From: Fibrobacter sp.
GTDB lineage: Bacteria; Fibrobacterota; Fibrobacteria; Fibrobacterales; Fibrobacteraceae
Assembly: GCA_017649565.1 (NCBI GenBank)
Contig: JAGCGO010000068.1
Span: 1-64,000 of the forward strand
Reading direction: 5' to 3'
Length of the DNA stretch: 64,000 bases
A program made the translations under genes and the position numbers. The notes under the pieces are model-generated. The model saw only the letters and a program-made list of their open reading frames with translations, was not told the origin of the DNA and ran no database searches. Positions within the stretch are counted from its first letter, which is position 1. Each line of letters begins with the position of its first letter. Shown in pieces: positions 1-64,000 of this stretch.

Positions 1-2868
1 GGTCTTGATCTTGTTGAACGTCATGCCGATGACGACGTCGTGCGTCTCGCCGTTCTGCGTCGTGTCGGGTGTCTGGAAGCAGACGACATACTGCGACATG
101 ACGTTGTCGCGGATGGCTGCGTAGAGGCCGCCCAGTTCGCTCGCGTCGCTTGCGAAGGAGAACGTTCCGCCCGTGCTTGTAGCCATGTTTTCCAGCGGAT
201 ACTTAATGTCTGTTTCAAGCCCGATGGAATAAATGGGGGTGTTCTTCTTTTGGGCAAGGTCAATGACGTCGAGCAGGTTGGTTGTTCCGCTATTGTTGTC
301 GCCATCGGAGAATACGATGACTGCCGTCGCGTTGGTCTCGTTCACGATTTGCTGTACGCCGATGTACGTTCCCGTGATAATGTTCGTGGAACCTCCCACG
401 GCCTTGATCCCGTCGATGGAATTGAGGAGCAGCGTCTTGTTCGATGTCATTGCCTGGTGGACTATGGTGGAATCCACTCTGATGGTGTCCGATGATGAGG
501 GATCCGTGACATAGACATTGCCGACGAAGCCGACAATGGCGGTCCTGTCATAGGGACCCATGTTGTTGACGAACGAACGGATGGCGTCTTTTGCCTTGTC
601 CATGCGCTTGTTCGTATGCATAGAATTGCTTTGGTCTACAACGATGACGACAGAAACGCCTTTGACGTTGTTGATGCTGGTGACCTGGGGCTGCAAAGGT
701 TCGCCGTCCTGCGTCAAGGTGAAGTCGTCGGAGACTAGACCGTAGAATGAACTTCCGGTGTTCTTGTCCGTGACAGAAACCTGGGCGCAAATTTCGGGAT
801 AGTTGCTGATGTCGAGATTGGATATGTTCAGCGAGGGCTCGGCCGACTTGTCGACCTCGAACGTCGCCTTTATGGTGCACACAGAGTCTTTCAAGATGAC
901 GGATGTCCTGGAATTTTTTGTATCGGCGATGGTCATGTCGCCATCAATGTCAATCCAGGACTTGAACTTGTAGCCGCCATGAGGCCAGGCGGTAACGATG
1001 TTCTTGACGCCGGAGCTTGTGTATACTTTCCCGGACGGGTTGGTGGAACCTTCTTTAGCCGACCTGATGTTCAGAATGTAGGGCGAAGATATCCGGACCG
1101 AGAAGGATATGTTCGGGATGTTGTTCGAACTGTCCCGGATAACCCAGTAAAGCGGGACCCCCGGTGTTCCCCTGAATATGAAACTGCTTGCTTCGCTAAA
1201 TTCGCTTTCCGCTGATATCGTCGTGAATGTTTTGTCGCTTTCGTATTCCCTGAAGATGCCTTTGAAGTTTTTGTCTGGAATGATTTGAATTACGTAGGTA
1301 TTGGTGTCGGGGGGAGTCCACGTAAAGCGGGTCTCTGAATGGGTTGATTCGCTGTAGTAGCTTTGCAGGAAGTTGAATGTTTGCGCAGTCTCGGAGAGTG
1401 AGTAGACGGAACTCAACATGAACCGGGCTTTCAGTTCCACGTTGTCATTGATTAAGACGTAGGTGTATGGGTCGTTGGGGTCGTCGATCATGGGCGAGCC
1501 CATTATGACCTGCCAGTTTGAGAATCGATAGCCAGTGGCCGCCTCGGCCGATATTGAATACTTCGAGCCGGCATAGGCAGTCGTGTAGCCCCCTGCGGGC
1601 AAAACTTGGCCGTTACCGTCCGAAGTAAGCTGAATCTTATTGGCCTCTGTCGAGGAACTGATGTAGAATGGGTTTGCGCTCTTTCCCCTGTTGCCGATGA
1701 CGATTGCGACATCATCCCCTGCTGAGAGGGTCATTGTCTCGACATGGGTCCCGATGAAACGCACCTTCACAGCTTCCGTCTTGTAGTCGGTATCGGTGTA
1801 CTGGATGTAGACGGCGGAATCTTGCGTGGTCTTGTTTGACACGACAATCGCGTAGGTGCCGTCGAACGGGGCTGTGAACAGGAAGCGGACTCCAGCCGAA
1901 CCGCTGGAAACGTTCTTTGCATAGGTGTGCTCTGTGAAATTGTATTGGGTGGGGGTGCCCGAGATCTGATAGACCGTACCGGTGCGGAATATGGCCTTCA
2001 CCTTACAGTCGCTATGTATGTTCATTATTCGAGTCGTGTCTTTTAGCTCGTCTTCAATGTCGCAGGAGCCTGATACCTTTTCCCAGTGGTCAAAAAGATT
2101 GTTTGTACCTGGAATGGCATATATCCCAATGGAATCGTTCTCGACGACTTTGGTAAATGACCGTATCACGGAAGCAGAATCAATAGCCATTATCTTCTTT
2201 GCGGAATCGACGAGGATCACCCCATCGCCCGAGTGCGAAGCGCTTATGGCGTATGTCCTGGACAGTCGAACGAATACGGAGTCCTTCATGAATACATTGG
2301 GGTAGCCGGAGGCATAGACGTATGTATAGTGTCTTGTGTTGGCCTGTGCCGTGAAGAAACATCTATGGTTAGTACACGTTCTATCTTGGTTGGTCTTGAA
2401 TGTTGAATCTGTTCCGATATTATAGATTCCGACGCTCTGGTCGATTTCGGTGATTTGCGCGTATTGTCCATCTTCAGGAACGTCAAAGTAGAATCGGATT
2501 CCGTAATCTCCGCCCCAAGATCGCGATCTGGGAACGCGGACGCTGTTCTTGTCGAAAGTGTATTTCGTCCGCTGTTCCGTCAGTTCATAAATAGGGAGGA
2601 CCTGGGTTACCATTCTTATGGTTGCAGAATCTGTCGATGGGATGAACCCTGTCGAGTCGGCGGTGGCGTCGACGAACTTTCCCTGTCCGGAAACGAGTTC
2701 CCATTTGATGAGGTTTTCTCCGTAATTGAGCCGAGTGCGGGCGACAAGGGAAACGGTGTCGCCAATGGAGGATGTCAAGGGCGCCGAGTCCCCTTCAATA
2801 AGGACGTTTGCAAAAGACCCCGTTGTAAAAACAAGGGAACACAATACCATTATGATAAAAGCTGCCAC
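1..2868 (-). CDS. Large secreted InlB-repeat / von Willebrand A protein (3' end outside window)
   Basis: An uninterrupted minus-strand reading frame of 956 codons runs off the left edge, so the C-terminus is missing. It is a full-length paralogue of the protein at 5775-10544: both begin with a signal peptide, then an IEGDS segment, and share ADSTGFIPS and, at the edge, VVIGMTFNK. A divergent InlB-type repeat (Gly-Asp-Gly, FDHWEKVSGSC, KAIFRTG) follows, and a vWA domain with MIDAS motif VVDQSNS lies near bases 560-680. The GTG at 2868 is chosen because AGAGG lies six bases upstream; an in-frame ATG is at 2850. Family knowledge: vWA domains bind metal and ligands and are common in surface adhesins. 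A role at the cell surface is inferred; the ligand is unknown. Confidence 0.85.
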   Translation of the reverse strand, partial: MAAFIIMVLCSLVFTTGSFANVLIEGDSAPLTSSIGDTVSLVARTRLNYGENLIKWELVSGQGKFVDATADSTGFIPSTDSATIRMVTQVLPIYELTEQRTKYTFDKNSVRVPRSRSWGGDYGIRFYFDVPEDGQYAQITEIDQSVGIYNIGTDSTFKTNQDRTCTNHRCFFTAQANTRHYTYVYASGYPNVFMKDSVFVRLSRTYAISASHSGDGVILVDSAKKIMAIDSASVIRSFTKVVENDSIGIYAIPGTNNLFDHWEKVSGSCDIEDELKDTTRIMNIHSDCKVKAIFRTGTVYQISGTPTQYNFTEHTYAKNVSSGSAGVRFLFTAPFDGTYAIVVSNKTTQDSAVYIQYTDTDYKTEAVKVRFIGTHVETMTLSAGDDVAIVIGNRGKSANPFYISSSTEANKIQLTSDGNGQVLPAGGYTTAYAGSKYSISAEAATGYRFSNWQVIMGSPMIDDPNDPYTYVLINDNVELKARFMLSSVYSLSETAQTFNFLQSYYSESTHSETRFTWTPPDTNTYVIQIIPDKNFKGIFREYESDKTFTTISAESEFSEASSFIFRGTPGVPLYWVIRDSSNNIPNISFSVRISSPYILNIRSAKEGSTNPSGKVYTSSGVKNIVTAWPHGGYKFKSWIDIDGDMTIADTKNSRTSVILKDSVCTIKATFEVDKSAEPSLNISNLDISNYPEICAQVSVTDKNTGSSFYGLVSDDFTLTQDGEPLQPQVTSINNVKGVSVVIVVDQSNSMHTNKRMDKAKDAIRSFVNNMGPYDRTAIVGFVGNVYVTDPSSSDTIRVDSTIVHQAMTSNKTLLLNSIDGIKAVGGSTNIITGTYIGVQQIVNETNATAVIVFSDGDNNSGTTNLLDVIDLAQKKNTPIYSIGLETDIKYPLENMATSTGGTFSFASDASELGGLYAAIRDNVMSQYVVCFQTPDTTQNGETHDVVIGMTFNKIKT

Positions 2869-3085
2869 GTAGACCTCTTTCCCAATAATTAAAAATCAGC
2901 AATAAGTGTGTTGTTCTATATAAATATACAACATTGTCTCCTTTAACTAATATAAAAAATTGAGGATAGGGGATTGTATATTTTGGTAAAATAACGGAAA
3001 TGAAGCGGGTTTGGGGGATGCGGTGCATCCCCGTACCGAGGTCTGCGATAGCTATATTGTATCCTAGATGATTAAGGATGGTTTT
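2869..3085. promoter_or_regulatory. Divergent promoter region between the vWA protein and the deacetylase
   Basis: This AT-rich spacer separates two divergent genes. On the plus strand TATATTGT at 3053-3060 resembles a TAnnTTTG -7 box. On the minus strand a TATATTTATATAG stretch lies about 50 bases upstream of the GTG at 2868. A 7-bp perfect hairpin (GGGGATG / CATCCCC) occupies 3014-3032 and lacks a T tract; it may be an operator or a structural element. Assignment is by motif only. Confidence 0.45.
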
Positions 3086-4420
3086 ATGCACAAGAGAATC
3101 CCTGTTGCTGCGGTATTTGCGCTAACCCTTTTTGGCTCTTTTACTACTTGGGCCGGACCGGTCACGACAGTGCCCTGGAACGGCTACGTGGGTGCGGTCA
3201 GTTTTACCTTCGACGACGCTCTTAAAAACCAAATTGACAACCTGAAACCCATACTTGAGGGGCTTCCCGACGTGAAGGTGACTTTTTTTGTCACCAATAT
3301 GAGCAATGGCCTGCAGGGGAATGCCGCCGGGTTTGCCGCCCTGGCCAACGCGGGCCACGAAATCGGGAACCACACCCTGTCGCATGGTCACATGACAGGG
3401 CAGAGCGAGTCTGAATTGAATGGCGAAATCGTGGATTTTGCGGGCACGATTGAAAAAACTCTGGAATCGGCCGGGGCGAAGGTCAAGGTGGTGTCTTTTG
3501 CGGCTCCGTTCTGCGAAACGAACGAGTCCGTACAGAAAATTATCGCCAAGCGCCATTTCAACAACCGCAACTGTGGCTGGCACGGGCGCAACATGTGGGA
3601 GACCGAGCCCGAGATGTTCAACATCCAGGCCAAGATCTGGACGCGCTCCGGGGCGACGGCGACAGAAATGCTCTCTGCGATGGATACCGCGGCCTTTATT
3701 GGCGATTTCAGCGGTGCGAACCCGTGGGACGTGCAGGTGACGGGAGGCTCCTGGCTTGTGGTGCTGAACCATGGAGTCACGGACGATACCGGGGACGACT
3801 ACTCCATCAACCCTTCCGATATCGAGAAAATCATGAAGCGTGCTGTCGAGGACAAGCTCTGGACGGCAAGTTTCGGTACGGTCGCTGCGTACCATCGGGC
3901 ACATTTTGTCATCGATGCGGCAGAAGCAGTCGCGTCGGATGACGGATTTACGGTCAGCTGGAAGATTCCGGACGAGCACATGCCCGAGAAGGTTCCCCTG
4001 CGCGTGAAGATTGACAAGGAAAGCGTCGGGGATGACGCTGTCGTGGAACAGGACGGCAAGGTTGTCGCGCCGGAGTCCGACGGGACCTTTATCGTCGACT
4101 TCATGGCGGCAAGCCTGAAGGTCCGGAGGGCACGGGCGGGGGAGGTTGACGATGGTAAGCCCGATTCAACGGCTGCGCCGGATTCAACGTCGGCCGCGGA
4201 TTCGTCGACTGTGGGTGATTCGACGGGGACTGTGGGAATAGTGCGGACCCCGTCGGTGCCCGGCGTTTCTTCTGCAAATTATGCCGTTTTTGACTTGAAC
4301 GGGAACTGCCTTGGCACGTCGAACGGGTTCGTCGTGCCGGACCGCATGCCCAGGGGCGTGTATATTGTCCGTGCTTCGGCGCCGGGCCTTGCCCCCGTGG
4401 CGAAAGTTGTCCGCAAGTGA
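3086..4420 (+). CDS. Secreted polysaccharide deacetylase (CE4/NodB family)
   Basis: Predicted to deacetylate an extracellular polysaccharide such as acetyl-xylan, chitin or peptidoglycan; the substrate cannot be told from sequence. The catalytic half carries NodB motif 1, TFDD (about residues 41-44), and metal-binding motif 2, HTLSH (96-100). A signal peptide spans roughly residues 1-24. A Pro/Asp/Ser/Thr-rich linker then leads to a C-terminal tail (YAVFDLNG ... GVYIVR) resembling the sorting domains of type IX-secreted proteins. ATG 3086 has AAGGA seven bases upstream; an in-frame ATG at 3068 would add six residues but sits at the expected transcription start. The enzyme class is clear from the motifs. 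Confidence 0.85.
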   Translation: MHKRIPVAAVFALTLFGSFTTWAGPVTTVPWNGYVGAVSFTFDDALKNQIDNLKPILEGLPDVKVTFFVTNMSNGLQGNAAGFAALANAGHEIGNHTLSHGHMTGQSESELNGEIVDFAGTIEKTLESAGAKVKVVSFAAPFCETNESVQKIIAKRHFNNRNCGWHGRNMWETEPEMFNIQAKIWTRSGATATEMLSAMDTAAFIGDFSGANPWDVQVTGGSWLVVLNHGVTDDTGDDYSINPSDIEKIMKRAVEDKLWTASFGTVAAYHRAHFVIDAAEAVASDDGFTVSWKIPDEHMPEKVPLRVKIDKESVGDDAVVEQDGKVVAPESDGTFIVDFMAASLKVRRARAGEVDDGKPDSTAAPDSTSAADSSTVGDSTGTVGIVRTPSVPGVSSANYAVFDLNGNCLGTSNGFVVPDRMPRGVYIVRASAPGLAPVAKVVRK

Positions 4421-4429
4421 GATTTTTAC

Positions 4430-4437
4430 TATATTTG
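4430..4437 (+). promoter_or_regulatory. TATATTTG -7 promoter box
   Basis: TATATTTG matches the Bacteroidetes-type TAnnTTTG box. GTTG lies 20 bases upstream. Only seven bases separate it from the ATG at 4445, so the transcript would have almost no leader. Confidence 0.6.
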
Positions 4438-4444
4438 AAGTACT

Positions 4445-4909
4445 ATGCTGAAAGAAGAATTTGAAGACGAATTTGAAAACGACGACGAAATGGACGAGGC
4501 CGCCCTCGAAAAGTTCGACGAGGATCCCGAAGAAGGTTTTGTTCCGCAGGTCCGCGACTATAGCGACCGCCGCATCCTGATCTGGGAAGAAGACGAAGCC
4601 CGCCGCAACGCCTGCCTCGAAGTGCTGTCGGACCTCCTCATGGGGTCGACCATCAAGGCCGTGGCTACCGAGGCCGAGGCTCTCGAGCAGATCGAAGCCG
4701 ACGACTGGGATACGTTCGTCGTGGATTTCTACACCGAAGGCGTGTCGGAAAGCGACTTCATCAAGCGCGTCAACAACTATCCGGGTTCCATCCTGGTTGC
4801 GCTGTCGATGGGTCCGCTGACGCTCCCCGATGAACGCGATCCCGCCAAGACGGAGTATTTGCGTCGTCTTTTCGATATCGAACGTTCCGGTTCGCAGCTC
4901 CACGCGTAG
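4445..4909 (+). CDS. Receiver-like domain protein with acidic N-terminus
   Basis: A 154-residue cytoplasmic protein. Residues 1-35 are almost all Asp/Glu. Residues about 43-150 look like a divergent response-regulator receiver fold: RILIWEED with the acidic pair after strand 1, an EALEQI helix, then DTFVVDFYTEG with an Asp where the phospho-acceptor would lie. No output domain is present. It has its own TATATTTG box, a very short leader and a terminator-like hairpin downstream, so it is probably monocistronic. No cognate kinase is adjacent. Family assignment is by pattern only; it could be a pseudo-receiver acting by protein contact. Confidence 0.6.
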   Translation: MLKEEFEDEFENDDEMDEAALEKFDEDPEEGFVPQVRDYSDRRILIWEEDEARRNACLEVLSDLLMGSTIKAVATEAEALEQIEADDWDTFVVDFYTEGVSESDFIKRVNNYPGSILVALSMGPLTLPDERDPAKTEYLRRLFDIERSGSQLHA

Positions 4910-4966
4910 GATTTCCTGCGCCGGTTGGACCGAGACCTGCGGTCCATGGCTGCATAAGGCATTTGT

Positions 4967-4990
4967 CCGGCTTTTGCCGGGCATTTTTTT
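4967..4990 (+). terminator. Intrinsic terminator
   Basis: CCGGC-TTTT-GCCGG hairpin at 4967-4980 followed closely by a run of nine T. Likely ends the receiver-like gene. Confidence 0.75.
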
Positions 4991-5022
4991 TTGAAAAATT
5001 GCTGCCGGTTCACTTTTTTTGT

Positions 5023-5150
5023 TATATTATACCGTAGTTATAAGGACTGTTTTAGTATGGGATGTTGTTTTATGGGCGCTTTCTGCCCTTTTTGTGATAT
5101 AGTTTGATACGCGACCTTCGCGCCTCGGCGGCGTGGATGGTCTTTTTTTA
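5023..5150 (+). ncRNA. Candidate small transcript
   Basis: TTGC at 4999 and TATATTAT at 5023-5030 are spaced like other promoters in this window. About 120 bases downstream a GC-rich hairpin (about 5113-5142) is followed by seven T. Between them lie a second hairpin with a T run (about 5074-5093) and a 16-codon Cys-rich reading frame. This unit is flanked by the terminator at 4967 and by tmRNA on the other strand. I do not recognise any known RNA family in it. Confidence 0.35.
5057..5107 (+). CDS. Possible Cys-rich micro-ORF (16 aa)
   Basis: An ATG at 5057, with AAGGA ten bases upstream, opens a 16-codon frame encoding MGCCFMGAFCPFCDIV, with four cysteines including a CPFC pair, and ends in TGA. 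It lies inside the candidate small transcript at 5023-5150. A frame this short can arise by chance; the ribosome site and unusual Cys content are the only support. Confidence 0.25.
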   Translation: MGCCFMGAFCPFCDIV

Positions 5151-5184
5151 TTTGAGTTTCAATTCCTCCTACCCCCAAAAACAT

Positions 5185-5206
5185 CCCCGGCTTTTTAAAG
5201 CCGGGG
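5185..5206 (-). terminator. ssrA: Terminator of tmRNA
   Basis: Perfect 10-bp stem CCCCGGCTTT / AAAGCCGGGG with a 2-base loop. Read on the minus strand it follows the tmRNA 3' end by about 30 bases and is followed by a T run. Confidence 0.8.
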
Positions 5207-5233
5207 ATTCTGTTTTGTATATGGGGATATTCG

Positions 5234-5590
5234 TGGAGGTGAGGGGAGTCGAACCCCTGTCCAAAATCACGTCCATGCACGTTCCTACAAGCGTTCCCTT
5301 CGAATTTAAGATCTCGTCTCGTCCACGCCCAAGAAGGTCGGCGCGGATTTCGACCAGCCCAGTAAATCTCGGGGCAAGTCCCTAGGCATGGCCGGCCCCT
5401 ATCCCATATTGCGTCCGGACGTACACCCCGATGGGAACGGAATGAGGCCCGGCGTTGCCGTTAATTAGGCAGCGAGTGCGTAGTTTTCGTCAGCACTTAT
5501 TTTTTTTCAGACTTTTTAACGAGTGCCCCCGTCTGAGACCTCGGCTTGCAACTAACACTTCGGCGACCCTGTCGAAACCGGATCACCCCC
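5234..5590 (-). ncRNA. ssrA: Transfer-messenger RNA (tmRNA)
   Basis: Rescues stalled ribosomes by trans-translation. The 5' end GGGGGUG (5590 downward) pairs with CACCUCC (5241-5235), with one G-U wobble, to form the acceptor stem. The T arm contains GGTTCGA with the usual flanking stem. The tag frame at 5494-5465 reads ADENYALAA followed by TAA. Pseudoknot-forming GC-rich segments fill 5270-5460. The genomic bases after the discriminator A (5234) read CGA, so CCA must be added after transcription. Its promoter is TATATTTG at 5617-5610, preceded by TTG at 19 bases. Confidence 0.95.
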
Positions 5591-5609
5591 GGTTATTAGT
5601 GGATGGGTT

Positions 5610-5617
5610 CAAATATA
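5610..5617 (-). promoter_or_regulatory. tmRNA promoter -7 box
   Basis: TATATTTG on the minus strand, 19 bases before the mature tmRNA 5' end. An ATTG lies 19 bases farther upstream, which matches the Bacteroidetes arrangement TTTG-N19-TAnnTTTG well. Confidence 0.65.
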
Positions 5618-5774
5618 CAAAAAAATGGTAAAAATGCAATGCCATGCCGAAATTAGACGAAATTCGCCATTTTGACACATTGAAAAAAAATGTACGTTCA
5701 TTTAAAATAAATTATATATTTTGTCTGTAATTTCAGTTTCGCTTACGATATTGTAATTAATGGAGAGGATTGCG

Positions 5775-8700
5775 GTGGGGGATTATATAAAGATTTTATT
5801 CTTGTTTCTCGCGTTTGCTGTGGGGGCGAACGCAAGCGTGACGATTGAAGGCGATTCTACTACTTATAATGTGTCCATTGGCGATACGCTTTCTGTTACA
5901 TCCCGGAAAAATCTCCAGGTCGGCGAGAACTTCGTCCGGTGGGAGATCGTCTCCGGAACGGGAACCTTCGTCGATGAATTTGCCGATTCTACGGGATTTA
6001 TTCCTTCGTCGGATCCGGTCGTTATCAGGAGGGAGACTCAAACTCTGCCTATCTACGAAATATCCGACAAGCCGACTACATTCTATTTTAACGAAAACAG
6101 CGCAAAGATTCCTCAATATGGGCTCTATGGCATCCGGATGTTTTTTGAAACCGACAATGGTGGAGACTACGCGTTGGTCTACAAAACGGGCCAGCCTGTG
6201 AATGTCGTTTACTATTATGAGGACTCGACTTTCACCAAGAATACGACCGACGATCCTGCTAATACATTCTATATGCAGCGGGATTGCCGTAACGGTAGGT
6301 GCGTAATTAAAACCCCGCCCAAAACAAAGGTCTACGTTTTCGTCTATTTGCCGCCCGGCCCTGATACCGACATGGAAGACGCGCTCACCGTCCAAATTGT
6401 CCCGGCACATACCCTGCAAGTTTCGAGAACCGGCTCTGGAACAGTGTACTTGCATTGTATGGATACACTCCTAACACCATGTAAATGGCTTTTGGATACC
6501 GACACAATACAGCTTGGCTGTTATCCGGATAGAGGTCTCGCTTTCGACCGTTGGGAGGTTGCATCCGGTCCCTGTTCCATTTTAGATTCCTCTATTCAAA
6601 CTGCCAAAGTCGTCAACATGACGGATGATTGCAAGGTCAATGCGGTATTCCGTAATGGGATTATTTACCCCATCACCGATGTCTCTACCGAATACAATTT
6701 CCATAAACATGTGTATTCGCAGCAAAACGCCTCTCTTAGTCCCGGTGTTCGGCTTTCTTTTGTTGCGCCAACTACCGGAACCTACAATATTATCGTAACA
6801 AATGGTTTTTCGCAAGATCGCTTCTTTTATCACCGGTACACGGGCTTCTTCGCTAGGGAAGAAATCTCTAAGGAGGTCGTTGACAATTATGTTGATACGG
6901 TGAGCCTTGTTGCCGGGGATACTGTCGGCGTCATTGTTTACAACGATTTAAAGACGGACAGTGTTTTCTTTATCAATTATACGATGCAACAAGCATATAG
7001 GCTTTCGCTTTCTCAGGATGGGCACGGCAAGGTGTCTCCATCGGGAGGCTATTCTACGGCCTATGCGAATACAAGGTATCCAATTACTAGTGAAGCCAAT
7101 ACGGGCTACCGTTTTTCGGATTGGCAAATTGTATCTGGTTCTGCCGTTATCGATGATAAGTATGCTCGCAATACGTTTGTTAGTATTTCTTCGAATTCCG
7201 AACTGAAAGCTACCTTCAGACCTGTTTCCATATGCACGCTTTCCACGAAAAAAAAGACTTTCAACTATGAAAAAGATTATTATGATGAATCCACCTTGTC
7301 TGCGATTCGGCTCACTTGGACTCCGCCGGATTCGGCTTATTATGTACTCCGTTTCGATCCCGTTGATGATTTGGATGCCGTTGTCTATGGTTATGGAACC
7401 GATGGAACGTTTACGAACCCTATATCGTTTGCGTCTGCGTCTCAGGCGATTGGCTTGACTGTCAAGGGAACGCCTAACGTTCCGCTTTATTGGGTTATTC
7501 AAGATTATTCTTCGGGTATCCCGAACAAATCATTTACAGCTTGGGTGGCGGCATCCCCTTATGTATTGAAGGTGAAAGCTTCCAAGGAAGGTGTTATAGA
7601 ACCGTCAAATACGATCTACACCACTCCAAATTTCGACACGCCCGTAACGGCAGTACCCCATGTCGGTTACAAGTTCAAATCTTGGGAGAAGGTCAAGGGC
7701 AAAATGACGATTTCGTCTTTGTATAATGCCAAAACCTCCGTAGTTCTGGTGGATTCCGTCTGTACGATCAAGGCGACCTACACAAAAGACAAAACGGTCG
7801 AGCCCATCTTGAGTATTTCGAATTTGGACCTCAGTAATTACCCTGAAATTTGTACATACGTATCTATTGTAGATAGCAAAACGGGGCGCCCCTTTAACGG
7901 GCTTGGGTCTGACGACATAGACTTGACACAAGACGGACAAAAAATTCGGCCCCAGGTTACGACCACCAAAGCTTTAGGTGGAGTTTCGGTCGTTATCGTT
8001 GTCGACGAAAGTCCGTCTATGGATGAAAATAATCGTATGCAAAAGGCTAAGGATGCCATCCGCTCCTTTATTTTCAATATGGGCCCTTACGACAGAACCG
8101 CCATTGTCGGGTTCCGTGGATACGAAGATTCAACGTTTGTGCACCAAAAGATGACTTCAGACAAAAAACTGCTGCTCAACGCTGTGAATACTCTGATTAC
8201 GAAGGGGTATGGCACGAATGTTCTCAATGGCGCTTATGATGGTCTCAAGGAAATCGTAAACGAAACGAATACGACTGCAGTCATCATCCTCTCCGATGGT
8301 GAAAACAATGCCGGAATAACGGATATATCTGTTGTAACCGACGAAGCCAAACGAAAGAATACATCCATTTATTCTATTGCGCTTGAAACGAGTGCGAAAT
8401 CCCCATTGAAAGAACTTGCAGAAAGTTCCGGTGGAATGTTTGTCTCCACGAATGACGCTTCCGAACTGGCCGATATCTATGCCGATATGCGAAATAATAT
8501 CCTTTCGCAGCATGTCATCTGTTACCAGACTCCCGATACGATTCCAAATGGAGACGTGCATAATGTCGTCATTGGCATGACCTTCAACAAGAGAACCACT
8601 AAGGATTCTGTTCAATGGAGCGAGAAATCGATTCCGCCGAAAGTGAACCTTACGGAGGACACTTGGGATAAAATCCGGAAGTCACAACAAGCGAATAATC

Positions 8701-10544
8701 CCATCACCATTTCGGCTTATATCACGACCTCGTTGGGCATCAAGAGCGCGAATATATTCTTGCGGAATTCCAGTACGGCGAACACGCAGTTTACCTCGTA
8801 CTCCATGCGGCATGTCAGGGACTCCCTTTGGGAATATACGGTCCCCGCAAATCAGGTTGTCGCACCGGGAATAGACTTCTACATCGTTGCGACCGATACG
8901 GCGGGGCAGTTGGGCAAGTCCCCGAGAATCACGAATCCGAACCAGGAACCTTACACCATCTTTGTTGACAACGACATTCCCGTAGTCAAGGAAGTTTCCA
9001 TAGTATGCGAGGATTCTACGAGCGCCCTCAAGACGTTTACCTTCCAGCTGAGCGACAACAATGGGATTTACGGAGCGCAGCTGTTCTACAAGGGCTTGTA
9101 TGATGTCATTTACCAAGAGTCTCCCTTTGCCTACACTTTCGCGGACGATATCTGGACGACCAGGGTCCCCATGAATATGACAGAAAATACTGGTTTCAGT
9201 TACTACCTTCGCGTAACGGATGCCCTCGGGGCGTCTGTGCGTTACTCTGAAACCGGTTCTTTTACTACAGACGCATGCGAAGTGAAGGAGGTTATCCCGG
9301 AACCGGAAGACACGAGCGTTACGGACTCTATTCCGAACGATTCGCTTCGCAATGATTCGAATACGGTGCCAACCGACACGAGTTCTCTTGCGGAGGATTC
9401 GCTTGCGCCGTCGCCACGTGATTCCATCGAATATTCGCTCATCGCCGACACCGCCGAGATGTACGACAAGGACTTGGACGGTCGTGCGGACTACGTACGG
9501 GTCCACTTCAAGGAGGTGCGCAGCGACAACATCACGAAAATCGACTCCATTTTCTGGAACTCGAACCGCGGCGAATGGCGGTACGTTCCTGCGAAGGATG
9601 TCAAACAGAGCCGGCATGACGGTAAGTGGTTCGAGGGCTACATCAACAAGCCCTACAAGTACGGCCTGACTGCGGCCGACACGGTGCACAGGCCCTTCCT
9701 GAGTTTTTCGACAGTCTATTCTGACAAGCTTGAAAACGTCGTTCTCGCCGACAGGGTGGGCGCAGTTCCCGTGATGGCGTCGAAATTCCCCGGAAAGATC
9801 GGCTTGAAGGAGTACATGGACCCGGACTCGGATGTTCCGCCGGATACACTTATCGTCAGGATGTCCGAACCCATCAAGAATGTCGGCAACGAAAAAGCCT
9901 GGGAAAACCTGTTCCGCTACTCCAAGTCCTGCAAGGATACCGCCTCGCAGCCGCTTAGGCTGAAAAAAGACCCGCAAATTCGCGACGATGGCCTGCATTG
10001 GATCCTGATTCTCGAAGACAATTCCCTCAAGACCGGCTTTTGCCTTTCTACGGATCCGTCGGCGAGCTGCATGGACCGGGTGGGCAACGCTCTTGGACGC
10101 GGCGGCGTCGAAATTGAAGGAAATGACGGGACTCTCTATCTTGCCGAAGTCAAGCCGGTGAGGCCTGTCAGCGGGGCCAGTAAGGACAAAAACGCAAAGT
10201 GGATCCCTCCGGAGGGCGACAGCTGGGAAATCCTCCCGGACACCGTGTCCGCCATCGGTGTGAAGGCCATGGCACCGTACAAGGCCGAAGTCTACATTTT
10301 TGACGGGATTGGAACGTACGTGACGCACTTCATGCAGAAGTTCGGCTACGACGGCGAGATGGAACAGTCGATTCGCGGCGGTTCCGAGAGTCCGTTCAAG
10401 CAGGGATTCCTGCACTGGAACCAGCGTTCCGACAGGGACCGCAAGGTGGGCACGGGTATCTACATTTGGAAGATTATCTTCAAGTTCAAGGACGGCCATA
10501 GGGAATCGCGGACCGTCAAGACGGGAATATATCGTAGAGACTAG
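5775..10544 (+). CDS. Large secreted InlB-repeat / von Willebrand A protein
   Basis: A 1,589-residue surface or secreted protein. An N-terminal signal segment ends near ANAS. Three divergent InlB B-repeat-like units lie at about residues 215-295, 405-485 and 615-680, each ending in a K-A-x-F/Y strand with a W-E or W-Q core. A vWA domain (about 735-925) has MIDAS motif DESPS and later TTAVIILSDGENN. Ig-like or FN3-like segments follow. An Asp/Ser/Thr-rich stretch (about 1180-1230) precedes a C-terminal region ending in a FlgD-Ig-like strand set (W-N-Q-R-S-D ... GTGIYIWKI). GTG 5775 has GAGAGG upstream at good spacing; ATG 5760 lacks a site. Codons are more AT-rich before about 8.7 kb than after it. 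It is paralogous to the gene at 1-2868. Function inferred: surface binding. Confidence 0.85.
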   Translation: MGDYIKILFLFLAFAVGANASVTIEGDSTTYNVSIGDTLSVTSRKNLQVGENFVRWEIVSGTGTFVDEFADSTGFIPSSDPVVIRRETQTLPIYEISDKPTTFYFNENSAKIPQYGLYGIRMFFETDNGGDYALVYKTGQPVNVVYYYEDSTFTKNTTDDPANTFYMQRDCRNGRCVIKTPPKTKVYVFVYLPPGPDTDMEDALTVQIVPAHTLQVSRTGSGTVYLHCMDTLLTPCKWLLDTDTIQLGCYPDRGLAFDRWEVASGPCSILDSSIQTAKVVNMTDDCKVNAVFRNGIIYPITDVSTEYNFHKHVYSQQNASLSPGVRLSFVAPTTGTYNIIVTNGFSQDRFFYHRYTGFFAREEISKEVVDNYVDTVSLVAGDTVGVIVYNDLKTDSVFFINYTMQQAYRLSLSQDGHGKVSPSGGYSTAYANTRYPITSEANTGYRFSDWQIVSGSAVIDDKYARNTFVSISSNSELKATFRPVSICTLSTKKKTFNYEKDYYDESTLSAIRLTWTPPDSAYYVLRFDPVDDLDAVVYGYGTDGTFTNPISFASASQAIGLTVKGTPNVPLYWVIQDYSSGIPNKSFTAWVAASPYVLKVKASKEGVIEPSNTIYTTPNFDTPVTAVPHVGYKFKSWEKVKGKMTISSLYNAKTSVVLVDSVCTIKATYTKDKTVEPILSISNLDLSNYPEICTYVSIVDSKTGRPFNGLGSDDIDLTQDGQKIRPQVTTTKALGGVSVVIVVDESPSMDENNRMQKAKDAIRSFIFNMGPYDRTAIVGFRGYEDSTFVHQKMTSDKKLLLNAVNTLITKGYGTNVLNGAYDGLKEIVNETNTTAVIILSDGENNAGITDISVVTDEAKRKNTSIYSIALETSAKSPLKELAESSGGMFVSTNDASELADIYADMRNNILSQHVICYQTPDTIPNGDVHNVVIGMTFNKRTTKDSVQWSEKSIPPKVNLTEDTWDKIRKSQQANNPITISAYITTSLGIKSANIFLRNSSTANTQFTSYSMRHVRDSLWEYTVPANQVVAPGIDFYIVATDTAGQLGKSPRITNPNQEPYTIFVDNDIPVVKEVSIVCEDSTSALKTFTFQLSDNNGIYGAQLFYKGLYDVIYQESPFAYTFADDIWTTRVPMNMTENTGFSYYLRVTDALGASVRYSETGSFTTDACEVKEVIPEPEDTSVTDSIPNDSLRNDSNTVPTDTSSLAEDSLAPSPRDSIEYSLIADTAEMYDKDLDGRADYVRVHFKEVRSDNITKIDSIFWNSNRGEWRYVPAKDVKQSRHDGKWFEGYINKPYKYGLTAADTVHRPFLSFSTVYSDKLENVVLADRVGAVPVMASKFPGKIGLKEYMDPDSDVPPDTLIVRMSEPIKNVGNEKAWENLFRYSKSCKDTASQPLRLKKDPQIRDDGLHWILILEDNSLKTGFCLSTDPSASCMDRVGNALGRGGVEIEGNDGTLYLAEVKPVRPVSGASKDKNAKWIPPEGDSWEILPDTVSAIGVKAMAPYKAEVYIFDGIGTYVTHFMQKFGYDGEMEQSIRGGSESPFKQGFLHWNQRSDRDRKVGTGIYIWKIIFKFKDGHRESRTVKTGIYRRD

Positions 10545-10696
10545 GGGCTAGAGGCTAGAGACTAGGATCTAGGGGCTCGGGATAAATTAAAAATGAAAAA
10601 TGGATTATCTTCATTTTTCATTCCTTCATTTTTCATTACTTGTTCCACATTTCACATTTCTCACGGCTCACCGCACATAGCTCACTGCTATTTCCC
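10541..10696. repeat. Heptanucleotide-period degenerate repeats
   Basis: Six consecutive heptads of form CTAGNNN (last one CTCGNNN) occupy 10541-10582, and the first supplies the TAG stop of the upstream gene. After an AAAAATG/TTCATTT block (10590-10640), also close to a 7-base period and able to form an 11-bp hairpin, further heptads of form CTCANNN run to about 10690. About 25 bases of the first block are repeated as the reverse complement at 23078-23104. Confidence 0.75.
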
Positions 10697-10782
10697 CCTT
10701 GGTTTCCTTTTTTTTTCTTGTGTAAATGGGCTATATAATGTACTTTCTGCATATAGCGAACTTGTCCAAACGAGGTACGACT

Positions 10783-11196
10783 ATGGATTGCAGGATACTT
10801 GTACGGTTTGTCGGTGTCGAAGCCGACCTGAACGCCCTTTGGGACGCTTTTATGGAGCAATTCCCCGAGGCCGAGCTCCCAAGCGCCGATTCCGGCGAAT
10901 GGTATTCCGTCGACGAGGTTATGCAGGACGAATACGAGTGCCGCTTCGAGGAACTGCCCGAGGGACCCCTCGTGGCGGTTGACGGATGTCTGCTTGTGGA
11001 GGAAGCTCCGCCCGAGGACATCCTGAACGACCTGATGGAGCGTTTTGAGCGAGTTTACGGGATTTTCAAGTGGTCGACCGTCGAGGTGGGCTACGGCTGT
11101 GGCTCCAGCGAGGGCTGGGGCGAGTTCAATCCGGATTATGCCGACAACGGCTCTGACGAGGCGAACGAGATTTCCGAAGCTGTACTTGGGTTCTAG
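10783..11196 (+). CDS. Small acidic hypothetical protein
   Basis: A 137-residue cytoplasmic protein, rich in Asp and Glu, with no signal peptide or membrane segment. It starts MDCRILVRFVG; ATG 10783 is preceded by a GAGG, whereas the upstream in-frame ATG at 10726 lies in low-complexity DNA. I do not recognise a family. The N-terminal strand (RILVRFVGVEAD) and a Gly-rich C-terminal segment (VEVGYGCGSSEGWGEF) are its most distinctive parts. It stands alone between the repeat block and the cellulase. Confidence 0.6.
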   Translation: MDCRILVRFVGVEADLNALWDAFMEQFPEAELPSADSGEWYSVDEVMQDEYECRFEELPEGPLVAVDGCLLVEEAPPEDILNDLMERFERVYGIFKWSTVEVGYGCGSSEGWGEFNPDYADNGSDEANEISEAVLGF

Positions 11197-11285
11197 GCGG
11201 GAAAGTGTGTTTTGTGTCACTTGAGTTTTCTGCCTAAAAAAGTTAATCTTATGGGAGGTTTGGCGGTCGGGTGTATGGAGGTTTT

Positions 11286-12965
11286 ATGAATTGTTTGCGT
11301 TTCCTGTCGGTTTGTCTTGCGGCTACCGTCACTTCGTCTTTTGCGGTCCTCGATTTGCCGAGTGCCCAGCCCAAGGTGGATGCGTCCTATTGGAACGCCG
11401 CGCTTGACAGCACCTGGCAGGGCATGATCCGCCGTAATATCAATCCGTACAGTGCCGGTGCCGGCCTTATTCACCGTCCCAAGAGCGAAACTCCGGGTGA
11501 TGCCGTGAGCGAGGGCGTGGGTTACGGCATGCTGGTCGCCCTCTATGCGAACGACCAGGCTTCTTTTAACAAGATGTGGGAAAAGGCGAACGAGACCATG
11601 TGGAATGGGGATTACCATGACTGGCACATGGACCCGAGCGGCAATATTCCGATGGATGGCCATGGTGCCGCGACCGATGCCGAAGAGGATATTGCGCTTA
11701 CCCTGATTTTTGCGGACAAGCTTGTCTCTGCCGGAAAGTGGACCGCCTATACTTCGCCGAAACTGCAAAAGACCTATGCGGAACAGGCCCAGAAACTCCT
11801 GGACAAGATGTGGGAAACGAAACAGATCCGTTCCGAAGGTATCGTTGCTCCGGGTGCTGGCTGGGGCGGTTATGAATTTGTGAATCCCGGGTATTTCTCC
11901 CCGGCCTGGTACAAGGTGTTCGAGTCGTTTGACAAGTCGGATGCCGCTCGGTGGAAAACGGCTGTCGACAAGAGCTACGAGATTATTTCCAAGAGCCCCG
12001 GATACAGCATGGGCATGGTTCCCGACTGGATGACGCCGGAAGGCGGCTGGGTCGGTTCGGAAGGGCTGGGCTACAACGCCTATTTTGAAAGCCGTGCATT
12101 CTTCAAGGACGCCATCCGCATTCTGTGGCGCGTGGCTATCGATGCCATCTGGTTCGACGAGAGCCGTGCCAAGGACTTCCTCAAGAACGCCTTGAAGTTT
12201 ATCAACGACAAGGGCGGCCCCTCCGCCGCGAACTTCTACCAGATCGAGAAGGCGGGCGAACTCTTGCCGGCCGAGGACAAGTGGAAGGAATTTAACGACT
12301 CGAAGAACGAATCGACTTGGCGTTACCGCAGGGAACATAGCCACCTGACCATTGGCATGTGGGCCACCGCGGCGATGGCCGTGGGCGAGGCTTCGGACAG
12401 GATCGCCTTCAGCGAGGAAATGGCCAAGTTCTACGAGGGCGGCGACTACTTTGGACTTGCGAAAGACACTTCTGCCGCGCTCGAGGATACGCTGCATAAC
12501 GAGATGTACTTCGACCAGTTCCTGGCTTGGTTCGGGACTTCGCTCATGAGCGGTGCGTTCGTGAACGTGATCGATGCCATCGACAATCCCAAGACGCCGA
12601 CTCCGGGCGATTCCTCGTCCCTCACGAGAATTCCCGAGGTTCCTGTCGACTCCGATACGGTTGTCGTCGATTCTACCGACAAGCCGGAAGATCCGAAGGG
12701 TGGCGAAGACGACAAGGGCGATGACAAGATTATCGCTAGTGCGGCATTGGCTTCCTCGAGCATCCGCTTTGTCGAGATGGATGGCGGCGTGATGTTCTCT
12801 GCCGACTATCCCGTGAAGTGGGCTGTCTATGACCTTACCGGACACAGGGTACTTTCCGCTTCGGGCAAGACCTTCCTCTGGAATACCCGTGGTATGAACG
12901 GTGTGTATGTTGTCAAGGCCTTATGCCGTGGGAGCAGCTTTACGCACAAGGTGCTTGTTCGCTAA
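11286..12965 (+). CDS. Secreted endoglucanase, glycoside hydrolase family 8
   Basis: Predicted to cleave beta-1,4 glucan (or xylan/chitosan, also known in GH8) outside the cell. A signal peptide covers about residues 1-20. The catalytic domain (about 25-420) carries the family signature: the proton-donor Glu in SEGVGYGM (about residue 76) and the Asp-rich ATDAEEDIALTL (about 129-140). A Pro/Asp/Lys linker (about 435-475) leads to a C-terminal tail, WAVYDLTGHRVL ... GVYVVKA ... HKVLVR, typical of type IX sorting domains. ATG 11286 has GGAGG five bases upstream; the upstream in-frame ATG at 11271 has none. Confidence 0.9.
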   Translation: MNCLRFLSVCLAATVTSSFAVLDLPSAQPKVDASYWNAALDSTWQGMIRRNINPYSAGAGLIHRPKSETPGDAVSEGVGYGMLVALYANDQASFNKMWEKANETMWNGDYHDWHMDPSGNIPMDGHGAATDAEEDIALTLIFADKLVSAGKWTAYTSPKLQKTYAEQAQKLLDKMWETKQIRSEGIVAPGAGWGGYEFVNPGYFSPAWYKVFESFDKSDAARWKTAVDKSYEIISKSPGYSMGMVPDWMTPEGGWVGSEGLGYNAYFESRAFFKDAIRILWRVAIDAIWFDESRAKDFLKNALKFINDKGGPSAANFYQIEKAGELLPAEDKWKEFNDSKNESTWRYRREHSHLTIGMWATAAMAVGEASDRIAFSEEMAKFYEGGDYFGLAKDTSAALEDTLHNEMYFDQFLAWFGTSLMSGAFVNVIDAIDNPKTPTPGDSSSLTRIPEVPVDSDTVVVDSTDKPEDPKGGEDDKGDDKIIASAALASSSIRFVEMDGGVMFSADYPVKWAVYDLTGHRVLSASGKTFLWNTRGMNGVYVVKALCRGSSFTHKVLVR

Positions 12966-12990
12966 ATAATATTGTATCGAATTTGTTGAA

Positions 12991-13020
12991 CGGGCGTGCA
13001 TGAAAGTGCGCGCCTGTTTT
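12991..13020 (+). terminator. Intrinsic terminator of GH8 gene
   Basis: Hairpin GGGCGTGCA / TGCGCGCC with a 6-base loop followed by TGTTTTG, 25 bases after the stop codon. Confidence 0.65.
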
Positions 13021-13035
13021 GCTATATTGGGGGCT

Positions 13036-13557
13036 ATGCTAAAGGTTGACTACAGCAAGCTCGATTCTGCGGATATGACCCCGAAGCCGGTAAAGGATTC
13101 CGTCGTCGTTACCCGTGACATTGTCCATCCGTCGGACGTGAACGCCTATGGCGTTGTCTTTGGCGGGTACATGATGTCGCTCCTGGACAAGGCTGCCTGC
13201 ATTGCCGCATTTACCCATGCCGGGATGAAGGTGTCCACGGTGGCGATGGACGGTGTGCGCTTCTATAAGCCTGCCGTGGTGGGAACCATCCTCACGATTC
13301 GCGCGTCCGTGAACAGGGTGTTCGGCTCGTCGATGGAAATCGGCCTCAGGGTGACGGGTATCTTGCCCGGCGTGCAGGACGAGGAAGAGCTGATTTGCCG
13401 TGCCTACATGACCTTTGTCGCCATTGGCAAGGACGAGAAGCCTGTGCATGCGGCTCCTGTCGTTCCCGAAACGCCCGACGAAATCAGGCGCTACGAAGAG
13501 GCCCTGGCCCGTCGCGAGTCGAGAATCGCTCTGAAGAATTCGCTGGAATCCCGCTAG
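13036..13557 (+). CDS. Acyl-CoA thioesterase, hotdog fold (YciA/ACOT type)
   Basis: Predicted to hydrolyse acyl-CoA to free acid and CoA in the cytoplasm. The 173-residue protein carries the hotdog signature around residues 28-55: HPSDVNAYGVVFGGYMMSLLDKAA, with the Asn/Asp and Gly-Gly positions used in substrate binding. Length matches single-domain YciA relatives, with an added charged C-terminal helix (about 140-173). TATATTGG at 13022-13029 lies just before the ATG, so the leader is very short; this makes the upstream in-frame ATG at 13000 unlikely. The chain-length preference is unknown. Confidence 0.8.
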   Translation: MLKVDYSKLDSADMTPKPVKDSVVVTRDIVHPSDVNAYGVVFGGYMMSLLDKAACIAAFTHAGMKVSTVAMDGVRFYKPAVVGTILTIRASVNRVFGSSMEIGLRVTGILPGVQDEEELICRAYMTFVAIGKDEKPVHAAPVVPETPDEIRRYEEALARRESRIALKNSLESR

Positions 13558-13596
13558 TCCCTAATTGGGACAGTTATTCGGGACAGTTCCCTTTTT
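13553..13596. repeat. Short repeat block at the end of the U32 gene
   Basis: CTAGTCC and CTAATTG heptads are followed by GGGACAGTT repeated 14 bases later and then a T run. The block supplies the TAG of the thioesterase. It also encodes the last residues (GNCPE) of the converging U32 protein. Confidence 0.5.
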
Positions 13597-16096
13597 TCCT
13601 GTCTACCCAGGTGCTTTCGTTGAACAGTTGGCCTTCACTGAGGCCGTATTTTTCCTCGACTCCGGCTTGTGCGATGGCTGCATCGATGCTGATGTTACCG
13701 CGGATGGCGGCGACGTAGGTCTGCACCTTGCGGCGTGCGGTTTCGGGGGACTCGTTGAGCAGTTCGATCCTGAAATTCCGGACGCCTGCGGCGGTGAGGC
13801 GCGGGAACAGCTTGAGTGCCGATTGCGGTTTCCCGACGAACAGCGTGTTGCGGCATTCGGCGTCGCTTTGCAAAAAGTGCCTTTCTCCCTTGTGGTCGAG
13901 GATTTCCACCTTGTGCTGCGTGCAGATCTTGCCGCATTCGGGGAAGCGCCTGCCGTCGGTGAGCGCCCTCGCGAACGCACAGTATTCGGAGTGGAATGCC
14001 GGCATGTACTGGTGCAAGGCCAGTTCCAGTCGCCCCGCATCAATATGGTCGAGCAGGTCGAAAAGCTGCGTGCTGTTCAGGTCCCAGGAGGGGTGGAGCA
14101 TGTCAAGGCCCTGGCCGAGCAGCCATTCGTAGCTCAGGCTGTTGGCCGCGTTGAGGCTGTAGTCGCCGTGCAGCGGGATGCCGTTGTCGCGCAGGATGGC
14201 GAGGGCCCCGAGGCTGCGTACCAGCGCGAAGTCGGGGGCGAGGCGCAGAATGTTCTTGAGGTAATGGTTTTCGCCGGGCTTGTGGATGCGAAGCGTCGCC
14301 ATGCCGGCCTTCAGCCCGAGCTCGCGGATCTGCTCTAGCGGCTCGTCGTACTTGACGCCCCAGTCAAAGTCCATGATGGCGCTGTCGATGTCGAGCCCGC
14401 GCAGAGCCTCGATCTGGTTGGGGCGGCGGACGAGCACGGAGATGTTGGCCTTCTGTTGTACAGGACTGCTTTGGTGGCTTGCGGCGGCGTGTGCCAGGAG
14501 CGTGTGCCCGAGTTTTGCGCTGGGGGCGATTGTCTTGCGTGCGGTGCGTGCGTCGTCCATGGCGGAGGTCGCCTTCTGGCGCAGGGCGCGCAAAGCCTTT
14601 CCGGGGATGAACGCGTTGGCCGGGACGCGGATGTCCAGCGAATGGGGCGCATATGCCGTCGAGCCGAGGGCGGTAAGTTCCTTTTCGGCCAGTTCGCGGA
14701 AGTCGCGCTTTTTGCCGTTTGCGCCGTTATTGAGTGCGCTGTCTGTGGCTTCGCGGCTGGCTTCCACGGCGATATCGCTTTCGACTGAAATCTTGTGGTC
14801 GGCGTCGTCGAACATCGTGAGTCGCAGCGGTTCCCCGATTTTTCCGCTCAGGACCATGTCGACGGGGATGCGCCTGCTTTTTTCGCGGTCGGCGAACGTG
14901 TGCTGGAGTTCCTTCTCGAGCGCGGGGGAGTCGTTTCGGTAGGCCTTCATGCCGGGGGCGACTTTCCGTTGCTCGAAATTCCTGCCGAACTGGAGGCGGA
15001 TCAGGTTCTTTTGCGCGGTCACGCCGTACAGGCGGCCGCCTTCGCTAGCTCCCGTTTTGGGATTTTCAAAGAGGATGCCGTCGCCCTGGCGGGGGAGTGC
15101 CGTGATGCCGCCTTCGGGTGTCGAGACGGTTATGCTGTCCCGTTCTATGCGGGTCACTTCGCCCAGGTATTCGCCGTGGTGGTTGCTGAAGGTCCCGTCG
15201 ACGAGTTCCTGGTGGTTGACTCCGTCCAGCCAGCCGGTGGTGAGCCCGCGCGAGAACAGGACCTCGAGCGGTTCCATGTCCGTGGCGGGCAGCTTGTCGT
15301 GTGTTTTCAGGACCTTGTCGTATGCCTTGGCGACCGCGGCCACGTACTCGGGGCTCTTGAGGCGGCCTTCGACCTTGAGCGATTCGACGCCGATTTCCTC
15401 GAGTTCGCCCAGTCTGGGGAGCGCGCAGAGGTCGTGCGGGCTGAAGAGGTACTGGGCGTCCGTGTCGCGGTATTCCTTGCCGTCCACGAAAATGCGGTAG
15501 GGGAGCCTGCAGCTCTGGGCGCACTGGCCCCTGTTCGCGCTGCGTCCGCCGAAGTTCTCGCTGGTGAGGCACTGGCCCGAATAACTCACGCAGAGCGCCC
15601 CGTGCACAAAGACTTCGAGTTCCAGGTCCGTGGCCTGCTTGATAGAGGCGATTTGCTTAGTCGAAAGTTCGCGGGCGAGCACGGCGCGGTTGAAACCCAG
15701 TTGCGAGACAAGGTTCACGGCTTCGGCGCTGGCGAGCGTCATCTGCGTGCTGGCGTGGATCTCCTGGTCCGGCGCGATGGCTTTGACGAGTCGGGCGAGG
15801 CCGATGTCCTGGATGATGAATGCGTCGGGTTCCAGCGAGATGATTTTTTCGAGGAATTCGGGCAGGTCGCGGATTTCGCGCTCGAACACGAGGATGTTCA
15901 TGGCGAGGAACGTGCGGACCCCGCGGATCCTGGCGTAGCGGATCATCTCGGCGACGTCCTCAAACGAAAAGTCTTCGGTGCGTCCGCGGGCGTTCCAGTG
16001 GGGAACGCCGTAGTAGACCGCGTCGGCTCCGTTCTGGATGGCGGCCTCCAGCATTTCCCGCGTGCCCACGGGCATCAAAAGTTCAGGTCTTTTCAC
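13574..16096 (-). CDS. Peptidase-U32-family rRNA hydroxylase, RlhA-like
   Basis: U32 proteins were named as collagenase-like peptidases, but RlhA hydroxylates 23S rRNA C2501 and TrhP tRNA U34. This 840-residue member has the U32 barrel at residues 1-290 with signature EVFVHGALCVSYSGQC and the downstream Cys cluster RGQCAQSC expected to hold an iron-sulfur cluster. The long C-terminal part (about 320-840, DUF3656-like) resembles RlhA rather than the shorter TrhP, which is present separately at 39116-40429. The GTG start at 16096 precedes KRPELLMPVG. The C-terminus lies in repeat-derived sequence. The rRNA target is inferred by similarity. Confidence 0.75.
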   Translation of the reverse strand: MKRPELLMPVGTREMLEAAIQNGADAVYYGVPHWNARGRTEDFSFEDVAEMIRYARIRGVRTFLAMNILVFEREIRDLPEFLEKIISLEPDAFIIQDIGLARLVKAIAPDQEIHASTQMTLASAEAVNLVSQLGFNRAVLARELSTKQIASIKQATDLELEVFVHGALCVSYSGQCLTSENFGGRSANRGQCAQSCRLPYRIFVDGKEYRDTDAQYLFSPHDLCALPRLGELEEIGVESLKVEGRLKSPEYVAAVAKAYDKVLKTHDKLPATDMEPLEVLFSRGLTTGWLDGVNHQELVDGTFSNHHGEYLGEVTRIERDSITVSTPEGGITALPRQGDGILFENPKTGASEGGRLYGVTAQKNLIRLQFGRNFEQRKVAPGMKAYRNDSPALEKELQHTFADREKSRRIPVDMVLSGKIGEPLRLTMFDDADHKISVESDIAVEASREATDSALNNGANGKKRDFRELAEKELTALGSTAYAPHSLDIRVPANAFIPGKALRALRQKATSAMDDARTARKTIAPSAKLGHTLLAHAAASHQSSPVQQKANISVLVRRPNQIEALRGLDIDSAIMDFDWGVKYDEPLEQIRELGLKAGMATLRIHKPGENHYLKNILRLAPDFALVRSLGALAILRDNGIPLHGDYSLNAANSLSYEWLLGQGLDMLHPSWDLNSTQLFDLLDHIDAGRLELALHQYMPAFHSEYCAFARALTDGRRFPECGKICTQHKVEILDHKGERHFLQSDAECRNTLFVGKPQSALKLFPRLTAAGVRNFRIELLNESPETARRKVQTYVAAIRGNISIDAAIAQAGVEEKYGLSEGQLFNESTWVDRKKGNCPE

Positions 16097-16130
16097 GCCG
16101 ATAATGATAGAAAAAAACTACATTTGGGCC

Positions 16131-16361
16131 ATGAGAAAGAAGCTCCCTATCGCAGTTTTGTTCCTTGCCGCCTGTAGCATCGCCCCGGTGCTTTCCTCCT
16201 GTTCCTCGGACCCGGAGGCCGAAGCTGAAGTCGAGAGGCTTGCTATTCGCAACGAGGCGCTGAGGCGTACTGTGGATTCGCTGCGTGACGAGGTAGAAAT
16301 CCTCAAGGCGCAGACCGATTCGGTCAAGAACGAACTCAAGTCGCTCGACATGCATAAGTGA
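16131..16361 (+). CDS. Small coiled-coil lipoprotein
   Basis: A 76-residue protein with a lipoprotein signal (MRKKLPIAVLFLAACSIAPVLSSC). Two Cys positions are possible, in LAAC or LSSC; the second gives a more normal hydrophobic length. The mature part is a single heptad-type helix rich in Glu, Leu and Arg, a likely coiled coil that could trimerise as Lpp-like proteins do. TACATTTG at 16119-16126 sits four bases before the ATG, so the mRNA is probably leaderless. It diverges from the U32 gene with only 34 bases between the starts. Function unknown. Confidence 0.65.
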   Translation: MRKKLPIAVLFLAACSIAPVLSSCSSDPEAEAEVERLAIRNEALRRTVDSLRDEVEILKAQTDSVKNELKSLDMHK

Positions 16362-16363
16362 TT

Positions 16364-16379
16364 GCGGCGGAGCCGCCGC
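16364..16379. terminator. Convergent hairpin
   Basis: Perfect GCGGCGG / CCGCCGC stem with a 2-base loop lies exactly between the stop codons of two converging genes. No T tract follows on either strand, so termination is plausible but not certain. Confidence 0.45.
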
Positions 16380-17464
16380 TACACGACTTCTTGGAGTTTC
16401 CCTATTATTTCTTCGATCGACGTGAATGCGCACATGGGGAGGCTGATGGCCTTCTTGCTTACCATGTCCGCCACGTTTTCTCCCGCATGCTGGGACGCCG
16501 TCCCTGCAAAGCAGGGCTGCCTGTGCAGCGGCATGGGGTAGTGGATGCAGTGGGGGATGCCCGCCCTGTCCAGTTTCGCGATGAATTCTTCGCGGTTGTC
16601 CGCGAGCAGGGTGTACTGGGCGTAGGTGCTCGTGTTCCCGTCGGCGACTTGCTGCGGGGTGAACCCTTCGATGTTTGCAAAAAAATGGTTGTAGCGTTCG
16701 GCAATCTTGCGGCGGCTTTCGAGTTCAGCGTTCAGGTGGGTGAGCTTCACGCGCAGGACTGCCGCCTGCAGTGCGTCGAGCCTGCTGTTCGTGCCGACAA
16801 CCTTGTGAAGATAGCGTTCCTCGCTGCCGTGGTTTGCGAGCATGCGCACTTTCTGCGCGAGTTCCTTGTTTGCCGTGAAGATGGCGCCGCCGTCACCGTA
16901 GCAGCCGAGGGGCTTGCTCGGGTAGAAGCTGGTGATGGCCATGTCGCCGAGGGTGCAGGCGTGTTTGCTGCCTTGCATGGCCCCGAAGGCCTGCGCGGAA
17001 TCTTCGAGGAGCCAGAGCCCGTGGCGCTGGGCAATCTCGCGGAGCTTTCCATAGGGGGCGCACTGGCCGAAGAGGTCGACCGCGATGATTCCGCGCGTCA
17101 GCGGGCCGATCAGGGTTTCGACGCTTTCGGGGGAAATCTGGAGGGTCCGCGGGTCGATGTCGGCGAATACGGGGGTCGCCCCGAGCCTCGCGACGCATTC
17201 TGCCGGGGCGATAAACGTGAAGTCCGGAACGACGACCTCGTCCCCCGGTTGGACGCCGAGGGCGGTCAGGGCGATGGTGAGCGCGTCGGTCCCGCTGGCG
17301 CAGGTGACGGCGTTTGTCCCGGTGTAGGCAGAAAGTTCAGCTTCGAGTGCTGCCACTTCCGGCCCGCCGATGTATATTCCGCTGTCGAGTACGGCTTTCT
17401 CGGCTTTTTCGAGTTCTTCTCGGTAAGCTTTTCTCTGGCCCTGGATGTTCACGAACGGAATCAT
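16379..17464 (-). CDS. DegT/DnrJ/EryC1/StrS sugar aminotransferase (WbpE-like)
   Basis: A PLP enzyme that transfers an amino group to a keto-sugar nucleotide, used for surface polysaccharide sugars. The 361-residue length is usual for the family. Visible motifs: SGTDALTIAL (about 57-66), the PLP-nitrogen Asp in LLEDSAQAFGA (about 152-162), and the Schiff-base Lys in SFYPSKPLGCYGDGGA (K184). Overall wording is closest to WbpE-type enzymes that make 3-amino-glucuronate derivatives, but related enzymes act on other sugars. TATATTTG lies five bases upstream of the ATG. It stands alone, with no other nucleotide-sugar gene adjacent. Confidence 0.8.
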   Translation of the reverse strand: MIPFVNIQGQRKAYREELEKAEKAVLDSGIYIGGPEVAALEAELSAYTGTNAVTCASGTDALTIALTALGVQPGDEVVVPDFTFIAPAECVARLGATPVFADIDPRTLQISPESVETLIGPLTRGIIAVDLFGQCAPYGKLREIAQRHGLWLLEDSAQAFGAMQGSKHACTLGDMAITSFYPSKPLGCYGDGGAIFTANKELAQKVRMLANHGSEERYLHKVVGTNSRLDALQAAVLRVKLTHLNAELESRRKIAERYNHFFANIEGFTPQQVADGNTSTYAQYTLLADNREEFIAKLDRAGIPHCIHYPMPLHRQPCFAGTASQHAGENVADMVSKKAISLPMCAFTSIEEIIGKLQEVV

Positions 17465-17469
17465 GCCTT

Positions 17470-17477
17470 CAAATATA
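17470..17477 (-). promoter_or_regulatory. TATATTTG -7 promoter box
   Basis: Minus-strand TATATTTG with only five bases before the ATG at 17464. No ribosome binding site fits in that space, so a leaderless transcript is implied. Confidence 0.6.
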
Positions 17478-17555
17478 GAAATGCGCCGCTTTTGGGCGGG
17501 ACTTTGCGAAAAAACTGCGAAAAATGTTCGTATTTAGTCTTTTTTTGACCTTCCC

Positions 17556-17586
17556 CTTGAAATCTCCGAATTTTTTACTAACTTTG
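17556..17586 (+). promoter_or_regulatory. rpsT promoter
   Basis: CTTG at 17556-17559, 19-base spacer, TAACTTTG at 17579-17586: a close match to TTTG-N19-TAnnTTTG. The leader would be about 35 bases and contains the GGAGA ribosome site. Confidence 0.65.
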
Positions 17587-17628
17587 TGCCAACATTTTTA
17601 AGTAGGTTTTCACCCGGAGAAATATAAG

Positions 17629-17889
17629 GTGCCTCAACATAAATCTTGCAAAAAGCGTTTGCGTCAGGCCGAAAAGGCCAATGCCATGAACCGTTCCGTT
17701 CGTTCTGCGATCCGTTCGAGCCTCAAGGTCATCCGTTCGGCTGCTTCTAAGGAAGAAGCCCTCAAGGAAATGCCGAACCTGTTCAGCATGCTGGACAAGG
17801 CTGCCGCCAAGAGCCGTGCCGGTTTCAACGCCAATCGCGCTGCGAACTACAAGGCCAAGGCCGCCAAGGTCGTCAACGCCCTTGCTTAA
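17629..17889 (+). CDS. rpsT: 30S ribosomal protein S20
   Basis: Binds 16S rRNA in the small subunit. The 86-residue protein is rich in Lys, Arg and Ala, with the typical S20 start (PQHKSCKKRLRQ), an NRSVRSAIRSSLK helix, and the C-terminal AAAKSRAGFNANRAANYKAK segment. It begins at GTG 17629 with CGGAGA about 10 bases upstream. Rare start codons in rpsT are known from other bacteria, where they contribute to autogenous control; whether that holds here is unknown. Single-gene unit with its own promoter and terminator. Confidence 0.95.
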   Translation: MPQHKSCKKRLRQAEKANAMNRSVRSAIRSSLKVIRSAASKEEALKEMPNLFSMLDKAAAKSRAGFNANRAANYKAKAAKVVNALA

Positions 17890-17922
17890 TTTCTAGGTCT
17901 CCTAGTTGTTTGTTCACGAGAA

Positions 17923-17948
17923 CCAGCATGCTCTGCGTGCTGGATTTT
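17923..17948 (+). terminator. rpsT terminator
   Basis: CCAGCA / TGCTGG hairpin (17923-17943) followed by ATTTT, about 35 bases after the rpsT stop. Confidence 0.7.
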
Positions 17949-18122
17949 CGTGTATTTGGTTGTTGTAAGAATTTCGTCACTTTGAGCAACTTTGTAAAAA
18001 AAACGTTCTGAGGTTGCGAATTTGGCCTTTAATCGGGCTTTTTTTGGGGCGCTTTTTTAAAAAACACCTGCGAAGTCTATGTGGGGCTCACATTTACGGG
18101 ACTTTTTGCTATTTTCAAGTCC

Positions 18123-19043
18123 GTGAATTTTGCAAAGACAACTATACATTTCCAGAATTCGACTCGCTCGATAACGGTCCATTTGCCGGAAATTTTGTTC
18201 CGTGCAAGTACCTGGATCAAGGTTATCGTCCTTGTCGGTGTAGTTCTCTTTGCGATACAGCTTGTCACGATTTCCCTTTACGACGGTTTGCTTTCCCAGG
18301 GGCTTTCTAGCCGCCGGGGGCTGGACCGCGACTTGACGAAGATCCAGGAAACGGTCGACTACCTTTCCATGACTTCGGACGACTTTTATAGGGACGAACG
18401 CAGGCTTCATGCCCGTTACGGCCTGCCCTTGCCGGACGAGGCCACCCGCGAGATGGGTACCGGTGGCGAAATCGCTTCCGATTCGCTCCTGCTCCGCGGA
18501 ATGTCCCCGGTTCTCGAGAAGGCCGCTGTCCTCCAGGAAGAAACCGACCGCCTGAAGAGCAAGTTCTACAACAACGGCGAGTCTTTCTCTTCGCTTACCC
18601 ATTATATCAACCAGAGACAGGCCATCTGGCGCTTTGTCCCGTCCATCTGCCCGACGCAGGGACACTACGCGTCTTCCTTTGGCCCGCGCATCCACCCCGT
18701 CACCGGCGAGGTGGGCAAGATGCACAATGGTATCGATATCGGCAACGACCGTTGGACCCCGATCTTTGCATCGGCGGATGGTGTGGTCGAGATTGCCAAG
18801 TTGAGTCCCTCCTTCGGGAATTATGTGATGCTGGACCACAGCAACGGGCTAAAGACCGTCTACGCGCACATGCAGATGTATGTCGTGAAGCCGGGCGAGT
18901 TCGTGCGTCGCTACCAGCTAATTGGTTACATGGGAAATACCGGCCTCTCTGTTGGCCCGCACCTGCATTACGAGGTGTGGGAGAACAACCACCCGGTAAA
19001 TCCGCTTGCCTATATTTTGCCTAACGACCACTCGGTCGAGTAG
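18123..19043 (+). CDS. Membrane-anchored M23 (LytM-type) metallopeptidase
   Basis: Likely a cell-wall endopeptidase or a regulator of one, in the periplasm. A short cytoplasmic N-terminus is followed by one transmembrane helix (about residues 30-55: WIKVIVLVGVVLFAI). A helical, probably coiled-coil segment (about 65-170) precedes the LytM domain (about 185-300), which has zinc ligands in HNGIDIG (H201/D205) and HLHYE (H280, H282). All zinc ligands are present, so it is likely active. GTG 18123 is chosen because a TATTTTCA box ends five bases before it, as for neighbours; an in-frame GTG at 18081 would add 14 residues. Not linked to division genes here. Confidence 0.8.
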   Translation: MNFAKTTIHFQNSTRSITVHLPEILFRASTWIKVIVLVGVVLFAIQLVTISLYDGLLSQGLSSRRGLDRDLTKIQETVDYLSMTSDDFYRDERRLHARYGLPLPDEATREMGTGGEIASDSLLLRGMSPVLEKAAVLQEETDRLKSKFYNNGESFSSLTHYINQRQAIWRFVPSICPTQGHYASSFGPRIHPVTGEVGKMHNGIDIGNDRWTPIFASADGVVEIAKLSPSFGNYVMLDHSNGLKTVYAHMQMYVVKPGEFVRRYQLIGYMGNTGLSVGPHLHYEVWENNHPVNPLAYILPNDHSVE

Positions 19044-19113
19044 GTGCCTTCGCTGCCAGTTTTCTTGGCGCTGGTCTGACCGGCGGTGGTGAGGGGTTCC
19101 CCACGGGGGAATA

Positions 19114-20505
19114 TTGAAATCCATTCCATTTTTGACGTCGCTGGCGTTTGCCTGCCCGATGTTTGTGGAGTTTTTCCCGGACCCGACGGCCGTCCGCGAC
19201 GAAGAAGGCGAGTACGTTGAAATCCGCCTCGACGATTTTTCTGCTGACAGCCTGTTCGTGGCCTTCGAATCGAAACCCGCGCTCTCCTTTGCCTACCCTG
19301 CGGGGTCGAGACTTGTGCTGGTTCATGATTCGGCGTACTGTCCCGATGCCCCGAAGCTGTCGTGCGGCGCTCTCGGGAGTATTGCCATGCCCAACTCGCG
19401 CGAGTCCACCTGGAAACTGTGGGCGGGGAACTGCTCCGATTCCGTAGTGCTCCCCAAGCCCAAAGCGGGTTATGCCTTCCAGAGGGTTCGCGAGACGGAC
19501 GAGTGGGCCTTTAGCCGGGGGACGCCCGGGACGGCCGACCCGGATTACGAGGTCGGTTTCGACGATTGCGGGCTTGCAAGTGTCAAGGCTGTTTACGGCG
19601 GGGGCGAATGGGCTGTTTCGGGGTGGCTGACTGGTTGCAAATCTGCCAGGCTGGCCGTGGAGTCCCTGAACCTTTCCAAGTTGGGTGGGTGGCGGCTGGA
19701 TACGGTCTCCGTGGTGGAACGCTTTACGTTGCGGGTTCGTGGGGAGGCCGCTTGGATTAGGCTTAATTTGCCTCGCGACGAGGCTCCGGCGAACGATTCC
19801 CTGGACACCTTGCTGGTGCAGCGTGGAGCTTCGCCGTTGGTCATCTCCGAAATACACCATTGCCCCTCGGAACCTGAGCCGGAGTGGATCGAACTTTACA
19901 ACGGGTCGCGCTATTCGCTCCCGCTTTCGCGGGTGCAGTTCCTTGGCCGGAGCGGGTTCCTTTCGGATTCCATTCCCCCTTACGGGAGTGTCCTGGTGAC
20001 GCGAGACTCGCTTTCGCTCCGTAGCGCCATCGGTTTCAAGGACGTGCGGATAATCCAGGCGAACTTCGGCTACTTGGGCAATACGGGCGGGTCGGTGCTG
20101 CTTGCGGTCGACAGTACCGTGGTGGACAGTGCCGGCTGGGATAAGAACACCGCGAAATGCCCGGCCGGGTTCAACCCGCGCACGATGCTTGTGGAAAATA
20201 CGCCCGGCTTTCTCGGCTACGCTTCGCAGTCGGCTGTCGGGGAGGCGCCCTTCCGGTACACGCTCTCCACGAGAGTCGTGCGCCGGAGGGGCGACCCGCT
20301 GCGCATCCGCGTGGAGGGGGAGTCCGCGGTGTCGCTCAAGTTGCTGGACTCGGCCCGCAGGGAGGTCTGGTCGTTTGTCGTCCCGACATCGTCGGGCAAG
20401 TGGTGGGTGGTCCCGGCGGCGGAAAGGCTGGGCGTCGGGGTGGGTTTTGTTTCGCTTTCGGTGGGGGAATATGCGTCGGTCGTGGGTATTGTGGTTAGGC
20501 CTTAG
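19114..20505 (+). CDS. Secreted lamin-tail-domain protein
   Basis: A 463-residue secreted protein. A short hydrophobic start (SIPFLTSLAFACPM) serves as signal. Two lamin-tail-like (LTD) modules are visible: MFVEFFPDPTAVRDEEGEYVEI near residues 16-37, and VISEIHHCPSEPEPEWIELYN near 247-267, each with the E-Y/W-(I/V)-E core. Bacterial LTD modules occur in surface and nuclease-associated proteins. The TTG start at 19114 follows GGGGGA. The gene overlaps the next one by 35 bp, so they are probably translationally coupled and act together at the envelope. Specific function unknown. Confidence 0.65.
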   Translation: MKSIPFLTSLAFACPMFVEFFPDPTAVRDEEGEYVEIRLDDFSADSLFVAFESKPALSFAYPAGSRLVLVHDSAYCPDAPKLSCGALGSIAMPNSRESTWKLWAGNCSDSVVLPKPKAGYAFQRVRETDEWAFSRGTPGTADPDYEVGFDDCGLASVKAVYGGGEWAVSGWLTGCKSARLAVESLNLSKLGGWRLDTVSVVERFTLRVRGEAAWIRLNLPRDEAPANDSLDTLLVQRGASPLVISEIHHCPSEPEPEWIELYNGSRYSLPLSRVQFLGRSGFLSDSIPPYGSVLVTRDSLSLRSAIGFKDVRIIQANFGYLGNTGGSVLLAVDSTVVDSAGWDKNTAKCPAGFNPRTMLVENTPGFLGYASQSAVGEAPFRYTLSTRVVRRRGDPLRIRVEGESAVSLKLLDSARREVWSFVVPTSSGKWWVVPAAERLGVGVGFVSLSVGEYASVVGIVVRP

Positions 20506-21202
20506 CGTGAACCTTTGGGCCGCCGGCGGGGCGGTCCCGTTCGTGCCGACGGTGAGGGGCGACCTTGCTCCGAGCGGATTCTCCGGGTTCTACACGTCCC
20601 CGGCGCGGCTTGTTGCTCCCGGGTTTGCGCTGTCGGCGGTGTACGGCGCGGGGGACGTGGACGAGTTTGCCTATGCGGGCTACGGGGAAGTCGGAGCCGG
20701 TCCGCTCCGGCTGGCGTTCTTCAGCGCATTCCACGGGCTCGACAGTCTGTATAGGCAGTCGTATTCGGAAATGCAGACTTCGTTGCCTGTGGGAATGTTT
20801 GTCCTGGGCGCTGCCTACGGGCTTTCGATGGAATGGCTTCCCGGAGCCGAAAAATGGGCGCGGCACCGCTACAAGGCGGGGACCATGTTCCTGTGGCGGG
20901 ACTTTGCCGTGGGAGCCATGGCCTATGGCTTTACGGATGAACGTGTCGATGGTCGAGGAGGGCTTCACTGGGAGCCGGACGGGAGTTTTTCCTTTTTCCT
21001 GGAGGCGGACCGGAACTCGGTCTGGATTGGGAATGGGCTCCGCTTCCGGTATGGCGAGGCGCATTTCCGTTACGGGTTCCCCGATTTTACGGTTTCGCTG
21101 CTTTTCTGCGTCAGCTGGGAGGGGTGGCTTGCCGGAATGGTGGCAGGTTCGGGCGGCGTTCCCGTTTTGGGTGCTTTTTCAGGGAAAAGGCTTGCAAAAT
21201 GA
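20471..21202 (+). CDS. Secreted or outer-membrane hypothetical protein
   Basis: A 243-residue protein with signal peptide (MRRSWVLWLGLSVNLWAAG). The mature part alternates aromatic and Gly residues in short strands (GPLRLAFFSAFHGLDS, HRYKAGTMFLWRDFAVGAMAYGF), suggesting a small beta-barrel. GGGGGA lies just before ATG 20471. It overlaps the lamin-tail gene by 35 bp in a different frame. The same frame is open farther upstream, but that part is antisense-like and lacks a start context. I know no family for it. Confidence 0.6.
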   Translation: MRRSWVLWLGLSVNLWAAGGAVPFVPTVRGDLAPSGFSGFYTSPARLVAPGFALSAVYGAGDVDEFAYAGYGEVGAGPLRLAFFSAFHGLDSLYRQSYSEMQTSLPVGMFVLGAAYGLSMEWLPGAEKWARHRYKAGTMFLWRDFAVGAMAYGFTDERVDGRGGLHWEPDGSFSFFLEADRNSVWIGNGLRFRYGEAHFRYGFPDFTVSLLFCVSWEGWLAGMVAGSGGVPVLGAFSGKRLAK

Positions 21203-21248
21203 AATGGCGGTTAACGCAATGAGCGATATTTTGTTTATCTTGTGAGAT

Positions 21249-22538
21249 ATGAATGATCTTGTTGTAGAAGGTGCGTTCAACTGGAGTGTGGCATGGAGCT
21301 TTCTGTGCTGCGTTCTGCTGGTGGTTTCGTCTGTGGCGATCCTGTATATCCGCGACAACCGCGAGAAGCAGAAACTCTATAAGTTGTTTTCCGGCCATAT
21401 GGGCGAGTTCATTGTCGTTCTCTCCCCGAAGATGGAATACCTTTACGGCATGCCTATTTTTTCCAGCGATCCGTTTTTCGGCATGATTACCCGCGAACGT
21501 TCCCTTGAGGATTTTCTCCCTGCGGCGGACTGGATTCGCCTCAGCGCTTATTTCAAGGAAACGGACAGGCACCCGAACATGCCCTTTGTGCTTTCTTTCG
21601 ATGATGGTGGCGATGCCCCCATCTGGTACGAACTGCGCTGCATCAAGAAGTACTATTCGTCGGTGGAATTCCATTACGTGTGCTTCATCAGGAACATCTC
21701 CAAGGAAGTGGAAATCAGGAAGAACAAGGAAGACGCCGATTCAAAACTCAGGATGCTTCTTGAACACACGGGTGACTTCATCTGGAAATTCGATATCGAG
21801 AACCACAAGCTCACGAGCCTGACTCCGGCATCGGGCGACGGTTACCGCATTATCCCGATTCCGGTGGGGGAGGTAGACCTGCACATGCTGGTTCCCCCGC
21901 AGGATTATGCCGTGTTGATGGACGTGATTAACCAGCACGTGCTGGCTTACCATAGGACCGGCAATATCGATGACGGCGATGTCAATACGAAGGTTCGCGG
22001 CTACCGCACGGACAAGTCGCTGGTGTGGTATGACCTGCATTGTAAGTTGGAAATGAACGACGATGGTCACCTGTTCTACAGGGGCGTGGCCCGCCGTATG
22101 GACGTGATGCTTGATAATCCGGTATTCCATTTGGATGAAGAGAAGGAGGCTATGCTATCTGCAACGATGTCTTCTCCCGATATCCGCATGTTCTGGGTGG
22201 ACAGGAATTTTATCGTGCAAGGCTGCAATCAGGCCTTTTCGCTGGACATGAAACGCAACAGTCCCGACCAGGTCAAGGGAGAATCGTTGAAAATGCTTAT
22301 TTCGGACAAGCATTCTCCCATGATCATCCAAAAGATTGGCGATGTGCTCAGTACGCAGAAAAGCGTTGTCTGGAAGAATGTGTACTTGTCGCCGGATCAG
22401 TTTATTGTGTTTAACGCCGTTCCGCTTACGATAGATAGCGGAAAGGTTCAGAGCGTTATGTGCTTGTATCTGTTGATTGATCAGAAAGATATTTTGCCAG
22501 CAAATGCTGAATCCATAAATAAGGAAGAAAAACAATGA
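21249..22538 (+). CDS. Membrane-anchored multi-PAS protein without output domain
   Basis: A 429-residue protein with one transmembrane helix (about residues 12-34) and three PAS-like units: about 45-155, 160-280 (begins LRMLLEHTGDFIWKFDIENHKL) and 300-415 (DIRMFWVDRNFIVQGCNQAF). No kinase, cyclase, GGDEF or HTH module follows. It could therefore signal by protein contact with a separate partner, or be a ligand sensor for its neighbour. The stop codon overlaps the ATG of the rhodanese lipoprotein by 4 bp, indicating coupling. A GATATTTTG stretch lies about 20 bases upstream. Sensed signal unknown. Confidence 0.7.
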   Translation: MNDLVVEGAFNWSVAWSFLCCVLLVVSSVAILYIRDNREKQKLYKLFSGHMGEFIVVLSPKMEYLYGMPIFSSDPFFGMITRERSLEDFLPAADWIRLSAYFKETDRHPNMPFVLSFDDGGDAPIWYELRCIKKYYSSVEFHYVCFIRNISKEVEIRKNKEDADSKLRMLLEHTGDFIWKFDIENHKLTSLTPASGDGYRIIPIPVGEVDLHMLVPPQDYAVLMDVINQHVLAYHRTGNIDDGDVNTKVRGYRTDKSLVWYDLHCKLEMNDDGHLFYRGVARRMDVMLDNPVFHLDEEKEAMLSATMSSPDIRMFWVDRNFIVQGCNQAFSLDMKRNSPDQVKGESLKMLISDKHSPMIIQKIGDVLSTQKSVVWKNVYLSPDQFIVFNAVPLTIDSGKVQSVMCLYLLIDQKDILPANAESINKEEKQ

Positions 22539-22981
22539 AAAAAGTTATAGCGATTTCTCTTTTCGCAATGATCATGACCGCCGGCTGCAAGGAAACGCCG
22601 AAGGTTGAAAACCAGCCTGCTCCGGAGGCCAAGCCTGCCGCCGTTCAGCCGGCACCGGAACCGACTCCCGCTCCCGAGGCTCCGAAGGCATCCATTACGA
22701 ATGTGGAATGGGCCCAGGCTCTCGAAATGCAGAAGAACGGTGCTGTACTGATCGACGTGCGTACTCCGGCTGAAGTTGCCGAGGGTACTGCTCCGGGTTC
22801 CATCAACATCCCGCTGCAGGAAGCCGAACAGCGTCTTGCCGAATTCCCGAAGGACAAGGATTTGCTGATCTTCTGCCGCAGCGGCAAGCGCAGTATGGCT
22901 GTTTCGAACTTCCTGGTTCAGAACGGCTACGATCGCGTGTTCAACGTGGTCGGCGGATTCCTCGCGTTCCCGAAGAATTAG
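22535..22981 (+). CDS. Rhodanese-domain lipoprotein
   Basis: A periplasmic-facing lipoprotein (MTAGC, Cys18) with a Pro/Ala-rich linker (about 25-52) and a single rhodanese domain (about 55-148). The active-site loop is CRSGKRS with Cys114, so sulfur transfer or persulfide/thiol chemistry is possible. Start ATG overlaps the PAS gene's TGA by 4 bp. Single-domain secreted rhodaneses of this type are widespread; the physiological sulfur donor is not known. Confidence 0.85.
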   Translation: MKKVIAISLFAMIMTAGCKETPKVENQPAPEAKPAAVQPAPEPTPAPEAPKASITNVEWAQALEMQKNGAVLIDVRTPAEVAEGTAPGSINIPLQEAEQRLAEFPKDKDLLIFCRSGKRSMAVSNFLVQNGYDRVFNVVGGFLAFPKN

Positions 22982-22992
22982 AATTCAGGGAT

Positions 22993-23111
22993 TAGGGGCT
23001 AGGATCTAGAGGCTAGGGAAAAATAACACGGCTTCGCCGTCTGTTATTGACGCACGAAGTGCGTGATTCTTATTCCCTAGATCCTAGTCTCTAGCCTCTA
23101 TCCCCTAACAA
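22993..23111. repeat. Inverted pair of heptad repeat blocks around two hairpins
   Basis: Left block 22993-23020 holds four heptads TAGGNNN or TAGANNN. Right block 23077-23111 holds five heptads CTANNNN in the opposite sense. Together they form an imperfect palindrome, with CTAGGGAA...TTATTCCCTAG arms. Between them sit two small hairpins, ACGGCTTCGCCGT and CGCACGAAGTGCG. The right block ends at the ribD ATG. About 25 bases match 10548-10572 in reverse complement. Confidence 0.75.
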
Positions 23112-24338
23112 ATGAACTACCTACAACTCGCTCTCGAAGAATCTTTCTTCTCGATTGGAATCAGCCGCCCGAATCCGGCGGTCGGTGCCGTCGTGGTGAA
23201 AGACGGGATTATCGTGGGCAGGGGGCGTACGCAGCGCCCCGGCAGTGCCCATGCCGAAGTCATGGCGCTGCGTGACGCGGGCGAACTCGCCCGCGGCGCG
23301 GCCATATACGTGACGCTCGAACCGTGCTGCCACTATGGCCGCACGCCCCCCTGCACAAAAGCGATTATCGAGGCGGGTATTGCCGAGGTGTACTTTGCAC
23401 ATGCCGACCCGAATCCGTTGGTGCGAGGCAAGTCCCGCAAGATTCTGGAAGAGGCGGGCATCGCTGTTTACGAAGGCGAAGACGCCTGTGTACGCGCCTG
23501 TTTTAGCGACGGGCAGGAAAATGACCTCCATGCATCCTCAAATGCGTCGTGCGAATGCGGCGTGTTCGGCTATGGCCCTGCATCCGAAGAGCCCAAGGCA
23601 GAAGGCCGTTCTGTCTATATGCAAATCTCGCGCTTCTTTGAAGCGTATGATTATTTTGTCTGTAATAAACGGACTTTTGTCGAAATAAAGTCTGCCGTGT
23701 CCGAAGATTCTTTTATGGGCTGCGTATGTGCCGACGGTTGCCACGCCCCGCTGAAGATTACGGGCCAGGGCGCAAACTGCTGGAACCACGAACTGCGCGC
23801 CATGAGCGATGCCGTGCTGATCGGTGCGGGGACGCTCCTGGCGGACAATCCGAGCCTTGACGTGCGCTATGCGCAGGGGAACAATCCCGTAATCATCGTT
23901 TGGGCAGGACATCGCGAACTTGCTTTGAATGAAATTCGCTCGTTGGCTAGCAGTCCGATTGTATTCAGTTGCGTGGCCCAGCCGCAGCTGGACGGAAACG
24001 CCGAAGTTGTCGTGCTTCCGCATACAAACTTTGGGGACAACTGGCGCTTTATGCTGGCGAACCTTTCCGAACGCGGGATGCACCGCCTGATGGTGGAGCC
24101 GGGTGCTGGCCTTGCGCGAGAGCTTTTCTCCGCCGGTTTGGATCCAAAAATGCCGCTTTGGAACCGCTTGGACCTGTGGCGTTCTACGGATCCGTCCGTC
24201 GAAGAGTCTCTTGATCGCCTGATCGATTGCGGCAAAGCGAAATGTGGCCTTGAATTCCCCGGCCTTCCATCTTGTGCCATCGCCAAGGAATCCGCGATAA
24301 TCGGAAACGACGTCCTGACCGTCTATTATCCGGGATAG
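23112..24338 (+). CDS. ribD: Riboflavin biosynthesis deaminase/reductase
   Basis: Carries out deamination and then reduction of the pyrimidine intermediate in riboflavin synthesis. The N-terminal deaminase domain (1-140) has zinc motifs HAE (47-49) and [11 protein letters not shown] (71-81). The reductase domain (about 180-400) is divergent: the [22 protein letters not shown] segment is clear, but the usual K-x-A-x-S-x-D-G-K start is replaced by [15 protein letters not shown] 35-40 residue Cys/Ser/Glu-rich insert sits between domains (about 137-180). No ribosome site is visible; the heptad repeat abuts the ATG. ribE follows after 150 bases. Confidence 0.85.
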
Positions 24339-24362
24339 GGCTTCGATTTCGAGTCCTTCTCC

Positions 24363-24471
24363 CTACGCATTTCCCACTTCTTACTGTCTACCTCCTACTT
24401 CCTACTTCCCACTTCCTACGGCCTACAGCCCACTTCCTACTATTTACTGTCTACTTTCTACTAACCACTTT
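24363..24471. repeat. CTACNNN heptad array
   Basis: From 24374 to 24471 fourteen consecutive heptads keep exact 7-base register, each of form (C/T)(T/C)ACNNN, for example CTACTTC, CCACTTC, TTACTGT. One further unit lies at 24363. The array fills the ribD-ribE gap and ends three bases before the ribE promoter box. Confidence 0.85.
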
Positions 24472-24473
24472 TC

Positions 24474-24481
24474 TATATTTG
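24474..24481 (+). promoter_or_regulatory. ribE operon -7 promoter box
   Basis: TATATTTG, seven bases before the ribE ATG. The expected -33 TTG is not evident because the upstream DNA is the CTACNNN array. No FMN riboswitch (RFN element) is recognisable upstream of either ribD or ribE. Confidence 0.55.
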
Positions 24482-24488
24482 CCCCCGT

Positions 24489-25088
24489 ATGTTTACGGGT
24501 ATAATTCAAGCAACCGGTGAAATCGTGTCCCTTGAAAGCAGGGGCGACGCATTGTCCATGCGCCTGAAATCGCCGGGATTTTTCAAGTGTTGTAAGTTGG
24601 GCGACAGCGTCGCCAACGATGGCGTGTGCCTTTCTGTGGAAAAATGTACGGAGGACGAGGCCACTTTTTGTTTAATGCACCAGACTGTCGAAAATACCTC
24701 TTTCAAGCAGGCTGCCGTGGGTAGCCTCGTGAATCTGGAACATCCCTGCCGTGCCGACAGTTTCATGGGCGGACATTTCGTGATGGGACATGTGGATTGC
24801 ACGACCGAAGTCATCAAGGTGACTCCGCGCGAGACGGGTGTGGAAGTGGACTTGAAGCTCCCTTCGGACCTGCGCCGCTATGTCATCCGCCGTGGATCCA
24901 TTTCCTTAAACGGTATCAGCCTGACGGTTGCCGAGAAATTTGAGGATTCTATCCGCGTCTGCATCATTCCCGAGACGCTTGCACGCACGAACCTGCGCAA
25001 CTGGGTTGCCGGGACCATCGTGAACGTGGAAGTCGACATGCTCGGCAAGTACATTGAGAATTATCTGAAGGAACGTGACCTTGCTTAA
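24489..25088 (+). CDS. ribE: Riboflavin synthase alpha chain
   Basis: Dismutates two lumazine molecules to riboflavin. The 199-residue protein shows the two tandem lumazine-binding halves: the first begins [12 protein letters not shown] and contains NDGVCLSV, the second contains [10 protein letters not shown] and LNGISLTV. Length and the invariant N-terminus match the family. The last 14 bp overlap ribBA if that gene starts at GTG 25075. First gene of a co-directional rib-nusB run with a very short leader. Confidence 0.95.
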
Positions 25089-26322
25089 TACGATTGAAGA
25101 GGCCATAGAGGATTTTAAGAACGGCAAGTTCTTGATCGTGGTCGACGACGAAGACCGCGAGAACGAGGGCGATTTTGTCATCGCCGCCGAAAAGATTACG
25201 CCGGAGAAGGTGAACTTCATGCTTCACGAAGGGCGCGGCGTGCTTTGCTGCCCCCTGCCGATCCAGCGCTGCCATGAACTGAATTTGACCCGCCAGACGG
25301 CGGAAAACACATCCATTCTCGGGACCCCGTTCACCATCATGGTGGACAAGATCGAGGGGTGCTCGACAGGCGTTTCCGCCCACGACCGTGCGGCGACCAT
25401 CCTGGCTCTCGCTGACCCGAACTCCAAGCCGAGCGACTTCGGGCGGCCGGGGCATATATCGCCCCTGTACGCCCAGGAAGAGGGCGTACTCCGGCGCGCC
25501 GGCCACACGGAAGCAGCCGTGGACTTGGCGAAGCTGGCCGGACTGCGCCCGGCGGCCGCCCTTATCGAGATCATGAACGAGGACGGCACCATGGCCCGCA
25601 TGCCTCAGCTCGAGGAAGTGGCGAAGAAGTTTAACCTCAAGATCATTTCTATCCGCGACCTGATCGACTACCGCCTGAAAAACGAGAAACTGGTGCAGCG
25701 CGTTGCCGCCCCGCATGTCTCGACGAAGTACGGTGACTTCAAGGCCTACGCCTACCGCAGCAAGACGGACGGCGTGGAGCATGTGGCCTGGGTCGCGGGC
25801 AATCCCGACTTTAGCAAGCCGGTCTACGTGCGCGTGCACAGCGAGTGCCTCACCGGCGACATTTTCGGTAGCCTCCGCTGCGACTGCGGTGAACAGCTCG
25901 CCTCTGCCATGAAGTTTATCGGCGAGCACGGCGGCGTGTTCCTGTACATGCGCGGTCAGGAAGGCCGTGGCATTGGACTTTGCAACAAGCTACGCGCCTA
26001 CGAGCTGCAGGAAAAGGGCATGGACACCGTCGAGGCGAATCTGCACCTCGGGTTTAAGTCCGACTTGCGCCAGTACGGTACGGGTGCCCAGATTCTTGCG
26101 GACCTGGGTGTGCGCGAGATGCGCCTTTTGACGAACAACCCGAGCAAGATTTCGGGCATATCCGCCTACGGTCTCAAGATCGTCGAGCGCGTGCCTATCG
26201 AGGTCAAGCCGAACAAGGAAAACCTTTTCTACCTGCTTACCAAGCAGAAGAAGATGGGACACGAACTCCACCTGGACGACTCGGCTCCTGTCCCCCCCGA
26301 AGTTTTAAACGAAGGAAACTAA
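25075..26322 (+). CDS. ribBA: Bifunctional DHBP synthase / GTP cyclohydrolase II
   Basis: Makes both precursors of the riboflavin pathway. The N-terminal half (about 1-205) is 3,4-dihydroxy-2-butanone-4-phosphate synthase with the acidic metal loop [11 protein letters not shown]. The C-terminal half (about 215-410) is GTP cyclohydrolase II, with zinc ligands in [18 protein letters not shown] and the [10 protein letters not shown] loop. Both active sites appear intact. GTG 25075 overlaps ribE; TTG 25081 is an alternative that gives better spacing from AAGGA. Adjacent to ribE and ribH. Confidence 0.95.
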
Positions 26323-26323
26323 G

Positions 26324-26785
26324 ATGAACGAAATCAAGAATTCTCTCAACGGATCGGGCATGAAGATCGGCATTGCCGTCGCCCGCTTCAACGAGGTGGT
26401 GACGGACCGTCTTCTGGACGGTGCAGTCCGCCAGCTCGAAACCCTGGGAGTATCTTCCAAGGACATCACCGTGGCTCATGTGCCGGGTGCGTTTGAACTG
26501 CCCGGGATTTGCCGCCGTATGGTCGATTCCGAAAAGTTCGATGCCGTTATCGCGCTGGGTGCTGTCATCCGCGGCGAGACGGGACACTACGATGTCGTGG
26601 TGAACGCTTCCACGGGTGGCGTGGCGAAACTCGCCGCCGAAGGCAAGATCCCGGTCATTCTCGGCATCCTCACCACGGACACTGTGGACCAGGCGATGAA
26701 CCGCGCCGGTCTCAAGGCGGGCAACCTCGGTTGCAGCTGGGCCTCTACGGCTGTCGAAATGGTGAACCTGTACAAGGAAGTTTAA
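26324..26785 (+). CDS. ribH: 6,7-dimethyl-8-ribityllumazine synthase
   Basis: Condenses the products of the RibD and RibBA branches to lumazine. The 153-residue protein has the family motifs VPGAFELPG and GAVIRGETGHYDVV with the catalytic His, and NRAGLKAGNLG near the C-terminus. It starts one base after the ribBA stop region, with AAGGAAAC as ribosome site. Expected to form pentamers or icosahedral shells, as the family does. Confidence 0.95.
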   Translation: MNEIKNSLNGSGMKIGIAVARFNEVVTDRLLDGAVRQLETLGVSSKDITVAHVPGAFELPGICRRMVDSEKFDAVIALGAVIRGETGHYDVVVNASTGGVAKLAAEGKIPVILGILTTDTVDQAMNRAGLKAGNLGCSWASTAVEMVNLYKEV

Positions 26786-26806
26786 CTCGTAACGTTGGTC
26801 TGAACT

Positions 26807-27247
26807 ATGTCGAATGTAAGTTTTCGTCCCGCCCGTGAATTCGCGATGCAGTTGCTGTACGCGATGGAGATCACCGGTGCGGTGGCAGGGGAGGCCCTGC
26901 CTGGGGTGCTCGAAAGTCGCCCCCTCCATGACGACCAGAAAAAGTATGGAATGAAACTGGTGGACCTTGTCCTGGCCCATCGGGAAGAACTGGACGAGGA
27001 TATCAAGAACGCCGCCGTGCATTGGGAAATTGAGCGCATGGCAAAGCTTGACCGCATCATCGTCCGCATTGCGATGGTCGAACTCCTGTACGTCCCGGAA
27101 ATCCCCATGAAGGTGGCCATTTCCGAATCGGTGCAGATCGCGGCCAAGTACAGCACGGATTCTTCGGGTTCGTTCGTCAACGGTCTTTTAAATGGCTTCA
27201 TGTTGAAGCATGGAATTGTCTCTAGCTCTCAAAATAAGGAGAAGTAG
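26807..27247 (+). CDS. nusB: Transcription antitermination factor NusB
   Basis: An RNA-binding partner of S10 in rRNA antitermination. The 146-residue all-helical protein shows RPAREFAMQLLYAMEITG at the start, LDRIIVRIAMVELLYVPEIP in the middle and YSTDSSGSFVNGLLN near the end, all diagnostic of NusB. The ribH-nusB pairing is common in bacteria and supports both calls. It is followed by the DUF2723 gene after two bases. Confidence 0.92.
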   Translation: MSNVSFRPAREFAMQLLYAMEITGAVAGEALPGVLESRPLHDDQKKYGMKLVDLVLAHREELDEDIKNAAVHWEIERMAKLDRIIVRIAMVELLYVPEIPMKVAISESVQIAAKYSTDSSGSFVNGLLNGFMLKHGIVSSSQNKEK

Positions 27248-27249
27248 TC

Positions 27250-30200
27250 GTGATAAAGGAAAAATGGATGAAACACATTTTTGCCGGCATTTCCTGCCTG
27301 GTGGCCCTCATCGTCTATGCAATGACGATGGCGCCGACCGTCAGTTTCTGGGACTGCGGTGAATTTGTCGCCTGTGCCAATACCCTCGGTATTCCCCATC
27401 CTCCTGGAACCCCGTTCTTCGTGTTCCTGGCACGTGCAGTCATCGTGCTGCTCCCGTTCGTGGGTGAAATCGCGAAGCGCGTGAACTACATTTCCGTGGT
27501 GAGCTCTGCGGCTACTGTCTACGTGACGGCGCTGTTCGCCTGGGAGTTCCTCGCTTCCATCCTCAGGAACGATAACCTCGCGGCCAAGATTTCCGAAAAG
27601 GTCCGCATCTTCGTGCTCGGCACGGCCTCCCTGGTCGCCGGCTTCCTCCTGACCTTCTCCGACACGTTCTGGTTCAATGCGGTCGAAGCCGAAGTCTACG
27701 GCCTCGCCATGCTGATCCTCATGCTCGTCTCCTACCTTGGCCTGGTCTGGTACAACAAGAGGGACGAAGAGGGCAGCGACAAGTACCTCATCTTTATCTG
27801 CTATATCGCCTTCCTTGGTGTCGGCGCGCACCTTTACACGATGCTCACCATCCCGGCCGTGTTCGTGCTGCTCCTTCTTGCCCAGCCGAGCAAGATCAAG
27901 GAACGCATCCCCATCTGGATTACGGGTACGCTTCTCTGCTCCGTCATCTACATGGTGTCCGCCTTTATCGAACTTTCCTTGGGCTGCCTTATCGTGCTTG
28001 CCGTCCTGACGCTTGCCAAGCCGTTCAACGCCAGGGTCAACAAGGCGGTCCGCCTTTCTCTCGCTTTCTCCTTCTTCGCCCTTATCGGTTATAGCACTCA
28101 CCTCTACATTCCTATCCGTTCGGAACTGAACCCAATTATCGACGAGAACGATCCTGAAATCAACATTCGCGACGAACAGGGCAACCTCCAGCTCGGCAAC
28201 CTGTTCAAGTCCGAGAACTGGGAATCCTTCAACAACTTCGTGGAACGTAAGCAGTACGGCTCCGAGAGCATGATTGCCCGCGCCTTCTACCGCCGTTCCC
28301 AGCTGGCTCACCAGCTCCTCAGCTTCCCGAGCATGAGCTACGGTGGCTACCAGATGGCCCAGTACCTGCCTTACAAGGTAGGTGGCGTGAACTACGCCAA
28401 TGGTGTGTACACGTTCGATCCGGCCGACAACGAGCCGCTCGAACGCTTCGGTATCAAGTTCCCCACGCAGATGATTTTCATGGGCGACTCGATTGTTCCG
28501 CAGCTGCTCGTGTTCCTCCTGTTCAACGGCCTGCTTGTTCTCGTTTGCGTCTATTCCTGCAAGCGTAACCGTCACCTGGGTGTTTTCCTTTCTGTGCTTT
28601 ATGCGCTTTGCTCCCTCGGCTTGATCTTCTACATCAACTTCGCCGATGGCACCCGCATGGAACAGCGTGATCACGACCAGTGGGTCTCTGCGATGACACG
28701 TAACATTGCCGACCTGAACCGTGCCGGTGCAGGTATCGCGTCCGTGCCCGACCCGAACGACTTGCTGGATGCTCGTCAGGACATCGAACGTAACACCATC
28801 CGTCTCGAATACCTCCGCCAGCACAAGGCTCCCGCGGCGTCGATTGCTGCGCTCGAGTCCAAGATCAACGACCTCAAGAGCTCTAGCGTCTGGACGACCT
28901 GGACCAAGATCGAGAACGCCTACGCCCAGGTGGGTCAGCGCGCCCCGTTCCCCGAGGCCGTCCACATGGAAGTCCGCGAACGTGACTACTTCTATACCCC
29001 GGCATTCATCATCATGAGCATGATGCTCGGTATCGGTGCGGGTATTCTCGTGCTTCTTGCCGCAACGTCTGCCCAGTTCGCTGCTTTCGCATCGCCTCTC
29101 GCGGTTCTTCTCGTCCTTGTCTCCTTTATCGTTCCCTGCTGCTCGAACTACAAGGAACATGACCGTTCCGGTCTCTGGGTCCCGTGGGATTATGCGTACA
29201 ACCTTCTCAACAGCTGCCGTCCGAACGCCATCCTGTTTACGAACGGCGACAACGACACCTTCCCGCTGTGGTTCGCTCAGGAAGTTGCCGGCATCCGCAA
29301 GGACGTGCGCGTCGTGAACCTCTCCCTGGGTAACACGGACTGGTACATCAAGCAGATGCTCGACAATCCGCCGATTCTCAAGCTGAGCTACGACAAGGAA
29401 GGCATCAAGCGCGACATGGTCCTGGATTACAGTTACGGCAACAATCCCAACCACCTCACGGCGACTTGGGTCAAGAACGCTGAACGCCTCATGCCCAAGC
29501 TGAAAGATCGCATTGACCAGATGGAAGGCCAGCAACTCTCTGCCGCCGATTCTGCCAAGCTCCTGCAGCTCAAGGTGCATTACCAGGTATGGGATGCCTT
29601 CCACGACTGGGCTGCCCGTTCCCGTAGCGGCGTGATGCTGACCCAGCATAAGCTCGTTATCGACCTTGCCATGCAGAACATGGACAAGCCGATCCATTTC
29701 TCGACGACTGTCGGCATGTCCAATTTCATGGGCCTTGAAAAGTACATGGTCCAGGAAGGCATGATTTACGATTTCCAGAAGGGTGACCTGACTGTACGTC
29801 GTGGTGACTTCGATGCTGTCCGTTCGGCAAACCTGATCGACAGCGTCTACAAGTTCCGCGGTCTCGGCGACGGCACGGCTTTCGTGAACAGCGAAACGCT
29901 CCGTCTGCTTTCCAGCTACATCTCCCTTTACCTGCAGATTTCCTTCGACGCTCGTGAAAAGATTTCCGCAATCCGTAGCGAAAGGCCGTACACCATCGCC
30001 CGCAAGGCACAGGTGGATGCCCTTGCCCTTAACGCCATCAAGTTCCTCGAGATGGGTATGTACCAGTTCCCGGATGAATGGCGCAACTACTGGGCCGCCG
30101 CCTACGTATACGAAGCTGCCGGCATGAAGCAGCCTGCACTTGACGTGCTCGCCCGTGGTCTCAAGCACATCCCCGCCTACGACGAGGGTGGACGCAGCCG

Positions 30201-30339
30201 CCTCGCCGTGAGCCTCAAGTCCATGGAACAGATGCCGGACGAACCGCCTGCCATCGAGCCTGAAACGCCGGAATCCGATTCCGGTGAAAAGGACACCGCT
30301 TCCGATAGCACGCCTGTTGTGGCTTCCGCAGGGAAATAA
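27250..30339 (+). CDS. DUF2723 multi-pass membrane protein (GT-C-like)
   Basis: A 1,029-residue inner-membrane protein. Its start carries the DUF2723 signature: APTVSFWDCGEFVACANTLGIPHPPGTPFF, with the Asp-Cys-Gly-Glu motif after the first membrane helix, as in polyprenol-sugar-dependent GT-C glycosyltransferases. About ten hydrophobic segments follow (residues 1-290, 415-465, 580-640), then a soluble segment with WVPWDYAYNLLNSC and TNGDNDTFPLWF. The C-terminus is Glu/Pro/Ser-rich. GTG 27250 has AAGGAGA upstream. Three GT2 genes follow, two of them polyprenol-phosphate-sugar synthase-like, which could supply its lipid-linked sugar donor. Acceptor unknown. Confidence 0.8.
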   Translation: MIKEKWMKHIFAGISCLVALIVYAMTMAPTVSFWDCGEFVACANTLGIPHPPGTPFFVFLARAVIVLLPFVGEIAKRVNYISVVSSAATVYVTALFAWEFLASILRNDNLAAKISEKVRIFVLGTASLVAGFLLTFSDTFWFNAVEAEVYGLAMLILMLVSYLGLVWYNKRDEEGSDKYLIFICYIAFLGVGAHLYTMLTIPAVFVLLLLAQPSKIKERIPIWITGTLLCSVIYMVSAFIELSLGCLIVLAVLTLAKPFNARVNKAVRLSLAFSFFALIGYSTHLYIPIRSELNPIIDENDPEINIRDEQGNLQLGNLFKSENWESFNNFVERKQYGSESMIARAFYRRSQLAHQLLSFPSMSYGGYQMAQYLPYKVGGVNYANGVYTFDPADNEPLERFGIKFPTQMIFMGDSIVPQLLVFLLFNGLLVLVCVYSCKRNRHLGVFLSVLYALCSLGLIFYINFADGTRMEQRDHDQWVSAMTRNIADLNRAGAGIASVPDPNDLLDARQDIERNTIRLEYLRQHKAPAASIAALESKINDLKSSSVWTTWTKIENAYAQVGQRAPFPEAVHMEVRERDYFYTPAFIIMSMMLGIGAGILVLLAATSAQFAAFASPLAVLLVLVSFIVPCCSNYKEHDRSGLWVPWDYAYNLLNSCRPNAILFTNGDNDTFPLWFAQEVAGIRKDVRVVNLSLGNTDWYIKQMLDNPPILKLSYDKEGIKRDMVLDYSYGNNPNHLTATWVKNAERLMPKLKDRIDQMEGQQLSAADSAKLLQLKVHYQVWDAFHDWAARSRSGVMLTQHKLVIDLAMQNMDKPIHFSTTVGMSNFMGLEKYMVQEGMIYDFQKGDLTVRRGDFDAVRSANLIDSVYKFRGLGDGTAFVNSETLRLLSSYISLYLQISFDAREKISAIRSERPYTIARKAQVDALALNAIKFLEMGMYQFPDEWRNYWAAAYVYEAAGMKQPALDVLARGLKHIPAYDEGGRSRLAVSLKSMEQMPDEPPAIEPETPESDSGEKDTASDSTPVVASAGK

Positions 30340-30351
30340 TCAGTCGAGGTT

Positions 30352-31278
30352 ATGATGGATTTGAGCATGGTCATTCCGGTCAAGGACGAAAATGAGAACT
30401 TGCCGGACTTGATGAAGGAAATCGCCGCGGCGATGGAACCTACCGGGTTTGAGTACGAGGTGCTCATCATAGACGATGGCAGCCGTGACAATACCTGGGA
30501 GGTGGTAGAGAATCTTTCCAAGGAGTTCCCGTTTGTCCGGGCCTACCGTTTCCAGTTCAACTGCGGCAAGGCTGCCGCCCTCGCTTATGGATTTTCCAAG
30601 GTGAAGGGCCGCTATGTCGCGACGCTGGACGGCGACCTGCAGGACGATCCCCTCGAGATTCCGAAGATGATCGATATCCTCAATCAGGGCTACGACCTTG
30701 TTTCCGGCTGGAAGGTGCGCCGCCTGGATCCCTGGCACAAGACGATGCCGTCCAAGCTGTTCAACCTGACGGTATCTATTGTCTGTGGGCAGCGCCTGCA
30801 CGATTTCAACTGCGGAATCAAGGCATACCGCAGCTGCGTGGTCAAGTTCATCCAGCTCTACGGGGACTACCACCGCTTTATCCCGGTCATGGCCAAGTGG
30901 CAGGGCTTCCGCATAACGGAAATGCCGGTCGCCCACAGGGCGCGTGTCCACGGGGTCTCCAAGTACGGTGTCTCCCGCCTGGTCAGCGGTTTCCTGGACC
31001 TCGTTTCTCTTATGTTCATGCGCAGTTTCTCCGCGAAGCCCCTCCATTTCTTCGGGCTTATCGGGCTCCTGTTCATGTTCCTTGGTCTCGGGGTCTGCGG
31101 TTACTTTGGTTATGAATGGTTCAATACGGGCGCCTTGCACGTTCGTCCGCTTTTGCTTGCTGGCGCCTTCTCGTTGGTGATGAGCGTCCAGTTCATTTCC
31201 CTGGGCTTGCTGGGAGAAATGCTGAATGGCAACAAACAACGTTCCTACCCGGTTGCCGAGACGATAAGAGATAATTAG
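30352..31278 (+). CDS. GT2 glycosyltransferase with membrane anchor (GtrB/ArnC type)
   Basis: Predicted to transfer a sugar to polyprenyl phosphate at the inner membrane. A 308-residue protein with nucleotide-binding start SMVIPVKDENENL, IIDDGSRDNTWEV, the catalytic DGDLQDDP (DxD-type), and two C-terminal transmembrane helices (about residues 228-250 and 262-290), the architecture of GtrB and ArnC. Starts at ATG 30352 or 30355, 12 bases after the DUF2723 gene, so they are likely co-transcribed. Sugar identity cannot be inferred. Confidence 0.85.
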   Translation: MMDLSMVIPVKDENENLPDLMKEIAAAMEPTGFEYEVLIIDDGSRDNTWEVVENLSKEFPFVRAYRFQFNCGKAAALAYGFSKVKGRYVATLDGDLQDDPLEIPKMIDILNQGYDLVSGWKVRRLDPWHKTMPSKLFNLTVSIVCGQRLHDFNCGIKAYRSCVVKFIQLYGDYHRFIPVMAKWQGFRITEMPVAHRARVHGVSKYGVSRLVSGFLDLVSLMFMRSFSAKPLHFFGLIGLLFMFLGLGVCGYFGYEWFNTGALHVRPLLLAGAFSLVMSVQFISLGLLGEMLNGNKQRSYPVAETIRDN

Positions 31279-31311
31279 ATTAGTTTATGAAAAGTATGGA
31301 TAGGAGAAAGA

Positions 31312-32025
31312 ATGACGTTCCCTAAAAGTTTGGTTATTGTCCCGACCTACAACGAGAAGGAAAACATCCTTCTCATGCTGGACGCCATCTTGCAGCAGCA
31401 CGAATGTTTGGAAGTGCTGGTTGTCGATGACGGCTCTCCGGATGGTACGGGCGACATGGTTGCCGCCGAGGCCGAAAAGAATTCCCGCATCCACCTGATC
31501 CGCCGCAAGGGCAAGATGGGACTTGGCTCTGCCTATGTGACCGGCTTCAAGTGGGCCCTGGAGCGCGACTTCGAGCGTGTATTCGAGATGGATGCCGACT
31601 TCAGCCATTCTCCTACGGACTTGACCCGCTTCCTGGAAACGGCTGAGGATGCCGACCTCGTGCTGGGCAGCCGCTACATGAAACAGCGTATCAGCGTCGT
31701 GAACTGGGACCTCCGCCGCCTCATTCTGAGCTACGGAGCGAACGTGTACACGCGCATGGTCACGGGCCTCCCGATCAGCGATGCGACGGGCGGCTTCAAG
31801 TGCTTCCGCCGTTCCGCCCTCGAGGCCCTGAACCTCGACAAGATGAAGAGCGACGGTTACTGTTTCCAGATCGAGACGACGTTCAAGATTTGGAAGAAGG
31901 GTCTCCGCGTGAAGGAAATCCCCATCGTGTTTACCGACCGCACCCGCGGTACCTCCAAGATGAGCGGCGGAATCATCTCCGAAGCCTTCTTCCTGGTGCT
32001 CAAGCTGAGGCTAGGTTTAGCTTAA
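31312..32025 (+). CDS. Polyprenol-phosphate sugar synthase (Dpm1-like GT2)
   Basis: A soluble-type GT2 enzyme of 237 residues that would charge polyprenyl phosphate with mannose or a similar sugar. Motifs: VIVPTYNEKENI, VVDDGSPDGTGDM, the DxD region FEMDADFSHSP, and SDATGGFKCFRRSALEALNLD. It lacks membrane helices, in contrast to the preceding gene, and matches bacterial and archaeal Dpm1 homologues in length. The C-terminal codons and downstream spacer run into a CTAGNNN heptad block that touches the next gene's start. Confidence 0.85.
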   Translation: MTFPKSLVIVPTYNEKENILLMLDAILQQHECLEVLVVDDGSPDGTGDMVAAEAEKNSRIHLIRRKGKMGLGSAYVTGFKWALERDFERVFEMDADFSHSPTDLTRFLETAEDADLVLGSRYMKQRISVVNWDLRRLILSYGANVYTRMVTGLPISDATGGFKCFRRSALEALNLDKMKSDGYCFQIETTFKIWKKGLRVKEIPIVFTDRTRGTSKMSGGIISEAFFLVLKLRLGLA

Positions 32026-32026
32026 C

Positions 32027-32066
32027 CTTAACCCTAGATTCTAGCCCCTAGCCCCTAATCTCTATC
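32027..32066. repeat. CTAGNNN heptad block
   Basis: CTTAACC, CTAGATT, CTAGCCC (twice), CTAATCT and CTATCAT follow in 7-base register and fill the whole gap between two GT2 genes; the last unit contains the first bases of the next ATG. Confidence 0.75.
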
Positions 32067-33764
32067 ATGTATTCCTGTTCCGTTATCATCGTCGCCTACA
32101 ATTCCTGTGACTTTATCCCTGCGTGCCTAAAGTCCGTCCGTGATGCGTGCGAGGGTGTAGATTCCCAGATTATCGTTTTGGACAACGGCTCGAAGGATCG
32201 CATCAAGCCGGAAATCAAGAAGTTTTTCCCCGAGGTCCTGTGGCTCGATTCCGAGGAAAATCTCGGCTTCGGGAAGGGCTGCAATTTGGCCGAGAAACAG
32301 GCGACCAAGCCGTTCCTGTTCTTCATCAACCCGGACACGGTGGTGTCGCGCGATTCGTTCACCAAGGTGCTCGACTTCATGGAGGAACATCCGGAATCGG
32401 GCACGGTGGGCTGCCGCATCTTGAACGAGGACGGAACGCTCCAGTGGGCTTGCCGTAGGTCTTTCCCGACGATTATCTCGGCCGTTTCCAAGACGGTCGG
32501 CCTGGCCGCGATGTTCCCGAAGAGCAAGCTTTTGGCCAGCTACAACATGACGTACGCCGACCCTGATGCGGTCACCGAGGTGGACGCCATCAGTGGTTCG
32601 TTCTTCTGCATCAAGCGCGACCTGTACGAGTCCCTGAAGGGCTTTGACGAAGACTACTTCATGTACGGTGAGGACCTTGACCTTTGCTTCAGGACAAAGG
32701 CTGCGGGCTACAAGAATTACTATACGCCGTCAACGAACATCTTGCATTTCAAGGGCCAGAGCTGCCGTACGCGCCGCTGGGGTTCTTACGTGGACTTCTA
32801 CAAGGCGATGCTTATCTTTGTGCGCAAGCACAAGGACCTTTACTTTGTCCCGAATTTTCTCGTGTCTTTCGGTATTTTATTTGCGGCGTTCGTGGGCATG
32901 TTCTCGCGCTTGATTCCGAAGTTCTGGAAGATGTTCCTGGACCTGGGCGTGATTGCTGCATGGGCGTTTACCTTTCTCAATCATACAATTTCGATGGAAA
33001 TTCGTTGTGCCGAAGTGGATCTCAATGCTGGTCCAATTTCCGGTGGTTGCGGTGCTTCGGAAATTGTTAAACATTCCATTTGGGATTTTGCACAATTTGA
33101 AGACTGGTGGCTTGTCGGCTTGGTCGCCATTATTAACATGGTTTTTCTTATTTTCCGTGGGGAATACACGGAATCCAGCCTCAAGGGTGAGAAGTTTTTG
33201 CGCTACTTGATTCCGCTGAACTTGCTTGCAGTGGGTGGTTATTGCTTGTTCCGTTACTTTACTCAGCAACCGGTTGTTTTGAGTGATATGACCTCGCTGC
33301 CGTATGATAGGGACTGGTTTGTCATTACGATTTGCTCCAGCCTCTTCATCCCGCTGGCCCTCTTCGCATGGCGCCGCGTCGCGTTCTGGATAAACTATTT
33401 CTACCGCATCTTCGCCAAGAAGCGTCACCGTTCCATTCTGCTCGGTGGTTCCGAAGATTCCCTCCAGACATGGTTTGACCGTTACAACGTAATTCCCGGC
33501 ATCGAAATTTTGGGCTGTGTCAGCGGCGAGCCCGAAAAGATCAGCGAGGACAACCGCGAACACCTCCTGGGTAACCTTTCCGAGATGGAATCCATCTGCA
33601 ACCGTACCGGCTGCCGTGAACTCCTCGTTGTCTCGAATTTCTCCGGCTACAGGGAACCTTTCGACATCGGGTGGCTCGACAAGCTCGGTTTGAACGTGTT
33701 TTTGCTCATCGGGGACGGAAAAAACGGCAATTATGCCCTTGTAGACCTCAAATATCTGCATTAA
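32067..33764 (+). CDS. GT2 glycosyltransferase with membrane segment and C-terminal nucleotide-binding-like domain
   Basis: Three parts in 565 residues. Residues 1-265 form a rhamnosyltransferase-like (WbbL) GT2 domain: SVIIVAYNSCDF, VLDNGSKD, FFINPDTVV, ISGSFFCIKRDLYE and FDEDYFMYGEDLDLCFR. Residues about 268-440 hold roughly five hydrophobic helices. The C-terminus (about 445-565) begins KKRHRSILLGGSEDSL and resembles the Rossmann-like N-terminal domain of polyprenyl-phosphate hexose transferases, without their catalytic domain. The middle part uses more A/T-ending codons than its flanks, hinting at a mosaic origin. No ribosome site is visible. Confidence 0.75.
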   Translation: MYSCSVIIVAYNSCDFIPACLKSVRDACEGVDSQIIVLDNGSKDRIKPEIKKFFPEVLWLDSEENLGFGKGCNLAEKQATKPFLFFINPDTVVSRDSFTKVLDFMEEHPESGTVGCRILNEDGTLQWACRRSFPTIISAVSKTVGLAAMFPKSKLLASYNMTYADPDAVTEVDAISGSFFCIKRDLYESLKGFDEDYFMYGEDLDLCFRTKAAGYKNYYTPSTNILHFKGQSCRTRRWGSYVDFYKAMLIFVRKHKDLYFVPNFLVSFGILFAAFVGMFSRLIPKFWKMFLDLGVIAAWAFTFLNHTISMEIRCAEVDLNAGPISGGCGASEIVKHSIWDFAQFEDWWLVGLVAIINMVFLIFRGEYTESSLKGEKFLRYLIPLNLLAVGGYCLFRYFTQQPVVLSDMTSLPYDRDWFVITICSSLFIPLALFAWRRVAFWINYFYRIFAKKRHRSILLGGSEDSLQTWFDRYNVIPGIEILGCVSGEPEKISEDNREHLLGNLSEMESICNRTGCRELLVVSNFSGYREPFDIGWLDKLGLNVFLLIGDGKNGNYALVDLKYLH

Positions 33765-33834
33765 TCTGCTCGGGGCCGAATTTTTTTCCCGAAATGAAGT
33801 TATTTTTACGTAAGTAATTGATATTAAAGGTGTT

Positions 33835-34095
33835 ATGTTCGATACGAATCTTTTAAATGTGCTTTGTTGCCCGGAATCCCGTGGCGCTCTCAAGCTGGCG
33901 GACGAAGCCTGTCTCGCTGCCGTAAATAATGCTATTGCCGCGGGTTCCCTGAAGAATGTCGCGGGTGAGATGATATCCGAAAAAATGGATGAGGCCCTTG
34001 TTTCCGAGGACGGAAAGCGCCTCTATCCGATTCGCGAGGGTATTCCGGTACTTTTGTCTGACGAAGCGGTTGCGCTTCCATTGGGGGGAGTCTAA
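33835..34095 (+). CDS. Trm112/UPF0434-like small protein
   Basis: An 86-residue protein with the Trm112 pattern: LLNVLCCPESRGAL at the start and LYPIREGIPVLL near the end. Only the Cys-Cys near residue 11 is present, so the zinc knuckle of eukaryotic Trm112 is incomplete, as in many bacterial members. Bacterial relatives can act as activators of partner methyltransferases. AAAGGTG precedes the ATG, and it is followed without a gap by the TPR protein gene. Confidence 0.75.
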   Translation: MFDTNLLNVLCCPESRGALKLADEACLAAVNNAIAAGSLKNVAGEMISEKMDEALVSEDGKRLYPIREGIPVLLSDEAVALPLGGV

Positions 34096-36456
34096 ATGGC
34101 TGTTACTCTGGAACAATTGAAGAAAACAGTCGGTAAGAAGAAAGGCGTTTCGATGGCCTTTGCTTGGCTTGCCGACCTGGAACGCGCCTCGGGCGACCTG
34201 GATGGCTCTCTGCGAAGGGTGAACGCCGGGCTCCAGAGCAATGCGGCCGACCTTCCGGGCATGTTGGTCCGTTCCCGCATCCTTTTCGAAAGGGGCGAGT
34301 TCGAGGAATGCATCAAGGAATGCGAGAAGGCTCTCAAGAACGACCCCTTCTGCCTGTCTGCCCAGAAGCGTATGGGCGACGCCTACGACCAGTTGGGCAA
34401 CGAGGCCGAGCGCAACAAGTGCTACCGCCGTGTCCACGACATGGATCCTCTCGACAATTTCTGGAAAGAAGAATACGACGTCGTGCTCGCTACTGCAGCC
34501 GCCGTCCAGGATTCCGACTTTGTCATGCCCGGGCTTACCGGTGACGCTTCTGCCACGGATGACGGCCTTTCTCTCTTGACCACGGGCGGAAGCGACGGTT
34601 CGCTGTTCGTGAAGGAAAACTCCATCAATCCGGACGAACCGGCTCCCGAGGAATCCTCTGGCATTTTCGAGAAGTCTCTCGATTCCAGCGCCGATTCCGT
34701 TTCCTCCATTTTCTCGAAGTCCGCCGAGGACAAGCCCTCGAAGTCCCCGTTCGAGGATTTCTCTATCGACGAATCGGTTTCCTCTATCGAAGATTCCGAT
34801 ACAGAAACTTCCGCTTCGCCGTTTGGTGCTTCGAAGGACCAGTCGGGCGAGGACGATCCGTTTGCAGCCCTTTCTTCTCTGCTGCCCAGCGATGACGGTG
34901 TGGATTCCTCCGCGATGGATAGCCTGCAGGAATCCCTCGACGCCGCCATGGCCGACATTGATTCTGGCGATGCAGACAACCTGGATGAGTTCTCCGAAGA
35001 TGACAATATTTCCGGCGGTGACGTTTCCAATGTCTTTGCCAGCATGTTTGGCGACGATTCCATGGAATCGGAAGACGAGTCCACGGAAAGCTCCCCGTTC
35101 AACCATCTGAACATTCCGAATGAAGTTTCTCCGGACGATTTTAATGCGAAGGAAGTCAAGTCCGAGGACTTGTCCCTGACGAACGACGAGAACTTGTTCG
35201 GTCTCATGGAAAAGATTGACGTTCACTCCGAGGCCCCTGCCGCCGAAGAAAATGTCGCTCCTGTGGAAAGTGCTCCTGCTGCTGCGGCCGACGACAAACC
35301 GCAGAGCGTGGACAGCGCCTTCGCAAGCATCTTTGGCGAAGACGAACTGCCCGAAGAGAATCCGCAGAATACTGCAAAGGTGGAATCTTTTGAAACTCCC
35401 GCTGTGGAGCCTGTCGCTGAACCGGAAGCCCCGGCCGAGGAACAAGTCGAAGAAGATCCGCTCGCTGACCTTCAGGAAATTACGCCCGTGGAACCGCCTC
35501 CCGCAGCTCCTGCACCGGCAAGGCCTGCATCGGAAGATGGACCGCAGAGCCTGGACAGCGCTTTTGCAAGCATCTTCGGCGAAGACGAATTGCCCGAAGA
35601 GCATCCGCAGGGTTCTGCTGCGACGACTGCCGAGGAACCCGCCGAGTCGACGCTCTCCTTTGGTAGCGAAGCCGTCGGTTCGTTGAACTCGATCTTCGGT
35701 GACGACGATACCCTGGAAGAGACCGCCGGAACGGAAGATGAAATTTCCGCTGTCTTTAATGACAGTCCCGAAACCCCTGTCGTGACTCCGGACGAACCGG
35801 TCGTCAGCGAACAGGAACCTGCTCTGGGATCGCTTTCTGAACAGGTGGCCAAGGCCGAGGACGAACTGGAACTGCCTCCTTCCTTCGCTGCTTCAGAACA
35901 AACTTCCGGAGAGAATGAATCTATTGAAAAGGAAGTGGGCAGTGCGCTCAGTTCCATCTTGGGCGACGACGAACTCGACTTGCCTGAACCGGCTCCCGCC
36001 AAGGAAGAAGCCCCCACGCCGGAATCTACAAGCGCGGCCATCGAGGAACGCGTGATTCCTTCCAGTGCGGATACTTCGCTTGAAGCCGAAGTGAACGGCG
36101 CCTTCAAGGGCCTGTTCTTCACGGACGACGATTCCCTTTCGGAATCGGCGGAAAACGGCGAGCCTTCCAACAAGGGTATTGATTTCCTCATGTCCGGCGA
36201 TTCCGACGACGAGGTCTCTGTTGGCCTCATCAAGGATCCTTCCAAGCCGCTTGACCGTGGCGCGGCCGACATCGACGAGAGCCTGAATACGAAGACCCTG
36301 GCCGAGATCTATTTTGAACAAGGTCTCTATGGCAAGGCTTTGGATATCTATCAGGATCTCTGCCTGAAGGAACCCAGCAATGCGGAATACCGCAGCCGCC
36401 TTGAAGAAATAGAAAAGATCTATCGCGAAAAGTTCGGAGGCAATGTCAATGGCTGA
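34096..36456 (+). CDS. Acidic TPR protein with repeated short motif
   Basis: A 786-residue, strongly acidic cytoplasmic protein. Residues 1-130 form TPR-like helical pairs (LADLERASGDLDGSLRRVNAGL, FERGEFEECIKECEKAL). Residues about 150-700 are Ser/Glu/Asp/Pro-rich and presumably disordered, with about seven copies of a motif like S-x-F-A-S-I-F-G-(D/E)-D-E (near 205, 313, 408, 488, 529, 617, 668). A C-terminal TPR (about 735-780: LAEIYFEQGLYGKALDIYQDL) closes it. ATG directly follows the previous stop and GGGGGGAG. It overlaps pilT, so a role in pilus or motility scaffolding is inferred but not proven. Confidence 0.7.
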   Translation: MAVTLEQLKKTVGKKKGVSMAFAWLADLERASGDLDGSLRRVNAGLQSNAADLPGMLVRSRILFERGEFEECIKECEKALKNDPFCLSAQKRMGDAYDQLGNEAERNKCYRRVHDMDPLDNFWKEEYDVVLATAAAVQDSDFVMPGLTGDASATDDGLSLLTTGGSDGSLFVKENSINPDEPAPEESSGIFEKSLDSSADSVSSIFSKSAEDKPSKSPFEDFSIDESVSSIEDSDTETSASPFGASKDQSGEDDPFAALSSLLPSDDGVDSSAMDSLQESLDAAMADIDSGDADNLDEFSEDDNISGGDVSNVFASMFGDDSMESEDESTESSPFNHLNIPNEVSPDDFNAKEVKSEDLSLTNDENLFGLMEKIDVHSEAPAAEENVAPVESAPAAAADDKPQSVDSAFASIFGEDELPEENPQNTAKVESFETPAVEPVAEPEAPAEEQVEEDPLADLQEITPVEPPPAAPAPARPASEDGPQSLDSAFASIFGEDELPEEHPQGSAATTAEEPAESTLSFGSEAVGSLNSIFGDDDTLEETAGTEDEISAVFNDSPETPVVTPDEPVVSEQEPALGSLSEQVAKAEDELELPPSFAASEQTSGENESIEKEVGSALSSILGDDELDLPEPAPAKEEAPTPESTSAAIEERVIPSSADTSLEAEVNGAFKGLFFTDDDSLSESAENGEPSNKGIDFLMSGDSDDEVSVGLIKDPSKPLDRGAADIDESLNTKTLAEIYFEQGLYGKALDIYQDLCLKEPSNAEYRSRLEEIEKIYREKFGGNVNG

Positions 36457-37570
36457 ACAGCAGGATCGTCGTGTAGAGCTCCGCATCGAACACCTTCTCC
36501 GAGAGATGGTGAACCGTAAGGCTTCGGACCTTCATATCCGTGTCGGCGCATCTCCGACATTCCGCATTAACGGCCTATTGCAGCGTCCGTTCGACATCAA
36601 GGTCGATGGCGTTATGATGGACTCCTTCCTGGACGACATCATGAACCGCGACCAGAAAGTGCGTTTTGAACAAAATAAGGAATGCGACTTCGCCGTGGGC
36701 GCCCGTGAACTCGGACGTTTCCGTGTGAACGTGTTCCGCCAGCGCGGTTCTATCGCTATCGTGATCCGTCACATCAAGGCGAAGATCCCGCTCTTTGAAG
36801 ACCTTCATTTGCCCGAAGTCATTCGCGACATGGCGCTTACCAAGCGCGGCCTTGTCCTTGTGACTGGTACGACGGGCTCGGGTAAGTCGACAACGCTTGC
36901 GTCCATGATTGACCATATCAGCAATCATGAGTCCGTCAACATCATTACTGTCGAAGACCCTATCGAATATCTTTACAAGGACAACAAGGCGATTATCTCG
37001 CAGCGCGAAATCGGCGTGGATACATTGTCCTACGGTAACGCCCTGCGTGCAGCGCTGCGTCAGGACCCTGACGTATTGCTGATTGGCGAAATCCGTGACC
37101 TCGAGACGATGCAGATCGCTTTGACCGCTGCCGATACGGGCCACATGGTGTTTGCGACCATCCATACGACGAACGCGACGGAAACGATTCACCGTGTGCT
37201 TTCGATGTACCCGCCTCACCAGCACGACGAAATCCGCCTGTTGCTCGCTGAAGTGCTTGCCGGTATTATTTCTTTGCGCCTGTTGCCGACCAAGGACGGG
37301 AACGGTCGTGTCCCTGCTGCCGAAATCCTCGTGAATACAGGTGCCATCAAGGAATATATCCAGGATAAGGACAAGATTGACCTTGTGGAGCAGGCCATTG
37401 CCGAAGGGCACATGCAGTACCGTAGCCAGACCTTTGACCAGGCCCTGCTTGAACTGTACAAGGAAGAAAAGATTTCGCTTGAAACGGCCATGCGCGCCGC
37501 CACGAACCCGGATGACTTCGACCTCAAGATTCGCGGTATTTCCGGTACGTCCGAGCGCAGCTGGATGTAG
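36449..37570 (+). CDS. pilT: Type IV pilus retraction ATPase PilT
   Basis: A hexameric ATPase that would power pilus retraction or related motor functions. The 373-residue protein has the PAS-like N-terminal domain (MVNRKASDLHIRVGASPTFRING), Walker A GTTGSGKST (about 140-148), the Asp box ITVEDPIEYLY, Walker B DVLLIGEIRDLETM and the His box ATIHTTNATETIHR. ATG 36449 is eight bases after GGAGG; ATG 36443 is too close. It overlaps the TPR gene by 8 bp. No other pilus gene is in the window, so its partners lie elsewhere. Confidence 0.9.
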   Translation: MAEQQDRRVELRIEHLLREMVNRKASDLHIRVGASPTFRINGLLQRPFDIKVDGVMMDSFLDDIMNRDQKVRFEQNKECDFAVGARELGRFRVNVFRQRGSIAIVIRHIKAKIPLFEDLHLPEVIRDMALTKRGLVLVTGTTGSGKSTTLASMIDHISNHESVNIITVEDPIEYLYKDNKAIISQREIGVDTLSYGNALRAALRQDPDVLLIGEIRDLETMQIALTAADTGHMVFATIHTTNATETIHRVLSMYPPHQHDEIRLLLAEVLAGIISLRLLPTKDGNGRVPAAEILVNTGAIKEYIQDKDKIDLVEQAIAEGHMQYRSQTFDQALLELYKEEKISLETAMRAATNPDDFDLKIRGISGTSERSWM

Positions 37571-37586
37571 TACATACATTTCTGAA

Positions 37587-39107
37587 ATGCAAAAGTCTCT
37601 CCGTCATATTCTCTCGTTTTTACTGTTGGGAGCCGTATCCTCTATGGCCGCGTCTCCGGTAATTGGCCCGGAACACTCCAGGAACCTGAAACTTCTCGAG
37701 TCGTCCCCGATGCTGTTCGAGCTGCACCGCCAGACAACTGGCGACAACTTGCAGTATTTTGCCTATCCCCGCCGCGATACGAACTTCATCAAGCACTTTA
37801 GGGAAACCGAAGGGACGGCGCTGCTTTATGTGGACCGCATCCCCGAAGATACATCTGCGGCATCATCTCGTCCGTCGTCCTACGGCCTTGCCGCATCGGT
37901 CGTGGGCGGATTGGACTACCGTGGGGGCAAGGCACTTGGGGACACCATCTGGCCTGCTGCCGACGGAGGAATTTATCTGCGCGGCTTTATCGACTCGGTG
38001 GATTTCGTCTTGGATGCTCGCATTTACGACGAGGGACATTCTGCGGATACGGCGCGTTCGTTCGACCGCGAATTCCTGGAAGTTCAGAAGGGCGAGAACA
38101 ATTCCGGCGTCGAGTACGTGAGCTACGCCCGTTACCGTGCGCATTTTGCCGTCAACTACGACTGGCTCCGCATAGATCTTGCGCGCGACGTGATGCATTG
38201 GGGACCTGGTTACTACAACAACCTCACGCTGAACCAGTTTGCGCTCCCTTACAACATGCTCGCTATGGACATGTTCATCGGCCCCTTGCACGTGCTTACG
38301 TTCTATGGAGATTTGAGAATTTATAACAACAGCATGAGCATCAAGAACAAGGACGAGTTGCGCAACCTTTTCGGCCACCGCTACGAGCTGGCTGTCGGCA
38401 ACGCGACTATCGGTATCAGCGAACTCCAGGTGCTTTACGACAATATGAAGCCGTGGCTGTTCGTGCCTTGCGTGCCTCTGTTCATGGAAAAGGGCAACTA
38501 CAGCGAACGTTCCAACAACGGGGCGCTTGCGATGGATTTCAACTACCGCTTGTTCAACTGGATGCGTCTGTACACGGAATTCTTCATGGACGACATGGAA
38601 AGCCCGGTGAGCTTGATCAAGAACGACAACATCGAGGCCAAGTGGGCGTGGATGGCCGGTATGCAGGCGGCGCATGATTTCAAGGTGAAGGGAAAACTGC
38701 TCGAGGCGGGCACCATTGCCGAATACGCGCGGATTGAACCTTATGTCTATTCGCATTTCATCAAGAATACGGCCCAGTTGGCACATCTGGGATATCCTCT
38801 CGGCAACCAGAACGGCCCGAACAGCATGGTCGTAGATTGGACGGTTTACGGGCGCTATGACGGCAGGTTCTTCGCGTCGGTGCGCAATTCCTGGTTCTGG
38901 AAGGGAACGGATTACGGCAGTGCCGTCAACGACACGACGCCGAAATCGAACCACATGAATATTCCGAAGAAGTTCCTGGACGGAGCCAAGATGGAGTATT
39001 CCATAACTCCGTCGCTGGGTTACGAGGGAAACTACGTTTCGTTCCTGGGCGAAATCACGTTGATAAACGACGAGAAAGTTTATCTCCGTGCCGGGTTTAA
39101 GTTTTAG
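37587..39107 (+). CDS. Wzi-like outer-membrane beta-barrel (capsule assembly family)
   Basis: A 506-residue outer-membrane protein with signal peptide (about 1-22) and a barrel of alternating strands ending in Phe (AGFKF). The segment ARDVMHWGPGYYNNLTLNQFALPYNML matches the conserved W-G-P-G-Y plus N-L-x-L core of the Wzi/capsule assembly family, whose E. coli member anchors capsule at the surface. The true start is ATG 37587, because the upstream extension of the frame lies inside pilT. TACATTTC at 37575-37582 is four bases before it, suggesting a leaderless mRNA. The ligand polysaccharide is unknown. Confidence 0.7.
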   Translation: MQKSLRHILSFLLLGAVSSMAASPVIGPEHSRNLKLLESSPMLFELHRQTTGDNLQYFAYPRRDTNFIKHFRETEGTALLYVDRIPEDTSAASSRPSSYGLAASVVGGLDYRGGKALGDTIWPAADGGIYLRGFIDSVDFVLDARIYDEGHSADTARSFDREFLEVQKGENNSGVEYVSYARYRAHFAVNYDWLRIDLARDVMHWGPGYYNNLTLNQFALPYNMLAMDMFIGPLHVLTFYGDLRIYNNSMSIKNKDELRNLFGHRYELAVGNATIGISELQVLYDNMKPWLFVPCVPLFMEKGNYSERSNNGALAMDFNYRLFNWMRLYTEFFMDDMESPVSLIKNDNIEAKWAWMAGMQAAHDFKVKGKLLEAGTIAEYARIEPYVYSHFIKNTAQLAHLGYPLGNQNGPNSMVVDWTVYGRYDGRFFASVRNSWFWKGTDYGSAVNDTTPKSNHMNIPKKFLDGAKMEYSITPSLGYEGNYVSFLGEITLINDEKVYLRAGFKF

Positions 39108-39115
39108 GGGCTACG

Positions 39116-40429
39116 ATGACAGTTAAGAAACCGGAACTCTTGGCGCCGGCGGGCGACCTCGTCCGTATGCGCTATGCTTATGCTTATGGTGCCGACGCCG
39201 TGTACGCCGGCCAGCCCGCCTTTTCGCTGCGTGCGCGCGAAAACGGCTTCAGGAACCTGGATGACCTTGCAGAAGGCATTGCCTATGCTCACAGCCTGGG
39301 GAAAAAGTTCTACCTGACAAGTAACGTCATCCCGAGGAACGTGAAGGTCGAGGCCTTCCAGAAGGCGCTCCTTTCTGCTCTTGAACTCAAGCCCGACGCT
39401 TTGATTGTCGCGGATCCTGGCTTTGTCGGTTGGCTCCGCAAGGTTTCCCCGCAAACGGAAATCCACCTTTCCGTGCAGGCGAATACGACCAACTACCTTG
39501 CGGCTTCGTTCTGGAAAGATTTGGGCGTGCGCAGAATTATCCTGAGTCGTGAACTTCGTTTGTCTGAGATTTTAGAGATAAAGGAACGTGTTCCTGACCT
39601 TGAACTGGAGGTGTTCGTCCACGGTGCCGTTTGTATGGCGATGTCGGGACGTTGTATGCTTTCTAACTGGGTCGCGCATAGGGATGCCAACCAGGGGGCG
39701 TGCAACAATTCCTGCCGGATGCCGTACAGACTCTACGCGAACCCGGAACCGCAGTGTGACGAATATCACACTCACGAAGGTAACTTCTCCCTACAGAGGA
39801 CGGACAAACCCGAGCTCGATCCCATTGCGCTGGACGAGGACACCTGGGGGACGTACTTTATGAGTAGTCGCGACCTTTGCGCCCTGGACGTCGTCCCGGA
39901 GCTTGTCGCGGGCGGGCTGGATTCCTTCAAGATCGAGGGCCGCACCCGTTCGGTGTACTACTTGAGCCAGGTCGTGCGCGCCTACAGAATGGCGATTGAC
40001 TCCGTGGCGGCGGGGGAGGGAGTTCCCGATGAAAGCCGCCGTGCCATCGATTTCGTGGATGGTCGCGGGTTCATGCCGGGATTCCTGCGAGGTCCGCTCC
40101 CGCAGAATTATGAGGCTTCGCATGTGGACGCTGCCGGCGGTTGCGTGGCGGCGCAGGTGACCGAGTTTGACTCGGGTACAGGAGCCTTGAAGGTGAACGT
40201 GAAGAATCCCTTCTCGGTCGACGATCCGCTGGAACTGATGACCCCGGAAGGCATGGCCCCCATCGAGGTCTCTGCACTGATCGATTTCCGAGGACAGGCT
40301 GCCGACAGGCTGAATCCCGGCACGGAAGGCCGTGTTTTCCTGCAAAATGATGTGCAAAATATCGCAAAAAAGGCGAATTTTGCCTTTGTCGTGAAGAGGA
40401 ATCTTTTTTCGCCACGCGACAAAACATAA
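39116..40429 (+). CDS. trhP: U32-family tRNA hydroxylase TrhP-like
   Basis: Predicted to hydroxylate tRNA uridine 34 (the 5-hydroxyuridine step), in the cytoplasm. The 437-residue length and sequence match E. coli TrhP (YegQ) more than RlhA: PELLAPAGDLVRMRYAYAYGADAVYAGQP, QTEIHLSVQANTTN, LEVFVHGAVCMAMSGRC, and the Cys cluster QGACNNSC. SFKIEGRTRS is conserved. Start ATG follows GGGGCTACG eight bases after the Wzi-like stop. It pairs functionally with the larger U32 protein at 13574-16096. Confidence 0.85.
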   Translation: MTVKKPELLAPAGDLVRMRYAYAYGADAVYAGQPAFSLRARENGFRNLDDLAEGIAYAHSLGKKFYLTSNVIPRNVKVEAFQKALLSALELKPDALIVADPGFVGWLRKVSPQTEIHLSVQANTTNYLAASFWKDLGVRRIILSRELRLSEILEIKERVPDLELEVFVHGAVCMAMSGRCMLSNWVAHRDANQGACNNSCRMPYRLYANPEPQCDEYHTHEGNFSLQRTDKPELDPIALDEDTWGTYFMSSRDLCALDVVPELVAGGLDSFKIEGRTRSVYYLSQVVRAYRMAIDSVAAGEGVPDESRRAIDFVDGRGFMPGFLRGPLPQNYEASHVDAAGGCVAAQVTEFDSGTGALKVNVKNPFSVDDPLELMTPEGMAPIEVSALIDFRGQAADRLNPGTEGRVFLQNDVQNIAKKANFAFVVKRNLFSPRDKT

Positions 40430-40438
40430 ATTTGGCGT

Positions 40439-40879
40439 ATGGCTATTGATGAAACGACGAGAAAGCGCAACGCGCTGGAACTTTATCAGATCGATGAGGA
40501 TTCCATCGTTCCGTTTTTCAAGTCGCACAAAGCCGAGCTGCGTAAGTTTATCCAGGAACATTCCGAGTCGAAATTATCCCTTCTCGAACTCCTGAAGCAG
40601 TTTATCCGCATTTACCGATTGCCGTTCAACATGCAACGCTACATGTCGGTGCAGAGCACGTTTATCCGCGAGACCCTGCAGGAGCGCGTGCAGAACAGGC
40701 AGGATGCCGTGAGCCACTGGATCCAGGAACACGCCGGACGTCATCGCGACAGGATGATTCAGCTGCAGTGCCTTTTCCTGGACCGCGTCAAGGAACACCT
40801 GCTCCCGGCAATTCAGGCGATGCTCGACGACAAATCTGACGATCCCGCTGAAGAGGAACGCACGGTTTACCGTCCGTAA
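40439..40879 (+). CDS. Hypothetical all-helical protein
   Basis: A 146-residue cytoplasmic protein with long amphipathic helices, rich in Arg, Gln, Glu and Leu (LSLLELLKQFIRIYRLPFNMQRYM, RDRMIQLQCLFLDRVKEHLLPAIQAML). No domain is recognised. TAAATTTG at 40428-40435 ends three bases before the ATG, so the transcript is probably leaderless and separate from the upstream TrhP gene. It is followed by the long AT-rich gap before the DnaA-like gene. Function unknown. Confidence 0.6.
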   Translation: MAIDETTRKRNALELYQIDEDSIVPFFKSHKAELRKFIQEHSESKLSLLELLKQFIRIYRLPFNMQRYMSVQSTFIRETLQERVQNRQDAVSHWIQEHAGRHRDRMIQLQCLFLDRVKEHLLPAIQAMLDDKSDDPAEEERTVYRP

Positions 40880-41267
40880 ATTGGAAGTCGTTGATAGTCA
40901 ACGTCTTTCGCTCAAAAAATTATCTTGTTTGCAACAAAAATGGCGTTTTTGACGCGTAGAGGCCATTTCCTTTGTTTGTAATGGTGTTCTTTTGTGCAGA
41001 TTTTTTTTATAAAATTACTTATAAAAAAATGTCAAGGGATGGATATAAATTTTTCTGTTGATAGAATGTGAAATCTAAGGGATGTTTTTTTGATTGGTAG
41101 GTTATTAACTCGGTCAATGATGGTAGCTGAGTGGGTATGAAAAAAAAATTGCCCTTTTTACGCAATTTTTTTGGTTTTTGAAAAAATGCCGGATACGCCT
41201 CTCGCAAAGCGAAAGGCTTTATTTAATTTTTTTTTAAGATTTTTGATCCCCTCGTTTTGGAATAACT
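40880..41267. other. AT-rich 388-base gap upstream of the DnaA-like gene
   Basis: By eye this is the most AT-rich long gap in the window, with poly-A/T tracts and several promoter-like stretches (for example TATAAATTT near 41043). A terminator-like hairpin with T runs lies at 41196-41230. Only one near-match to a DnaA box is seen (TGTGGAAAA at the downstream GTG), so an origin is not supported. A small RNA between the stop at 40879 and the hairpin is possible. I see no credible coding frame. Confidence 0.4.
41196..41230 (+). terminator. Terminator-like hairpin
   Basis: GCCTCTCGC-AAA-GCGAAAGGC imperfect stem followed by TTTATTTAA and then a run of nine or more T, 40 bases before the GTG of the DnaA-like gene. 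Confidence 0.6.
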
Positions 41268-42710
41268 GTGGAAAATACTATTTCTTTATTGGATTTATCG
41301 TCGTCGCCTTGGCTTCGTGTCCTTGAGTACGTTCGTTCGAAGTGCAATGAGTTTGGTTTGGCTTTTTTGGATGCGGTCGGCTTTGAAGGAATCCAGGACG
41401 GATATGCACAGCTGACTGTGCCCGACACGTTCCGCGCGACATGGCTGGAGAGCCATTATGGCGACCTGTTCCGCAAGGCGTTCAGTGCCGTACTCGGTTC
41501 CGAGTTCGTGGACTACACGATCCGCCTTTTGGCCCCCTCCGCGGCCGTTCCCGAGATGAAGTTGCCCGCCCCGGCCTTGACGCGCCCCGTCGTGAAGCCC
41601 AAGGCGAAGCCCGCGGTGGTGAACGATCTCAGGCTGTATTCCCGCTTCACCTTCGAAAATTTTGTCGAGGGAAACTGCAATTCTACGGCTTTGCGCGCTT
41701 GCAAGACGGTTTCGGAAAATCCGGGCGACGCGTCGCTCAACCCGCTGTTTATCTACGGCGCTTCGGGACTTGGCAAGACGCATCTGTTGCAGTCCATTGC
41801 TGCAGACCTGGTTGCCAAAAGGTCGGAAATGCGCGTCACGTATTGCCATGCCGCCGATTTCCTCCGCGACTATACGGCGATATACAAGAACCATGCCGAT
41901 TCCCGACAGCTGCAGGAAAAGTTTGAACAACGTTACGTGCGCTGCGATTGCCTCCTGATCGACGACATCCAGTGGATTGAACAGGGCGAGAAGACTCTCG
42001 AGAAACTGTTCTCGTTGGTGGCGTACCTGCGTTCGCATGGCAAGCAGGTGGTCATCTCGTGCGACCGCCACCCTTCTAGTTTCTGTGCTGGCGAGGCGTC
42101 TTCGCCGAACCGCAAGTCCGCCATTCCGCATATCTCCAGGACTTTCCTTTCCCAACTGGAATCCTGCGTGGCGGTGGGCCTCGACGAACCGGACATGACG
42201 ACCCGCCTGAACCTCATCGAGAAAAAGTCCGTGCACGTGCCGTTCGTGGACCGTGACCGTGAAGAGATTTGCAGGTTTCTCTCTGTGCCGCCCCGCAGCA
42301 ATGTGCGCGACATCGAAGGCCTTATCAACTGGCTTTACGCCATGCATACCCTGAACGGCGTGGAACTGGATTTTGCCTGTGTCAAGCGCCTGATGGGAGG
42401 AAACAAGAATGGCGGTGCTGCCGCTGCTCTCACTGTCCGCAGCATTGCCGATACGGTCGCATTCCAGTTCAACGTGGACTTTTTGGCGCTAGCCTCGAAG
42501 CGCCAGGATGCCGCGGCCTCTGTCCCGCGCAAGGTAGCCATGATGCTTTGCCGCGAGTACACGTCGGAATCGCTTGTTTGTATCGGGGAAACGTTTAATC
42601 GCGACTATGCCACTGTAATTGCCGCCCTGAAATCCCTAAAAGTGCAGATGGAAAAGGACGATAGCCTAAGGAGGCGCGTCGAAGACATCCGCTACATGTT
42701 GGAAGCGTGA
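41268..42710 (+). CDS. Divergent DnaA-like replication initiator
   Basis: A 480-residue protein with DnaA architecture: domain I (1-80), linker (90-120), AAA+ domain (125-345) beginning RFTFENFVEGNCNS, Walker A GASGLGKTH (164-172), Walker B LLIDDIQW (229-236), sensor 2 RSNVRDIEG (343-351), and C-terminal DNA-binding domain (418-470). Three departures from canonical DnaA: an insert of about 20 residues at 270-290; SQL (295-297) where the arginine-finger SRF should be; and NRDYATV in place of GGRDHTTV. GTG 41268 start. It is not next to dnaN or recF. Either a paralogue with altered activity or a very divergent main DnaA. It overlaps the next gene by 4 bp. Confidence 0.8.
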   Translation: MENTISLLDLSSSPWLRVLEYVRSKCNEFGLAFLDAVGFEGIQDGYAQLTVPDTFRATWLESHYGDLFRKAFSAVLGSEFVDYTIRLLAPSAAVPEMKLPAPALTRPVVKPKAKPAVVNDLRLYSRFTFENFVEGNCNSTALRACKTVSENPGDASLNPLFIYGASGLGKTHLLQSIAADLVAKRSEMRVTYCHAADFLRDYTAIYKNHADSRQLQEKFEQRYVRCDCLLIDDIQWIEQGEKTLEKLFSLVAYLRSHGKQVVISCDRHPSSFCAGEASSPNRKSAIPHISRTFLSQLESCVAVGLDEPDMTTRLNLIEKKSVHVPFVDRDREEICRFLSVPPRSNVRDIEGLINWLYAMHTLNGVELDFACVKRLMGGNKNGGAAAALTVRSIADTVAFQFNVDFLALASKRQDAAASVPRKVAMMLCREYTSESLVCIGETFNRDYATVIAALKSLKVQMEKDDSLRRRVEDIRYMLEA

Positions 42711-43585
42711 TGAAGGCACTTATTACGGGAGGCGCAGGCGTCGTAGGGAAGGCGCTTTGCAGGGAACTGGAGACGCGTGGTGTGTGTGTGCGCGTCCTGG
42801 CACTCCCTGGCGATACATTGGCTAGTTCGCGTATCCCTTCGGGCGTGGAATTGGTTTACGGCGACGTGACTGATTTCGAGTCCATCCGCGCCGCGTTCGA
42901 CGGTGTCGACGTGGTGTTCCACTTGGCCGCGGCCCTTCTTTCTACGGTTCCCGGCGAATTCGAGCGGGTCAATGCGCAGGGGACGCGTAATGTCGTCTCG
43001 GCATGCCAGGATGCTGGTGTCCGGCGCCTGCTCTATGTTTCCAGCATCTCCGTCACTTATCCCATACTCACGCCTTATGGCGAAAGCAAGCTTGCCGGCG
43101 AAGATGCCGTGAAGGGTTCCGGGCTTGACTGGACCGTTGTCCGCCCGACGCTGGTGATTGGAGATGGCGGGGGAGTGGAATTCAACATGTACGCGCGGTA
43201 CGTATCGCGCTTCCCGCTGTATTTCCTGCCGGGAGGTGGGCTCGCGCGTAAACGTCCGGTCCGTAGCGTCGACCTGGTTCAGGGTATTGCTGTTGCGGGA
43301 CTGAGCGAGTCTGCCATCGGTAAAACGTATGCCCTGGCCGGTCCCACGGTCATGACTATGGCGCAGATTGCGAAGTCCGTACTGGATGCTCGCGGGCTTA
43401 AGCGCCTGATGATTCCGCTGCCCTGGTCTATCTGCCGCCGCCTGGCTGTTTTGAAGGCGTGGATCGGTGGCCGGAAGGTTTCTGCCGAACAGGCCCTGGC
43501 CGGATTCCTCTACGATGCCGCACCCTCTATCGAAAGTGCCGAAAAAGACCTCGGATATCACCCAAAATCGCCTTTTGAGCCCTAA
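42707..43585 (+). CDS. NAD-dependent epimerase/dehydratase (extended SDR)
   Basis: A 292-residue Rossmann-fold oxidoreductase. It has the dinucleotide motif TGGAGVVG (about 8-15), an acidic GDVTD, HLAAALLS, and catalytic Ser with YGESK (Tyr and Lys about 125-129), all as in nucleotide-sugar or sterol-type extended SDRs. Substrate unknown. ATG 42707 overlaps the DnaA-like TGA by 4 bp, so translation is probably coupled, an unusual pairing. A strong palindromic terminator follows. Confidence 0.8.
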   Translation: MMKALITGGAGVVGKALCRELETRGVCVRVLALPGDTLASSRIPSGVELVYGDVTDFESIRAAFDGVDVVFHLAAALLSTVPGEFERVNAQGTRNVVSACQDAGVRRLLYVSSISVTYPILTPYGESKLAGEDAVKGSGLDWTVVRPTLVIGDGGGVEFNMYARYVSRFPLYFLPGGGLARKRPVRSVDLVQGIAVAGLSESAIGKTYALAGPTVMTMAQIAKSVLDARGLKRLMIPLPWSICRRLAVLKAWIGGRKVSAEQALAGFLYDAAPSIESAEKDLGYHPKSPFEP

Positions 43586-43596
43586 AACGGCACTTT

Positions 43597-43629
43597 TCAC
43601 GAAAAAAATTTTTTTCGTGAGTCGTTTTT
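43597..43629 (+). terminator. Palindromic terminator
   Basis: Perfect 24-base palindrome TCACG-A7-T7-CGTGA (43597-43620) then GTCGTTTTTG. It could act on both strands; the A/T core is unusually long. Confidence 0.65.
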
Positions 43630-43671
43630 GTGTATATTCTTAGTGTAGAATTATAACACAGGCATTGTACT

Positions 43672-44841
43672 ATGAAATTGCATTATCTTTTGGCCGGATG
43701 TGTGGCCGCAACACTCGCTTTTACGGGCTGTAGTTCCGATTCCAGTTCCGATGGCGGAATCGATCGCGAAGACGTTATGTCCTCCAGTTCTTCGGAACTG
43801 TCCTCCTCTTCCAAGAAGGTTTCCTCTTCTTCGGCCAAGAAGGATACGACTGACGGCATCCGCGCTGCAACTCTTGAAGATCTGTCCCGCAACATGGTGC
43901 TCGACATCGATGGGCACCAGGTTCACATGGCTACCGGTTCCAAGCAGGGACTTTTCTCGTTCTGGATCCTCCGCGGTTCGGAAAAGGGCCAGGCCGATAC
44001 GGGCGAGGTCGTCGTGAAGAGCGACTTCGAGGACGGTGTCGTCAAATTTGACGATGACCATGCAACCCCGTCTGTCATCAACACGCTTGACGAGAAGTAT
44101 TTCCTTTACAAGATGGCCGAAAAGATGTCCATCGCCTTCACCGTGGATTCTGCGGGAACTCTGATGTATTCTGTGGACAAGGGCAAGGCCAAGGAAGTTC
44201 AGTTGGAACAGTTCCCGGCGACTCAGGCAAAGATTGGAAATTACGACGATATGGTGGGCAAAAAGCTCACCTGCAAGGCCGGCGATACGACCAATGTCTA
44301 CAAGTTCTTCGAGGGACGCTATGTCATGGAAAGTACGGTGGGCAAGAAGAATATCCTGATGGTGGGTGGCTACGCCGATATCCATCGCGCTACGTTGCTC
44401 CTTATGCCTGAATATTATTCCGATGGCGTGATGGCTCTGTACAAGTATTCCGTCTCTAACGAGTTCGATCTGGATTCGCTTGGCTGCACGAGCGAAAGCT
44501 TCAAGTTCAAAAAGGTCAAGGCGAAGGATCTTGCCGACAACTGGTACAGCTATGACAAGGATCTCAAGTTGGATTGGAACTTTGTCTTGTCCGAAGACGG
44601 GACCTACAAGCTTGAAGCTTTCAGCAACGCGAACGAACAGGGCAAGGGCGGACACTGGGATGTCTACGGCAACGTTCTCCTGATGAGGGGCGAGTCCTGT
44701 GTTGATCCGTCGGCTTGTGACTTGTTGGTCATGGGCACGATTGAAGACTTTGAAAAGGGTAAGGGATTTACCTACAAGCATTCGAGCGAAGAAGTTCCCC
44801 CGATGCCTACGGAATGGGTAATCCAGAAATACGAAGACTAA
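43672..44841 (+). CDS. Ser-rich-linker lipoprotein, unknown function
   Basis: A 389-residue lipoprotein: signal MKLHYLLAGCVAATLAFTGC (lipobox LAFTGC, Cys20), then a Ser/Lys/Glu tether (about 21-58) with repeated SSSS blocks, a tether type frequent in Fibrobacter surface proteins. The remainder looks like beta-rich lipocalin-like modules (DWNFVLSEDGTYKLEAFS, GKGGHWDVYGNVLLMRGESC) in which the W-D/S-Y-G pattern recurs. No catalytic motif is seen. A TATATTCT stretch lies about 35 bases upstream. Followed at 6 bases by the next gene, so probably an operon. Confidence 0.65.
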   Translation: MKLHYLLAGCVAATLAFTGCSSDSSSDGGIDREDVMSSSSSELSSSSKKVSSSSAKKDTTDGIRAATLEDLSRNMVLDIDGHQVHMATGSKQGLFSFWILRGSEKGQADTGEVVVKSDFEDGVVKFDDDHATPSVINTLDEKYFLYKMAEKMSIAFTVDSAGTLMYSVDKGKAKEVQLEQFPATQAKIGNYDDMVGKKLTCKAGDTTNVYKFFEGRYVMESTVGKKNILMVGGYADIHRATLLLMPEYYSDGVMALYKYSVSNEFDLDSLGCTSESFKFKKVKAKDLADNWYSYDKDLKLDWNFVLSEDGTYKLEAFSNANEQGKGGHWDVYGNVLLMRGESCVDPSACDLLVMGTIEDFEKGKGFTYKHSSEEVPPMPTEWVIQKYED

Positions 44842-44847
44842 CATTTT

Positions 44848-45267
44848 ATGGAAAGAGTTGCTGGCATTTTAAAGACACTTGTTTTTTTAAGTCTATTTAT
44901 TTCCTCCGTTGCCTTTGCGCAGGAGGCTGCTGCCCCTTCTGACGGCATGGTTCCCGCTGCGGATGTCGCCGCCGAGCTGAGCGTCCGTGACAGCGTCATG
45001 GCGGCTCGCGAGAACGCCTGCAAGGTCGAGACGGATTCCTTGCGTACGGCTGTCGAGTCCGAGCAGGCCAAGAGTGCCAACTGGGAACAGAGCTATAACA
45101 CGGTAAAGCAGGACAATTCGGTTTGCCAGCAGGCGCTGCGCGTCGCGATTGATTCCAGGACGAACAAGGATGGTTCCGTGAAGAAAGAGGCCGCCATGAT
45201 GTCGGCGTCTTCTTTCCTGGGTGGTGTTTTAATGGGGATGCTTCTGTTTTGGCTGATTCTCGATTAA
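44848..45267 (+). CDS. Small periplasmic coiled-coil protein with C-terminal membrane helix
   Basis: A 139-residue protein with an N-terminal signal or anchor segment (about 8-24, ending VAFA), an Ala/Glu/Ser/Gln helical region with two Cys (about 40-105) and a C-terminal hydrophobic helix (SSFLGGVLMGMLLFWLILD). It lies between a lipoprotein and a secreted beta-propeller, all co-directional with gaps of 6 and 21 bases. It may hold or assemble neighbouring envelope proteins. No family recognised. Confidence 0.6.
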   Translation: MERVAGILKTLVFLSLFISSVAFAQEAAAPSDGMVPAADVAAELSVRDSVMAARENACKVETDSLRTAVESEQAKSANWEQSYNTVKQDNSVCQQALRVAIDSRTNKDGSVKKEAAMMSASSFLGGVLMGMLLFWLILD

Positions 45268-45288
45268 CAAAAAAGGAATGAGGTTGGT

Positions 45289-46824
45289 ATGAGAAAAATC
45301 GGCATTGCCTTGACTGCGGCACTCGCTGTCGGCATTTCCTTTGCTGCGGAATCGGGACCGTCTCCGGTGTTCCAGATGGGTAAACTGCTGGCTCCGCTCG
45401 GCTCTGTTTCCATGAAGACCGCGGAAATCGCGGCCTATATGCCCGATTTGAAAAAGTTGTTCGTGGTGGGTGACGAACCCATCATGGAAGTGGTCTCGCT
45501 TGACAAGCCCGATCAGCCCAAGGTCCTGGGCGCGATGAAGCTCATGGGCCGCGGCTCCAGCGTGAGCGTCTTCGGTGACTTTGTCGCCGTGAGCGAAATT
45601 TCCGACCCCGAGCAGGATCCCGGTTATGTCGAAATCTTCCAGATCGTCGAGGACGTACCCAGGAAGGTCGGTTCGTACAAGGTCTGTGCCCAGCCGGACA
45701 TGCTTACCTACACTCCCAACGGCAAGAACATCCTTGTCGCGTGCGAAGGTTCTCCGAACAAGGACATGAGCGTGGACCCGGAAGGTGCCATTGCCATTCT
45801 GACCCCGGGACGCCTCAACAAGAAAGACTCCCTGCCGGTCAAGGTCAGCATTGTCAACTTCAAGAAACTCAAGGACAGCGACTTGATGGATGATGGCGTG
45901 CGCACGATTGGAACCAATCCCTATGCGCAGACACTCGAACCGGAGTACATCACGGTTTCCAAGGATTCCAAGACGGCATGGGTTAGCCTGCAGGAAAACA
46001 ACGCCATCGCGAAAATCAACATTCCCGCAAAGAAGGTCGTCGGCGTGTTCCCGCTAGGGACTGTGGACCATTCGAAGCCGGGATTCGGTGCGGACGTGCG
46101 CAAGAACGGAAGCATCGGGATCGAGAACGTGCCTGTGCACGGGTTGCGCCAGCCGGACGGCATCAGCTATTTCGAGGCGGACGGAAAGCAGTATATCATC
46201 ACGGCCAACGAGGGCGCCGAAAGTGATGACTTTAAGGCTTGGACCGACGTGACGAACGCGTTGTCGATGTTTGAACGGGGCCGCCTTGACGAAGATAAGT
46301 TTAATGGCGAGGCTCTCAGCGCGCTCAAGACTTTGAAAATCAGCAGCACCGATTTCTGTGCCGAAGGACAGAGAAAGTGCCCCTACGTTTACAGCTTCGG
46401 CACTCGCTCCATCAGCATTTTCGATGCGAACAAGGGTGAACTTGTATGGGATTCCGGCGACAAGATCGAGCAGATGCTTGCTTCTGTTGCGCCAGAATAC
46501 TTTAACTGGAATTCCAAGAAAGATAAGGTCAAGATGGATGCCCGTAGCGACAACAAGGGTTGCGAACCTGAAAATGTCGTCGTGGGTATGATCGGAAGCC
46601 ATCGTCTTGCCTTTGTCGGCCTGGAAAGGATGAGCGGCGTCGTCGTGTTCAACATTACTAACCTCGACAACCCGAAGATTATCGACTACTACATGGACCC
46701 GAAAGACCGCGGTCCCGAAGGCCTGCTGTTCATCCCCGAGGAACAGAGCCCGGTTCCTGGCAAGGCCCTGCTTGTTGTAGGCTACGAATACAGCAAGACG
46801 CTGACGATTTATACTGTTAAATAA
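45289..46824 (+). CDS. Secreted choice-of-anchor I beta-propeller protein
   Basis: A 511-residue secreted protein with signal peptide (about 1-20). The body shows propeller strands with D-x-x-x-P and conserved segments of the choice-of-anchor I family: GLRQPDGISYFEADGKQYIITANEGAESDD, RSISIFDANKGELVWDSGD, ARSDNKGCEPENVVVG and DPKDRGPEGLLFIPEE. In this family the region is sometimes fused to phosphatases; here it stands alone. AAGGAATGAGG upstream is a good ribosome site. Its last 8 bp overlap the converging HrpB gene. Confidence 0.8.
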   Translation: MRKIGIALTAALAVGISFAAESGPSPVFQMGKLLAPLGSVSMKTAEIAAYMPDLKKLFVVGDEPIMEVVSLDKPDQPKVLGAMKLMGRGSSVSVFGDFVAVSEISDPEQDPGYVEIFQIVEDVPRKVGSYKVCAQPDMLTYTPNGKNILVACEGSPNKDMSVDPEGAIAILTPGRLNKKDSLPVKVSIVNFKKLKDSDLMDDGVRTIGTNPYAQTLEPEYITVSKDSKTAWVSLQENNAIAKINIPAKKVVGVFPLGTVDHSKPGFGADVRKNGSIGIENVPVHGLRQPDGISYFEADGKQYIITANEGAESDDFKAWTDVTNALSMFERGRLDEDKFNGEALSALKTLKISSTDFCAEGQRKCPYVYSFGTRSISIFDANKGELVWDSGDKIEQMLASVAPEYFNWNSKKDKVKMDARSDNKGCEPENVVVGMIGSHRLAFVGLERMSGVVVFNITNLDNPKIIDYYMDPKDRGPEGLLFIPEEQSPVPGKALLVVGYEYSKTLTIYTVK

Positions 46825-49399
46825 CGCTCTCGGGCCAGGGGTGCTTGGGGTAGCGGCCGCGCAGCTCCTTGCGCACTTCGGCGTAGGTGTTCTGCCAGAA
46901 TCCTGTTAAGTCCCATGTCTTTTGGATTGTACGGAAGTTCGGTGCGAGAATGTCGTACCGGACTTTTAATTTGCCGTCGGCAATCCTGTGTTCGCCGCGG
47001 AGCTGCATGAAGTCCTCGATGCGGGCCGATATTTCGACGAGGACGCCTTCGATACTTTGTACGGACTTTCCGCTGTCGTCGATGGCGACGGCCTGGTAGC
47101 TGTACCGCGCGCGCTTGCCGTTCGGGAGCACGTAATGGTCGGGGAAGGTCTTGGTGAGCCAGGCGAGCATGGACTTGCCGAAGTATTCCTCGACAATGTG
47201 ACGGAATCGGTCTTCGTTGATGTCGCGCAGCAGGAAAATCCCGCTCACGAATTCGTCGAAAATCAGTTCCATGTCCTCTTCGTTGAATTCGGACAGGCCG
47301 TATTCGGGATAGAGCTTCGCGGCGAGGCGCATCTTGATGAGCTGCGTCTGCATGGATTCGGTGAGGTAGCGACCGCTCCAGTTTTCCTTCTCGATCTTTT
47401 CGCGCCAGGCGTCGACAGTGAGTTCCTTGAGCGCGGCGAGGACCTTGGGCGAGGCTTCCTGCGGGATGATTTCCTTGCGGGAAAGTTCCGTCGTGGAACC
47501 GTCGGCATTTTCTGTTTCGCTGATTTCTACGCCGATGAATCGTTCCTGGCCACTGCGCCACAGGAGTTCGTGGCGAGTCTTTGCGGTGCTCCCGCCGAGC
47601 ATGTCCTGGGTGATGGGGGCGTACAGGTTGACCTTGAGTTCCGACTTGCTTCCGCCTCCGGTGCGTAGCATCGTGAGCGCGAGAATCGCGTAGGGCGGCT
47701 CTGCGACCTGCAGGCGGATGATATTCTGGTTGGCAAGCTTGTATGCGGAACCGCTCGGCGTCGCCAGCCTGTCGGGGAAGGCCTTGAGGAGACTTTGAGC
47801 GGTGAGCTGTGAGCTATGAGCCGGTAAGGCCCCTGAGCCCTGTCGAAGGGCCGAACCACTCTCGTCTAATCCATCCCTGTAATCTCTTAACTGCCTCAGC
47901 GTGAAGCTGACTTCGCGCGGGACGTTCACGGCCTTGTCGAGGGTGTCCTTCGCGAGCGTGAGGATGTCCTGCGATACCTTGGATTTTTGCAGTGCCTCGG
48001 TGCCGGAGTGTATCCATGCGAGTGCTGCAAGCAGAAGGTCGGGGAGGTCGGCCTTGCTCTGCGCGGAGGCGAGCAATAGCGCGAGCGGGATGCTCGAAAT
48101 AGGAGTGCGGATGGCCTTGAGCCCGAGTTCCGTGATGGCGCCGTCCTTGAGCATCCCGAACCCTTCGAGCAACTTTGTGGCGGTCTGGGCGCGCACTTCC
48201 GGAATCGCCGTCGGCAGCTCAATTCTCGTATCTTGTACCTCGAGCCTGGAACATCTCTCGTCTAAGCACTCCAGCGCCGCCTTCTGCAACAGCAGTTCCG
48301 ACGGTTCAATCTGCAGCACTTCGGGGACGATTCCCTTGGGCATTCGCTTTTCGGATTCCTCGCTCCACAGGCGGATGGCGCATCCGTTCTGCGTACGGCC
48401 GCTACGGCCGCTGCGCTGGATGGCGTTCTGCATCGAGATGGGCATGGTGCGCAGCACGTTCACCTTCTCGCTGTCGTCGTAGAGGCTTACGCGTTCGATG
48501 CCGCTGTCGACGACGCCCGATACGTTCGGGACGGTGATGGAGGTTTCTGCGATATTCGTGGTGAAGATGACGCGCGGACGTTCCGTCACTTCAAAGATGC
48601 GGCCCTGCGTTTCGCGGTCCTGGCCGCCGTAGAGCTCCAGGAATTCGGCGCAGTTGTTGCCCAATGCTTCGGAGGCGGCGCTGTGGCAGCGGGCGATTTC
48701 GGCCTTGCCCGGGAGGAAAACCAGCGTGGTCTGCCAGATGTTGTTGCGGTAGAGCGTCCGGAGAGCCCGCACCACTTCGGCGTCAATGCCTACGCCCGAA
48801 ACGAGCGAATTGCCCGTGGCGGGGGCCTGGTGGATAATTTGTACGGGGTAAAGCGGGTGGCCGAGGCTTAGGCACTTGACGCCGAGAACCGCTTCGAGTT
48901 CCTCGCGGTTCAGCGCCGCCGACATCACTGCAATCCTCGGGCCTCGATCCTCGAGCCTCTCTCGTCTCTCGTCTCTCGTCTCTCGTCTAAAGAACCCAAA
49001 CAGCAAGTCCATGTCGGCCTTGCGCTCGTGGTACTCATCGAACACGACCCAGTCGGCGTCCATCTTGCCGTGCAGCAGTTCCTGCAAGAAGTTGCCGTAC
49101 GTCTGGAAGAGAATGCGCGTGCCTTCGCTCTTGCAGCTTTCCTGCCTGAACTGGTAGCCGACCGTCTTGCCGCAGGGTTCCCCGTGGAGCTTCGCCGAAA
49201 ACTGAGCCAGCGCGAGGGCGGCGATGCGGCGGGGCTGCAGCACGACAACGCGGCCCTTGCAGTGCTTGCTTAAAAAGTAGGGGATGAACAGCGACTTGCC
49301 CGAACCCGTGGGCGCCTCGATAAGCAGGTTGCGGGACTGCCCGATAGCAGCCTCCAGCTTTCCTTCTTCTTCTGCTAGAGCTAAATCACTGTATTTCAT
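46817..49399 (-). CDS. hrpB: ATP-dependent RNA helicase HrpB (DEAH-type)
   Basis: A cytoplasmic helicase of 860 residues. Motif I APTGSGKS (about 29-36), Ia LQPRRIAALAL, II DEYHER (Tyr in place of Ala in DEAH), III SAA, V TNIAETSITV and VI QRSGRSGR are all present, and the HrpB-specific C-terminus (WSGRYLTESM ... KVRYDILAPNFRTIQKTWDL ... YPKHPWPE) is complete. Three in-frame tracts derive from heptad repeats: about 137-155 (RRETRDERRERLEDRGP), 377-392 and 508-535 (GSGALPAHSSQLTAQS). The enzyme core is intact, so it is probably functional. No strong ribosome site. Confidence 0.9.
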   Translation of the reverse strand: MKYSDLALAEEEGKLEAAIGQSRNLLIEAPTGSGKSLFIPYFLSKHCKGRVVVLQPRRIAALALAQFSAKLHGEPCGKTVGYQFRQESCKSEGTRILFQTYGNFLQELLHGKMDADWVVFDEYHERKADMDLLFGFFRRETRDERRERLEDRGPRIAVMSAALNREELEAVLGVKCLSLGHPLYPVQIIHQAPATGNSLVSGVGIDAEVVRALRTLYRNNIWQTTLVFLPGKAEIARCHSAASEALGNNCAEFLELYGGQDRETQGRIFEVTERPRVIFTTNIAETSITVPNVSGVVDSGIERVSLYDDSEKVNVLRTMPISMQNAIQRSGRSGRTQNGCAIRLWSEESEKRMPKGIVPEVLQIEPSELLLQKAALECLDERCSRLEVQDTRIELPTAIPEVRAQTATKLLEGFGMLKDGAITELGLKAIRTPISSIPLALLLASAQSKADLPDLLLAALAWIHSGTEALQKSKVSQDILTLAKDTLDKAVNVPREVSFTLRQLRDYRDGLDESGSALRQGSGALPAHSSQLTAQSLLKAFPDRLATPSGSAYKLANQNIIRLQVAEPPYAILALTMLRTGGGSKSELKVNLYAPITQDMLGGSTAKTRHELLWRSGQERFIGVEISETENADGSTTELSRKEIIPQEASPKVLAALKELTVDAWREKIEKENWSGRYLTESMQTQLIKMRLAAKLYPEYGLSEFNEEDMELIFDEFVSGIFLLRDINEDRFRHIVEEYFGKSMLAWLTKTFPDHYVLPNGKRARYSYQAVAIDDSGKSVQSIEGVLVEISARIEDFMQLRGEHRIADGKLKVRYDILAPNFRTIQKTWDLTGFWQNTYAEVRKELRGRYPKHPWPESVI
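47796..47876. repeat. In-frame repeat insert in hrpB (third)
   Basis: Four TGAGCNN heptads (47796-47823) are followed by a palindromic CCTGAGCCCTGTCGAAGGG segment like widespread REP sequences, then CTCGTCT. The reading frame stays open and encodes a Ser/Gln/Gly-rich loop. Confidence 0.7.
48225..48268. repeat. In-frame repeat insert in hrpB (second)
   Basis: CTCGTAT, CTTGTAC, CTCGAGC and CTGGAAC in 7-base register, then CTCTCGT and CTAAGCA after a two-base shift. Encodes part of residues 377-392 of HrpB. Confidence 0.6.
48936..48988. repeat. In-frame repeat insert in hrpB (first)
   Basis: CTCGGGC, CTCGATC, CTCGAGC, then four bases, then CTCGTCT four times: seven heptads. Read on the minus strand it gives an Arg/Glu/Asp-rich stretch between helicase motifs II and III. 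Confidence 0.8.
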
Positions 49400-49553
49400 T
49401 TTCTAGAGTCGGGGACGTTGCGGGTGTGTCCACGCTAGACGAGAGCACGGACCTGCGGTCCTACAGACGAGGGACGAGAGAAAAAGAATGGCGCTTCGCA
49501 TAAGTACGAAAAAGTTCTTTCGTCTATTAGCGCAGCGGTCTCTCGTCTAGTTC
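49400..49553. repeat. Spacer with GACGAGN / CTCGTCT units
   Basis: Several copies of the same heptad word occur in both orientations (near 49434, 49465-49480, 49519 and 49540-49560). A GGACCTGCGGTCC hairpin lies near 49448. The last units provide the TAG stop of the 49554 gene. Confidence 0.6.
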
Positions 49554-50018
49554 CTACCTCGGGTACTTCAGCTTTTCGCCGGTGGCGGCGTCCATGTAGG
49601 GCGGCTTGCCTTCGCGGAACTTCTGGTTGATGACGAGGTTCTCGATACGCCGGCGCAGACCCTGCTCCGTCTTGCAGAAGAAGTACACGACCTTGTTGGT
49701 GCCGGGCACGAGGAACATGGCGAGCTTGTACTTCTGGCGGACAGCGCGACGGAAGAACATCATGTCTTCTTTCTTGGGAATGACGAGGTTGCTGCCTTCC
49801 TTGGTTTCGCAAATCATGTCAGCGTCGGCGAGCAGGGCCTTGGACTTCTGCTTGAGGGCGGCGAAGTTCGGCTCGGTGTTCTTCTTGATGGTCTCGAGGC
49901 TGAACGCTCCGCCACCTTCCTTGAGGGCCTTGCGGACGCCGCGGAAAGCGAACACGGCAAGGACGATGACGACCAGTGCGATAAGATAGGGCCAGTAATT
50001 TGCGAGAAAGTCTAACAT
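49554..50018 (-). CDS. Small single-pass membrane protein, unknown
   Basis: A 154-residue protein with an N-terminal membrane helix (WPYLIALVVIVLAVFAF) and a basic/acidic cytoplasmic or periplasmic domain (KEDMMFFRRAVRQKYKLAMFLVPGTNKVVYFFCKTEQGLRRRIENL). No family recognised. ATG 50018 has GAGG at good spacing; the longer frame from 50030 does not. A TATATTTG box on the minus strand near 50061-50054 gives a leader of about 30 bases. The C-terminal stop is within a heptad repeat. Confidence 0.65.
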   Translation of the reverse strand: MLDFLANYWPYLIALVVIVLAVFAFRGVRKALKEGGGAFSLETIKKNTEPNFAALKQKSKALLADADMICETKEGSNLVIPKKEDMMFFRRAVRQKYKLAMFLVPGTNKVVYFFCKTEQGLRRRIENLVINQKFREGKPPYMDAATGEKLKYPR

Positions 50019-50081
50019 GACAAACCTCAAAAAAAGCTAACTTGCGACGCCGCAAATATAGAAATTTTTTATTTTGTGAAT

Positions 50082-50804
50082 ATGGCGCGTTTCAGATTTG
50101 TTCCGGTAATCCTAGTCCTTGCCCTGGCCTTTGCCTTTGCTTTTGCAAAGGATGTAAAGCCCTACGTGGACATCGACAAGATGCCTGATGCGCTTGCGTA
50201 TTACCCCCCTCCGCCTGAAACTACGTCGGTCCAGTTTGCCTACGATGTCGCGCAGTACAAGTGGGGCAAGTCCATGCGTGCCGATTCCGCGCGGGCGGCC
50301 CTGGCCGTAGCGCAGGCGGTAGAAAACGTTGAAGAAATGGCCAAGCTGTTCAGTGGCCCCTTCGGGATGGAAATTTCCTCGAAGAACACTCCTGCCATCA
50401 TGAATGTCCTGGAGCGTACGGTCAAGACGATCAGGACGGGCAAGTTCAAGAATCACTACATGCGCAGGCGTCCCTACGACCGCTTCAACGAACCGACCCT
50501 GATTCCCGAACACGAAGAGAAATTGCGGAAGAACGGTTCGTATCCTTCGGGACATACCACGCGTGCCTGGATCTTTGCGATGGTGCTCGTGGAAATCAAT
50601 CCGGATGCGGCGGATGCCTTGTTGAAGTACGCTTACGAATGGGGCCAGAGCCGTGTGATTGCCGGGTTTCACTGGCAGAGCGACGTGGATGCCTCGAAGG
50701 TGATTGTCTCGGCGGGTTTTGCGAGAATCCACGGCGAACCTGAATTTTTGGCGGACATGCAGAAGGCGAAGGCCGAGTTCAAGAAGCTGAAGGCGAAGAA
50801 ATAG
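50082..50804 (+). CDS. Class A non-specific acid phosphatase (PAP2 superfamily)
   Basis: A secreted phosphomonoesterase of about 240 residues with signal peptide (about 1-22). The three PAP2 motifs are complete: K-x6-R-P in KNHYMRRRPYDRF, the class A signature GSYPSGHTTRAW with catalytic His, and the nucleophile motif SR-x5-H-x3-D in SRVIAGFHWQSD. Expected to release phosphate from organic esters in the periplasm. ATG 50082 is assumed; GTG 50076 in frame is alternative. It shares a divergent spacer with the membrane protein at 49554-50018. No phosphate-box motif was identified. Confidence 0.88.
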   Translation: MARFRFVPVILVLALAFAFAFAKDVKPYVDIDKMPDALAYYPPPPETTSVQFAYDVAQYKWGKSMRADSARAALAVAQAVENVEEMAKLFSGPFGMEISSKNTPAIMNVLERTVKTIRTGKFKNHYMRRRPYDRFNEPTLIPEHEEKLRKNGSYPSGHTTRAWIFAMVLVEINPDAADALLKYAYEWGQSRVIAGFHWQSDVDASKVIVSAGFARIHGEPEFLADMQKAKAEFKKLKAKK

Positions 50805-50822
50805 AATAGACTGGTTTTGAAT

Positions 50823-52193
50823 ATGTTTTTGTTGGATATCCGAAAGACTCTTGGCCTGGTAATGCTCTCCGTCGCCGTCTCCGTGGCGGGGGAGAACGCT
50901 GCCGATTCGGGCTGCGCCGACGGGACGCTGATTGCCTCGGTGAAATTCGAGGGCTTGGAGCATACGAAGCCGCGCGTGGTGGAACGCGAATTGTTGAACA
51001 AGGTGGGCGAGCCGTACTCTTCCGAGAAGTTCGAGGCTGAAAAGCTGCGCCTGCAGGACCTCGACCTGTTCACCGAAATCACCGTTGCCTGTGCCCCTGC
51101 TGACCCCCTGCCCTCGCACCTCGCGGCTCGCGCCTCGAGCCTCACCTACACCTTCAAGGAAATCTTCCGCTGGATTCCCTCCCCGGCGGGCAAGGAGACC
51201 GACCGTGACGGGCTCATGATCGGGCTTGCGCTTGCGAATTTGAACGTGCTGGGCGAGGATATCCGTGCCGAGGTGCAGTACCGTACATCGACCGACCCGT
51301 TCCTCGACAATAACGAGTACGCCTTTTACGCCAGCTCTCCATACTTGTTTGGGCTTCCGCTCGGTTGGAACTTTGAGTTCCTGAGGACCGACAGCTATGA
51401 CGATCTCCGCGGCTACCAGGAGAACAGCATCTTGCTCGATTTGGATCTCGACTACAAGATGTTGCCGCACCTCTCCCTGCTTTGGACTATCGCCGGTCGC
51501 GATTTGCAAGATGCCGCGTTCTTGCCGGAACTGGGCTTCGGTTTTGCGTTCGATTATCGCGACAGCAAGCTCGATACGCGCAAGGGTGTGTACTTCGAAT
51601 ACATGCTTACGCACGTGGGCGAGGGCGACGACAGTGATTCCGACTGCTTGGAAGGCGACTGCAGGGGCATGGGTGGCGAAAACTTCTGGGAACTCCTGAC
51701 GGATGCCCGCGGCTACTTTACGCTCGGCAGGTTCGTGACGGGTGCGACGGCGCTGGTGCGTTTGCGTCCGGGCGATGTGGAATTCTACGACTACTATTAC
51801 CACGGGGGGCCGAATACTTTCCGTGGACGCGGCGGCACGCCTATTGGCGGGCATGAGGATGCTGCCGATTCTGTGCGCTTGGGTGTTCACGAGGCCCTGC
51901 TCACGTTCGAAGAGCGCTTCGTGCTGATGGAACGCCATGCGGCTAGCGTACTGGGCGTAAACTTCTTTTACGGGGTGCAGTTGGTGGCGGGCTTCGACGG
52001 AAGCCTCCTGTGGGACAAGGGACACCCCGGTTGGGAAGATTACGAGGGGGCCGTCTATGGCGGTGTGCATCTGGTAATCCCCGCCCTCGACCGGATCCGT
52101 TTTGAAGTCGGCTACAGGCCCGACAGGGGAGAGCCTGCATTCTATTTCGGGCTGTTTGACAAGGTGACTTCGTCTCGCTGGCGCAGCCGGTAA
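50823..52193 (+). CDS. Omp85/BamA-type outer-membrane protein with one POTRA-like domain
   Basis: A 456-residue outer-membrane protein: signal peptide (about 1-22), one POTRA-like domain (about 35-115: IASVKFEGLEHTKPRVVERELLNKVGEPYSSEKFEAEKLRLQDLDLFTEI) and a 16-strand-size barrel ending in short aromatic strands. GPNTFRGRGG near residue 340 fits the conserved (V/F)RG(F/Y) loop of Omp85 barrels. With a single POTRA it is shorter than BamA and closer to TamA-like or FhaC-type relatives; its client is unknown. A 35-base CTCGNNN heptad insert encodes about residues 97-108 of the POTRA. ATG 50823 chosen over TTG 50817. Confidence 0.75.
   Translation: MFLLDIRKTLGLVMLSVAVSVAGENAADSGCADGTLIASVKFEGLEHTKPRVVERELLNKVGEPYSSEKFEAEKLRLQDLDLFTEITVACAPADPLPSHLAARASSLTYTFKEIFRWIPSPAGKETDRDGLMIGLALANLNVLGEDIRAEVQYRTSTDPFLDNNEYAFYASSPYLFGLPLGWNFEFLRTDSYDDLRGYQENSILLDLDLDYKMLPHLSLLWTIAGRDLQDAAFLPELGFGFAFDYRDSKLDTRKGVYFEYMLTHVGEGDDSDSDCLEGDCRGMGGENFWELLTDARGYFTLGRFVTGATALVRLRPGDVEFYDYYYHGGPNTFRGRGGTPIGGHEDAADSVRLGVHEALLTFEERFVLMERHAASVLGVNFFYGVQLVAGFDGSLLWDKGHPGWEDYEGAVYGGVHLVIPALDRIRFEVGYRPDRGEPAFYFGLFDKVTSSRWRSR
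51113..51147. repeat. In-frame heptad insert in the Omp85-like gene
   Basis: CTCGCAC, CTCGCGG, CTCGCGC, CTCGAGC, CTCACCT: five heptads in exact register inside the POTRA coding region, encoding SHLAARASSLTY. Confidence 0.7.
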
Positions 52194-52223
52194 AAAAGCC
52201 TTTACATTCTTTGAAATAAATAC

Positions 52224-52292
52224 TAAATTTAGCCCCATATTTATGTAACAAGTAAGAATGAAGCCCGACGTGGGCTTTTCTGGAGAAAATAG
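52224..52292 (+). promoter_or_regulatory. ppa promoter and structured leader
   Basis: TAAATTTA at 52224-52231 resembles the -7 box. The leader contains an ATG immediately followed by TAA (52242-52247) and a 6-bp hairpin AAGCCC / GGGCTT followed by TTTTC (52261-52280), then GGAGA six bases before ATG 52293. The hairpin could attenuate transcription or affect translation. Confidence 0.4.
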
Positions 52293-52883
52293 ATGTCTAT
52301 CAATTACCTGGATCTCCCCATTGGACGCAAGTACCCCTACGAGGTGGAATGCGTGGTGGAAATCGGCAAGGATACAAGCCTCAAGTACGAATATGACGAG
52401 CGCCTGCACGTGTTCCGCCTGGACCGCTGCCTGCTCAGTTCCATGAGCTATCCCTGCACATACGGCTTTATTCCGAGCACCAAGGCCGACGACGGCGACG
52501 CGCTCGACATGCTTATCTACAGCCCGGCTTCGATGATGACGGGCACTGTCTGCACCTGCCGTGTCATCGGCGCTCTCGACATGACCGACGGCGGCAAGAA
52601 GGACTACAAGGTCCTGGGCGTCCCCGTATTCAACCCGCGCCCCATCAAGGACATTGGCGACGTGGACCAGATGTTCCTGCGCATCACCAAGAACTTCTTC
52701 CAGAACTACAAGGAACTGGAAGGCAAGGACGTGCAGATCGGCGAATGGCAGGACGCTTCGTTCGCCCGCGAAAAGGTGATTGCCGCCCACCGCGCCTATT
52801 TCCAGAACCAGGTGCAGATTCCCGACACGTTCTACCAGGAACCGGAGCACGGCGACCATCTCCCGCCCGAAGAACTCATCTAG
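52293..52883 (+). CDS. ppa: Inorganic pyrophosphatase (family I)
   Basis: Hydrolyses pyrophosphate in the cytoplasm, driving biosynthetic reactions. The 196-residue protein contains the family signature around DDGDALDML (the usual Pro of D-x-D-P-x-D is Ala), CTYGFIPST and KDYKVLGVPV, plus later GDVDQ. The catalytic aspartates and Lys are retained. GGAGAAAATAG precedes the ATG. Ends in a strong terminator, so it is a single-gene unit. Confidence 0.93.
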   Translation: MSINYLDLPIGRKYPYEVECVVEIGKDTSLKYEYDERLHVFRLDRCLLSSMSYPCTYGFIPSTKADDGDALDMLIYSPASMMTGTVCTCRVIGALDMTDGGKKDYKVLGVPVFNPRPIKDIGDVDQMFLRITKNFFQNYKELEGKDVQIGEWQDASFAREKVIAAHRAYFQNQVQIPDTFYQEPEHGDHLPPEELI

Positions 52884-52904
52884 CGCGGCGCAGAACGCAA
52901 TTTT

Positions 52905-52924
52905 GGGGCGAAAGCCCCTTTTTT
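52905..52924 (+). terminator. ppa terminator
   Basis: GGGGC-GAAA-GCCCC tetraloop hairpin with six T directly after it. Confidence 0.85.
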
Positions 52925-53032
52925 GTGCTTAAATCTGTGATTTTTCTTTCATTTGGCGAAAAAAAAGGGGGGTAGCTGTTTGAAAAGACGCAAAAAGATG
53001 TATTTTTGTAAGCAACTAGTTACAATTCTATA

Positions 53033-53046
53033 GTAGGCTAGCCTAC
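53033..53046. promoter_or_regulatory. 14-base perfect palindrome before lipoprotein gene
   Basis: GTAGGCTAGCCTAC lies between a TATAG stretch and the AGGAG ribosome site, ten bases upstream of ATG 53057. A smaller palindrome AACTAGTT is at 53014-53021. It could be an operator or a leader hairpin. Confidence 0.4.
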
Positions 53047-53056
53047 AGGAGTTAAG

Positions 53057-55291
53057 ATGATTTTAAAACGCAGTTCTTTTATGATGCTGGGGTCCATGGT
53101 CTTTTCTGCGGCCTTGCTCCTCAGCGCTTGTGGCGACAGTTCGTCGAGCACTAACGAAGATGACGAACTCGGGGTGACCGAGATCAAGGCTAAGTCCTCT
53201 AGTAGCAGTAAGAAAAAGAATTCCAGTTCCAGTTCGGATACGTCGGTGAAGGATGCCGAAGATCCGTCCGACCTCAAGGAATCCAAGTCCCTGAGTGCTC
53301 CGAGCAAGGTCTCTGTCACGAGGCTTGCCCCGAGTGTGTGGGAACTGAACTTCACCTACACGGGTTCCGATGCGAAGAGCATTGTCGTGCAGCGCTTTGC
53401 TCCGGGTAACAAGTCCTGGGAAGAATTTGACGAAATCGATCCCGAGCTGACGCATTTCCTGCTCGACGGCTCCAAGAACAGCGGATATTACTACCGCCTG
53501 GCAGCCAAGAACGACGAGTCCCGTTCTCCTTATACCGAAGAAGTCTTTGTCTCTGACGAAATTGCCTATGCCGAGGGCATCTCGCTTGCCGCACCTACGG
53601 CAAAGCCGAGCGTCTCCGACGACAACGTCCTTGAGATCGTGCTCACCGGTAATTACCCGAGCAAGAAGATTACGAATTCTACGTACAACAAGAACTCCAA
53701 GGGCAAGGCTGTCGGTGGCGTGTTCTACGAAGTCCGTTTTGTGACGGGTGCCGAGGCTAGCATCGATACGGTCAAGGTCAGTGCAGACAAGTCCTCCATT
53801 TCCAAGGAGTTCGAGAGCGTCGACGACCAGTGTAACGCCTACGCACAGATCCGCGTGGTGTGGACCGACAAGAACGATGTCTCCGATTATGGCGACTGGT
53901 CTGACCCGATGGGTACGAAGTCCGGTACGAACACCAACCTCATTGACAAGAATGGCGTTTGCAGTGGAAAGTCTTCTTCTGATGACGATGGCGGAGAAGG
54001 TTCGGGAAGTTCCGACAAGTCGGAAGTCGCCTTTGCCGTTCCGACCAACCTGATGGTGCAGAAGCAGGATGCTGGCACCTGGATGCTGGAATGGTCCTAT
54101 ATGCCGGTTAAGGCTCGTCCGGAAGACGGCTTTATTGTCCAGAAGCTTGACTTGGAAAAGAGCAAGTGGGAAACTTATGATACCACCGGTGCTGGTGTCT
54201 ACCGCGCCATGATTACGGATCTGAGCGATCCCTACAACTATTTCCGTGTCGCCGCCTATGACGAGAACGGCAAGTCCGAGTTCTCCTCGGATGTGCTGAT
54301 CGCGCTCACGGTCGAAGATGCCGAAGCTATAGTTGTCGCTCCTCCCGCGAACGTCACTATTTCGCGTATCGCACCGAGCGTGTGGGAACTCAGCTGGCAG
54401 TACGACATTTCTACCGACAATCCAGAGAGAAAGTTCATCATCCAGAGTTCTAAGTTGAAGGACTTCGAATGGACCGATCTCGAAACTGAAGTCGAAGGCA
54501 ATGTGCGCTACTACCGTATTCAGGGCCGCGACAATATCGAAACCTACTACCGCATGGCCGTTATCGACAAGGGTGATACGTCCGCCTTCACGGAAGCTAC
54601 CCAGCTGACGCCGGAAATCCCGTACCGCGAATACATGGCGCTCAACGTCCCTGTCCCGTCGATGAAGTTCATCAAGTACTACACCACTAATTACGAAGTG
54701 GACAAGGATACTTCCACGAAGAATGATGTTACGTATGTCGACGCTACGGCGACATTTACGATAACGGACAACCTTATCAGCAAGTTTATCGTGGAATCGG
54801 AATATACGGATACCGTGTTCTACGAAGCCCGCTGGTTCACTTCCTTGGAACATTTCAATGATTACAAGTATGATTGCGAAGGCAGGAAGACATCCAATGC
54901 TTGCGATAGCTGCTATTGGGCCGAAGAGTTCCCTTACGCAGAGCCCTCCATCAAGAAGGGATTCTACGAGAACGATATCTATAGCTATGGGGAGGGCGGT
55001 GACAAGGATACCACGGTGTACAGCTACTGCAAGAAAGCCTCCGGCTATAATCCTGCCGATCATAGATTGATTTACGATCCGACAACAGGCGATGTCTTAA
55101 GAGATGAGCTCATCGCTAATGAAGTGGCCATGTCCAAGTGCCTGCAACACTATGCCCGCAACATCTGCGCCTACTATATCCAGATCCGCATCGTCTGGAC
55201 AGACAAGAACGGGGAGACCGACTGGAGTGAATGGACTCAGCCGTTCAGCGTCTCGGACATCGGCGGTGCAGATGACATCTGTGCCAAGTAG
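53057..55291 (+). CDS. Ser-rich-linker lipoprotein with fibronectin-III-like modules
   Basis: A 744-residue lipoprotein (lipobox LLLSAC, Cys25) with a Ser/Lys linker (about 28-62). Three fibronectin-III-like repeats follow, each opening with (A)P-x-x-(V/L)-x-(V/I)-x-(R/K)-x-(A/D)-x-(S/T)-W-x-L-x-(F/W) and containing a Y-Y-R or Y-F-R-(L/V/M)-A strand: about 80-165, 330-420 and 430-520. Two additional segments with QIRVVWTDKN(D/G) repeat at about 265 and 715. A surface-exposed binding or structural role is inferred. AGGAG precedes the ATG; a strong terminator follows. Confidence 0.75.
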   Translation: MILKRSSFMMLGSMVFSAALLLSACGDSSSSTNEDDELGVTEIKAKSSSSSKKKNSSSSSDTSVKDAEDPSDLKESKSLSAPSKVSVTRLAPSVWELNFTYTGSDAKSIVVQRFAPGNKSWEEFDEIDPELTHFLLDGSKNSGYYYRLAAKNDESRSPYTEEVFVSDEIAYAEGISLAAPTAKPSVSDDNVLEIVLTGNYPSKKITNSTYNKNSKGKAVGGVFYEVRFVTGAEASIDTVKVSADKSSISKEFESVDDQCNAYAQIRVVWTDKNDVSDYGDWSDPMGTKSGTNTNLIDKNGVCSGKSSSDDDGGEGSGSSDKSEVAFAVPTNLMVQKQDAGTWMLEWSYMPVKARPEDGFIVQKLDLEKSKWETYDTTGAGVYRAMITDLSDPYNYFRVAAYDENGKSEFSSDVLIALTVEDAEAIVVAPPANVTISRIAPSVWELSWQYDISTDNPERKFIIQSSKLKDFEWTDLETEVEGNVRYYRIQGRDNIETYYRMAVIDKGDTSAFTEATQLTPEIPYREYMALNVPVPSMKFIKYYTTNYEVDKDTSTKNDVTYVDATATFTITDNLISKFIVESEYTDTVFYEARWFTSLEHFNDYKYDCEGRKTSNACDSCYWAEEFPYAEPSIKKGFYENDIYSYGEGGDKDTTVYSYCKKASGYNPADHRLIYDPTTGDVLRDELIANEVAMSKCLQHYARNICAYYIQIRIVWTDKNGETDWSEWTQPFSVSDIGGADDICAK

Positions 55292-55327
55292 TCTGGCATA
55301 ACTGATTCAGAAACGAATTGCAAAAGA

Positions 55328-55351
55328 GCCTCCCTGCGGGGAGGCTTTTTT
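55328..55351 (+). terminator. Intrinsic terminator
   Basis: GCCTCCC-TGCG-GGGAGGC followed by six T, ending the lipoprotein transcript. A second 8-bp hairpin (CTACCGGC-TAC-GCCGGTAG) at 55367-55385 lacks a T tract. Confidence 0.85.
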
Positions 55352-55418
55352 GTTGTATAAAGAAAACTACCGGCTACGCCGGTAGTTCCGTAAAAGCCTT
55401 CTGGCGGTCATGAGAAAA

Positions 55419-55481
55419 AAATCCTTTGACTAATATTGAAATGCGGTCTGCCAACTGCATCACAATAAAATCAAAGGATTT
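55419..55481 (+). promoter_or_regulatory. Inverted repeat covering a ribosome binding site
   Basis: AAATCCTTTGA (55419-55429) and TCAAAGGATTT (55471-55481) form a perfect 11-bp stem with a 41-base loop that can nest a smaller ATGC/GCAT stem. The right arm contains AAAGGA, the ribosome site of the micro-ORF at 55485. Confidence 0.5.
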
Positions 55482-55484
55482 AAA

Positions 55485-55583
55485 ATGAATGATATAACTG
55501 TTGGTGGCGATACCGCCCAAACTCTCGGTATCGAGTTTTATGGGGTGTCAGAAGGGAATGCCCCATCTAGAATGGTTCGATAA
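55485..55583 (+). CDS. Candidate micro-ORF (32 aa)
   Basis: ATG 55485 follows AAAGGA at seven bases and opens a 32-codon frame starting MNDITVGGDTAQTLG and ending SRMVR, closed by TAA. It lies alone between two terminators (55328 and 55602), so it would be its own transcript. The peptide is mildly acidic with no membrane segment; a Gly-Gly near residue 7-8 recalls leader peptides, but no processing enzyme is nearby. No match to a known family. It may also be a remnant of a lost gene. Confidence 0.35.
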   Translation: MNDITVGGDTAQTLGIEFYGVSEGNAPSRMVR

Positions 55584-55595
55584 TATTCAGGTACA

Positions 55596-55623
55596 AAAAA
55601 CGCCGGCGATGCCGGCTGTTTTT
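55596..55623. terminator. Bidirectional terminator
   Basis: GCCGGC-GAT-GCCGGC hairpin (55602-55616) with TGTTTTT on the plus side and a run of six T (as A on the plus strand) on the minus side. It can end the micro-ORF transcript and the nuo operon. Confidence 0.8.
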
Positions 55624-55642
55624 GCTTGTATAAGGAGAAATG

Positions 55643-57085
55643 CTAGAACGTAAACCCGCCGAAGATATTGTTGCTCAAGAAGGGGAGCACGCCGAGCAAC
55701 ACGACTGCGACGGTAAGCGCTACGATAATCGTCCTCTGGCGCTTGGTGAGGCGCAGCGGAGAGAGATGGTCTTCGGGCTCGTCGATCCAGGCGCTCTTGA
55801 TGAGCTGCAAGTAGTAGTAAAGGGCGACGACGTTGTTCAGCACGGCAAAGGTCACGAGCGCGTAGTGCCCGGTGGTCGCTCCGGCGAAGAACAGGTGGAA
55901 CTTGCCGAAGAAGCCCGCAAGGGGCGGGATGCCCGCCAGGCTGAACATGGACACGGCGAGCGCGATGGCGAGTGCCGGGTTCTGCTTGCTGAGGCCGCGC
56001 AGGGAGTCGAACGTCTCTTCGCGGTGGTGGCCGATGATGCCGAAAATGAAGAACGCGAGGTAGTTCGAGAGCGCGTAGACGAACAGGTAGTAGATGATGG
56101 CCGTGCGGGCCATCTCGACGGGCCCGAGGAGCGCAATCATGATATAGCCGGCCTGCGCGATGGAACTGTACGCCATGAAGCGGCGGAGGCGCGTCTGCTT
56201 GAGGGCTCCCAGGTTACCGACAAAGAGCGTCGTACCGGCGAGCAGCGCGATGAACGGCGCCATCTGCTCCTGCACGGGGGCGAGGGGGCCGAAGACGAGC
56301 ACGACGAGGAAGGCAATGGCTGCCGCCTTGGACGTGACCGAGAGAACTGCCGTCACCGGGGTGGGGGCGCCTTCGTAGACGTCGGGGGCCCAGGTGTAGA
56401 ACGGGAACAGCGTGAGCTTGAAGCCGATTCCGCAGAAGAGGAACAGGATGGACAGCCACAGCAGCGGGTGCGTCGCGCTGGCCTCGACAGCCATGCGGAT
56501 GTCGTTGAAGTAGATGGAGCCCGAGAAACCGTACAGGTAGCTGAAGCCGAACAGTTCGAACGCTGTTGCGACAGAGCCCATCATGATGTACTTGGTAGCC
56601 GCCTCGGAACCCAGCTGGTCCTTCTTGTTCCAGGCCGTGAGCGCATACATCGGGATGGTGGCGATCTCGAGGCCGAGGAAGAACGTGAGCATGTCGCATG
56701 CCGAGACGATGGTGAAGCCGCCGAATGTGGCAAACGCTATCGCGCCGGTGAATTCCGCAATCTGGTGCATCTGCGGCTTGCCGTCGGCCCCGTGTTCGAA
56801 GTAGTCCTTCGAAAGCCACATGCCGAGCATGGCCGAAAGCATAAGTATTTCGCGGATGAGCACGCCGAAGTCGTCAATTTTCCAGTTGCAGATGAAGAAC
56901 TTGCCGACGTTGTTCGTGAGCGGGATGAAGTTCAGAAGGATAAAGATGGCGATGAAGCCGATGTTCGCGATGCGCCAGGGAATCTGTGAGCGGTAGCTGC
57001 AGAAAAGCCTGCTCCCGATGACGATGAACGGGAAAAGCAGCAGGAGCGCGTCGGGAATGATGAAACTCGGTAGGATAAAGTTCAT
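55643..57085 (-). CDS. nuoN: NADH-quinone oxidoreductase subunit N
   Basis: One of three antiporter-like proton-pumping subunits of respiratory complex I, in the inner membrane. The 480-residue protein has about 14 hydrophobic helices and the conserved core GLEIATIPMYALTAW, the TM-helix Glu, FKLTLFPFYTWAPDVYEGAPTPVTAVLSV and FSLAGIPPLAGFFGK. Last gene of the operon, three bases after nuoM; a bidirectional terminator follows. Confidence 0.93.
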   Translation of the reverse strand: MNFILPSFIIPDALLLLFPFIVIGSRLFCSYRSQIPWRIANIGFIAIFILLNFIPLTNNVGKFFICNWKIDDFGVLIREILMLSAMLGMWLSKDYFEHGADGKPQMHQIAEFTGAIAFATFGGFTIVSACDMLTFFLGLEIATIPMYALTAWNKKDQLGSEAATKYIMMGSVATAFELFGFSYLYGFSGSIYFNDIRMAVEASATHPLLWLSILFLFCGIGFKLTLFPFYTWAPDVYEGAPTPVTAVLSVTSKAAAIAFLVVLVFGPLAPVQEQMAPFIALLAGTTLFVGNLGALKQTRLRRFMAYSSIAQAGYIMIALLGPVEMARTAIIYYLFVYALSNYLAFFIFGIIGHHREETFDSLRGLSKQNPALAIALAVSMFSLAGIPPLAGFFGKFHLFFAGATTGHYALVTFAVLNNVVALYYYLQLIKSAWIDEPEDHLSPLRLTKRQRTIIVALTVAVVLLGVLPFLSNNIFGGFTF

Positions 57086-57088
57086 TGT

Positions 57089-58618
57089 TTAACCTCCAAC
57101 CACGGTGGCCGTCGTTGCGGCGATCCTGTTGAAAATCGGGGCGATGCTCGTGTCGAGCATGTCGGCTATCCAGCCTGGGCAAACGCCGATGATCAGCAGG
57201 CAGAGGACCAGGAAGACGACGACGATCTTTTCGCGGATGTCGGCGTCGGTAAGCGTTTCGTACTTGGCAGGCATGTTGCCGTGCAGCATGCGGTTCGCCG
57301 TCTGCAATATGTACACGGCCGTCGTGGTGATACTCAAAATGGCGAGCACGGTCACGAAGCGCGTGATGGTGGAATCCTGCTGGAACGCGCCGATGAAGAT
57401 GTTGCTTTCTGCGATGAACCCGCTGAATCCCGGAAGGCCGAGGCCCGCAAAGCCCGCAATGACGAATCCCACGCCGAGGAACGGAAGCTTGCGCATGATG
57501 CCGCCCATCTGGGTGATGTCACGCGTGTGCGTGCGTTCGTAGATCATGCCGATAGTGGCGAAGAAGAGCCCGGTGAGGAAACCGTGCGAGATCATCTGGA
57601 GGCTAGCACCGCGCAGGCCCACGGGTGTGAGGGCCGCAAGGCCCAGGAAGATGAGGCCCAAGTGGCTGATGGAACTGTACGCGGTGATGTACTTGAGGTC
57701 CTTGTGGCGGATGGCGATGAACGGGCCGAGCACCACGTTGAATATCAGGAGCGCGACGACGTAGGGGAGCCAGAACTTGGCCGCTTCGGGCATGAGGAAC
57801 ATGGCGACGCGGAGGCAACCGTAGGCGCCCATCTTCATCATGACGCCGGCCGCGAGCATGGAGACTGCGGTCGGGGCTGCGGAGTGGCCGTCGGGGCTCC
57901 AGAAGTGGAACGGGAACAGCGAACTGGAAACCGCGAAACCCATGAACATCACGGGGAATGCCCACATCTGGAAGTCCATCGGGAGCGTAATCCTGGAAAG
58001 TGCCATGATGCTCCAGCTGTTGAGTCCGGACTGGAAGTAGATCCCGAAGAGCGTCGCGAGAATCATCGAAGATCCGAAGGCGAGCGTCAAGGTGAGTTTC
58101 TTACCGCCGTAGTCCTTCTTGCCGGAACCGTACCCGGCGATCATCAGGTACATGCAGAGCGCTTCCATTTCGTAGAACACGAAGAACAGGACGAGGTCCA
58201 TGCTCATGAACACGCCGTAGACGCTTGTCGCAAGAATCTGAATGAGGGCGAAGAAGATCTTCTGGTTGCCCTTGATGTTCCAGCTGACGAGCATGCCCGT
58301 CCAGACGATAGCCGAGGTGAGGAACAGCAGCAGGATGTTCAGGCCGTCGGCACCGACGGTGTAGTGCGCGTTGATGCTTCTCAGCCAGGGAATGTCGGTG
58401 AAGAAGCGCAGCAGGAGCGGGAAGGCCTTGGGGTCGGCGGGCTCGGCGCCCATGGTGTAGACGCGGTAGGTGAGGTAGCCGATAATCCCCATCACGACCG
58501 TGCCCGATATGACGTGCAGCAGCTTGATTGCCCTGATGCGCGTGCTCGGAATAGGCACGCTTATTGCCACTGCCAGGAGGGGTATTGCCCAAATAACGTT
58601 AAAAAGTAGCGTATCCAT
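57089..58618 (-). CDS. nuoM: NADH-quinone oxidoreductase subunit M
   Basis: Antiporter-like proton channel subunit of complex I; 509 residues with about 14 helices. Conserved segments: FYEMEALCMYLMI with the functional Glu, FPFHFWSPDGHSAAPTAVSMLAAGVMMKMGAYG, SSISHLGLIFLGL, and FAGLGLPGFSGFIAE. The ATG lies six bases after the nuoL stop. Key Glu and Lys residues are visible. Confidence 0.93.
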   Translation of the reverse strand: MDTLLFNVIWAIPLLAVAISVPIPSTRIRAIKLLHVISGTVVMGIIGYLTYRVYTMGAEPADPKAFPLLLRFFTDIPWLRSINAHYTVGADGLNILLLFLTSAIVWTGMLVSWNIKGNQKIFFALIQILATSVYGVFMSMDLVLFFVFYEMEALCMYLMIAGYGSGKKDYGGKKLTLTLAFGSSMILATLFGIYFQSGLNSWSIMALSRITLPMDFQMWAFPVMFMGFAVSSSLFPFHFWSPDGHSAAPTAVSMLAAGVMMKMGAYGCLRVAMFLMPEAAKFWLPYVVALLIFNVVLGPFIAIRHKDLKYITAYSSISHLGLIFLGLAALTPVGLRGASLQMISHGFLTGLFFATIGMIYERTHTRDITQMGGIMRKLPFLGVGFVIAGFAGLGLPGFSGFIAESNIFIGAFQQDSTITRFVTVLAILSITTTAVYILQTANRMLHGNMPAKYETLTDADIREKIVVVFLVLCLLIIGVCPGWIADMLDTSIAPIFNRIAATTATVVGG

Positions 58619-58624
58619 AAAAAC

Positions 58625-60577
58625 CTACAGCGGAAGTTGTCCAAAAATTCGCCAGAAGATGACACCGACGATCAATGTCCCGAGATAGAAGGGCATGTAG
58701 CCGGACTGCGCGAAGCGCACCAGGTCGCCCATCTTGTGGAGTGCCTTGACCACGAAGGCGAGGAGCCCTTCGATGATGTAGTCCTGGATGAATCTTGCCG
58801 TGCGGGCGATGCCGCCGAAAACGAACTGCCGGACTACGGCATAGTACATCTCGTCGAAGTAGAACTTGTGATAGACCGTCTTGTAGAGACGGTTGCGGTT
58901 GGTCTCGTCGAGAGCGCGGCTGACCTTAGCTTTGGGGCTGCAGTAGCATACCCAGGCGATGAACAGGGCCACGAGGGCCACTGCCACGGCGATGTAGGGT
59001 AGCCACGGGAGTTCCTCGAGCTTGACCAGCTGCGGGACATGCAGGGAGCCCGGCTTGAAGTAGTGTTCGAAGAAGCCCTTGGCGATGTAACCGCCCAGGA
59101 AGCTCGGGATGGCGAGCACGACGATGGGGAGCGTCATGGCGAAGTCTTCCTTGATGCGGTGGCCGCGCACGAGATCGCTGCGGGGATCCCCGTGGAAGGC
59201 GAGGAAGAACATGCGGAACATGTAGAACGTGGTCAGGCCGCTCGTGAGGAGCGCGAGCGCGAATACGACGTAGTGGTGTCCCTGGAATGCCGCGAGGATG
59301 ATCTCGTCCTTCGAGAAGAAGCCGGAGAACGGCGGGATTCCCGAAATCGCGAGCACGCAGATGAAGCAGCACCAGTAGGTGAACGGCATCTTGCTCCAGA
59401 GCCCGCCCATCTTGTCGAGGTCGTTGGTGTGGACCACGTGGATGACAGAACCCGCGATGAGGAACAGGCTGCACTTGAAGAAGGCGTGCGTGAAGATGTG
59501 GAACGTGGAGGCCGTCCAGCCGGTGGCGACAATGACGTCACCCATGCTGCAGACACCGAGCGCGAACATCATGTAGCCCAGCTGCGAGAGCGTGGAGTAG
59601 GCGAGGATGCGCTTGATGTCCTTCTGCGTGCAGGCGATGACCGCCGCGAAGACCATGGTGAACGCGCCCACGACCATGATGATGTCGAGAGTGCCCTTGC
59701 AGACTGCGAAGAACGGGAACAGGCGGGCGACGAGGTAGACGCCGGCCACGACCATGGTCGCGCTGTGGATGATAGAGGAGACCGGTGTAGGACCTTCCAT
59801 CGCGTTCGGAAGCCAGATGTGCATCGGGAACATGGCAGACTTGCCCCAGCCGCCGATGAAGATGAGCACGGCGCCGAGGATAAGCGCGTCAGCCTGCGAG
59901 ATGGTCGTGATGCCCAGGTTGATAGTCGTGTGGTAGAAATCGTGCAGGGTCAGGTCGTTGATGACGGAGAAGTCGAACGAGCCGACGATGTAGCTCACGA
60001 GCACGATGCCGCACAGGAAGAAGCTGTCGGCGAAGCGGGTGAGGATGAAGGCCTGCTTGGATGCGCTGACTGCCGAGGGCTTGTGGTACCAGAAGCCGAT
60101 GAGCAGGTAGCTGGACACACCCACGAGTTCCCAGAAGATGAACATCTGGAACAGGTTCGTGGCGGCCACGAGGCCGAGCATGGAGAAACTGAACAGCGAA
60201 AGGAGGCTGAAGAAGCGCCCCGCCGAACGGTCCTTGCGCATGTAGCCGATGCTGTAGATGTTCACCATGAAGCTGATGAAGGTGACGACGACCATCATCA
60301 TCATGGAAAGCGGGTCGGTAAGGAGGCCGATATTCGCGTTGAAACCGGCGAAGGGCAGGAAGGTGAATTCGTAGGGAATCACCTTCCCTGGCGCCATCCC
60401 TGACGTGAAGTAGTCGACGGCAACGAGGATGGCGCAGACCGCCGCGATTCCGTTCCCGATGACCGCGATCGCGGCGGCGCCCTTCGCCGAGCGGTTCCCG
60501 ACGAACAGGCCGTTGATCACGAAGACGAGCAGCGGCAGGAGGAAAATGAAGTAGCTGAGGGTAATTCCGTTAATCAT
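58625..60577 (-). CDS. nuoL: NADH-quinone oxidoreductase subunit L
   Basis: The distal antiporter-like subunit of complex I, with the long lateral helix at its C-terminus; 650 residues, about 16 helices. Conserved segments: FIFWELVGVSSYLLIGFWYHKPSA, GGWGKSAMFPMHIWLPNAMEGPTPVSSIIHSATMVVAGVYL, YSTLSQLGYMMFALG, HAFFKCSLFLIAGSVIHV and ISGIPPFSGFFSKDEI. It overlaps nuoK by 8 bp. Confidence 0.95.
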   Translation of the reverse strand: MINGITLSYFIFLLPLLVFVINGLFVGNRSAKGAAAIAVIGNGIAAVCAILVAVDYFTSGMAPGKVIPYEFTFLPFAGFNANIGLLTDPLSMMMMVVVTFISFMVNIYSIGYMRKDRSAGRFFSLLSLFSFSMLGLVAATNLFQMFIFWELVGVSSYLLIGFWYHKPSAVSASKQAFILTRFADSFFLCGIVLVSYIVGSFDFSVINDLTLHDFYHTTINLGITTISQADALILGAVLIFIGGWGKSAMFPMHIWLPNAMEGPTPVSSIIHSATMVVAGVYLVARLFPFFAVCKGTLDIIMVVGAFTMVFAAVIACTQKDIKRILAYSTLSQLGYMMFALGVCSMGDVIVATGWTASTFHIFTHAFFKCSLFLIAGSVIHVVHTNDLDKMGGLWSKMPFTYWCCFICVLAISGIPPFSGFFSKDEIILAAFQGHHYVVFALALLTSGLTTFYMFRMFFLAFHGDPRSDLVRGHRIKEDFAMTLPIVVLAIPSFLGGYIAKGFFEHYFKPGSLHVPQLVKLEELPWLPYIAVAVALVALFIAWVCYCSPKAKVSRALDETNRNRLYKTVYHKFYFDEMYYAVVRQFVFGGIARTARFIQDYIIEGLLAFVVKALHKMGDLVRFAQSGYMPFYLGTLIVGVIFWRIFGQLPL

Positions 60578-60875
60578 GCAATTCCCTCAACTGGTCGGCG
60601 TCAAGGCTGTGGTGGCGACGGTACATGTTGACGATAATGGCAAGGGCGATTGCCATTTCGCATGCCGTGACCGCGATGACGAAAATGCTGAAGAGTGCGC
60701 CCGCAGTGGAATCCTTCGCGCTGAAGTAGGCGAAGGAGATAAAGTTGATGTTCGCCGCGTTCAGCATGAGCTCGATGGAAATGAGCATGCCGATAAGGTG
60801 GCGCCTGCGCATGAGACCCCATACTCCGATACCGAAGAGGAGGAACGCGAGGATTAGGCAGTTCATCAAAGTCAT
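60570..60875 (-). CDS. nuoK: NADH-quinone oxidoreductase subunit K
   Basis: Small membrane subunit of complex I, 101 residues with three helices. It shows the invariant GVWGLMRRRHLIGMLISIELMLNAANINFI with the essential Glu, and AVTACEMAIALAIIVNMYRRHHSLDADQLRELHD. It overlaps nuoJ by 4 bp and nuoL by 8 bp, so translation is tightly coupled. Confidence 0.95.
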   Translation of the reverse strand: MTLMNCLILAFLLFGIGVWGLMRRRHLIGMLISIELMLNAANINFISFAYFSAKDSTAGALFSIFVIAVTACEMAIALAIIVNMYRRHHSLDADQLRELHD

Positions 60876-61444
60876 TCTTTTTCCTCCTTGCTCCTGCGCG
60901 CGACGGTGATGGCGCAGATGAGCGTCATAAGGAGCAGGATACTCACGATTTCGAAGGGGATGACGAATCCGTCCGCACCGTAGCCGAGGAGTCGCAGGGC
61001 GAACTGTTCCAGCGATGCGTAGTTGTCGGGTGCAGCGACCGTACCGCTAGAAAGCTCAGGCAGGGGCAGGATGCACTTGATCATGACGAACACGAACGCA
61101 ATCGAGATGACGAACGCCGTGAAGATGCGTGGCACCTTTGTCGTGAAGGCGTCCTCGCCGAGGTGGCTTGTTAGCAGGATGGTAAAGACGACGAAGATGA
61201 CGACGCCTCCGACGTAGACCATCACCTGGGCGAGCGCGATGAACTCGGCATGGAGCAGCAGGTAGAGTATGGCCGTAGTCACGAAAGAGAAAATCAGGAA
61301 CACCGCGCTCTGCAGGATGTTCTTCACGGCGACGGTCATCACTGCCGTTACCAGGATGATGAACGCCACGACGTAAAAGGCGATGTCCGTGCCGCCGAGC
61401 GGGAAGGACAGCGGGAAATCGGGAATGGTCAGGTTCGGGAACAT
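60872..61444 (-). CDS. nuoJ: NADH-quinone oxidoreductase subunit J
   Basis: Membrane subunit of complex I that forms part of the quinone-chamber/antiporter connection. 190 residues, five helices: AFYVVAFIILVTAVMTVAV, QSAVFLIFSFVTTAILYLLLHAEFIALAQVMVYVGGVVIFVVFTILLT. Start ATG 61444 shares one base with the nuoI stop (TAATG); the open frame upstream of it is out of frame inside nuoI. Confidence 0.92.
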   Translation of the reverse strand: MFPNLTIPDFPLSFPLGGTDIAFYVVAFIILVTAVMTVAVKNILQSAVFLIFSFVTTAILYLLLHAEFIALAQVMVYVGGVVIFVVFTILLTSHLGEDAFTTKVPRIFTAFVISIAFVFVMIKCILPLPELSSGTVAAPDNYASLEQFALRLLGYGADGFVIPFEIVSILLLMTLICAITVARRSKEEKE

Positions 61445-61917
61445 TAGCCTTGTCCCTCCTTCTTGTTCAGAATCATTTCGAGCGAGGACGGGTCCGTCGT
61501 CGCGACCTCGAAGGCCGGGCTCATGACGATGGCGCCGAAGGGACACGCCTCGACGCAGAGGCCGCACTGGGTGCAGCTTGCAAAGTGGTAGACGTAGCGG
61601 CCCAGCACCTTCTTGCCGGCGATATTCTTTGTCGAAAGCACGTTGATGCTCGCGTTGGGGCAGGCCCTTTCGCACATGCCGCAGGCCGTGCAGCGGTTAT
61701 TGCCCTGCTCGTCCTCGACCATCTCGAGGCGGCCGCGGTAGCGTTCGTGCATTTTGAGCGTCTTCTTGTTTTCTGGGTACTGCTCGGTAACGATCTTCCA
61801 CGGGCTCAAGAAATACTTGAGCGAAACGGAAAGACCGCATATCAGGCTCCAGGGACCCGTGATGCAGCGCTTCAGATAACGCTTGAAATATTGAATTAAC
61901 GTAATGTTCTCTTGCAT
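61444..61917 (-). CDS. nuoI: NADH-quinone oxidoreductase subunit I (ferredoxin-type)
   Basis: Peripheral subunit that carries clusters N6a and N6b, passing electrons to NuoB. 157 residues with two 4Fe-4S motifs: CTACGMCERACP (about 77-88) and CTQCGLCVEACP (about 114-125). The N-terminal amphipathic helices are typical. A 42-base spacer containing heptad repeat units separates it from nuoH. Confidence 0.95.
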   Translation of the reverse strand: MQENITLIQYFKRYLKRCITGPWSLICGLSVSLKYFLSPWKIVTEQYPENKKTLKMHERYRGRLEMVEDEQGNNRCTACGMCERACPNASINVLSTKNIAGKKVLGRYVYHFASCTQCGLCVEACPFGAIVMSPAFEVATTDPSSLEMILNKKEGQG

Positions 61918-61939
61918 ATATTCAAGTCTCTAAAAAATT

Positions 61940-61960
61940 CTTTCGTCTCTCGTCTAGAAC
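61940..61960. repeat. Heptad units in the nuoH-nuoI spacer
   Basis: CTTTCGT, CTCTCGT and CTAGAAC in 7-base register, the last touching the nuoH stop codon. The same words occur in and near hrpB (48961-48988, 49519-49556). Confidence 0.65.
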
Positions 61961-63081
61961 TAACCCCATATCACTATATACGCAGCACCTGCGCCCAGGA
62001 GCAGCAGGTTGACCGGCAGCAGGAACTTCCATTCGAAATCCATGAGCTGGTCGACGCGCGGGCGCACGAACGTCCAGCGGACCATCATGTAGCACCAGAT
62101 CATGAAGAACACCTTGGCGAAGAACCATACGACTCCGGGAACCATGGTGAGGTAGTTGTCGACAAAGGCGACCCCGATACAGGGGGCGTGGAAACCGCCG
62201 AGGAAGCACGTCGTCGCAAGTGCGGAGTTCGTTACGAGCGCGATGTATTCGGCGAGGTAGAACATGGCAAACGGCGTACCGTTGTATTCCGTATGGTAGC
62301 CGCCGGTGAGTTCCTGCTCGGCTTCGGCGATGTCGAAGGGGGCGCGGTTCATTTCGGCGGTAGAGGAAATGAAGAACAGGATAAAGCCGATAAAGCCGAG
62401 GACCGGGATCTTGAAGATGAACCAGTCGGCGATGGTCCCTGCCTGGTTCTGCGTGATGGTCATCAGGTTCGTGGAACCCGAGATCATGACGACGAACAGG
62501 AGGATCATGGCGAAGGAAATCTCGTAGCTGATCATCTGGGCGCCGCTACGGAGCGCACCCAGGAGCGAGTACTTGTTGTTGCTGCTCCAGCCGCCGAGCA
62601 AGATACCCAGCACGCCGAAACCGTTCACGGCGATAATCAGCGGGATGCCCATGGAAACGTCGGACACCACGAGGTTCTTGTCGAAGGGGATGAGGGCCGC
62701 CACCATGAAGGGCGCAATCAGCACGATCAGCGGGGCGAGATAGAACATGAGCTTGTCCGCACCGCTCGGGGCGTAGACTTCCTTGAAGAGCATCTTGATC
62801 ACGTCGGCGATGGTCTGCAGGGTGCCGTGCCAGCCGAGTCGCATGGGGCCAAGTCTGCATTGTACGTGCGCGCAGACCTTGCGTTCCATGTAGATGAGGA
62901 TGGGGGCCGAACCGATGTTGACGGCGCATACCGCCACGATGCAGATGACCGCATTGACGAGGAAGGCCACGATGGTGTCCAGCGTCTGGGACTGGAGCTG
63001 TTCCGGCAGGTAGGCCGAAAGTTTCGGGACCCACTCGCGGACGAAATCGCCTATAGGATGTGTAACGGAGGGAACGTACAT
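61960..63081 (-). CDS. nuoH: NADH-quinone oxidoreductase subunit H
   Basis: Forms the quinone access channel with NuoB and NuoD. 373 residues, about eight helices. Conserved segments: IYMERKVCAHVQCRLGPMRLGWHGTLQTIADVIKMLFKE, SSTAEMNRAPFDIAEAEQELTGGYHTEYNG and FFMIWCYMMVRWTFVRPRVDQLMDFEWKFLLPVNL. Its start is three bases after the nuoD stop, with no nuoE, F or G in between. Confidence 0.95.
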   Translation of the reverse strand: MYVPSVTHPIGDFVREWVPKLSAYLPEQLQSQTLDTIVAFLVNAVICIVAVCAVNIGSAPILIYMERKVCAHVQCRLGPMRLGWHGTLQTIADVIKMLFKEVYAPSGADKLMFYLAPLIVLIAPFMVAALIPFDKNLVVSDVSMGIPLIIAVNGFGVLGILLGGWSSNNKYSLLGALRSGAQMISYEISFAMILLFVVMISGSTNLMTITQNQAGTIADWFIFKIPVLGFIGFILFFISSTAEMNRAPFDIAEAEQELTGGYHTEYNGTPFAMFYLAEYIALVTNSALATTCFLGGFHAPCIGVAFVDNYLTMVPGVVWFFAKVFFMIWCYMMVRWTFVRPRVDQLMDFEWKFLLPVNLLLLGAGAAYIVIWG

Positions 63082-63084
63082 AAG

Positions 63085-64000
63085 TTACCTGTCAATTTCG
63101 GGAATCACGGGGTCGAGGGTTGCCATGATGGTCACGAGGTCGGAGATCTTGTGGCCCTGCGCCATCTTGTTGAGCGCGGCGATGTGCGGGAAGCTGGGGC
63201 CGCGCGTGTGGATTCGGTAAGGCTTCTCGCCGGTGGTCGCCGCCACCACGTAGGTGGCGTACAGGCCTTTCGCAGTCTCGATCTCGCTGTAGTAGCGGCC
63301 CACGGGGAGGCGTACCGGCTTTTCCTTGGCTCTCCACGGACCTTCCTTCGGGAACTTGTCGACACACTGGCGCAAGATCTTCATCGACTCGTGAATCTCG
63401 GCGATGCGGATCTTGTAGCGGTCGTAGCAGTCGCCGTTCTGGAACACGGGAATGTCGAAGTCGAACTGGTCGTAGATGCTGTAGGGGTTCGCGCGGCGCA
63501 CGTCGAAGTTCACGCCGCTGGCGCGCAGCACCGGGCCCGAGCATCCGTAGGCGATGGCGTCTTCCTTGGAGAGCACGCCGATGCCCACGCTTCTTTCCAG
63601 CACGATGATGTTCTTGGAGAGGAATCGCTCGTAGTCGCGCATGGCGCCTTCGAGGTGGTCGAGGAATGCCTTGACGCGCGGGATGAATGTCTCGGGGGCG
63701 TCGTAGCGGCTGCCGCCCGGCCTGAAGAAGTTCGTGGTGAGGCGCGAGCCCGTGACTTCTTCCAGGATGTCATGGATCATCTCGCGTTCCTTGAAGCCGA
63801 ACAGCAGGCATGTCTGTCCGCCGAGGTCGCCGCCGAAGCAGCCGAAGAAAACCAGGTGGCTCGCGATGCGGCCCAGTTCCTGGAGCATCACGCGGATGTA
63901 TTCGCCCCTTTCGGGGACTCCCACGTTCATGCCCTTTTCGAGGGCGATGACGACGCCCAGGTTGTTCTGGATAGCCGTCAGGTAGTCCTGACGGTCGGAC
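63085..64000 (-). CDS. nuoD: NADH-quinone oxidoreductase subunit D (5' end outside window)
   Basis: 49-kDa-type subunit that lines the quinone site. The frame runs to the right edge, so the N-terminus is missing; about 305 codons are visible. The first visible codons encode DRQDYLTAIQNNLGVVIALEK, equivalent to the D-R-x-D-Y region of NuoD, followed by PERGEYIRVMLQELGRIASHLVFFG, FRPGGSRYDAP, RASGVNFDVRR and the terminal DPVIPEIDR. Whether nuoC is fused to it cannot be seen here. Confidence 0.95.
   Translation of the reverse strand, partial: SDRQDYLTAIQNNLGVVIALEKGMNVGVPERGEYIRVMLQELGRIASHLVFFGCFGGDLGGQTCLLFGFKEREMIHDILEEVTGSRLTTNFFRPGGSRYDAPETFIPRVKAFLDHLEGAMRDYERFLSKNIIVLERSVGIGVLSKEDAIAYGCSGPVLRASGVNFDVRRANPYSIYDQFDFDIPVFQNGDCYDRYKIRIAEIHESMKILRQCVDKFPKEGPWRAKEKPVRLPVGRYYSEIETAKGLYATYVVAATTGEKPYRIHTRGPSFPHIAALNKMAQGHKISDLVTIMATLDPVIPEIDR

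Follow-up and report, generated by a model that had tools for sequence, protein, structure and literature searches.

Heptameric repeat arrays in Fibrobacter and a possible suite of small dispersed modules of about 31 bp

The spacer between ribD and ribE in the Fibrobacter genome studied here carries a long array of degenerate units with a period of 7 nucleotides, and this raises the question of whether such arrays grow in place by slippage or are spread as units. Heptamers are the commonest of the longer SSR classes in bacteria and, to our knowledge, the footprint of the polymerase is the sole explanation that has been offered for their abundance. Fibrobacter comprises dozens of species, array-rich and array-poor, with several repeat families per genome, a preference for 31 bp and copies within conserved enzymes; the existence of rich and poor species, the 31-bp size and the availability of homologues free of the module make the question of slippage or movement directly testable.

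The window, by which we mean the whole stretch of 64,000 nucleotides analysed (contig JAGCGO010000068.1), contains 14 consecutive YYAC-NNN units at 24374-24471 on the plus strand, and splitting the array unit by unit confirmed that, as the initial annotation stated, there is no slip of register. In order, the units read CCACTTC, TTACTGT, CTACCTC, CTACTTC, CTACTTC, CCACTTC, CTACGGC, CTACAGC, CCACTTC, CTACTAT, TTACTGT, CTACTTT, CTACTAA and CCACTTT. TRF independently placed an array at 24371-24462, with periods of 7, 21 and 35. The 5' neighbour is ribD (23112-24338; Pfam RibD_C) and the 3' neighbour is ribE (24489-25088; Pfam Lum_binding), for which the C-rich strand of the array is the sense strand. 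Directly after the array comes a promoter-like motif, TTTTCTATATTTG (24469-24481, plus strand), whose role as a promoter is putative; a similar string, TTTCTAYMTTTG, precedes most of the ribE genes seen in the genus, and the array may be regarded as a long C-rich arm ahead of the ribE promoter region. An Rfam search of the window assigned none of the arrays to a known RNA family, its sole match being the tmRNA gene at 5231-5590 on the minus strand. The ribE upstream regions L085, L091, L100 and L102 (reverse strand) hold a dispersed palindromic module, ATGGCACTCCTTCGGAGTGCAT, and then, before ribE, a stretch resembling GCGGCTCGGCCATGCCAACGCAA...TTGCGTTGGCGCGGC; the arms vary in a compensatory way.

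The period of 7 recurs far beyond this spacer. A lag scan of the window gave 214 positions at or above threshold at lag 7, against 0-3 at lags 4, 5, 8, 10, 11 and 13, and lag 7 and its multiples were the only strong lags that are not multiples of 3. The source genome (G000 in our sample), of which 853 kb of 3.45 Mb were fully read, held 78 lag-7 segments in that portion as compared with 3-5 at the same control lags, while over the entire 3.45 Mb the pattern CYAC(N3CYAC)x3 gave 66 matches, versus 3 for the reversed pattern. CTAGN3CTAGN3CTAG was found at 72 sites, versus 1 for the control. The excess is present over both shuffled sequence and other lags, so that head-to-tail 7-nucleotide units occur above chance, as they do in heptameric STRR and SSR. 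Across the genus, the counts range from 0 to 349 per genome, the sister species G001 and G040 having almost no lag-7 segments. Heptameric arrays thus occur genome-wide in Fibrobacter as several families with one 7-base geometry, as had been supposed from the window, and a limited search of the open-licence literature found no description of them for the genus. The initial annotation listed ten further sites in the window; those at 10541, 22993, 23077, 32027, 47796, 48936 and 51113 are real arrays, and those at 13553, 48225 and 61940, with two or three units each, are weak when taken singly. The reversed control (CAYC at spacing 7) gave 30-377 matches in G134, G127, G095 and G072, which implies that heptamers of other families are plentiful elsewhere in the phylum. 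G000 is a draft assembly with 6.1% contamination and carries two copies of rsmG, about 76% identical (C79:50263 and C13:2409), reflecting either a paralogue or a contaminating contig; some of its contigs may therefore derive from a second species. The polarity and the preferred size of five triplets described below were seen again in other genomes.

The last three bases of the unit had been described as varying freely, which is incorrect: their entropy is 2.6 of 6 bits, the triplets in use number 13, with TTC, TGC and TGT together accounting for 65 of 90, and T comes first among the three bases in 77 of 90. A handful of families (CYAC, CTAG/CTAA, CTCG, TCTCTCG and CTCA) accounts for most of the arrays in G000 and, genome-wide, one heptamer class is present in 20 of the 78 arrays and two others in 16 each. 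Vocabularies differ from genome to genome, with AATGTGG-type units in G036, AACTTAG-type units in G066 and, in other genera, ACACCCC/ACTCTCT units in G008 and ACTCCCC units in G015. Measured against units dealt randomly among arrays, identical adjacent units in G000 were as frequent as expected for CYAC (14 versus 12.5) and CTAR (5 versus 5.3), and CYAC likewise had no excess of identical neighbours in G066 and G036. Two-unit phrases, in turn, were common to separate G000 loci above chance (CYAC, 81 versus 51; CTAR, 31 versus 13). An excess of identical neighbours does occur in the CTCG arrays and in G008, which implies that slippage acts in some families. A conserved sequence adjoining the CYAC arrays was also considered and none was found at the 3' side. 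At one contig end (C32:1-185 of G000, locus L136) a 185-bp array passes through the CTAG, CTAC and TCTCTCG families in a single unbroken 7-nucleotide register.

The arrays have a preferred length. With no motif preset, runs of identical triplets at period 7 in G000 numbered 36 for four triplets, 42 for five and 9 for six, the corresponding counts being 17, 17 and 3 in G066 and 19, 19 and 4 in G036; control periods of 5, 8, 10 and 11 gave 0-2 runs of five. The module has the form (XYZ-NNNN)4-XYZ, or 31 bp, where XYZ, read on the C-rich strand, is ACT, TCT, CTC or CTA and the four bases between triplets are less constrained. Counted by their cores, CTAC runs of three, four and five numbered 21, 23 and 1, TCTYTCG runs of two, three, four and five numbered 24, 3, 14 and 0, and runs of at least three of the reversed control motif numbered 0-1. 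A peak at five triplets followed by a sharp drop departs from the copy numbers without preferred size that slippage would be expected to give in STRR and SSR. The longest arrays, among them the 14 units before ribE, exceed five triplets, and this is a counterpoint to a five-triplet module. Four exact modules lie in the window, all on the plus strand: at 23077-23107 and 48958-48988, both discussed below, at 32034-32064 (CTA-GATT-CTA-GCCC-CTA-GCCC-CTA-ATCT-CTA), between two glycosyltransferase genes, and at 51113-51143 (CTC-GCAC-CTC-GCGG-CTC-GCGC-CTC-GAGC-CTC), within a predicted Omp85-family gene (50823-52193). The flanks of modules are mostly unrelated to one another. Inspection by eye revealed neither a target-site duplication nor a conserved site of insertion at the modules, the transposase search covered PF01797, and clean empty sites whose two flanks are intact were not encountered, so we infer, rather than observe, that modules move as units.

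Modules are also found in frame within genes, namely those for HrpB, TruB, RsmG, MnmE, a glycosyltransferase and an Omp85-family protein. Within hrpB (46817-49399, minus strand) there is a CTCA-family array at 47796-47821 (minus strand), and CTCG-family heptamers at 48935-48957 (plus strand) are joined to the exact module (TCTCTCG)4TCT at 48958-48988, which is in frame and is kept in the sister species G101. Among 30 TruB genes compared, a single loop holds a 31-bp heptamer module in G000, a GTCATTGCGAG...GAAGCAATC module in G083, G059, G064 and G098, variants of the latter in G063, G076 and G084, a hairpin element in G060, CTCG heptamers in G094 and G078, and no module in G038, G026, G032 and G074. 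The loops of HrpB vary in like manner. Relative to G026, TruB of G000 has a net gain of 18 nt; the module therefore took the place of some sequence and was not simply added. The TruB and HrpB alignments contain in-frame copies in genes for unrelated proteins together with homologues free of the copy, as would be seen with the palindromic elements of Rickettsia, and this loop variation is the strongest sign of dispersal.

The arrays have a polarity that faces the genes. When opposite arrays share one spacer, the order in the genus sample is G-rich then C-rich in 26 cases and the reverse in 0; the sense strand is mostly G-rich close to stops (44 versus 9) and mostly C-rich close to starts (23 versus 2), these counts being not fully independent where arrays are inherited in common between species, and the start positions being approximate since genes were called with our own hexamer script. 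A general strand skew near genes was rejected as the source of the polarity, array-free spacers being without it, and so was a general role in Rho loading, which needs a C-rich sense strand after stops, where the sense is mostly G-rich. Arrays of GTAG, CTAG or TGAG that supply the stop codon may be part of the effect at stops, and this leaves the order of the pairs unexplained. An example in the window is the CTAG-family array at 10535-10581 (minus strand; G-rich on the plus strand), which overlaps the stop of the ORF at 5760-10544 and is followed in the same spacer by its C-rich partner, a CACATTT/CTCACGG array at 10643-10677 (plus strand). Within a spacer, the G-rich arm and the C-rich arm pair at -21.1 kcal/mol, as against -20.6 kcal/mol for swapped arms, and 37% of the swaps are as low; maintenance of the arms as a single hairpin was discarded because swapped arms pair equally well.

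Certain arms flank a hairpin centre. The composite at 22991-23107 consists of a CTAG-family left arm (22991-23017, minus strand; G-rich on the plus strand), a centre of two GC hairpins (CACGGCTTCGCCGTC ... GACGCACGAAGTGCGTG; 23018-23076) that has copies elsewhere in the genome sample, and the exact module CTA-GATC-CTA-GTCT-CTA-GCCT-CTA-TCCC-CTA as the right arm (23077-23107), which ends 4 nt upstream of the ribD ATG. All five copies of the two-hairpin centre in the G000 sample have CTAG arrays, G-rich to the left and C-rich to the right, and only in this CTAG-armed composite (5 of 5) do terminal inverted repeats surround a conserved centre in the manner of a MITE. Another element, GAGAACG-hairpin-CTACAGACGA accompanied by GACGAGA heptamers, has 14 copies, of which 12 begin no more than 6 nt past a stop, and its stem is 98% paired, with 11 double-change cells indicative of compensatory changes as compared with 3.6 after shuffling. 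The window copy of this stop-proximal family, in which GACGAGA heptamers surround a short GC hairpin (GGACC-TGC-GGTCC) at 49438-49470 (plus strand), is not adjacent to a stop.

Turnover is seen between close relatives. Most genes flanking the window spacers are about 89-91% identical between G101 and G000, and array families differ between the two in the spacers at 10544, 22981, 24338 and 32025. The ribE spacers of other species contain different arrays, palindromic modules or, in G038 and G079, no array, and whole-unit differences separate G054 from G059. The initial annotation had named arrays identical at every orthologous locus as grounds for refutation, and this is not what is found. Indels of whole units, 14 bp long, were seen; at C107:54207 the difference between G000 and G101 amounts to 14 bp, and extra conservation of this array over its flanks was dismissed, the flanking genes also being 93-100% identical.

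We propose, with moderate confidence, that the arrays represent a set of tiny repeats of Fibrobacter, dispersed and non-autonomous and based on a heptameric module of about 31 bp, which spread by copying and subsequently turn over by heptamers. The modules would stand singly, be joined as longer arrays or form the inverted arms of hairpin-centred composites. Copying would carry them to sites that tolerate new DNA, at the edges of genes and in the surface loops of proteins, and whole heptamers and phrases would later be gained, lost and exchanged; their placement would be set by selection, not by targeting. Observed directly are the period, the mode at 31 bp, the common vocabulary, the polarity towards genes, the composites, the in-frame copies in coding DNA beside homologues free of them and the turnover with its indels of whole units. 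The gene-facing polarity does not follow automatically from this model. A bolder version, which we think unlikely, has micro-elements defined by geometry and not by sequence, with five identical triplets at 7-nucleotide spacing, families that share length, register and polarity, copying by an enzyme that works in 7-nucleotide steps and insertion into gaps and into the coding loops of housekeeping enzymes.

The arrays could instead be ordinary SSRs, generated by a polymerase that slips with a preferred step of 7 nucleotides, with no mobile unit and with limits set by genes and promoters; we judge this unlikely. Many bacteria have an excess of heptamer SSRs, slippage tied to the polymerase footprint has been proposed as the cause (Mrazek 2007, as reported in PMC4692102 and PMC4679880), whole-unit indels are observed, identical neighbours are in excess in the CTCG and G008 arrays and the register at C32:1-185 is continuous through different families. 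Set against these are the 26:0 order of paired arrays and a vocabulary common to dozens of loci, including the coding loops of TruB and HrpB, which is not expected of local slippage. Simple slippage was one generator suggested in the initial annotation, and it finds no support in the length peak at five triplets (31 bp), in the two families without an excess of identical neighbours or in the in-frame coding modules; a template-directed process was the other, and reverse transcriptases are absent from most of the array-rich genomes tested. Selected RNA or DNA elements, that is, terminator or 3'-stabilising hairpins after stops and unstructured C-rich leaders before starts, with selection setting the polarity, seem to us quite improbable. 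They would agree with the G-rich sense near stops and C-rich sense near starts and with the GACGAGA hairpin, given its position after stops and its compensatory stem changes; array families are, however, swapped or missing between close species, G001 and G040 are nearly array-free, paired arms are no more complementary than swapped arms and copies lying within coding loops have no transcript end to serve.

It is very doubtful that the arrays are scars of break healing, in which both 3' ends were extended with G-rich heptamers in telomere-like fashion and then joined to give a G-rich arm, a junction and a C-rich arm. Such scars predict the 26:0 order and independent arms, but leave the 31-bp mode, the conserved centres and the placement in coding loops unexplained. 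Ku was absent from all 40 genomes tested, by which Ku-dependent end joining was rejected, and RVT_1 is absent from the array-rich G026, G036, G051, G062 and G064 and present in the array-poor G001 and G044, so that reverse transcriptases do not track the arrays; a telomerase-like or retroelement origin was rejected since most array-rich genomes lack RVT_1. Hardly credible is an origin as REP/REPIN-like elements, moved by IS200-type RAYT transposases, an idea prompted by the GTAG/GTRG core adjoining hairpins: GTAG does stand upstream of the GC hairpins in the TCTCTCG element, but Y1_Tnp (PF01797) is absent from the array-rich G026, G036, G042, G051, G064 and G066 and present in poorer genomes such as G023, G053 and G055. 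RAYT/IS200 was accordingly rejected as the mover, the presence of PF01797 failing to track array counts.

Dispersed modules of the kind we favour have likenesses among known systems. The cyanobacterial heptameric STRR and the G-rich heptamer SSRs of Xanthomonas and Nostoc are likewise head-to-tail 7-nucleotide repeats, mainly intergenic and present at many loci, with genome-specific vocabularies and large variation between close relatives (PMC4692102); the Fibrobacter units differ from these in being degenerate with a constant triplet, in their preferred 31 bp, in having several families of one geometry and in their gene-facing polarity, hairpin centres and in-frame coding copies. The TAACTGA direct repeats of Beggiatoaceae, some Cyanobacteria and Bacteroidetes (PMC4679880) are also 7-nucleotide units, in 2-6 copies, often just before starts and of unexplained spread, but theirs is one exact heptamer, related heptamers being rare, whereas Fibrobacter has several degenerate families. 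REPINs and REP-RAYT systems (PMC3116915) resemble the arrays as small repeats with inverted pairs in spacers, and one Fibrobacter family has GTAG beside hairpins; the Fibrobacter arrays are, however, independent of Y1_Tnp/RAYT genes, no IS200-like RAYT accompanies them, PF01797 being absent from most array-rich genomes, and their arms are not complementary beyond the family. The Rickettsia palindromic elements (RPEs; PMC10969869) too have many families of small dispersed repeats that lie in frame in genes for unrelated proteins, but RPEs are palindromic and about 150 bp, and the Fibrobacter modules are heptameric, about 31 bp and mostly not palindromic. Since neither the size and palindromy of RPEs nor the size distribution of slippage is found, the arrays are no plain member of either RPEs or STRR/SSR; by analogy, they may work like RPEs, and they look like heptameric STRR/SSR. 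The in-frame copies provide a case, comparable to that of RPEs and in an unrelated phylum, of small repeats remodelling the surface loops of core proteins (TruB and HrpB).

Elements separate from the heptamers are also present. At the TruB loci L230-L259 and the HrpB loci L147-L176, in-frame palindromic GTCATTGCGAG...GAAGCAATC modules and loop insertions of the KPGMT/SEAGMT type occur in many Fibrobacter species and are RPE-like. At about 54130-54180 of C107 in G000 (locus L141), a 51-bp palindromic element (GATATACGAAACTAGGTGCTTTAGCACCTTAGTTGAGTTATCC...) interrupts GACGAGA heptamers and is missing from G101, a clean recent insertion.
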